29,163 nt of DNA, taken from the IMG/VR virus record IMGVR_UViG_3300027782_000281, positions 1 through 29,163 of that record. One strand, 5' to 3'. The first letter of the stretch is position 1. Each line of letters opens with the position of its first letter. Origin of the DNA: a virus. Position numbers and translations under genes: made by a program. Below, one piece after another: positions 1 to 29,163 of the stretch. Below the pieces are notes generated by a model that made no database searches, was not told where the DNA came from, and was given only the letters and a program-made list of their open reading frames with translations.

Positions 1-159
1 GAGATTGAAGAAAGAGCTGAGATAATGAAACTAGTCCCTGTATCAATATGGATGGGAGCATCGGTTTTTTTTTTGGAAATCGTAAACATATACATAACCT
101 CTATAAAGAATTCTTTGGAGTTGACCCTGAAGATACAACAGAGAACAGCAAAGGCTTGG
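1..159. repeat. Terminal redundancy, left copy (circular genome join)
   Basis: These 159 bases recur at 29005-29163. I see one difference, A at 33 versus C at 29037, which is the third base of a Leu codon (CTA/CTC) and so silent. The reading frame of the gene starting at 28561 continues in phase through the join. The simplest reading is that the window is a complete circular or circularly permuted genome of 29,004 bp, cut inside a gene. A true short direct terminal repeat is the alternative and cannot be excluded from sequence alone. Confidence 0.9.
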
Positions 160-261
160 AAGATGATGCCGAAATGGATACAAAAGGTTCTACCGCTAGA
201 TTCTATTTCACCCTCACTTACAGGCTCGCAAAAGAAGATGTTACAAAACTTAACCAAGTAG
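1..261 (+). CDS. Tail-assembly-chaperone-like protein, zero-frame C-terminal end (partial at 5' side)
   Basis: This is the tail end of the gene that begins at 28561, reading from base 1 in frame 1 to TAA at 259-261. An ATG at 25 is internal and not a separate start. After the T10 run the zero frame encodes about 62 residues of Ile/Lys/Gln-rich sequence that looks less protein-like than the -1 frame behind it. If slippage occurs, this frame makes the short product; if the T10 count were wrong, it would not be made at all. Confidence 0.5.
   Translation, partial: EIEERAEIMKLVPVSIWMGASVFFLEIVNIYITSIKNSLELTLKIQQRTAKAWKMMPKWIQKVLPLDSISPSLTGSQKKMLQNLTK
65..74 (+). other. T10 slippery tract, candidate -1 frameshift site
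   Basis: Ten consecutive T sit in the zero frame as G TTT TTT TTT TGG-type codons (gtt ttt ttt ttg), so both tRNAs can re-pair after a one-base backward slip. The upstream frame (from 28561) and the downstream frame (to 371) differ by exactly -1. Addition of one U by RNA polymerase slippage would give the same result. No clear stimulatory hairpin is visible just downstream. A homopolymer miscount in the assembly is the competing explanation. Confidence 0.55.
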
Positions 262-371
262 AGAACACAAACTTATATTTATGTCTAAACACCGCATCAC
301 TTATGAAAGATGAGATTGAAAGACAGAAACAAGAGATGAAGAAAATGGAAAAGAAAACGCAGATGAAATAA
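72..371 (+). CDS. -1 frame extension of the tail-assembly-chaperone-like protein
   Basis: An open frame one base behind the upstream gene runs from the T10 tract to TAA at 369-371. A -1 shift on the T run would join ..GASVFF to FGNRKHIHNLYKEFFGVD and add about 99 residues, for a product of about 271 aa. The extension is hydrophilic, contains a plausible fold (TARFYFTLTYRLAKEDVTKL, then an Asn/Leu-rich stretch) and ends in a Lys/Glu helix rich in Met. It looks like real protein throughout. An independent start at ATG 48 is possible but overlaps the upstream frame and has no obvious initiation signal. Confidence 0.6.
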   Translation, partial: FGNRKHIHNLYKEFFGVDPEDTTENSKGLEDDAEMDTKGSTARFYFTLTYRLAKEDVTKLNQVENTNLYLCLNTASLMKDEIERQKQEMKKMEKKTQMK

Positions 372-392
372 ACATTATATTATTTATAAAAG

Positions 393-1223
393 ATGAATTA
401 TCAAAATTACACACCACAATATATTACCTATCATAAGATTATAGATTTTATGCAATCGGTTCAAGAAGCATCTCCAAGACTAAAGAGCTTTGGGCATGGT
501 GATATTGTGTATTTTTCACAAACATTAACTGGTGGTACAGCAACTTATCCATATATGTTTGTAACTCCAATGAGTATATCCTATGCAGAGAATACAACTC
601 AATATCAGTTAAATGTAATATTTGGTGATATAGTGAATACAGATTTATCAAATGAGATTGATGTGGTATCTGATATGTCGTTAGAAGCAAGAAACCTATT
701 ATCACAGATATGGAGGGGTTCATTGTTTAACGATGTTGCTGATGTTCAATTACCAACCACAGCAACACCATTCTTAGAACGATTTAATGACCACATTGGT
801 GGAGTATCATTAGACCTAATAATAACGGTAATGGAAGATATGAATGCGTGTGAAATGTATGACCTTCCAACTCCAACCCCAATTCCAAATTGTGATACAA
901 TACCAGTTTATTCACAAGTATTAACATTTACAGGAACACCAAACTATAACTCAATACAATATAGATGTGATGGAACACAAGTTCAGGCTTGTTATAGTAT
1001 AGACGCTCAAAATACTATGACTGATTTAGTCAATCTATTTAATACACCAGCACCAGACCCATTACCACCAAGTTGTAGTACACCATCATTTTGTTATTGT
1101 TGGACTGACTATGGAACATATTATGATAATGGTGATGGTAGAATAAGATGTGAAATGCCGTATGATGTTTATAATACTTTATGTCCTAACGGAACTTTAA
1201 CTTTAAATGTGATTAACGATTAA
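393..1223 (+). CDS. Tail terminator/completion-like protein with Pro-Thr linker and Cys-rich C-terminal domain
   Basis: 276 aa. Residues 1-155 resemble the Bacteroidota phage tail-terminator type: a YPYMFVTP strand, a line of residues around SDMSLEARNLLSQI, then PFLERFNDHIGGVSLDL and a closing Cys after VMEDMNA. A short PTPTPIP linker (about 159-166) leads to a 110-residue C-terminal part with many Cys (for example FCYCW, IRCEMP, TLCP). The N-terminal part would cap the tail tube or join head and tail. The Cys-rich addition is unusual for such a protein and is probably exposed on the particle. The next gene starts three bases after the stop. Function inferred from pattern and position, not from a search. 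Confidence 0.55.
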   Translation: MNYQNYTPQYITYHKIIDFMQSVQEASPRLKSFGHGDIVYFSQTLTGGTATYPYMFVTPMSISYAENTTQYQLNVIFGDIVNTDLSNEIDVVSDMSLEARNLLSQIWRGSLFNDVADVQLPTTATPFLERFNDHIGGVSLDLIITVMEDMNACEMYDLPTPTPIPNCDTIPVYSQVLTFTGTPNYNSIQYRCDGTQVQACYSIDAQNTMTDLVNLFNTPAPDPLPPSCSTPSFCYCWTDYGTYYDNGDGRIRCEMPYDVYNTLCPNGTLTLNVIND

Positions 1224-1225
1224 CA

Positions 1226-1771
1226 ATGGATGAAGCATTATTGAATGAAATAGCTCAGTTATTAACTGCTTCATTTAAACAACAATTACAAATACCAAGA
1301 CCATCAACAAGATATGGTAGTCCAGGTGTGCCAGGAGCTCCAAAGCATGGTGCATCAGCTCCAATAGCCTCAGGTAGATTACTTAGAGATATCAATGTTG
1401 AAGTAGTTGAAAATCCTCAAACAGGGTTTTATGAACTACAAATGAAGATGCCGATTGAAGGTCAGTTTATCAATGATGGTAGAAGACCTGGAAGATATCC
1501 ACCAATTGCCCCAATAGATAAATGGGTTGTCCAAAAACAAGCAATGAGAGGTAGCATTAGGGATAACAAAGGTAAGTTTATTAAAAGGAAAAGTTTGGTA
1601 TACTTGGTTAGACGTTCAATTGGATTATACGGATATGGTGGTAATAGTTTCATAACAAAGGCTTATGAAGAAGTAGCCCCACAAATATTAGAACTATATG
1701 GAGACGCTGTAGCGGGTTATGTAGCCTTTGAAATAGATAAGTTTATAGATAAATTGAGAGAAAATGATTAA
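1226..1771 (+). CDS. HK97 gp10-like head-tail joining / tail completion protein
   Basis: 181 aa. Sequence contains SGRLLRDINVEV followed by a beta-rich segment, FINDGRRPGRYPPIAPIDKWV, then a basic segment KGKFIKRKSLVYLVRRSIG and a C-terminal helix. The small-residue 'INxGRRPGxxPP...' segment followed by a helical region is what I expect of gp10-like proteins in Bacteroidota phages. It would sit at the head-tail interface or tail end. It overlaps the next gene by eight bases, so the two are translationally coupled. Confidence is moderate because the match is by motif only. Confidence 0.55.
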   Translation: MDEALLNEIAQLLTASFKQQLQIPRPSTRYGSPGVPGAPKHGASAPIASGRLLRDINVEVVENPQTGFYELQMKMPIEGQFINDGRRPGRYPPIAPIDKWVVQKQAMRGSIRDNKGKFIKRKSLVYLVRRSIGLYGYGGNSFITKAYEEVAPQILELYGDAVAGYVAFEIDKFIDKLREND

Positions 1772-3521
1772 TTTTTTAAATACACCACCGAAATTTTCAC
1801 CTGTTTATACAGATGGATTATTCTTTACAGTATCAGCCGATACAAACCACTTTAAATTCAGATATGTTTATGACATATATGCTGATGGAGTTTTAATATT
1901 TCAAGGTAAAGCAACACCAAATCCATTTGAATTAGGTGTTATTGATGTATCAAGGATATTAAAATCTTATGTTAGTAACATTCCAATATCAAGATGGAAT
2001 ACAACGCCAATATACACTCACCAAACATTTCCATTTTCAAGACCTAATAACCCTGAAACAATCAACTACCAAGTGTATGTTGGTTATGAGTATGCCAGTT
2101 CTGAATTAGACCAAGTAACAGGATTTACAGGTAATGATTCAACGATAGGACCACCAGAAGTAACTGATGGATTATACAAAACATTCCAATCAACAATGGG
2201 TGTTAATGCCAAGTCAAACGAACAGAACTTTGATATAGGACAATTTGTCTTATCAGGTACTCCAACGGGAACTAACCCAACAGTTGATTGTTTATACCTC
2301 ACCAATTCACCTCGTAATAGAGATTTAGACCCAAGTGAGTATTACACATTAGGATTTACAAACTATTATTTATCAGATGATGCATTATCAGAACCATATT
2401 ATGTTTTATATAACTTTTATGACGATGAAGGAGCATTCATTACTGGTGTAACTGTTGATAACATTACAACAAATGGTGGAGGTCCAAGAACAGATTGTGA
2501 TTATGTATATCAATCAACAACCATAATTAACCCAACAGGTAATACAGACTTCAACACATTATATGTTGGAGCAGGACCTATGAACCTTGAACCAATTATG
2601 CCAGCAAATGCGGCACAATATACAATTCAATTGTTCGGTAAGTTTACAGGTTCAACATCACCAATACAACCAACTCCAACTCCTACTCCAACTCCATCAG
2701 CAACACCAACTCAAAATCCTTGTGATGCCTATGGATGTGCTTCTTATTCAATAACAAATCAAAACTTTAATCCTTGTGAATTAACATATTGGGATTGTGA
2801 AAATGAAATATCAACAACAATATTAATTGCTCCTGAAAGTTCATTTTTAATTAATTGTACTTGTCCTGAAAGTTTCGCTTATGAGTGTGATTTAATAATT
2901 CAATATAGTAGTGAATGTATATCACCAAATCCTTGTATTACTTGTTATACAACAGTTGTTAATAACAATGGTAATGAGAGTTGTATATACACTTATTATG
3001 ATTGTAATACAAATCAATATGTAACTGTATCACAACCCCCTTTAACAGGAACTGAATATGCTTGTATTTGTCCAACAATACAAACATTATGTGAAGATGT
3101 TGAAGTAATACCAGGAGCTTATTGTTCAGGACCTCTCCCAACTCCAACTCCGTCACAAGGACCTAATGTATTAAATTGGTATTTTAGTCGTCAATTAGGT
3201 GTATTTGATGTTAATATAACATTACCACACTTAGAAATTATACAACAATCAAGTAGCACTACATTAGTAAACACAAATTCATTTGGTAGTGGTGTCGCAT
3301 ATTTCTACTCAGGATTTTTAGATGTTGAAGCAAGTTTTACATATAAAAATAATATTGGAAGTATAAACAATATCGCAATTGTTGCTGGAACAACATTAGG
3401 TGATGATAGTTATGGTAGATTAAATATCCCAAGTCCAAGTGATGGAACTGTATACACATTAACTTGTTCACCATACAAAGCAGCGTCTGGTAACATTTAT
3501 GTAACAATAATAACTTATTAA
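1764..3521 (+). CDS. Tail protein with two Cys-rich repeats between Pro-Thr linkers
   Basis: 585 aa. Residues 1-300 are beta-rich and start with FxxTPPKFSPVYTDGLFF and GVIDVSRILKSYV, which is the N-terminal half of a tail protein type found in Bacteroidota phages. A PTPTPTPTPSATPT linker (about 300-318) follows. Residues 320-390 and 391-454 are two related Cys-rich modules of about 65 residues, each with a YxDC motif and a C(T/I)CP motif. A second short PTPTPS linker precedes a C-terminal beta domain (about 467-585). The following gene looks like the missing C-terminal half of the same family, so the linker-Cys section may have been inserted at a split point. Virion surface decoration or receptor contact is inferred. 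Confidence 0.55.
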   Translation: MINFLNTPPKFSPVYTDGLFFTVSADTNHFKFRYVYDIYADGVLIFQGKATPNPFELGVIDVSRILKSYVSNIPISRWNTTPIYTHQTFPFSRPNNPETINYQVYVGYEYASSELDQVTGFTGNDSTIGPPEVTDGLYKTFQSTMGVNAKSNEQNFDIGQFVLSGTPTGTNPTVDCLYLTNSPRNRDLDPSEYYTLGFTNYYLSDDALSEPYYVLYNFYDDEGAFITGVTVDNITTNGGGPRTDCDYVYQSTTIINPTGNTDFNTLYVGAGPMNLEPIMPANAAQYTIQLFGKFTGSTSPIQPTPTPTPTPSATPTQNPCDAYGCASYSITNQNFNPCELTYWDCENEISTTILIAPESSFLINCTCPESFAYECDLIIQYSSECISPNPCITCYTTVVNNNGNESCIYTYYDCNTNQYVTVSQPPLTGTEYACICPTIQTLCEDVEVIPGAYCSGPLPTPTPSQGPNVLNWYFSRQLGVFDVNITLPHLEIIQQSSSTTLVNTNSFGSGVAYFYSGFLDVEASFTYKNNIGSINNIAIVAGTTLGDDSYGRLNIPSPSDGTVYTLTCSPYKAASGNIYVTIITY

Positions 3522-3524
3522 ACT

Positions 3525-4055
3525 ATGGCAATTAAACCACAACCAGTCCCAACCACCTATGTATTAGGTAATTGTTCAGGATACACACCAGTATCTGAAA
3601 TATTCACAATAAACATTGAACCTGTTTGTAATAGGTCTGGTGTTACGATGTATCAATTTATGTGGAAAAATAGATATGGTCATTATGACTATTATTTGTT
3701 TAGAGCTGGTAAAGATGAAGGATTAGATATAACAAGAGAAGTGTATAAAGAATGGAGTGTAGATTGGGGTGGAGAAAATCCAAGCAAAGAACCATATTCA
3801 AGGGGAACTATTGATGCAACTATTTCAATTGTTGAAACTCATATTGTTAATACAGGATTTTTAAACCAACCTGATTTTATGTTCTTAGAAGAATTATGGA
3901 CATCAAACGAAGTATATGAAATCCAACAAGATTCTAAATTAAGACCAATCAACATTGTAAACACAGAATTTATTCGTAAGAATAAAGGTAATAGAACAAT
4001 AACAAACTTAGAAATGACTTACGTGTATTCTAACAATATATCTTTAATGCAATAA
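3525..4055 (+). CDS. Tail protein, distal-tail-like (apparent C-terminal half of a split family)
   Basis: 176 aa starting four bases after the previous stop. Motifs: FMWKNRYGHYDYYLFRAG (an aromatic strand pair), then an alternating beta region, then LNQPDFMFLEELWTSNEVYEI and PINIVNTEF. In related Bacteroidota phage proteins that I recall, the order 'xxNRYGxYDxFxF ... xxxLEELxTSxEVY' forms the C-terminal half of one long protein whose N-terminal half resembles the upstream gene. I infer that the two genes are parts of one ancestral tail protein. Location at the distal end of the tail is likely given the tape measure two genes downstream. Confidence 0.5.
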   Translation: MAIKPQPVPTTYVLGNCSGYTPVSEIFTINIEPVCNRSGVTMYQFMWKNRYGHYDYYLFRAGKDEGLDITREVYKEWSVDWGGENPSKEPYSRGTIDATISIVETHIVNTGFLNQPDFMFLEELWTSNEVYEIQQDSKLRPINIVNTEFIRKNKGNRTITNLEMTYVYSNNISLMQ

Positions 4056-4056
4056 T

Positions 4057-6621
4057 ATGAATACAACATTACTCCTATATCTTAATGGTGAGTGGAAACT
4101 TGTAGACTTATATGAAGATTTACCAATATCTGTGGTTATTCAAGAAACTGATGTTACAGATTTTCAAGGTAGAAAATCATCATATTCAAAACAATTTTCT
4201 GTACCAGGAACAAATAATAACAATAGAGTATTTCAAGAATACTTTGAGGTTAATGGTATTGATTTTGACCCATTGGTTAAGATATCGTCAGTTGTTCAAT
4301 ATAGGGGAACAGATATATTCACAGGAACTCTTAGATTACAATCAGTTATTATAAATGATAACTTTATTGAATATCAGGTTTATATCATTGGCGAGGTTGG
4401 TGATTTTATATCAGAGATTAAAGACTTAACATTACAAGATTTAAACTATACAGACCTTCAACACGAATTAACTTATGATAATATACAATTATCTTGGCAA
4501 GCCAAAAATAATAATATAGACGGGTTATTTGGTGGTGCGATTATATATCCAATGGTAAATCAAGGATTACTTTATCCATCTTCATCATCAGCGGCAACTC
4601 CAGATTTTTCATATAGTTTTTCGGCAACAAGTAGTTTTTCATCTAACATACATCCAATTACTCCAAACTATTTTAAACCATCAATTAGGGTATATGAAGT
4701 AGTTAAAAGAATATTCGCAGAATCAAGTTATACAATTAATTCAGATTTTTTTGAAACAGATTATTTTCAATCAATTTATATAGATACATTCCAAAATGGA
4801 AAATTAGATGTTGATGTAGCATCAGCTGTTACAAACCAAAACTTATTTGTATCTTATAGACCTAACTTAAGATTACAATATGAAGGTGAAAGAACAATAA
4901 GGCTTCCATTTACAAAGAATTTACCAGGTGGCTTTGACCCATTAAATAATTTTTATGAAGGACTTGGAACATTTAGATGTCCGTATTTAGGTGGATATTC
5001 ATTTAACATTAGATTTAATTATGAATCACAAGATTTTCTACAAATTAGAGGTTCATTTAGATTAGTTGCCAAAGTTGGTTCAAGCCCAACAAATTTAACA
5101 ACGCCTGTATGGAGTAGTGGTGAATATAAAGTAGGTTGGAGATTATCAGGTGGATTACAAGATGGTTCAGTTAATGAGTTCTTTACTGTTAATATGATAC
5201 CAGGTTTATATATTGGAGTGTTCCTTGAAGAAATGAAGGAATATTTGTCGTTAGGAATTACAAGACCAAGAGGTGTTTATAATTTAACTCCATTCAATTC
5301 TGGTGGAGTTGTTGATAACTTTATTAGATGGGATTTATATGCATCACCAACTTTATCTGGAACCAAGATTGTAGATATTAAATTGGGTATATCAAATTTA
5401 AAATGTGAAGAATTTTTAAAAGCATTAATCATTATGTTTAATCTTGTTGTAGTTCAAGAACAAGATAGTAGGACATTAAAAATAATACCATATAATGAAT
5501 ATTATAATGAACCTGATAGGATTGAAAAAGACTGGACACAGAGATTAGATTTAACATCATCATATAAGATTGAACCATTATCTTTTGATTTACCAAAAGA
5601 GTTAAATTATACCTATATGAAAGGGTCTGAAGAATATTTAAATAAATTATTTGAAGACACTAATGATTTTAATTATGGTAGATTTAAATACATTTCAACA
5701 TCAAATTTATTAACATCAACTCAAACCTACGAATTACCATTTGCGGCTTTACCAACATCAGGTGTTACAAATGCCCCAAATTTTATTATACCACAAATAT
5801 ATAGAGATTTAAATAATCAACAAGCCGCATATACAGCAAAACCACATATATTCTTTTGGGTTGGAAACAGATATGCTTATACTGACGCATTAAAACAGAA
5901 AAAAGGATATTGGTATATGTCTGATGATACTGGTATTGCTCAACAACAAACTACATATCCTTGTATATCACACTTATCTTCTTTGGACATTTATAATTCA
6001 AATTATGTGTCTGATTTAAACTTTGCTTCAACATTTGATTTTTTTGGTAATACTAATATCTACCCTGTTCAAAATACCCCTTATACACTCTATAATTCTT
6101 TTTGGACAGATTATATCAACAACAACTATTCAAATGAAACCAGGAGGTTTACAGGTAGGTTCTGGCTATGGCCAATAGACATATATGAAACCAGTTTAAC
6201 AGATAAGATTTATATTAAGGATTCATTCTACCGTATTGAAAAAATAAACGAAGCAAACTTAATTGAACCTACATTAACTGAAGTATCTTTAATTAAAGAA
6301 AGGGGTGGATATTATAATATAGAACCACCATCACCATATTACTTTTTTGAACCAAACGCACCATATCCATCATTTTCAGGATTAAGTGTATTCACAAGTT
6401 TTATTAGTTTAGATTCATTCTTAGTGTGTAATGGAACAGCACCAGTTACGAGTATTTTTAAACAATCGGCAACACCATTCCAAGATGGTTCAATACTATA
6501 TACATATAATGGAACAACTTATGTCCCTGTTCCTCAAGGCACATATGTCAGACAGACGACATTGCCTAATACTTATGTAGTAATAAACAATATAGGACAA
6601 ATAATACAAGCAACTTGTTAA
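4057..6621 (+). CDS. Large tail-tip / baseplate hub-like protein
   Basis: 854 aa. The N-terminus (LYLNGEWKLVDLYEDLPISV, then IQETDVTDFQGRKSSYSKQF and PGTNNNNRVFQEYFEVNG) is a signature I associate with large tail proteins of Bacteroidota siphophages. The rest is long, beta-rich and rich in Tyr, Phe and Asn, without catalytic motifs that I recognise. Size and place directly before the tape measure suit a tail hub or baseplate component that contacts the host. The gene starts two bases after the upstream stop and ends one base before the tape measure start. No signal peptide or membrane segment is seen. Confidence 0.55.
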   Translation: MNTTLLLYLNGEWKLVDLYEDLPISVVIQETDVTDFQGRKSSYSKQFSVPGTNNNNRVFQEYFEVNGIDFDPLVKISSVVQYRGTDIFTGTLRLQSVIINDNFIEYQVYIIGEVGDFISEIKDLTLQDLNYTDLQHELTYDNIQLSWQAKNNNIDGLFGGAIIYPMVNQGLLYPSSSSAATPDFSYSFSATSSFSSNIHPITPNYFKPSIRVYEVVKRIFAESSYTINSDFFETDYFQSIYIDTFQNGKLDVDVASAVTNQNLFVSYRPNLRLQYEGERTIRLPFTKNLPGGFDPLNNFYEGLGTFRCPYLGGYSFNIRFNYESQDFLQIRGSFRLVAKVGSSPTNLTTPVWSSGEYKVGWRLSGGLQDGSVNEFFTVNMIPGLYIGVFLEEMKEYLSLGITRPRGVYNLTPFNSGGVVDNFIRWDLYASPTLSGTKIVDIKLGISNLKCEEFLKALIIMFNLVVVQEQDSRTLKIIPYNEYYNEPDRIEKDWTQRLDLTSSYKIEPLSFDLPKELNYTYMKGSEEYLNKLFEDTNDFNYGRFKYISTSNLLTSTQTYELPFAALPTSGVTNAPNFIIPQIYRDLNNQQAAYTAKPHIFFWVGNRYAYTDALKQKKGYWYMSDDTGIAQQQTTYPCISHLSSLDIYNSNYVSDLNFASTFDFFGNTNIYPVQNTPYTLYNSFWTDYINNNYSNETRRFTGRFWLWPIDIYETSLTDKIYIKDSFYRIEKINEANLIEPTLTEVSLIKERGGYYNIEPPSPYYFFEPNAPYPSFSGLSVFTSFISLDSFLVCNGTAPVTSIFKQSATPFQDGSILYTYNGTTYVPVPQGTYVRQTTLPNTYVVINNIGQIIQATC

Positions 6622-6622
6622 C

Positions 6623-9600
6623 ATGGCTGAAAAAGTAATTGGACTCCGTATTCAACTTAATGGTTTTAATGGTGTAGTAACCAGTATAAAACAATTAGAA
6701 GAAGAATTAAGGAAAGCGAAAGAAGACCTTACTCAATTAGAAATTGGGGGTAATAATTTTAAAACACTACAAGGTGAAATATCAAGAACTGAAACCAAAT
6801 TACTTGGGTTAAGAAAAGCGTCAGAAGGTATTGGTCTTGAAAAACAATTAGAAGGTTACGGTAAATTAGCAGGTGGTATTACCTCATCTTTTGCTGCTGC
6901 TCAATCAGCTGTAGCATTATTTGGTAATGAATCAACTGTTGTTGCCGAGGCTGCCGCTCAAGCTCAAAACTTATTAACATTAGCGTTAGCCGCAAGAGGT
7001 ATTCAAGAGGTTGCCGTTGGTGCTGAGATTGTCGCAAGGACGGTTGCGGAAAAAGCAGCAACTGCCGCAACATTAACAACAAATACCGCTCTTAAGGTTC
7101 TATATACAACGATTGCTGCCAATCCTATTGGAGCATTGGTTACCGCAATTGGTTTATTAGTTGGTGCTGTAATAGCATTTAATTCACAAACAAAAGAAAC
7201 TATCAAGGTTGAAAAAGAACTTGGAAAGGTTACTTCAGATGAAGCATCAAAACTACAAGTTTATGGTCGTATTCTTACAGATACAAATTCAACAAATAGA
7301 CAAAGGAAAGAAGTAATTGAAGAATTAAAGAAAACTTATCCAGGGTTCAACGCTTTAATTGGTGCTGAAAATAGATTAAATGAAGATGGTATTAAATGGA
7401 TTACTGCCAAAAGTAAGGCATTAGTTTTAGAAGCCCAAACCAAACTTATTGTTCAAAAGATTGCTGAGAACAACAACAAGATTATTGCTGAAGAAAATAA
7501 AACAGTTGAAGAAAGTGTTACAGGATGGCAAAAATTTACTAACATTTTATTAGGAGCTTCAGCAGGTTATGGTATACTTGGAACACAGGTTTTAAACGCT
7601 AAAGATGCTGCTAAAAATACTCAAAAAGCAACCGCTGATTTAAATAAAGAAAACGAACAATGGTATAATGCGTTAAAAAAGATATTTGAATCTACAAGTT
7701 TGGTTGATGATACATTAGACCCAATTAATACTAAGTTAAAAACTCAGGCTCAAACAGAAGCTGACTTAGCAAAAAATACAAATGAGGCAGCAAAAGCAAC
7801 AGACGCTCAAGTAGCATCACAAAAAAGATTAGAAGGTCAATTAAGTCTTACAGAACAAGCTTATCAAACCACATTAGAAAGGATTAAAGAACTTGTTAAT
7901 ATATCATCAATTAAAGTTGATGCTCCTGAAATTATTAAACAATTAGAAGATATTGTTAGTGCTCGTAAGGCATTAGTTCCTGATACTATTGTTGACGTAT
8001 TTGATAAATTGGGGATAACTATTAAAACTTTTAATGGTCAAATTCTTGGTTTATATAATACAGCATCAAAAGGAAATAAAGAATTAAAAACATTAGGTAG
8101 TCAATTAGGTGATACTGTTGGAGTATTATCAGATGAGTTTGGGACATTCTATGATAAGGTTAGAGAAGATTTATCTATCAAGTCATTATCACAAAGTGTT
8201 ATTGATTTTGGAGCGACAGTTGATACGGTATTAAACCAAGCTGCGGAAAAGTTTAAATCAGGTGAAATAACCAAAGAAGCATTTGATGCGTTTAGAGGAA
8301 TAACAGACCAGTATAGAAAATTTAATGAACTTATTCAATCAACACCAGGTGTTGAAAAAATATTCAATCAAAAATCACTTCAAGAATTCCTTGAGGTTCA
8401 AAGACAAATTGGTGTAGCAACTGGTGTAATCAAATACGAATATGATGATGTTACAGGTATTATTAGTGAGGTAAATAAAGAAGGTATTGATTATGCTGCG
8501 ACTGTTAAATTACAGAATGACCAAATTAAACAATATACCGAAGGTTTAGTTCAATACTATACATCACAATACGATGAGACCACTAAAGTATTTAATCAGT
8601 CAGTTGATTTAACCAATCTAACCAAAGAACAAAGAAAAGAGTTAAAAGAAGCCGCTGCTGAAGGTGGAACAAAAATACAAGAAGTAATTCTACAAATATC
8701 ACAAACTCAAGCTCAAGGTTTAAAAACATTAGTTCAGACTATTGTTGAAGAAGAAACAAATATTAGAGATTTTCTATTCAAGGCTCAAGAATTGGCTGCT
8801 CAAGCCAGAGCGTTAGATGCTGTATCAATTAAAGAAGGTTTATTAAACAACCTTAAGTTAGTTTATGACGTAACCCAACAAGAAAATAAGATTGTAATTG
8901 ATACTAAAAAAACTCAAGCACAACAACTTATTGCCCTTGAAAACGATTTAAAAACAAAAGGTATTGATATCAGTAAATTAACTGAGGAAGAAAAATTAAA
9001 AATATTAAAGTATTATCTTGATGAACAGGTTAAAGCAACAAGTGAAGCTGAAACCAAGAAACAAGAACAATTTAAAAAGACATTAGATAACCTAAATCTT
9101 GCATTACAGACGATATCTAAGGCATTAAGTGATGTTGCCTCACTTGTGGCTCAATCGTTTCAAATTGAACTTGATACGTTGGAATACAGATATCAAACTG
9201 CGATGGGGAATATCGTTGGTGATACTGAAGAAGCAAATCAAAAAAGAATTGAGACTGAAAAGGCTTATCAAGCAGAAAAAGCCCAAATAGAAAGGAAGGC
9301 TCAGTTAGCTTCCCTTAAATTTACATTAGCATCTGCCTTAGCATCAGGAGCTCAAGCAGTTGTTGCAGCACTTGCGTTAGCACCACCAGCAAGTTTTATT
9401 ATCGCAGGTATTAATGCGGGTATAACAGCAGTACAAGTAGGTTTAATCCAAACACAGATAAATGACCTTCAATCAAGACCATTAAGACGAGGTGGATTAT
9501 TACAAGGTGGTGGATTAGTATCAGGACCATCACACGAACAGGGTGGAGTTTATGCTGGTGGAGGTTATACTTTAGAAGGTAATGAAGCAGTTATCAACAG

Positions 9601-9811
9601 ACAATCAACATTACAATACTCAGGTTTATTAAGTCAAATAAACCAATCAGGTGGAGGAAGACCTATTGTGGTTCAATCAGCAATGGATTCAAGATTGGTT
9701 GAAGCACTGGCAAAACAAAAATCAGAACCAATTAGAGCGTATGTGGTAGAACAAGACATCACAAGAGCTCAAACTATAAACAGAAGATTAGAACAGTTAG
9801 CATCGTTCTAA
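6623..9811 (+). CDS. Tape measure protein
   Basis: 1062 aa, the longest gene in the genome. The N-terminal 150 residues are coiled-coil and Ala-rich. A hydrophobic segment at about 162-187 contains ANPIGALVTAIGLLVGAVIA, a hallmark of tape measures. A long helical Gln/Lys/Glu region follows, then a second hydrophobic Ala-rich stretch (about 893-940). The C-terminus carries GGLLQGGGLVSGPSHEQGGV and GYTLEGNEAVINRQST, a motif pair typical of Bacteroidota phage tape measures. The protein sets tail length and occupies the tube. At the usual ratio of about 0.15 nm per residue it predicts a tail near 160 nm. No lytic domain was seen in it. Confidence 0.92.
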   Translation: MAEKVIGLRIQLNGFNGVVTSIKQLEEELRKAKEDLTQLEIGGNNFKTLQGEISRTETKLLGLRKASEGIGLEKQLEGYGKLAGGITSSFAAAQSAVALFGNESTVVAEAAAQAQNLLTLALAARGIQEVAVGAEIVARTVAEKAATAATLTTNTALKVLYTTIAANPIGALVTAIGLLVGAVIAFNSQTKETIKVEKELGKVTSDEASKLQVYGRILTDTNSTNRQRKEVIEELKKTYPGFNALIGAENRLNEDGIKWITAKSKALVLEAQTKLIVQKIAENNNKIIAEENKTVEESVTGWQKFTNILLGASAGYGILGTQVLNAKDAAKNTQKATADLNKENEQWYNALKKIFESTSLVDDTLDPINTKLKTQAQTEADLAKNTNEAAKATDAQVASQKRLEGQLSLTEQAYQTTLERIKELVNISSIKVDAPEIIKQLEDIVSARKALVPDTIVDVFDKLGITIKTFNGQILGLYNTASKGNKELKTLGSQLGDTVGVLSDEFGTFYDKVREDLSIKSLSQSVIDFGATVDTVLNQAAEKFKSGEITKEAFDAFRGITDQYRKFNELIQSTPGVEKIFNQKSLQEFLEVQRQIGVATGVIKYEYDDVTGIISEVNKEGIDYAATVKLQNDQIKQYTEGLVQYYTSQYDETTKVFNQSVDLTNLTKEQRKELKEAAAEGGTKIQEVILQISQTQAQGLKTLVQTIVEEETNIRDFLFKAQELAAQARALDAVSIKEGLLNNLKLVYDVTQQENKIVIDTKKTQAQQLIALENDLKTKGIDISKLTEEEKLKILKYYLDEQVKATSEAETKKQEQFKKTLDNLNLALQTISKALSDVASLVAQSFQIELDTLEYRYQTAMGNIVGDTEEANQKRIETEKAYQAEKAQIERKAQLASLKFTLASALASGAQAVVAALALAPPASFIIAGINAGITAVQVGLIQTQINDLQSRPLRRGGLLQGGGLVSGPSHEQGGVYAGGGYTLEGNEAVINRQSTLQYSGLLSQINQSGGGRPIVVQSAMDSRLVEALAKQKSEPIRAYVVEQDITRAQTINRRLEQLASF

Positions 9812-9835
9812 TTGATATAAATATTTATTTAGATA

Positions 9836-12076
9836 ATGGCATTACGAATTATAGACTTGGACATTGATGAGTCCCTATCTGCAGATACTAGAGTATCTGA
9901 GATTGGTTGGGTATTTCAACCAGCAATTGAGACTGAATTTGTCTATTTTTCAAAGGATAGAATGGATAAAAAATCATTAAAAAAGATTCAAGATTATCTA
10001 TTAGAATATCAACCTAATGCATTACCAGGTTACGTTAATTACGCAACAGGTAATACCAAAAATGATATGTTGATTAAACCTGTAGAGTTTGTAGAAAGAC
10101 GAGCAGGTGAATCAGTTGATGAATACATTAGTAGATGTGTAGCATATCATATCAAAAATGAAGGAATGGACGCTGACCAAAGTTATGCCATCTGTAAATC
10201 AAAGAGTGAAAGTTTCTATAAGGGTCAAAAGGTATCTTTTGACTATGACGACACGCTATCAACTGCTAGAGGTTATGGACTAGCTCTACACGAGAAATTC
10301 TTGGGTGCTGAGTTATATATTATATCTGCCAGAAATAACAAACAGGGTATGTTAGCCAAGGCTGACAAACTTGGAATACCTCACGATAGAGTATTTGCTA
10401 CTGGTTCAAACAGAGCCAAGATACAAAAGATTAAAGACCTTAACATTTCAAAACATTACGATAACAATAAAGATGTTATTAAAGAATTGGGTTCAAGAGG
10501 TATTCAGTTTAGTTGTCCTTGTTTAGATGAAATAAGTAATACAGGACAAGAAATCTTCAATATAATGGAGAAGTATAACCTTGTAGGTTTTATTGACGGA
10601 CAACCAGTATTTTCAACACCAGACCAAGCTGAAACTTATGCTGAATCTATTGGATGTGATGGACACCAAGTTCATGTTAACTCAAATGGTGTTGAGGTTT
10701 ATTTACCTTGTAATATCCAACCTGAAGATGTTAAAATTGAAACGATGAGTGATGAAGAATTTTCAATTAATGACTATCCCCAATATATTACAGATAACGC
10801 ATTAAAGGCAAAGAATTGGGTAGATGAAAATGGATATGGTGATTGTATGACTCCTGTTGGTAAAGCAAGACTTAATCAACTTGCAAATAGAGAACCAATC
10901 AGTTTAGATACTTTAAAACGAATGAAGGCTTATGCTGACAGACACAAGAAAGATTTAGAAGCATCCAAGTCATTTGATGACGGATGTGGTAGATTAGCAT
11001 GGTATTCTTGGGGATTAGATGAAACAGGTAGAGCAGAGAAATGGTTAGAAAGTGAAATAACAAGACAAGAAGAAATGTCTTATTCATTTGGAATTGATGA
11101 GTATTCACCAGAAGAGATTGAAACCGTTAAGATGTTAAAATTCTTAATGGAAACTGACTATGAAAAGTTTGAGGCTATTGTTGGTTCAATGAGAGGAGCA
11201 ACAGAACAAGAAATATATAAGAGAAATCATAAGAACCCAACAATATATTTCAAATATGAAAGAGTATTAAGTGGGGCACCTGATAGAGATTTTTGTACGT
11301 CAATTGAAGAAAGGTATTTCCGTAGATTAGAGATTGATTTATTAAAAGATACAAATACAGAGTTTGGACACGAGAAACAACCATATTCAAAGTGGTTATT
11401 TAAAGGTGGGCCAAATTGTGTTCACGCGTGGCACAAATACCTATTTCAAGGTAAAGATAAATCAGACCAAGGCATGGCTGATGGTAGAGCAGGTATTGCC
11501 CCAAAATCAATGCCAAACAACGGATATTATAGTCCTGAAACAAAAAGAAAATCAGAGGTAGCATATATTGTATCACAACAAAATATGTCAAAACAAATCT
11601 TCAAGTCTGATGCTGAACAAAGAATGATTTATACACCACTAATGTTACCAAACATTCTTATTCCAAGAAATGATAATGGTGATATCTATTTTGTAAGATT
11701 TAGACCTGATGTAATTGAAAAGATTAGGAATAAGTTTATGATTGAAGGTAGATTAAGACAAAACAATTACGAACATTCAGAACAAAAGTTTAATGATATG
11801 GTAATGGTTGAATCTTGGATTGTTAATGGACCTAGTGATAAAGCCTATGAATTAGGATTTACTCAAGAACAAGTTCCATTTGGTTCTTGGATGGGTGGAT
11901 ATAAAATATTGGATACTGAAGAAGGTGATATGATATGGAATGACTATGTCAAATCAGGTAAGATAAAAGGTGCCAGTGTTGAAGGAGAATTTTTATTAAG
12001 ATTTTATAAACAAGATTTTAATAAAGAAGATATTATACTTGAAGAAATATTTAAAATATTGAACCAAGTAGACTAG
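9836..12076 (+). CDS. Prohead protease fusion (HAD-like domain, MuF-like Cys/His segment, XkdF-like protease domain)
   Basis: 746 aa multi-domain protein. Residues 1-40 (VSEIGWVFQPAIETEFVYFSK) are the usual start of Bacteroidota phage head-protease proteins. Residues 88-123 hold the EYISRCVAYHI...YAICKS segment. Residues 131-230 form a HAD-like fold with FDYDDTLS (D136, D138), Ser164 in YIISA, Lys195, and HYDNNKD (D209). Residues 320-405 hold the Cys/His-poor segment KAKNWVDENGYGDCMTPVGKA. Around 485-545 a FCTSIEERYFRRLE...GGPNCVHAWHKY region resembles the MuF-like zinc segment. The C-terminus (VESWIVNGPSDKAYELGF, VPFGSWMGGYKI, KGASVEGEFLL) fits the XkdF serine protease domain. It should process the prohead with scaffold and capsid encoded next. 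Confidence 0.75.
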   Translation: MALRIIDLDIDESLSADTRVSEIGWVFQPAIETEFVYFSKDRMDKKSLKKIQDYLLEYQPNALPGYVNYATGNTKNDMLIKPVEFVERRAGESVDEYISRCVAYHIKNEGMDADQSYAICKSKSESFYKGQKVSFDYDDTLSTARGYGLALHEKFLGAELYIISARNNKQGMLAKADKLGIPHDRVFATGSNRAKIQKIKDLNISKHYDNNKDVIKELGSRGIQFSCPCLDEISNTGQEIFNIMEKYNLVGFIDGQPVFSTPDQAETYAESIGCDGHQVHVNSNGVEVYLPCNIQPEDVKIETMSDEEFSINDYPQYITDNALKAKNWVDENGYGDCMTPVGKARLNQLANREPISLDTLKRMKAYADRHKKDLEASKSFDDGCGRLAWYSWGLDETGRAEKWLESEITRQEEMSYSFGIDEYSPEEIETVKMLKFLMETDYEKFEAIVGSMRGATEQEIYKRNHKNPTIYFKYERVLSGAPDRDFCTSIEERYFRRLEIDLLKDTNTEFGHEKQPYSKWLFKGGPNCVHAWHKYLFQGKDKSDQGMADGRAGIAPKSMPNNGYYSPETKRKSEVAYIVSQQNMSKQIFKSDAEQRMIYTPLMLPNILIPRNDNGDIYFVRFRPDVIEKIRNKFMIEGRLRQNNYEHSEQKFNDMVMVESWIVNGPSDKAYELGFTQEQVPFGSWMGGYKILDTEEGDMIWNDYVKSGKIKGASVEGEFLLRFYKQDFNKEDIILEEIFKILNQVD

Positions 12077-12103
12077 TGGTGTTATATCATCATAAAACAA
12101 AAG

Positions 12104-12111
12104 TATATTTA
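12104..12111 (+). promoter_or_regulatory. TATATTTA -7-type box upstream of the scaffold/capsid genes
   Basis: TATATTTA lies 35 bases upstream of the scaffold ATG at 12147 in a 70-base gap. The same octamer occurs in several other intergenic gaps of this genome (see 21898, 23662, 23761) and is one base from the Bacteroidota consensus TAnnTTTG. No convincing -33 TTTG is found 19-21 bases upstream, so this could be a weak or phage-regulated late promoter. The remaining leader is extremely A/T-rich. Confidence 0.35.
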
Positions 12112-12146
12112 TATACATAAACAATAAATTAAATTAAATTTAAATT

Positions 12147-12941
12147 ATGAACGCAAAACAAGCAATTGATAAAATCGCTGAATTGTTGAAATTTACATTC
12201 AAATCTGAAAAGTTTTATTCTACAAAATTACAAGACGGAACTGAAGTAACTAATAATCTAGATGAGGATTTTAAAATAGGTCAAGTATTATATGTGGTTG
12301 GGGAATCAACTCTAACACCAGCTCCTATGGGTTCGCATATAACTCGTGAAAACCTTAAAGTAACTGTTGATAGTGAATCAGTAATTGTTGCAATTGAATC
12401 AGGTGATGTTATCGCCGAAGATGCTGTTGCAATGACTGAAGCTAGAGATGCTCAAGGACAACTTTTAGAATCTAACACTTTTGATGTTGGTGAAAATGTT
12501 TATCAAATTAAAGAAGATGGTTCAAAAGAACCAGCACCAGATGGTGAACACCAAGTAGTTTTAAAAGATGAATCTGGAAATGAAAACAAAATCAGAATTC
12601 AAGTTAAAGATGGTATCATAACTGAACGCTCAAATGTTGAAGAAATGGCAGCTGTGGAAACAGGTATCGTTGAAGAACCAGCAGAAGGAGTGGCTAGAGA
12701 AAATGGTGCAAGTCTTGATGACTTATTAGAACTATTAGTTCCTATGGTTGAAGAAATGAAGAAAATGAAATCTGAAATGGAATCAATGAAGGGAATGATG
12801 AAAGCTGAAGTATCAGCATTAAAATCCGATTTTGATAGTTTCAAAAAATCACCTGAAAAATTCTCTGTAGTTGAAAAGAAAACTTACAAAGAATCATTTG
12901 ATGATTATAAACTTGAACTTATCAAATCATTAAGAAAATAA
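12147..12941 (+). CDS. Capsid scaffold-like protein
   Basis: 264 aa, very acidic. Two related modules lie in tandem: FKIGQVLYVVGESTLTPAPMG (about 42-62) and FDVGENVYQIKEDGSKEPAPDG (about 112-134), each followed by a Val/Lys-rich strand pair. The C-terminal third is a helix rich in Met, Glu and Lys (EEMKKMKSEMESMKGMM) ending in basic residues. Acidic body, helical Met-rich end and position between the protease and the major capsid gene fit an assembly scaffold. The start is the only in-frame ATG after an A/T-rich leader. Alternative: a head decoration protein. Confidence 0.6.
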   Translation: MNAKQAIDKIAELLKFTFKSEKFYSTKLQDGTEVTNNLDEDFKIGQVLYVVGESTLTPAPMGSHITRENLKVTVDSESVIVAIESGDVIAEDAVAMTEARDAQGQLLESNTFDVGENVYQIKEDGSKEPAPDGEHQVVLKDESGNENKIRIQVKDGIITERSNVEEMAAVETGIVEEPAEGVARENGASLDDLLELLVPMVEEMKKMKSEMESMKGMMKAEVSALKSDFDSFKKSPEKFSVVEKKTYKESFDDYKLELIKSLRK

Positions 12942-12967
12942 ACAATTAAATAAAAAAAAATAAAATC

Positions 12968-13915
12968 ATGGAAAATAAGAAAAAATTTTCATTCAATTAT
13001 GATTTAACAAACCTTCCAACGTATAACTCATACGGTTCAGATATGTTGATTAAATCAATCTTAGGATTAACACTTCCTAAATACGCAACCATCCGTCCTA
13101 ACCTTAAAGGTACGACTGAAAAAGTTGGTTGGGTAGAAACTGATGTTATCTTACAAGACTTATCTTGTGGCTTTGACCCAACTGGTACTACAACTCAAAA
13201 CTTAGTTACAGTTGACTTGTGTAATAAAAAAATGAATACTCAATTATGTCCGTATGACTTATATGACACTTACTTGAGTCAATCATTAACAAACGCTAAC
13301 TTTCAAGAGCAAGTTCCTTTTGAAGAAACTATCTTAACAGATATTTCTAACAGAATTGCTCGTCAGGTTGAATTACAACTTTGGAATAACAAAACTACTT
13401 CAGGTGGAACTTATGGTTCAGCTTGTTTCAATGGTGTTGGTGCGTTAGTTACTTCAGGTAATGGAGCTACACAAATCGCTTACACAGCTGCTACAGCATC
13501 AAATGGTTTAGATGTATTCACTACAATCTACCAAAACATTCCTGCGAATGTATTACACAGAGATGACTTAGTAATCTTTACATCTTACTCTAACTACAGA
13601 GGTTTAGTTGCTTCTATGAGAAACAGCTCTTATGTGAACTTGTTCACTGCTGATTTTGGTGGAGTTGCTGAAGGAGCTGAGTGGTCATTAATGTTACCAG
13701 GTACTAACGTAAGAGTAATTCCTACAGTTGGTCTTGATGGCGTTTCTGCATACTACGCAGGTGCGGCTGGCTATTATATGGTTGGTATGAACAGCGAAAT
13801 CATGACAGTTAAATCTATCTATGACCCATTTGAAGATATCGTGAAAATCCAAGCTCACGTTACTTATGGATTAGGTATTTTTGATGTATCATCATTCTGC
13901 GTTTGTAAAGGATAA
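12968..13915 (+). CDS. Major capsid protein (HK97-fold expected)
   Basis: 315 aa. Sequence features: an N-terminal arm, VDLCNKKMNTQLCPYDLYDTYL, a helix with EETILTDISNRIARQVELQLWN, a loop CFNGVGALV, DLVIFTSYSNYRGL, VRVIPTVGLDG and a C-terminal strand MTVKSIYDPFEDIVKIQAHVTYGLGIFDVSS. This layout matches the major capsid proteins of Bacteroidota phages. The leader holds a run of nine A and ends AAAATC ATG with no Shine-Dalgarno sequence, as in highly expressed Bacteroidota genes. A strong hairpin follows the stop. Codon choice is noticeably richer in C-ending codons than in neighbours, in line with high expression. Confidence 0.9.
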   Translation: MENKKKFSFNYDLTNLPTYNSYGSDMLIKSILGLTLPKYATIRPNLKGTTEKVGWVETDVILQDLSCGFDPTGTTTQNLVTVDLCNKKMNTQLCPYDLYDTYLSQSLTNANFQEQVPFEETILTDISNRIARQVELQLWNNKTTSGGTYGSACFNGVGALVTSGNGATQIAYTAATASNGLDVFTTIYQNIPANVLHRDDLVIFTSYSNYRGLVASMRNSSYVNLFTADFGGVAEGAEWSLMLPGTNVRVIPTVGLDGVSAYYAGAAGYYMVGMNSEIMTVKSIYDPFEDIVKIQAHVTYGLGIFDVSSFCVCKG

Positions 13916-13918
13916 TTC

Positions 13919-13943
13919 AAAGGTGGTGTTAAAAGCCACCTTT
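13919..13943 (+). terminator. Hairpin after the major capsid gene
   Basis: AAAGGTGG (13919-13926) pairs with CCACCTTT (13936-13943) around a nine-base loop, giving a perfect eight-base stem. It is followed by A-run rather than a long T-run, so termination may be partial or the hairpin may protect the capsid mRNA 3' end. Confidence 0.65.
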
Positions 13944-13981
13944 AAAAAAATAAACTATAAAAATTAAATAAAAAATATATT

Positions 13982-14533
13982 ATGGCATCATGTTATATAC
14001 AAACAGGCTACACTTTAGATTGTCGTACTTCAAGTACAGGTGGTCTTAAGACAGCTTGGTTTTTAGGTGGAGCTGGTAGTGAAATTACAGGTTATACTGT
14101 TTCTAACGGAATGGTTACTGCAATCGGTGGAACAGGAACTTGGTTCCAATTCCAATTACCAAAACAATCTGCTTCATTGACAGAAAATTTAGGTGTAAAC
14201 ACTACATCACAATCGGTAACGTTCCAACCTGAGTTGGTTCTTAACTTACCAAAATTAGACACTACATTGAGAGATGTTGTTGTGGACTTAGTTTCACAAA
14301 ATGAAGTATACGCTCTTGTTGAAGATAATAACAACCGTTACTGGTTAGTATTCCTTGACAACGGAGGTATCGTAAGTGCGTCTAGCTTACAAACAGGTAT
14401 GGCTTACACAGATTTAAATGGAGCTTCAGCTCTTACTATTTCTGGTGGTGAACCTACATCAATTAGAGAAGTAGATGTAACTACTACTATCGCAGCGGTA
14501 TTCACTGCAGGTGGTTTTACATTCCAATCTTAA
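13982..14533 (+). CDS. Probable major tail tube protein (or second abundant structural protein)
   Basis: 183 aa, beta-rich with no long helix. Motifs include GYTLDCRTSSTGGLKTAWFL, FQFQLPKQSASLTENLGVN, then SVTFQPELVLNLPKLDTTLRD and YALVEDNNNRYWLVFLDNGG. A 'tested polymer' beta-barrel pattern and the 'NxxxSVxFxPELxLxLxK' line fit tail tube proteins in Bacteroidota phages. It has its own leader and is flanked by hairpins on both sides, like the capsid gene, which suggests a transcript made in large amount. A head decoration protein is the main alternative. Codon use is also biased like the capsid gene. Confidence 0.5.
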   Translation: MASCYIQTGYTLDCRTSSTGGLKTAWFLGGAGSEITGYTVSNGMVTAIGGTGTWFQFQLPKQSASLTENLGVNTTSQSVTFQPELVLNLPKLDTTLRDVVVDLVSQNEVYALVEDNNNRYWLVFLDNGGIVSASSLQTGMAYTDLNGASALTISGGEPTSIREVDVTTTIAAVFTAGGFTFQS

Positions 14534-14544
14534 TAATTAAATTT

Positions 14545-14571
14545 AAAGGGGGAGTTAAACACTCCCCTTTT
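14545..14571 (+). terminator. Intrinsic terminator after the probable tail tube gene
   Basis: An 11-base stem (14545-14555 with 14561-14571, one G-U pair) closes a five-base loop TAAAC. The core is GGGGAGT/ACTCCCC and the right arm ends in TTTT. It lies 12 bases after the stop codon. Confidence 0.8.
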
Positions 14572-14594
14572 ATTAGCCAAAAAGAAAGTATTAT

Positions 14595-15848
14595 ATGATA
14601 AATTGGGGTGGAAAACAATGGAGACCTGGTAATCCTAATAGAAGACAACCAGTAAATCAATCTGTATCAGAGTTAATGAAACCTTTGGGTGAAAAATTCA
14701 ACAGAGGTAATGTGTGGGTGCCAATTATTATGGATGTTCCACAAGAAACATCTGTTTCTAATATTACTCCAAGCCCTACTCCAACTAATACTGTAACACC
14801 AACTAATACAGGAACTCCTACTTCAACTCCTACGAATACAGGAACTCCTACTTCAACTCCTACGAATACTCAAACCCCTACTAATACAGGAACTCCTACT
14901 CAAACTGCTACGAATACTCCAACAAATACAGGAACTCCTACTTCAACTCCTACGAATACTCAAACCCCTACTAATACAGGAACTCCTACTCAAACTGCTA
15001 CGAATACTCCAACAAATACAGGAACTCCAACTAACACTCCAACTCCAAGTTCTATTGCGTCTGGAACTACACAGGCTCAAGCTTATTTAAGAGCAGTTGT
15101 TGATGCTGGAGGAACTGGTATCACTTCAACTGTATCTGCAGCAACAATTACATTATTTACATCACTAGTATCTAATAATTTATGGGACAAAATGAGTGCA
15201 TTTTATCCAATGTTAGGTGGTAATAGTGCTGGATGTAAATTTAATGGTAAAAATCCTGTAGATAGTAATGCCGCTTATAGATTATCATTTACTGGTGGAT
15301 GGACGTTTAACAGTTCAGGTGCGACTTCAAATGGAACAAATGCTTATAGTAATACATTTTTCTACCCTTCTGGAACAACATTAGGTAATCAACATTTATC
15401 TGTTTATTTAGGTAATAATAATGCCCCAAGTGGTTCAGGAAAAGCGTATATTGGTTCAAGTGATAGTAATGGTAGTTATTTTGTTATTGGTCAAGACGGA
15501 GCCCCTGAATGGTTTTATGGTGTATCAACTAATGGTGGAAGCTCGCCAGGAGGAACTCCATCAACTCAAGGATTATTATTAGCTTCTGCAACTGGTTCAA
15601 CATCAGCTAGCACATCAATTGCTTTATATAGAAATGGAAGTATTGTTACAAATACAAATCAAAATTCAGTTGTTGATAGATTATCCGTTTATCTTGGAGC
15701 ATTTAATAATGATGGAACAGCATCTCAGTTTTATAATAATCAATATAGATTCTCAACACTTGGTTTAGGGTTAACTGCGGCTCAAGTATCAACTTTATCA
15801 ACGATTATAAACACATTCCAAACATCATTAGGTAGAAATACATATTAA
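14595..15848 (+). CDS. Fibre-like virion protein with Pro-Thr linker and C-terminal lectin-like domain
   Basis: 417 aa. Residues 1-55 are a basic N-terminal anchor ([19 protein letters not shown]) followed by a Pro/Thr/Asn linker (about 57-152) built of TPTNT-type units, then residues 153-417 forming a beta-rich domain with Gly/Ser/Asn-rich strands and an ending [26 protein letters not shown]. That ending is typical of concanavalin-like structural domains in Bacteroidota phages. The linker includes a perfect 90-base tandem duplication. The protein probably projects a binding domain from the virion. It is followed four bases later by a small gene. Confidence 0.6.
14838..15017 (+). repeat. Perfect 90-bp tandem duplication in a Pro-Thr linker
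   Basis: Bases 14838-14927 and 14928-15017 are identical and encode residues 82-111 and 112-141 of the fibre-like protein, with a partial third copy beginning at 15018. The copy length is a multiple of three, so gain or loss keeps the reading frame and changes only linker length. Confidence 0.9.
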
Positions 15849-15852
15849 AAAT

Positions 15853-16074
15853 ATGAAAGTAGTATTATTGACAGAATCAGAAAAAGAAAGTTTGATAGGA
15901 CAATTAATTCAATCAGATTTATATTTTAATCCAATATTGGATTGTAATGATAATTGGATTATTTCAACAGAAGAAGTAAATAATTCAATTTATGTAGAAC
16001 ATGAATGGATTAAATCAATACCATTAATTGATTGGTGTCCCCCAATTGAACCACCATTTCCACCAATAAAATAA
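15853..16074 (+). CDS. Small conserved-type hypothetical protein
   Basis: 73 aa, starts four bases after the upstream stop. Begins MKVVLLTESEKESLIGQLIQ, then SDLYFNPILDCNDNWIISTEE and ends with a Pro-rich tail (PPIEPPFPPIK). Small proteins with this 'LTExEKxxLIGxxxxxDxYFNPIxDxxxNWxIS' pattern often follow fibre genes in Bacteroidota phages. Function is unknown; a fibre chaperone or small virion part is possible. No membrane segment. Confidence 0.65.
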   Translation: MKVVLLTESEKESLIGQLIQSDLYFNPILDCNDNWIISTEEVNNSIYVEHEWIKSIPLIDWCPPIEPPFPPIK

Positions 16075-16075
16075 T

Positions 16076-16294
16076 ATGTATTTAGTTGATGGAATTGCGT
16101 TTGATGAGTATTATGTTGAAAGTGTTAATTTAAATCTTATCACTTGTGTTATAACATTAAACGTTATTTATCATAAAGATAAAAAAAGAATAACAAGATT
16201 AAAAGAGTTTATATTTCCAACCAATTGTAATGTGGATATAAATGAATATATAAATAAGGTAGAAAATTTAATTAATGGCTCAGGTATTTTATAG
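16076..16294 (+). CDS. Small hypothetical protein
   Basis: 72 aa, starting one base after the previous stop and overlapping the next gene by 20 bases. The sequence alternates hydrophobic residues ([15 protein letters not shown]), suggesting a small beta sheet, followed by a basic turn and an acidic helix. Not recognised. Tight coupling to the fibre-like gene downstream suggests a related role. Confidence 0.55.
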
Positions 16295-18296
16295 AAAAAA
16301 GTTTAGTTATTATCTTGGTGAACAAAGAGCTATAGATGATATTGTAGTACAATATACATCATTAATTCCTCCTGTCCCAACTGGTACTCCAGCACCTACA
16401 AATACGCCAACACCAACCAATACTGTAACGCCAACTATTACGCCAACTAATACTGTAACGCCAACTAATACAATAACACCTACTAAGACTGCAACACCAA
16501 CTAATACACCTACTAATACTATTACATCTACTAATACATCAACGCCGACTAATACAGTTACCCCAACAAATACATCTACCTCAACTAATACTCCAACTAA
16601 TACCGCAACTCCTACTCCAACCTCAAATCCAATTTGTCCTGAACAACTTGAAATAAACATATTAACAGTTGATGATTTAGTAACTGATATTTCATATACT
16701 GGTGCTAGTGGAACTTATAATAGATTACACTCATATACTGGTGGAACAATGGTTGGTGGTTATGTAAGCAATCCTTTTAGTTTCCATGAAGGAGCAGTAC
16801 CAACTAGCGGTTATACATTTACAACATATGGTAAAGTTGATGGTTCAATATACTATCAATTAGTATTCTTTGATAGTGCATTTGGATTTGATAGATATGT
16901 GATAGTTAGAACTACAGATGATTACTTTATGAATGGTGGATTACAAACAACTGTAACTTTATTTGATTTAGAATTTTATCAATGGTTAAATGATGGTTCG
17001 TTATATTATCCAAAAAATGGATTAAATGTTGTAAGTGGTGATACATCATATCTTACATATTCATTAATTTGTCCAACAAATACTCCAACGCCTACCCCTA
17101 CTAATACAACAACACAGACACCAACCAATACTCAAACTCCTACTAATACTCAAACTCCAACTAATACGATAACACCTACTAAGACTGCAACACCAACTAA
17201 TACACCTACTAATACTATTACATCTACTAATACATCAACTCCTACTAATACTCCAACTAATACGATAACACCAACGAATACAAACACACCAACTAATACT
17301 CAAACTCCTACTAATACTACAACTCCAACTCCTACTAAAACTCTTGCACCTTCATCACAATCATATTTAGTTTATACAGGAAGTACTGTTTGTCCACCTT
17401 GTACATCAACAGGAGCATCTGTAACTGTTTATGGCCCATTATCACAAGGTTCATCATTGAATCTTGGTGAATATGTTTATGTAGATTCTGCATTAACAAT
17501 ACCAATTTCTAATAACACATATATTGTTGAATTATCCAATCTGTCAAGATGGAACTTAGTATCTGGTGGAGCGGCAGGTGAAATTACATCTTCCAGCCCT
17601 ACTGGTTGTCTTAATTGTACATTTAAACCAACAGATATCACTAGTTTAGTCGGATGGTTTGATGCTTCAACAGGTGTTACAAATTCAGGAGGTGTTACAG
17701 TATGGCAAGACTTATCAAATACTATGGGTAACTTTAATTTTAATAATGGAACTAAAGCTACTTATTATTCATCAGGATTCGGTGTTAATAATCAAGCATA
17801 TATTCATGGTATGAATAATTCAGATTATTCTACAGCATCTAATTGGCCATCAACATCAACATCTAGTGTCTTTATTGTTTTACAAAAATATCAAACATTA
17901 CCAGGAAGCTATCAAAGATATATGGAGCAAAGTGGTTATGGTACAGGATTTATATTTATAGATACAGATGGTAGTGGAACTGATGGTATTAATTTTGGAT
18001 TTTCAACTAGTTTAGCAACAACAGTAGCATTAACTAATAATGTACCATCAGTATTAAGAGCTATTTGGAATGGCTCAACAAATTTAATAAGATTAAATAC
18101 TGATACTGTAGTTAATACTGGAAGTGCACTTTCTTCACAACCATCAAATCCATTACACTTATTTAATGCCGCTAATACAAATTATGGAGCTGGTTTTGAT
18201 GTTGCTGAAATTATTATTTATAATAAAGTATTAAATTCAACAGAATTATCATCTGTAACTGGTTATATAACCACAAAATATGGTATTAGTTGTTAA
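16275..18296 (+). CDS. Long fibre-like virion protein with two Pro-Thr linkers and a LamG/ConA-like domain
   Basis: 673 aa. Order: N-terminal anchor 1-33 ([19 protein letters not shown]), Pro/Thr/Asn linker 34-118, beta domain A 120-266 ([18 protein letters not shown]), second linker 267-360, a Cys-containing beta domain about 361-450 ([24 protein letters not shown]), and a C-terminal concanavalin/LamG-like domain about 455-673 ([47 protein letters not shown]). The C-terminal domain suggests glycan binding. The anchor differs from that of the 14595 protein. The two linkers share a 71-base identical stretch. Likely a receptor-binding fibre. Confidence 0.65.
16473..16543 (+). repeat. 71-bp direct repeat, copy 1 (linker 1)
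   Basis: Identical to 17169-17239, 696 bases (232 codons) downstream and in the same frame. Recombination between copies would delete domain A plus one linker's worth of sequence without a frameshift. Confidence 0.85.
17169..17239 (+). repeat. 71-bp direct repeat, copy 2 (linker 2)
   Basis: Second copy of the 71-base sequence at 16473-16543, in the second Pro-Thr linker of the same gene. Outside this block the two linkers differ. Confidence 0.85.
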
Positions 18297-18315
18297 AAAA
18301 TTAAAATAATATAAA

Positions 18316-18753
18316 ATGGTTCAAATAGAGGCTGGTACATTTAACGAAGTGGTTGCAACTTGTTCAAGGAATAAAACTTTAACAGGTAATGTAACTTATC
18401 TTTGGTCAATGACACATAAATTGACAAAGCAGAACTGGAAGTCAATTCCATTTAGAGTTCCTGCTATGGTTGATTATGCTCCATCTTATGACCTATTTAC
18501 AATGAATGTAGATTATACTTCACCTGAAGTATTTACAGCATCCACTTCAGCTAATACTGTTAATTTACACTTGGAGGCAGGTCAGTATTTTGTGAAAATT
18601 TATGAACAATGTTCTACCTCCAATCTAAACCCAATGTTGTCTTACGATGTAGTATATGAAGGAACGGCAACAGTCAACTACTCAGGTTCACCACAAAATG
18701 AAATAGTTTCATATAGCGGAGGTACTGAAGTATTTAAAGTATATAACGGATAA
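18316..18753 (+). CDS. Small structural protein of Bacteroidota phage type, function unknown
   Basis: 145 aa. Beta-rich with TYLWSMTHKLTKQNW, IPFRVPAMVDYAPSYDLFTMNV, HLEAGQYFVKIYEQCSTSNLNP and a closing strand set. The 'LxxGxYxxxIYEQxSxxNLxP' line is one I associate with small proteins found beside fibre genes in Bacteroidota phages. Probably a virion component. The stop overlaps the portal start (TAATG-type junction, one base shared). Confidence 0.6.
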   Translation: MVQIEAGTFNEVVATCSRNKTLTGNVTYLWSMTHKLTKQNWKSIPFRVPAMVDYAPSYDLFTMNVDYTSPEVFTASTSANTVNLHLEAGQYFVKIYEQCSTSNLNPMLSYDVVYEGTATVNYSGSPQNEIVSYSGGTEVFKVYNG

Positions 18754-19823
18754 TGATTAAAATAGAAAATCTAAAGTTTAATAAGGCAACCCTATCTTCG
18801 TTTAGTGAGGTTATCAATAAAAATGTGCCCTTCATTAGTTGGGGTATGGACAATCAATTCGTTAATGAATTATACCTTTTAAATGACGCCAGTCCAATCC
18901 AAAACGCATGTGTTAGGAGTAAGGTAGATAACTCAGTTGGAATGGGTTATATCAACGATTATAAGGTTAATACAAAAGAAAATCTTAATGATATTGCCAA
19001 GAAAATCTATTATGAATTTATTACCACTGGTAATGTATTTTTAGAGGTTGTTTGGAAACAAGACAGAAGCCAAGGATTAGCAGGTATGTATCTAATCCCA
19101 TCAAGATATATGAGATTACACAAACCTGAAGAAATGGGTGGTGATGTAACAAAATATCTTTATTGTAGAGATTGGTTAAATTGGAGAAAATCTGGTATGG
19201 TTGAGTTCAGTGAATTTAACCCAATGAACTTTACGGACAGACAAATTGTCCACATTAAGAATTTCCAAAGTGGATATGATTACTATGGAGTACCTGATTG
19301 GTTATCTGTAATCAACGATGTTAGGTTAAACCACGAGATTACTGTGTATAACTTAAGCCACATTCAAAATGGATTAAATCCAAGTTTATGGGTACATTTT
19401 AATGTTCCTGCTCCTGATTCACAAAACGAACAGAATCAAATCCTTCAAGGAATTGAGAGTCGTTATGCTGGTGCAGAAAATAGTGGACGTGTCATTGTGT
19501 CATATGGAGAATCAGAACAAAAGCCAGAAATAACCCAAATTGCTTCAACAGTAGAAACTGGTTATTTTTCAGGTATATTTGAGTTGGTTCAAAAACAAAT
19601 AATGTCAGGTCATAAAATTATTGATGGTTCATTAATTGGTTTACCAAATCCTGGTGGATTTACTTCATCAGCAGAACAATTGGAAACAGCCTATAAGTTG
19701 TTTATGTCAACATCAATTAGACCATTACAGAACTTCATCAATCGTGAGTTGACCCCAATCGTTCAACTTATTTATCCTGATGAAACGATAAGTTTAGTTA
19801 TAGAACAAAACCAAATATTATAA
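18753..19823 (+). CDS. Portal protein
   Basis: 356 aa. Motifs: VPFISWGMDNQFVNELY, SPIQNACVRSKVDNSVGMGY, FITTGNVFLEVVW, LIPSRYMRLHKPEEMGG, IVHIKNFQSGYDYYGVPDW, then a long helix with HIQNGLNPSLWVHFN and a C-terminal GGFTSSAEQLETAYKLFMSTSIRPLQNFINREL. This order (wing, clip, stem, crown helix) fits HK97-type portal proteins in a short Bacteroidota version. It forms the dodecameric DNA channel. The gene overlaps the connector gene by one base. It is far from the terminase genes, which is not the usual order. Confidence 0.85.
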   Translation: MIKIENLKFNKATLSSFSEVINKNVPFISWGMDNQFVNELYLLNDASPIQNACVRSKVDNSVGMGYINDYKVNTKENLNDIAKKIYYEFITTGNVFLEVVWKQDRSQGLAGMYLIPSRYMRLHKPEEMGGDVTKYLYCRDWLNWRKSGMVEFSEFNPMNFTDRQIVHIKNFQSGYDYYGVPDWLSVINDVRLNHEITVYNLSHIQNGLNPSLWVHFNVPAPDSQNEQNQILQGIESRYAGAENSGRVIVSYGESEQKPEITQIASTVETGYFSGIFELVQKQIMSGHKIIDGSLIGLPNPGGFTSSAEQLETAYKLFMSTSIRPLQNFINRELTPIVQLIYPDETISLVIEQNQIL

Positions 19824-20470
19824 TGAATAAGGTATTATTAATCTCAGAAGATTTACTTAAGACAAATACACCAATATCAGAGAACGTTCAATCTGATGAA
19901 CTACGCTTTGGTATAATCCAAGCCCAAGCAATATTCCTTCAAGAATCATTGGGAACAAATCTGTTTGAAGAAATGTTAAACCTGGTTGATACTAATGCCA
20001 TTTTAAGTCCTTCAAATGCTGTGTATAAGAATCTATTAGACACTTATATTCAACCGATGTTGATTACATACGCATATTACCTTGTAATTGATAATTTCTA
20101 CGTTAAATTCGTTTCTGTTGGGTTAACACAAAACAGAAGTGAGCAGGGTGATAAGATTGACCATAGAACATTCCAATATCTTAAGTCAAACGCAAAACAA
20201 CAAGCTGAGTTTAATGATAATCTATTAAGAAGACATTTGATATTCCGTAGTGGATTATATCCTGAGTATAATTCTGGAAACTTAAATGATGGTCAATTAC
20301 CTCCAATACCAGCAACACCATTTCAATCACCACTTACTATTCCAACATCAGCCTTTGCTTGGAGTTCAAAATGGAGAGCATCAGGTGGAAATGGTTGTTT
20401 TAATGCGATGGGTCCTTTATGTGCTGGTAGTCCTTTCCCAACTTGGTATGGTCATACCACAAACTCTTAA
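19823..20470 (+). CDS. Head-tail connector/adaptor-like protein
   Basis: 215 aa. Helical N-terminal region (ISEDLLKTNTPISENVQSDEL, IIQAQAIFLQESLGTNLFEEM, a kinked helix, LITYAYYLVIDNFYVKF) fits adaptor proteins that dock under the portal in Bacteroidota phages. A C-terminal loop-rich stretch (FAWSSKWRASGGNGCFNAMG) is extra. Position right after the portal supports the role. The stop overlaps the end of the convergent gene on the other strand by four bases, and I see no terminator between them. Confidence 0.6.
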   Translation: MNKVLLISEDLLKTNTPISENVQSDELRFGIIQAQAIFLQESLGTNLFEEMLNLVDTNAILSPSNAVYKNLLDTYIQPMLITYAYYLVIDNFYVKFVSVGLTQNRSEQGDKIDHRTFQYLKSNAKQQAEFNDNLLRRHLIFRSGLYPEYNSGNLNDGQLPPIPATPFQSPLTIPTSAFAWSSKWRASGGNGCFNAMGPLCAGSPFPTWYGHTTNS

Positions 20471-20757
20471 ATAAGATTATGTCTTATTAAGAATTGTTCG
20501 TGAACAGATAACTCTGATTCAAGTTCGTATCCAATATTTTTTAACAAACAATCTGCAGATAGTTTTTCTTGAAGAATAACATTCTCCCTAATTAATTTAT
20601 AGTCAACAACATTATCAGTTGAGTTCCTTGAATTTAAGTTTCTAATGTATATCTTAATACATTCTCTACATCGGTGGTCATAACCGTCATAGTTACTTGT
20701 TCGTTTGTTAAATTCGGTTATTTGTTTTTCAATTTGGCATCCTAAACATTTTTTCAT
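20467..20757 (-). CDS. Small zinc-binding protein (Cys4), paralogue of the 21508 gene
   Basis: About 96 aa from the ATG at 20757 (MKKCLGCQIEKQITEFNK). C4, C7, C30 and C33 form a CxxC...CxxC zinc site of the type 'CxxCGxxKxxxEFxxxxxxxDGxxxxCxxC'. The C-terminus holds LLKNIGYELESELSVHEQFLIRHNL, matching the end of the 21508-21825 product. A longer start at 20775 would place the start codon inside a terminator-like hairpin loop, so I prefer 20757. Such small zinc proteins occur as nuclease accessories or transcription factors; function here is not known. Confidence 0.6.
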   Translation of the reverse strand: MKKCLGCQIEKQITEFNKRTSNYDGYDHRCRECIKIYIRNLNSRNSTDNVVDYKLIRENVILQEKLSADCLLKNIGYELESELSVHEQFLIRHNLI

Positions 20758-20788
20758 AAAAAAGGGTCTACTCATAAATAGTAGACCC
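20758..20788 (-). terminator. Intrinsic terminator upstream of the leftward zinc protein gene
   Basis: On the minus strand GGGTCTACT (20780-20788) and AGTAGACCC (20764-20772) pair perfectly in nine bases with a seven-base loop (20773-20779), followed by TTTTTT (20758-20763). It ends transcripts of the gene at 20809-21093. The downstream ATG at 20757 begins immediately after the T run. Confidence 0.75.
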
Positions 20789-20808
20789 CGAAACTATAGA
20801 TAACAACA

Positions 20809-21093
20809 TTATTTTGTTGGAGGAACAAACTTAACTGACTCTAAATCCTTCTTGTTAAGGTGTGATTCTAACGCCTCAAAGAAATTGGTATCACCATTTT
20901 CAATCATATTAAGGAATCTTATATACAACGTCTTCAAGTCAGTTGGGGAATACTTGATGTTGTTGTTTGCGAAGAATGATTGTGCTGCGTTTAAAGCTGT
21001 TTGTCTTCTAATCATAGGAGCCTCGTACTCCTTCCACAATTGGGTTCTATCAAATCCAAGTTGGCAATCGTCATAATTTTTTTTCTGTATCAT
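20809..21093 (-). CDS. Small hypothetical protein
   Basis: 94 aa, mostly helical: WKEYEAPMIRRQTALNAAQSF, NNNIKYSPTDLKTLYIRFLNM, then an acidic segment and a basic C-terminal tail. Not recognised. It has its own promoter (21118-21149) and its own terminator (20758-20788), so it is probably expressed early and alone. ATG at 21093 follows a leader of about 17 bases. Confidence 0.65.
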   Translation of the reverse strand: MIQKKNYDDCQLGFDRTQLWKEYEAPMIRRQTALNAAQSFFANNNIKYSPTDLKTLYIRFLNMIENGDTNFFEALESHLNKKDLESVKFVPPTK

Positions 21094-21117
21094 ATTATTT
21101 ATCTTTTTTTCTTTCTA

Positions 21118-21149
21118 CAAATTTAATCAATTATTCTGATACTACCAAA
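21118..21149 (-). promoter_or_regulatory. Bacteroidota promoter for the 20809-21093 gene
   Basis: Minus strand TTTG (21146-21149), 20-base spacer, TAAATTTG (21118-21125), an exact fit to TTTG-N19/20-TAnnTTTG. The -7 box overlaps the stop codon of the upstream leftward gene. The predicted start lies about 17 bases before the ATG. Confidence 0.7.
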
Positions 21150-21338
21150 TCTTTTTCCGTATTTTTTATTGTATTGTTGAATAAGATTGTTTGTTTCATT
21201 TACAATCATCTCATAGGTATAACCATATCGGTTAGTCCAACGCTCAATAACAACAAGATTGTTAGTTTTAAATTGTTGGATTACACAAAACATATTGCTA
21301 ATCTCATTTGATAATATTTTTTTATTGTTGATTTTCAT
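21123..21338 (-). CDS. Small hypothetical protein
   Basis: 71 aa, basic. Sequence: a basic N-terminal turn, a hydrophobic strand pair (FCVIQQFKTNNLVVIERW), a Tyr-rich turn and a C-terminal segment QYNKKYGKRFGSIRIID. Not recognised; it may be a small regulator or inhibitor. The ATG is only four bases after a consensus -7 box, so the transcript is probably leaderless or nearly so. Confidence 0.6.
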   Translation of the reverse strand: MKINNKKILSNEISNMFCVIQQFKTNNLVVIERWTNRYGYTYEMIVNETNNLIQQYNKKYGKRFGSIRIID

Positions 21339-21342
21339 ACCA

Positions 21343-21373
21343 CAAAGATACTGATTATTTTGATACTGCCAAA
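21343..21373 (-). promoter_or_regulatory. Bacteroidota promoter giving a near-leaderless mRNA
   Basis: Minus strand TTTG (21370-21373), spacer 19 (21351-21369), TATCTTTG (21343-21350), exact fit to the consensus. The ATG of the 21123-21338 gene begins at 21338, four bases after the box. Confidence 0.7.
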
Positions 21374-21385
21374 ATTATTTTAAAA

Positions 21386-21444
21386 TAAAAATCCCCCTCC
21401 TAAAAAAAATAAATGAGACAGAATATAGAAAGACTGGAGGGGGA
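21386..21444 (-). terminator. Hairpin terminator with a long loop, leftward
   Basis: TCCCCCTCC and GGAGGGGGA (minus strand, arms at 21436-21444 and 21392-21400) pair in nine bases with a 35-base loop, followed by TTTTTATTTT. It lies between the 21508 and 21123 genes. The long loop is unusual. Possible ending of the 21508 transcript, or the end of a short separate RNA. Confidence 0.55.
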
Positions 21445-21507
21445 CTAAGGAAACAACATGACTATTGTCATTTATAAATATAGTAATAATTCTTCAATGA
21501 AAAAAGA

Positions 21508-21825
21508 TTACAGGTTATGTTTTTTATTAAATTGAATATGAATTGGGATGTCAGTTTCAAAATTGTATCCTAACATCATTAGGAGCTCCTTGGCGTGTTT
21601 AAAATCATTTTCGGTAAGTGGGTTAAGCTTTAGATAGTTCGTTGAACTGTCGTCATCTTTTTCGTGTTTATTGAAGTGTATCTTACATCTACTATCCTTA
21701 CCAAACGGACTATTCTTTTTATTGTAAAATTCTGTTTCAGGTCTGTGTTTACCACACGAGCGACAGAACAAATGCCATTGTCCATCTTCTCCCATATATC
21801 TTCTTGTGATTGTTTGCTCATTCAT
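21508..21825 (-). CDS. Small zinc-binding protein (Cys3His), paralogue of the 20467 gene
   Basis: 105 aa. C21, C24, C47 and H50 form a likely zinc site in LFCRSCGKHRPETEFYNKK and SRCKIHFNKH. C-terminus LLMMLGYNFETDIPIHIQFNKKHNL aligns with the end of the other leftward zinc protein. Both probably descend from one gene. The leader upstream is short and A/T-rich with a weak TATTTA-type box. Function unknown; related small zinc proteins accompany endonucleases. Confidence 0.6.
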   Translation of the reverse strand: MNEQTITRRYMGEDGQWHLFCRSCGKHRPETEFYNKKNSPFGKDSRCKIHFNKHEKDDDSSTNYLKLNPLTENDFKHAKELLMMLGYNFETDIPIHIQFNKKHNL

Positions 21826-21874
21826 ATCTATAAATATGAGAAAAATGAAAATAAATTAAAATAATTGAAAATAA

Positions 21875-21905
21875 TTTGGTATATTCGTAGATTATATTAT
21901 ATTTA
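21875..21905 (+). promoter_or_regulatory. Bacteroidota-type promoter for the early operon
   Basis: TTTG (21875-21878), spacer 19, TATATTTA (21898-21905), one base off TAnnTTTG. It precedes the ATG at 21927 by about 21 bases and should drive the block from 21927 to about 23637. The opposite-strand gene starts at 21825, so this gap holds divergent promoters. Confidence 0.65.
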
Positions 21906-21926
21906 TTAGAAACAACAGGACACAAT

Positions 21927-22070
21927 ATGAAAGAAAAAGAAAAACCAAAACAAGTAATTACTGAGAAAGGTAAGACCACCAAAGATTATATGGTATTGAA
22001 AGAACAAGAGTACTATAGTCAAAAGTCATTAGAAAAACAAATAAACAGATTTTACAAAATTAAAGATTAA
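21927..22070 (+). CDS. Small hypothetical protein, first gene of the early operon
   Basis: 47 aa, very rich in Lys and Gln (MKEKEKPKQVITEKGKTTKD) with a short helix near the end. It is short and of low complexity, so coding is inferred from its frame, position right after the promoter and the two-base gap to the next gene. Not recognised. Confidence 0.5.
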   Translation: MKEKEKPKQVITEKGKTTKDYMVLKEQEYYSQKSLEKQINRFYKIKD

Positions 22071-22072
22071 TC

Positions 22073-22255
22073 ATGGGAAGACAAAAATTAACGGAGACAA
22101 AAGTCCGCAGAATCAAGAAACTATTACTTGAAGGAGAATTAACAAAGACAGCAATTGGTGAGATGTATGGTGTAAGTAGGAGCCAAGTATGCAAGATAAA
22201 TAAAGGAATTACAGAACCAGACCACAAAAATGCTCGTTGGAGTGATATAAACTAA
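22073..22255 (+). CDS. Helix-turn-helix DNA-binding protein
   Basis: 60 aa. A resolvase/Hin-type helix-turn-helix covers residues about 8-45 (VRRIKKLLLEGELTKTAIGEM, then YGVSRSQVCKINKG). The second helix 'VSRSQVCKI' is the recognition helix. It is the second gene of the early operon, upstream of the replication gene, and likely regulates transcription or aids replication. It is too short to be a recombinase. Start chosen at the ATG after TAATC. Confidence 0.65.
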   Translation: MGRQKLTETKVRRIKKLLLEGELTKTAIGEMYGVSRSQVCKINKGITEPDHKNARWSDIN

Positions 22256-22256
22256 T

Positions 22257-23078
22257 ATGGCAAAGAGATTTACAGACACAGAAAAATGGAAAGATGATTG
22301 GTATCTTTCATTGAATAATGATTATAGACAAATATGGTTATGGTTACTTGATAACTGTAATCACGCTGGTTTATGTAAGAGGTCTTTGACCTTATTGAAT
22401 ATTATGAATAATACCAAAATCACTGAAGATGATTTACTTGAAGTATTTCAAAACAGAATAATGGTTTATCAAGATTACTGGTTTATTCCAAAATTTATAT
22501 TCTTTCAATACGGTAATGATTTTTTAACATCCAATTCAAATGCTGTTGTATCGGCAATTAAATCTATGATACAATATGGAATTATTACTGAAACAGAGGA
22601 TAGAGTACTAAAATTTAATATAGAGTTACCCAACTATTACCAAACCCTTAAACAACCCTTCAGTAAGGGTCAAAGACCCCTTATGGATAAGGATAAGGAT
22701 AAAGATAAAGATAGGGATAAAGATAGGGATAAGGCTGGGGATGAATCAGAGTTCAATAAATTTCAATCATATTTCCCTCAAGGAAAAAATAATGTAACAC
22801 ACAATGAGATTGCTGTTTGGGACTCATTAGGGACTCATGAGAGACAAATCTGTCTTCAACTGACACCATTGTATATAAAACATCATTTGAACAAGGGAAA
22901 CGAGAAATATATTAAAAATATAAAGAACTTTTTAACTGAAGGTTTTTGGAATGACTTATTTCAATTCCAAAGTAGATACTTGGGTAAAAAAGTTAAAATA
23001 AAAGAAGACTTACAAACTAAACCAGCATCACTCAATTTGACTGTTGATGAACAAATGTCTATGATTGATGAACTATAA
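22257..23078 (+). CDS. Replication initiator-like protein with internal hexamer repeat
   Basis: 273 aa. The N-terminal domain (KWKDDWYLSLNNDYRQIWLWLLDNCNHAGL, about 10-40) resembles the phage replication organiser start that I know from Bacteroidota phages, followed by a winged-helix-like segment to about 125. A KDKDKDKDRDKDRDK linker at about 144-160 is followed by a DnaD-like or helix-rich C-terminal region with WNDLFQFQSRYLGKK. Lambda O-like arrangement: binding domain, linker, partner domain. No helicase or polymerase is present, so the host replisome is probably recruited here. Confidence 0.6.
   Translation: MAKRFTDTEKWKDDWYLSLNNDYRQIWLWLLDNCNHAGLCKRSLTLLNIMNNTKITEDDLLEVFQNRIMVYQDYWFIPKFIFFQYGNDFLTSNSNAVVSAIKSMIQYGIITETEDRVLKFNIELPNYYQTLKQPFSKGQRPLMDKDKDKDKDRDKDRDKAGDESEFNKFQSYFPQGKNNVTHNEIAVWDSLGTHERQICLQLTPLYIKHHLNKGNEKYIKNIKNFLTEGFWNDLFQFQSRYLGKKVKIKEDLQTKPASLNLTVDEQMSMIDEL
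22655..22679 (+). repeat. Overlapping small inverted repeats beside the hexamer array
   Basis: ACCCTT/AAGGGT (22655-22660 and 22665-22670, four-base loop) and GGGTC/GACCC (22667-22671 and 22675-22679, three-base loop) overlap, so only one hairpin can form at a time. Both lie just before the hexamer repeats. Confidence 0.6.
22686..22733 (+). repeat. Eight tandem hexamers (GATAAG/GATAAA/GATAGG), possible origin iterons
   Basis: Eight perfect-length six-base units run from 22686 to 22733 inside the initiator-like gene and encode the Asp-Lys linker. Variants are third-base or purine swaps. Phage initiator genes such as lambda O hold their origin in a similar place, so this is a candidate replication origin. 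Confidence 0.6.
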
Positions 23079-23088
23079 AAAAAAAGAT

Positions 23089-23637
23089 ATGAATATGTTT
23101 TACGAAGAAGAAATTGAATCACTAACAGAATTGGAAAGATATATGCTATCCAAATCTAACACTAAATTGGAGAAATGGGAGATGTATAAAGACTTCCTTG
23201 AAAAATCGTTTGTAGATGAAGAAATGATGGAAACCTTATCCAAGTATGATTCGGCTGATATTACTACAGCGTGGGTTGGATTACATAGCAAATACTTCAA
23301 TAAAATTAAACATCCAAAAACTATTAAGAGAATATATGACTATGAGTTTGTTCAGTATAACAAATATAACTTAGTTCAATTAACAAAGGACGATGAAGTA
23401 ATTGTTATGACCAATAAAGTTGCTATTAAGTTTAGTAAGACAGCTTGGTCAAAATTCAACAAACATTTTAATGTTGATGATATTTCAAGAGTAAGATTAT
23501 ATCAAATGTTTTATTCACATAAAAGAGAGGATGATTCGTTTATGGGTATACTAAAAGATGAAGGAGTATTTTACACTCCTTTAGAAACAATGGAGCCAAT
23601 TAAATGGTTAGAAAAATACCCTGAAATTTGTATATAA
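23089..23637 (+). CDS. Hypothetical early protein
   Basis: About 182 aa from the ATG at 23089 (MNMFYEEEIESLTELERYML). An alternative ATG is at 23068, overlapping the previous gene; I prefer 23089 because it follows a run of nine A, a leader type seen before the capsid gene. Helical N-terminal part with SKYDSADITTAWVGLHSKYF, then a beta-rich part (KYNLVQLTKDDEVIVMTNKVAIKF). Not recognised. Adjacent to the replication gene, so replication or host takeover is possible. Confidence 0.55.
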   Translation: MNMFYEEEIESLTELERYMLSKSNTKLEKWEMYKDFLEKSFVDEEMMETLSKYDSADITTAWVGLHSKYFNKIKHPKTIKRIYDYEFVQYNKYNLVQLTKDDEVIVMTNKVAIKFSKTAWSKFNKHFNVDDISRVRLYQMFYSHKREDDSFMGILKDEGVFYTPLETMEPIKWLEKYPEICI

Positions 23638-23638
23638 C

Positions 23639-23669
23639 TTGACATCAATATTTTCAATTAGTATATTTA
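23639..23669 (+). promoter_or_regulatory. Strong promoter upstream of a gene-poor segment
   Basis: TTG at 23639-23641 with TATATTTA at 23662-23669 fits the Bacteroidota pattern with spacer 20. It also reads as TTGACA-N17-TATATT, an almost ideal sigma-70-type promoter. Its sequence TCAATTAGTATATTTAT (23654-23670) recurs with one change at 23753-23769. Confidence 0.65.
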
Positions 23670-23673
23670 TAAC

Positions 23674-23741
23674 TGATTGATTTTCTAATGAAATCTATTT
23701 TAGTTTGCTTAAGACCCCTACTGCTCCCGTGGGGGTCTTTT
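23674..23741 (+). ncRNA. Candidate small RNA (promoter to terminator, about 68 bases)
   Basis: Between the promoter at 23639-23669 and the terminator ending at 23741 there is no gene of normal length. A transcript of about 68 bases is expected. A 32-codon frame at 23688-23786 crosses the terminator stem and encodes a hydrophobic peptide beginning MKSILVCLRP; it could be an attenuator leader but is not convincing. RNA family unknown. Confidence 0.4.
23711..23741 (+). terminator. Intrinsic terminator
   Basis: AAGACCCC (23711-23718) pairs with GGGGTCTT (23732-23739) in eight bases, loop of 13, followed by TT(T)C. G+C-rich stem in an A/T-rich gap. Confidence 0.8.
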
Positions 23742-23760
23742 CATATAGTTAATCAATTAA

Positions 23761-23768
23761 TATATTTA
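23761..23768 (+). promoter_or_regulatory. Second promoter box TATATTTA before the coiled-coil gene
   Basis: Part of the 17-base near-copy (23753-23769) of the upstream promoter. The -33 region here is T-rich without TTG. The ATG at 23776 is eight bases after the box, so the mRNA would be leaderless or nearly so. Weaker than the first copy. Confidence 0.4.
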
Positions 23769-23775
23769 TTTCAAT

Positions 23776-24036
23776 ATGAACGATAACCTAATTTTATTAG
23801 TTTCCAACGCACTTACAGGAATTGCTGCATTCTTTGTATCAAGGAAACAACAACAAACTATATTGGAAAATTCAATACTGGATAACTTATCCAAGAGTAT
23901 TGGAGTGTATCAAACGATTATAGAAGATTTAAAGGTAGAAATACACGAGCTTAATGTTAAAGTGGTTAAACTTGAAGAAAAGGTAACCAAGCTTATGGAT
24001 GAAAATAAGAAATTAAGAAGCCAATCCAATAAATAA
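23776..24036 (+). CDS. Membrane-anchored coiled-coil protein, candidate lysis protein
   Basis: 86 aa. A single hydrophobic segment at about 4-22 (LILLVSNALTGIAAFFVSR) is followed by a long heptad coiled coil with LKVEIHELNVKVVKLEEKV and a Lys/Asn tail. N-terminal anchor plus coiled coil suits a holin-type or membrane-organising protein. No endolysin was found anywhere in the genome, so this is the best visible lysis candidate, by inference only. It has its own promoter box and is followed by a terminator. Confidence 0.6.
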   Translation: MNDNLILLVSNALTGIAAFFVSRKQQQTILENSILDNLSKSIGVYQTIIEDLKVEIHELNVKVVKLEEKVTKLMDENKKLRSQSNK

Positions 24037-24063
24037 GTACCAAGATTTACTTATGAATTAATT

Positions 24064-24094
24064 ACCCTTATATTTAATTATATAGGGGTTTTTT
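24064..24094 (+). terminator. Intrinsic terminator after the coiled-coil gene
   Basis: ACCCTTATAT (24064-24073) pairs with ATATAGGGGT (24080-24089), ten bases with one G-U, loop TTAATT, then TTTTT. Confidence 0.85.
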
Positions 24095-24112
24095 ATTATT
24101 AAACTACATTAA

Positions 24113-24370
24113 ATGGAACTCAAAGACCAAATACAGAAATACTTTAAATTAAGCGATAAGGAAAAAAGTGATGTCCTTGTTCAAATAATCCGTATATACA
24201 CCAGTCAAAATCAAATTAAGTATAATGGATTAATGAAGATAAGAGACCTTATTGATATTGATATTGAGATTTATAAAGAAGAAGATGAGTTTGAATTGGT
24301 TCAAGCCCTAACAGATATAAAAGAAGCAATAGCTGAAATAGAACAAGAAATGAGAAATGGACTTGAATGA
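24113..24370 (+). CDS. Small acidic helical protein
   Basis: 85 aa, almost entirely helical and acidic ([41 protein letters not shown]). Not recognised. It overlaps the following HNH gene by 14 bases. It begins 18 bases after the terminator T-run, with the start codon in ATTAA ATG. Confidence 0.55.
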
Positions 24371-24692
24371 TTTATATATAACAAGAGATGGTAGAGTATT
24401 CTTAGATGGAGTTGAAAAAAAACAACATACTCATTCAAAGGGATATAAAAGAATATCATTCAACAATACTGATTATTTTGTTCATAGATTAGTTGCGATG
24501 ATGTATATTCCAAATCCTGAAAATAAGAAACAAATAAATCATAAAGATGGAAATAAAACAAATAATCACTACTCCAATTTAGAATGGGTTACGAACTACG
24601 AAAATCATTTACATGCAGTAGAATTAGGATTATGGGTTTATAACCATCCATACAAACATAAAAAAACATATAAGAACAATGGGCGGCTGTAA
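24357..24692 (+). CDS. HNH endonuclease
   Basis: 111 aa. Conserved HNH motif: [20 protein letters not shown] with H43, then [10 protein letters not shown] (N61 H62 and D64 in the catalytic core) and NLEWVT. Residues 1-40 form a small N-terminal part seen in phage HNH proteins. HNH genes beside terminase often help DNA packaging (as HK97 gp74) or act as free-standing homing nucleases. Position just upstream of the terminase genes supports packaging help. It overlaps both neighbours by 14 bases. Confidence 0.8.
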
Positions 24693-24951
24693 CTGTAAAG
24701 GAAAAGGAACAAAACAAATGATTAACAATCTTAATTCACCTGACCATATTCAATATGCAAAGGATGTCTATAACAGGGTTGTTTTACATAATACAACACA
24801 AGAGTTCAGTGATGTAGATAAAGTTGAAATTATAGGGGCGTATGCAACTCTATATCCCGCTTCAAGTCAGACACCAAGCATTGAAGAAGCAATAAACAAA
24901 ATCAAAGAGGGAATTGAACTTTTTGATGTAAAATATACAAGAAGAAAATAA
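24679..24951 (+). CDS. Small Cys-Gly-start protein near terminase, function unknown
   Basis: 90 aa, begins [20 protein letters not shown]. The N-terminal 'GCxCKGKG' motif with a helical body is seen in small proteins beside packaging genes in Bacteroidota phages. The two Cys near the N-terminus could bind metal. It overlaps the HNH gene by 14 bases and the small terminase start by one base. No known function. Confidence 0.6.
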
Positions 24952-25364
24952 TGGAAGAAAATAAAAGAAAACCAGGTAGACCAAAGGCTGATTATAAATT
25001 ACCTGATGGTTGGAGACAAATCATAATTGATAGTGGAAGACAGGGTAGACATATAACAGATTTTTTAATAATCTTAGGTGTTACATTTGACCAACATTAC
25101 ACAATGATGGAAAGAAATAAGGAGTATTCCTCAGCCGTTCAGGACTATCAAAAATATTGTGAACAATATTGGTATAATTTGGCTTATGCTTCTATGTCAT
25201 CAAATGGTGGGGCACAATTCAATTCTAAACTATGGAGTTTGATTGTCCGTAATAAGTTCCCCAAACATTGGAGTGAATCAACCAGAGTTGATGTAACAAC
25301 TCAAGGTGATAAAATAACTGATGATAAGAACATTACAATAGAGATTATAAAACCAAAAGATTAA
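24951..25364 (+). CDS. Terminase small subunit
   Basis: 137 aa. The basic N-terminal part RKPGRPK resembles an AT-hook and leads into a helix-turn-helix, HITDFLIILGVTFDQHYTMM. A helical middle contains QYWYNLAYASMSSNGGAQFN and the fold ends NKFPKHWSESTRVDVTTQGD, all typical of TerS in Bacteroidota phages. It binds DNA at the packaging start and hands it to TerL. The methyltransferase gene starts three bases after its stop. Confidence 0.8.
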   Translation: MEENKRKPGRPKADYKLPDGWRQIIIDSGRQGRHITDFLIILGVTFDQHYTMMERNKEYSSAVQDYQKYCEQYWYNLAYASMSSNGGAQFNSKLWSLIVRNKFPKHWSESTRVDVTTQGDKITDDKNITIEIIKPKD

Positions 25365-25367
25365 ATT

Positions 25368-26645
25368 ATGGAACAACATTTATTAAATGGAGATAGTGCG
25401 GAGGTACTAAAAACACTCAAAGATAATAGTGTAGATTTACTAGCCACAGACCCGCCATACGGAATTGAGTTTATGGGTAAAAGTTGGGATAAAGTTTTAC
25501 CACCAACAAACATTTGGCAAGAGTGTTATAGGGTATTAAAACCTGGTTCATTCATCGCAGTTATGTCCTCACCAAGAAGTGATGTGTTGTATAGGATGAT
25601 TAAGGACTTGGAAGATGCGGGGTTTGATATGAGTTTCAGTCCAATTATGTGGACTTATCATACAGGGTTTCCAAAAGCGTCAGATACAAGTAAGATGATT
25701 GATAAAAGAAAAGGTAGAATAACCCACTCAACTTTACAACTTAAACAAATCATTATTGACTACTTTAATAAAAGAGATATAACAAAAAAGTTATTTGATG
25801 ACTTATGTGAGTTTAAGGCATCATCATACATGAGAACTGAAAGTAGGGAAGATGATGGTTGGGGTGAAGCAGTACCTTCTAATGAAAAGTGGGATAAAAT
25901 AAAAGAGGTTTTACATATTGATACTAATGAATATGATGAATTATTTTATGAGGCTCAAAGAGAAAGTATTGGTAAAAGTTCAAGTGGAATAGGAAAGGCA
26001 TTTACAAAAGGAGGATGGAATAGTGAAACTATGGAGTTTGATATTACAGAACCATCAACAGATTTGGCCAAAAAGTATGAAGGTAGTAAATTAGGTTTCC
26101 AACCAAAACCTGCCGTGGAACATATTATTATTGGTATGAAACCACACGGGTCAAAAAGTTATATTGATAATGTATTAAACTTTGAGGCATTACCTGATAA
26201 TATCAAAATGACTTATCCATTTATTCAAGTTCCAAAACCAGCAAAGAAGGAAAAGGATTTGGGTATGATGGGTGAAGGTAAGAAAGAAACTATGTTTGCT
26301 AATGAAAATGGTGAAAAACAACTTGGTAGAGCAACACTACCAGGAAACGAACATCAACCAAAAGAGGTTCAACCTAAAAAGAATATACACCCCACCACAA
26401 AACCTGTTAAACTAATGTCCTATATCATCACCTTATTCACAAGGGAAGGGGATTGGGTATTAGACCCATTCTTGGGTAGTGGAACAACTGGTTTAGCATC
26501 AAAACTTATCAACAGACATTTTGTCGGTATAGAAAGGGAAAAAGAATACTTTGATATATGTGAAGAAAGATTATCTGTATCAAGGGAAGAATTGGTAAAG
26601 TTCTTTAAGATGGAAAAAGACACACAGACAAAGTTGGACTTATGA
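25368..26645 (+). CDS. DNA adenine/cytosine-N4 methyltransferase (beta-type order) lacking its internal variable module
   Basis: 425 aa. Motif IV is DPPYG (D28-G32), motif I is DPFLGSGTTG (366-375), and HPTTKP is at 341-346; the order IV before I is the beta class. The substrate-specificity region normally lies between them. Related phage methyltransferases carry, after the SYIDNVL-type stretch, a segment 'GGxNIDxCRI ... GRFPANLL ... SRYFDLDKWF' before VPKxxKKEK. Here residues 264-270 (SYIDNVL) are joined by a short stretch to FIQVPKPAKKEKDLG (285-299), and that segment is absent. It is encoded instead by the next two genes. Probably protects phage DNA. Confidence 0.8.
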   Translation: MEQHLLNGDSAEVLKTLKDNSVDLLATDPPYGIEFMGKSWDKVLPPTNIWQECYRVLKPGSFIAVMSSPRSDVLYRMIKDLEDAGFDMSFSPIMWTYHTGFPKASDTSKMIDKRKGRITHSTLQLKQIIIDYFNKRDITKKLFDDLCEFKASSYMRTESREDDGWGEAVPSNEKWDKIKEVLHIDTNEYDELFYEAQRESIGKSSSGIGKAFTKGGWNSETMEFDITEPSTDLAKKYEGSKLGFQPKPAVEHIIIGMKPHGSKSYIDNVLNFEALPDNIKMTYPFIQVPKPAKKEKDLGMMGEGKKETMFANENGEKQLGRATLPGNEHQPKEVQPKKNIHPTTKPVKLMSYIITLFTREGDWVLDPFLGSGTTGLASKLINRHFVGIEREKEYFDICEERLSVSREELVKFFKMEKDTQTKLDL

Positions 26646-27037
26646 AATACTCTAAAGGAATAATGTGGTTAGATGATTGTAGAATACCATTTGTTGATGA
26701 GATTGAAAATAATATTGTTTTTGATAGAAGTGGTAAGGGTGGATACAGAAAAGAATTAGTTGGTTGTGAAATAAAAGAAGATTATAATTGGAAAAAACAA
26801 CAAGGTAGATTTACACCAAACCTACTGGTATGTGATGATATGTTAAATGATGGTAATATTGGTGGTGGGGGTAAACATAGTGGTGTTATAAAAAGAAAAA
26901 GAAAGGGGTATAAATTAAATCCAAATAGTGATAATTTACACTCAACAAGTCCAGACAACTATGGAGATAAAGGAACAAATAGTAGATACTATGACTTGGA
27001 TAAATGGTTTGATAAAGTAATAGATGAGATACAGTAA
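26642..27037 (+). CDS. Stand-alone methyltransferase variable module A
   Basis: 131 aa. Begins MKYSKGIMWLDDCRIPFV; block 2 is GRFTPNLLVCDDMLNDG (55-71) and block 3 starts DKGTNSRYYDLDKWFD (109-124), ending KVIDEIQ. These are the segments that related methyltransferases keep inside the protein between the SYIDNVL and VPKPxKKEK parts. Two intervening stretches (19-54 and 72-108) are unrelated to those of gene B. The gene overlaps the methyltransferase stop by four bases (ATGA), so it is probably co-translated. I infer a separately encoded specificity part. Confidence 0.6.
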   Translation: MKYSKGIMWLDDCRIPFVDEIENNIVFDRSGKGGYRKELVGCEIKEDYNWKKQQGRFTPNLLVCDDMLNDGNIGGGGKHSGVIKRKRKGYKLNPNSDNLHSTSPDNYGDKGTNSRYYDLDKWFDKVIDEIQ

Positions 27038-27407
27038 AGGTATAATGTGGTTAGATGATTGTAGGATTCCATTTGTTGGAACTGATACCACTAATGCTGG
27101 TAAAAGAACTTGTAATATCTTTGAAACAGAATATCAAAGTGGGGGAAATGGTAGTCCTGATTATGAAACAAACCCAAAAGGTAGATTCACACCAAACCTA
27201 CTGGTATGTGATGATATGTTAAATGATGGTAGTGTTAGTAAATCAACAAAAGTAAAATCACCACTTTTAGATATTACTGGTGGTTCATATAACAACGCAA
27301 AAGGTAATACAAATAAAATTACAGAAAGAGGTGTTAATGATAAAGGAACAAATAGTAGATACTACGACCTTGATAAATGGTTTGATAAAGTTATTGATAG
27401 TTTATGA
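27024..27407 (+). CDS. Stand-alone methyltransferase variable module B
   Basis: 127 aa, tandem paralogue of the gene before it (14-base overlap). Conserved blocks: residues 1-18 (17 of 18 identical, K2R), GRFTPNLLVCDDMLNDG (53-69) and DKGTNSRYYDLDKWFD (106-121). The variable stretches 19-52 and 70-105 share no visible similarity with module A. Its stop overlaps the TerL start (ATGA). It may give the methyltransferase a second target or loop set. Loss-of-function remnants are the alternative, but both frames are intact with tight overlaps. Confidence 0.6.
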   Translation: MRYSKGIMWLDDCRIPFVGTDTTNAGKRTCNIFETEYQSGGNGSPDYETNPKGRFTPNLLVCDDMLNDGSVSKSTKVKSPLLDITGGSYNNAKGNTNKITERGVNDKGTNSRYYDLDKWFDKVIDSL

Positions 27408-28564
27408 GGTTTCAAGTAACACAGGTATGGGAAGATATCCACAACGCAGTAGAACAAGATAAGAGATATATCTTTTTGAGGGGTTCATCTCGTTCATCAA
27501 AAACCATATCAGCACTTCAAATGATAGTCGTAGAAGCTCTTAAGAACCCCAAGACGACCATAACTATTGCTCGTGAGACCCAAGTATCATTAAGACATAC
27601 AATCCTCCCAGACTTCAAGTTTGTGATGGAGGAGATTGGACTATGGGATACAGGAGTATTTCAAAAACAGGAGTTTGTTTATACATTTTCAAATGGTTCA
27701 TTAATCAGGTTTATTGGATTGGATGATTCAACTGGTAAGTTAAAGGGATTCAAGTCAGACATCATTCTAATTGATGAGGTCAATACCATTGAAAAGAACT
27801 CATTCATTCAAATGGATATTCGTTGTTCAAGATATATTATGGCTCTATACAACCCTGAAATACCAATTGACTGGTGGGGACTTGAGTATGAAGCAAAAGA
27901 CAATGGATGTATGTTACACTCAACTTGGAGAATGAACTCGTTCCTTGATGAAAGAACAATACAAGCAATTCAAGAATTGGTTGAAATAGACCCTGATATG
28001 GCAAAGATATATGGTGAGGGATTAATTGTTGAACCAAGAGAAAAAATCTTTACACAACCAGAAACTTATTCACAATTACCAAATCACATTAGGGAAAAAT
28101 ATTACGCAATTGACTTTGGTTTTAGTAATGATGAATGTGCTGTAATTGAAGTAAATGTGGATGGTAGGAATTTATATGTCAGACAAATATTATATCAATT
28201 AGGATTAACCAATGAAGACTTGGCATTCAGGTTAAAAGATTTAGGAATAGACAGGAATGTGAATATCGTAGCTGATTCAGCAGAACCCAAGTCAATTGAA
28301 GAATTAAAACGCCAAAGGTTAAACATCAGACCAGTATCCAAGACAAGTATTTTATATGGGATACAAAAGATGAAACAATTTAAAATATATCTACACGAAG
28401 AAAGTGTGGATTTAATAAGTGAATTTTCAAATTATAAGTTTAAGAAAGACAGGACAGGAGCCATAACAAATACGACTACAGGAAAAGACCACGGCATTGA
28501 TGCCCTGAAATATGCTGTAGTTCAATTTTTAGACAAACCAAAATCAAAAATAACAATAGTATGA
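27404..28564 (+). CDS. Terminase large subunit
   Basis: 386 aa. Walker A at 27-34 (GSSRSSKT), Walker B ILIDEV (D124, E125), then a nuclease domain with D237 (YYAIDFGF), D291 (VADSAEP) and D362/D366 (KDHGIDALKY), the RNase H-like acidic set. Motor ATPase and nuclease that fills the prohead with DNA. It is short for the family but complete. It overlaps both neighbours by four bases (ATGA), indicating a tight operon. Confidence 0.93.
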   Translation: MRFQVTQVWEDIHNAVEQDKRYIFLRGSSRSSKTISALQMIVVEALKNPKTTITIARETQVSLRHTILPDFKFVMEEIGLWDTGVFQKQEFVYTFSNGSLIRFIGLDDSTGKLKGFKSDIILIDEVNTIEKNSFIQMDIRCSRYIMALYNPEIPIDWWGLEYEAKDNGCMLHSTWRMNSFLDERTIQAIQELVEIDPDMAKIYGEGLIVEPREKIFTQPETYSQLPNHIREKYYAIDFGFSNDECAVIEVNVDGRNLYVRQILYQLGLTNEDLAFRLKDLGIDRNVNIVADSAEPKSIEELKRQRLNIRPVSKTSILYGIQKMKQFKIYLHEESVDLISEFSNYKFKKDRTGAITNTTTGKDHGIDALKYAVVQFLDKPKSKITIV

Positions 28565-29163
28565 TAGAATTAGTAGTAGACAACGAAGTAGTAAATGTCC
28601 CTGAAGAGATTAACATCGGGATGTATCAACAGATTAATTTAAACCCAGTGAAGTATAAGAACCCACTTCAACTGATAAGCCTATTCACCAATATGACAGT
28701 TCACGAATTAAAGAACTTACAGAAAGACCAAGTGGAACTAATTGAAGGTTTTTTATCATCAAGGTTAGTATTCCCTGATGATAACAAATTGGTAATGACC
28801 TTTGAACATAATGGTATTGAATATGGATTAGAGAACGACTGGTCAAAACTAGCATTTGGAGCATGGGTAGATTTTGAAGTATATTGTGCTGATGACAAGA
28901 TATATGATAACCTACATAAGATTATGGCAGTTCTTTATAGACCTGTAATATCAAAAGATAAGAAGAACCCATTAAAGTATAAGATTGCCCCATACAAGTC
29001 AGAAGAGATTGAAGAAAGAGCTGAGATAATGAAACTCGTCCCTGTATCAATATGGATGGGAGCATCGGTTTTTTTTTTGGAAATCGTAAACATATACATA
29101 ACCTCTATAAAGAATTCTTTGGAGTTGACCCTGAAGATACAACAGAGAACAGCAAAGGCTTGG
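28561..29163 (+). CDS. Tail-assembly-chaperone-like protein, N-terminal part (continues at position 1)
   Basis: The ATG overlaps the stop of the large terminase gene by four bases (ATGA). The frame is open to the window end and continues in phase from position 1 to the stop at 259-261, giving 234 aa in the zero frame. The sequence is a mixed acidic helical protein with conserved-looking stretches NPLQLISLFTNM, KIMAVLYRP and YKIAPY, of a type common in Bacteroidota phages near the tail genes. I infer a tail assembly chaperone from the T10 slip site and the second open frame behind it, the arrangement known from lambda G/GT. It lies about 6 kb upstream of the tape measure rather than directly before it, so the role is tentative. 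Confidence 0.6.
   Translation, partial: MIELVVDNEVVNVPEEINIGMYQQINLNPVKYKNPLQLISLFTNMTVHELKNLQKDQVELIEGFLSSRLVFPDDNKLVMTFEHNGIEYGLENDWSKLAFGAWVDFEVYCADDKIYDNLHKIMAVLYRPVISKDKKNPLKYKIAPYKSEEIEERAEIMKLVPVSIWMGASVFFLEIVNIYITSIKNSLELTLKIQQRTAKAW
29005..29163. repeat. Terminal redundancy, right copy
   Basis: Right copy of the 159-base end repeat, identical to 1-159 except C29037 versus A33 (synonymous Leu codon). The homopolymer of ten T is present in both copies (65-74 and 29069-29078). Confidence 0.9.

Follow-up and report, generated by a model that had tools for sequence, protein, structure and literature searches.

In beta-class DNA methyltransferases, the target-recognition region sits between motif VIII and motif X. 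Behrens reportedly described in 1987 phage multispecific methyltransferases in which several recognition elements share one catalytic core. Those of Bacillus subtilis phages (SPbeta and phi3T type) are orphan cytosine-C5 enzymes with interchangeable recognition elements on one core, and their recognition domains lie in one chain, not in separate genes. The Type III Mod proteins (M.EcoP15I, Mbo45V) are beta-class enzymes with an internal variable recognition domain that stays in the chain and works with Res. For beta-class enzymes, PMC6158711 describes a relocation of the recognition part to the interior of the chain.

A specificity subunit separate from the catalytic chain is reported, in the review PMC3874165, for gamma-class methyltransferases, namely Type I, Type 1 1/2 and multimeric Type IIG/B. 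In Type I systems, HsdS is a separate specificity protein for the catalytic methyltransferase HsdM, with two variable regions between conserved ones; the halves of HsdS reassort to give new specificities, and certain sequences can change from one of the two positions to the other (PMC3874165, PMC3077401), as domain movement between the recognition domains (PMC3077401). M.AhdI and other Type 1 1/2 (Type IIH) methyltransferases have a small separate S subunit outside Type I, with a gamma-class catalytic subunit and one recognition domain per S subunit, and belong to a restriction-modification system; a description of a tandem array of alternative S genes was not found in the consulted passages of the two sources (PMC4081073, PMC3874165).

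The window, i.e., the whole stretch analysed here, is IMG/VR virus record IMGVR_UViG_3300027782_000281 with a record length of 29,163 bp. Five of its genes follow each other head to tail: a 137-aa gene, a methyltransferase, module 1, module 2 and the terminase large subunit. The features of this region are the following:

24357-24692, HNH_3 endonuclease gene, likely of the homing type, upstream of the methyltransferase-module operon
24951-25364, same direction as the methyltransferase and directly before it, 137-aa gene with a weak resemblance to a terminase small subunit
25368-26645, + strand, beta-class DNA methyltransferase, N6-adenine-type, 425 aa (PF01555, phrog_67, alignment with 26 split methyltransferases and with single-chain relatives)
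25449-25460, + strand, catalytic motif IV, DPPY, residues 28-31, N-terminal as in the beta-class order (translation and alignment)
25710-26069, + strand, cassette A, methyltransferase residues 115-234, variable insert behind SKMIDKR
26177/26178, + strand, excision point between methyltransferase residues L270 and N271 (split-methyltransferase alignment and single-chain relatives)
26256-26387, + strand, cassette B, methyltransferase residues 297-340, variable insert ahead of HPTTKP
26463-26489, + strand, SAM-binding motif I, DPFLGSGTT, residues 366-374, C-terminal as in the beta-class order (translation and alignment)
26642-27037, + strand, module gene 1 for a proposed specificity subunit of 131 aa, which is homologous to the segment inside the chain of single-chain relatives
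26648-26689, + strand, module 1 conserved block 1 (YSKGIMWLDDCRIP)
26690-26803, + strand, module 1 cassette V1, residues 17-54, best relative 42% identical
26804-26851, + strand, module 1 conserved block 2 (GRFTPNLLVCDDMLND)
26852-26980, + strand, module 1 cassette V2, residues 71-113, 98% identical to V2 of the L041 module
26981-27010, + strand, module 1 conserved block 3 (SRYYDLDKWF)
27024-27407, + strand, module gene 2 for the second proposed specificity subunit of 127 aa, overlapping module 1 by 14 nt
27030-27071, + strand, module 2 conserved block 1
27072-27179, + strand, module 2 cassette V1, 92% identical to V1 of the L009 module
27180-27227, + strand, module 2 conserved block 2, 47 of 48 nt the same as in module 1
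27228-27353, + strand, module 2 cassette V2
27354-27383, + strand, module 2 conserved block 3
27404-28564, terminase large subunit, directly after module 2 with a 4-nt overlap

The start of module 1 overlaps the end of the methyltransferase gene by 4 nt (ATGA), and the coordinates and the two overlaps of 4 and 14 nt that the first-pass annotation of this DNA gave are exact. When a cognate restriction endonuclease was searched for, the neighbours of the operon were the HNH_3 gene, the weakly terminase-small-subunit-like gene and the terminase large subunit, in a record that is possibly incomplete.

The methyltransferase is a member of PF01555 (E 4.8e-33, above the gathering score) and also matches phrog_67 (E 1.8e-59). 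Motif IV precedes motif I, with the recognition region between motifs VIII and X, which is the beta-class layout; adenine N6 methylation is proposed. The sequence SYIDNVL is directly joined to NFEALPDNIKMTYPFIQVPKPAKKEK; the protein lacks the stretch of about 130 aa that is found between the two halves of single-chain relatives and is otherwise complete. The place of the split is precise, behind SYIDNVL and ahead of NFEALPDNIKMTYPFIQVPK, and the excised segment falls between PAVEHIIIGMKP and HPTTKP. The structural comparison was made with the core of the single-chain relative L237, not with the window protein; this core, confidently predicted by AlphaFold2, matches the beta-class folds of CcrM bound to DNA (6pbd, Z 24.7), M.BceJIV (Z 24.0) and M.RsrI (Z 21.9). 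The pLDDT of the segment is about 35-60 over most of its length in the single chains of L237 and L313, i.e., it is low even in L313, whose loops are minimal, and therefore no structural claim is made on the shape of the segment or on its closeness to DNA.

A profile from 39 module proteins retrieved six single-chain relatives that combine methyltransferase and module (L234-L239, from bacterial and archaeal assemblies), and a profile built from five of these retrieved many further ones from viral contigs. As these proteins were found with module or methyltransferase profiles, their number is selected and their frequency is uninformative, but their internal order was not selected. An HMM made from stand-alone modules only was placed within 84 single-chain proteins, and the order N-half, module, C-half was found in 84 of 84. 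The match of the N-half profile ends at positions 190-192 of 192, and the median gaps among 75 distinct single-chain proteins are 3 aa between the N-half and the module and 1 aa between the module and the C-half. This tiling of N-half, segment and C-half is far from chance. The motifs of the single-chain proteins at the place of excision run in the order ...KPLSEKNYIEQAMSTGKGITWLDDCRIP-V1-GRFPANLLVSDDTLNDG-V2-SRYFDLDAW...PKASKSEKNKG. The single-chain beta-class methyltransferases of the phrog_67 kind (L237, L305 and gp61 of mycobacteriophage TwoPeat) are homologous over the full length, including the segment, and are direct relatives of the window enzyme; they carry the segment internally, without separate module genes, whereas the window carries it in separate genes. 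What the first-pass annotation had proposed, namely a beta-class enzyme without its internal segment and two downstream genes that each encode this segment, is borne out by the layout and the tiling, and in the alignment with full-length relatives the segment is present and homologous, rather than absent or unrelated.

The split form is conserved among environmental viral contigs. Adjacent modules accompany 51 of 52 distinct complete split methyltransferases with room around them (one module in 25 cases, two in 22, three in 3 and four in 1); every split case comes from a metagenomic contig of a single viral collection, in which only identical proteins were removed as duplicates, and therefore the counts are not counts of independent events. 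L313 was considered as a split methyltransferase without a module and was rejected, being a single-chain enzyme with nearly empty V1 and V2. The first module mostly overlaps the methyltransferase gene by 4, 23 or 1 nt, modules lie on both sides of the methyltransferase in seven cases, and the terminase large subunit follows immediately downstream, as in the window, in 22 of 52 cases with more than 600 bp of 3' sequence. Among 343 stand-alone module matches, a number in which some contigs count more than once because they were fetched repeatedly or in overlapping pieces, 38 had no half of a methyltransferase within 3.5 kb on the piece retrieved, and several of these lie at contig ends. The 56 split methyltransferases group together in a single clade (support 0.998); among single-chain enzymes, L305 is closest to it, with a weak support of 0.65.

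Several further arrangements were observed in these contigs. In L013 (4397-4885) and L026 (4879-5340), the split methyltransferase is separated from its module by a gene similar to those of HNH homing endonucleases, and such genes might promote the movement or gene conversion of cassettes. A second, different methyltransferase gene with the motif SPPY (TSPPYADIVNYGKNISIKK) is located just upstream of the split methyltransferase in many contigs, e.g., L001:2078-3130, L004:2554-3768, L006:625-1428 and L032:2057-3121. The 125.7-kb viral contig L038 contains, at 3221-9718, six nearby methyltransferase ORFs with the N-half only (one cut by the end of the locus) and one with the C-half only, perhaps a different fragmentation and another way of multiplying enzyme parts. 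In L176 (2155-2556 and 3023-3664), the methyltransferase is found as an N-half and a C-half ORF followed by three modules; this two-piece form may be due to a frameshift, an insertion or a further split.

Neither module 1 nor module 2 matched a family of Pfam or NCBIfam, HsdS/Methylase_S included, and the sole library match of module 1 was an unannotated PHROG at chance level (E 0.24). No module was found in named phages at E 0.01; weak matches to Acinetobacter phages (E up to 10) were rejected as an unrelated hypothetical protein, and the comparison with PDB sequences gave chance matches only. The layout of a module is block 1, V1, block 2, V2 and block 3, with two cassettes per module, swapped INDEPENDENTLY. 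The three conserved blocks had been recognised correctly in the first-pass annotation, which missed the exchangeable stretches between them. Its idea of interchangeable modules holds in so far as the parts form an evolutionary mosaic, but the unit of exchange is each cassette, V1 or V2, and not the whole module.

The mean identity in the first 97 modules was 87% for the blocks, 24% for V1 and 29% for V2. At a cut-off of 60% identity, 124 modules were divided into 69 V1 families and 59 V2 families that occur in 117 V1xV2 combinations, so that reassortment is nearly unrestricted, and the number of combinations stays at 108-117 for cut-offs of 50-80%. When two modules share V1 at 90% identity or more, V2 is below 40% identical in 43 of 49 pairs; conversely, V1 is below 40% identical in 122 of 131 pairs that share V2 at this level. 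The DNA identity of shared cassettes reaches 100%, and the distances of V1 and V2 are nearly uncorrelated (Mantel r 0.035). Both modules of the window follow this pattern: the V1 cassettes of module 1 and the L041 module, which share V2, are 23% identical, and the V2 cassettes of module 2 and the L009 module, which share V1, are 21% identical. The explanation that V1 and V2 merely evolve fast was rejected, because near-identical V1 would then be accompanied by near-identical V2, and the opposite was seen. The mosaicism is best explained by recombination in the conserved blocks. A few short matches between V1 and V2 (YGGGKGIP type, 11-24 aa) point to an exchange of positions, some of the single-chain cases being possibly errors of sequence division, and a movement between positions as in HsdS is for now only a lead.

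The frame of the modules evolves together with the enzyme. Among the 56 split methyltransferases, the identity of the methyltransferase core is correlated with that of the module blocks (Mantel r 0.767, 0 of 2000 permutations), and its correlation with the cassettes is close to zero (r 0.100 for V1 and 0.075 for V2), which indicates that cassettes are replaced on a stable frame. The co-divergence of core and blocks is expected from linkage alone, so it is consistent with contact between the two proteins and is no proof of it. In the blocks, the protein sequence is kept while synonymous codons vary, and the blocks are homogenised within operons (third-position identity of 0.80 within and 0.64 between operons). 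Modules of the same operon shared V1 in 1 of 40 pairs and V2 in 0 of 40 (permuted means 0.64 and 1.27), so an avoidance of shared cassettes was not significant, and selection for several specificities per phage is thus not demonstrated by this comparison.

The same cassettes are also used in single-chain enzymes. A match to a module V2 at E < 1e-4 was found for 13 of 68 single-chain V2 cassettes, several of which are variants of one cassette, so that at least three clear independent cases remain; shuffled cassettes, used as a control, gave 0 or 1 match. The clear pairs, compared over 31-32 aa, are L282/L016 (87% identical), L305/L053 (78%) and L236/L219 (71%). That a cassette is found at the same position in both suggests that it does the same job in the single-chain and the separate forms. 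Together with the exact tiling, the modules beside every complete split methyltransferase and the single origin of the split clade, this recurrence of V2 in cis gives good support to an excision in which the segment was relocated and not lost, as had been proposed at first. V1 and V2 are almost absent in L313 (1924-3078), L300 (196-1371) and L304 (844-2004), natural single-chain enzymes that represent the bare frame and are the minimal cases, and the modules of L091, L108 and L166 have no V2; therefore, neither loop is indispensable.

The methyltransferase chain has variable inserts of its own. Cassette A occurs in length classes of about 5, 45 and 115 aa, while cassette B has a length of about 8 aa or of 33-50 aa in almost every relative and of 148 aa in one. 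Cassette A of the window is 100% identical to the copy in L001, whose cassette B is only 30% identical (the cores are 92% identical), and cassette B of the window is common to L012 and L092; thus, A and B swap independently of each other. Cassette A of L006 resembles the helix-turn-helix family PF12844 (E 5e-5, below the curated cut-off), and no domain match was obtained for cassette A of the window in the family library search. A mosaic design with cassettes of the A/B type is probably common to the whole phrog_67 kind of phage enzymes. Given these swapping cassettes in the chain itself, the modules are probably not the sole source of specificity, which may be located partly or mainly in A and B.

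We consider it likely that the methyltransferase of the window is an orphan phage adenine methyltransferase of the beta class and receives its sequence-reading segment in trans, from a separate, duplicated specificity subunit. The anatomy, linkage, single origin, mosaicism and cassette reuse can be read from the sequences themselves; from the position of the segment between motifs VIII and X, the HsdS-like mosaicism and the linkage, we infer that it reads DNA and acts in trans while bound to the methyltransferase. Through the frame, one module at a time would dock into the gap between motifs VIII and X of the methyltransferase, which is the site of the segment in single-chain relatives. V1 and V2 would touch the DNA and determine part of the target site, and loops A and B of the methyltransferase would contribute to recognition as well. 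With two modules, one catalytic chain would then yield two enzymes that differ in specificity, and retargeting could be quick, through recombination in the conserved blocks. The benefit would probably be that phage DNA is shielded from several host restriction systems; protection by phage orphan methyltransferases is possible (PMC4190342).

The cassettes in the chain make it conceivable, although unlikely, that the modules bind the methyltransferase as a structural or dimerisation part, that A and B read the DNA and that V1 and V2 vary for other reasons, e.g., to evade host inhibitors. A and B do vary and swap, V1 and V2 are nearly absent in some natural enzymes and the segment has no confident predicted structure, all of which would fit such a role. 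However, two independently swapped cassettes in a conserved frame resemble recognition domains of the HsdS type, and these cassettes lie at the target-recognition position of beta-class enzymes and are reused in both single-chain and separate forms, which argues for the recognition of DNA by the modules.

It is very improbable that the modules have a task independent of the methyltransferase, such as that of regulators, DNA-binding decoys or anti-restriction proteins, next to an enzyme that works alone with low specificity. They are small proteins with no family match, and active beta-class enzymes without this segment exist; against this stand the retention of modules by every complete split methyltransferase in a clade that arose once, the coincidence of the deleted segment and the module within a few residues, and the co-divergence of frame and methyltransferase. 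The tandem copies with near-identical blocks might also be left over from duplication and recombination, as remnants or as silent donors that have no function as proteins, which is very hard to believe for a methyltransferase without an internal site for a donated segment, for blocks whose protein sequence is conserved while synonymous sites vary, and for frames that stay open in 1-4 tandem, tightly coupled copies in dozens of contigs.

Compared with the described systems, the enzyme with specificity subunits supplied in trans would, on balance, be the first beta-class methyltransferase with its recognition region as a separate, duplicated subunit, a combinatorial enzyme with four slots, two of them in the chain (A and B) and two in the subunits (V1 and V2), by which a phage holds several specificities at once and trades cassettes with other phages; we put this forward with somewhat less assurance than the reading itself. 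No paper on a split beta-class methyltransferase with separate module genes was found in searches of an open-access library, and one may exist elsewhere. If the reading is true, the M + S design would have been independently invented in phages by a beta-class enzyme that released its recognition part, on a scaffold unrelated to that of Type I HsdS and convergent with it. The re-aiming of one enzyme at new DNA sites would follow from cassette shuffling, and this offers a testable idea of how phages keep up with changing host restriction systems. The more than 120 distinct modules would be a natural library of exchangeable elements of about 30-50 residues from which a cassette-to-site code could be worked out, with a possible use in programmable methyltransferases.

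The likeness to the known systems is thus one of design. Like the orphan multispecific enzymes of the SPbeta and phi3T type, the window enzyme would combine interchangeable recognition elements with one core, placed here in separate genes and, unlike theirs, on a beta-class enzyme and not on a C5-cytosine methyltransferase. The L237 core matches the Type III Mod proteins with Z of about 20, but the putative recognition segment of the window lies in separate genes. Two variable regions between conserved ones, with independent reassortment, are shared by the modules and HsdS, as a likeness and not as membership, since no sequence similarity between them was found (no Pfam match for the modules). 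The modules are about 130 aa long, with cassettes of about 30-50 aa, whereas HsdS is much larger and contains two full recognition domains; their partner belongs to the beta class, in which motif I comes after motif IV, and not to the gamma class as HsdM does. Moreover, unlike in Type I, no HsdR is present, and usually one or two module copies lie beside the methyltransferase gene. The small S subunit of M.AhdI is similar to the modules in being separate and outside Type I, and differs from them in its gamma-class partner and its place in a restriction-modification system. The window system appears to work like HsdS and the S subunit of M.AhdI and is a member of neither group.
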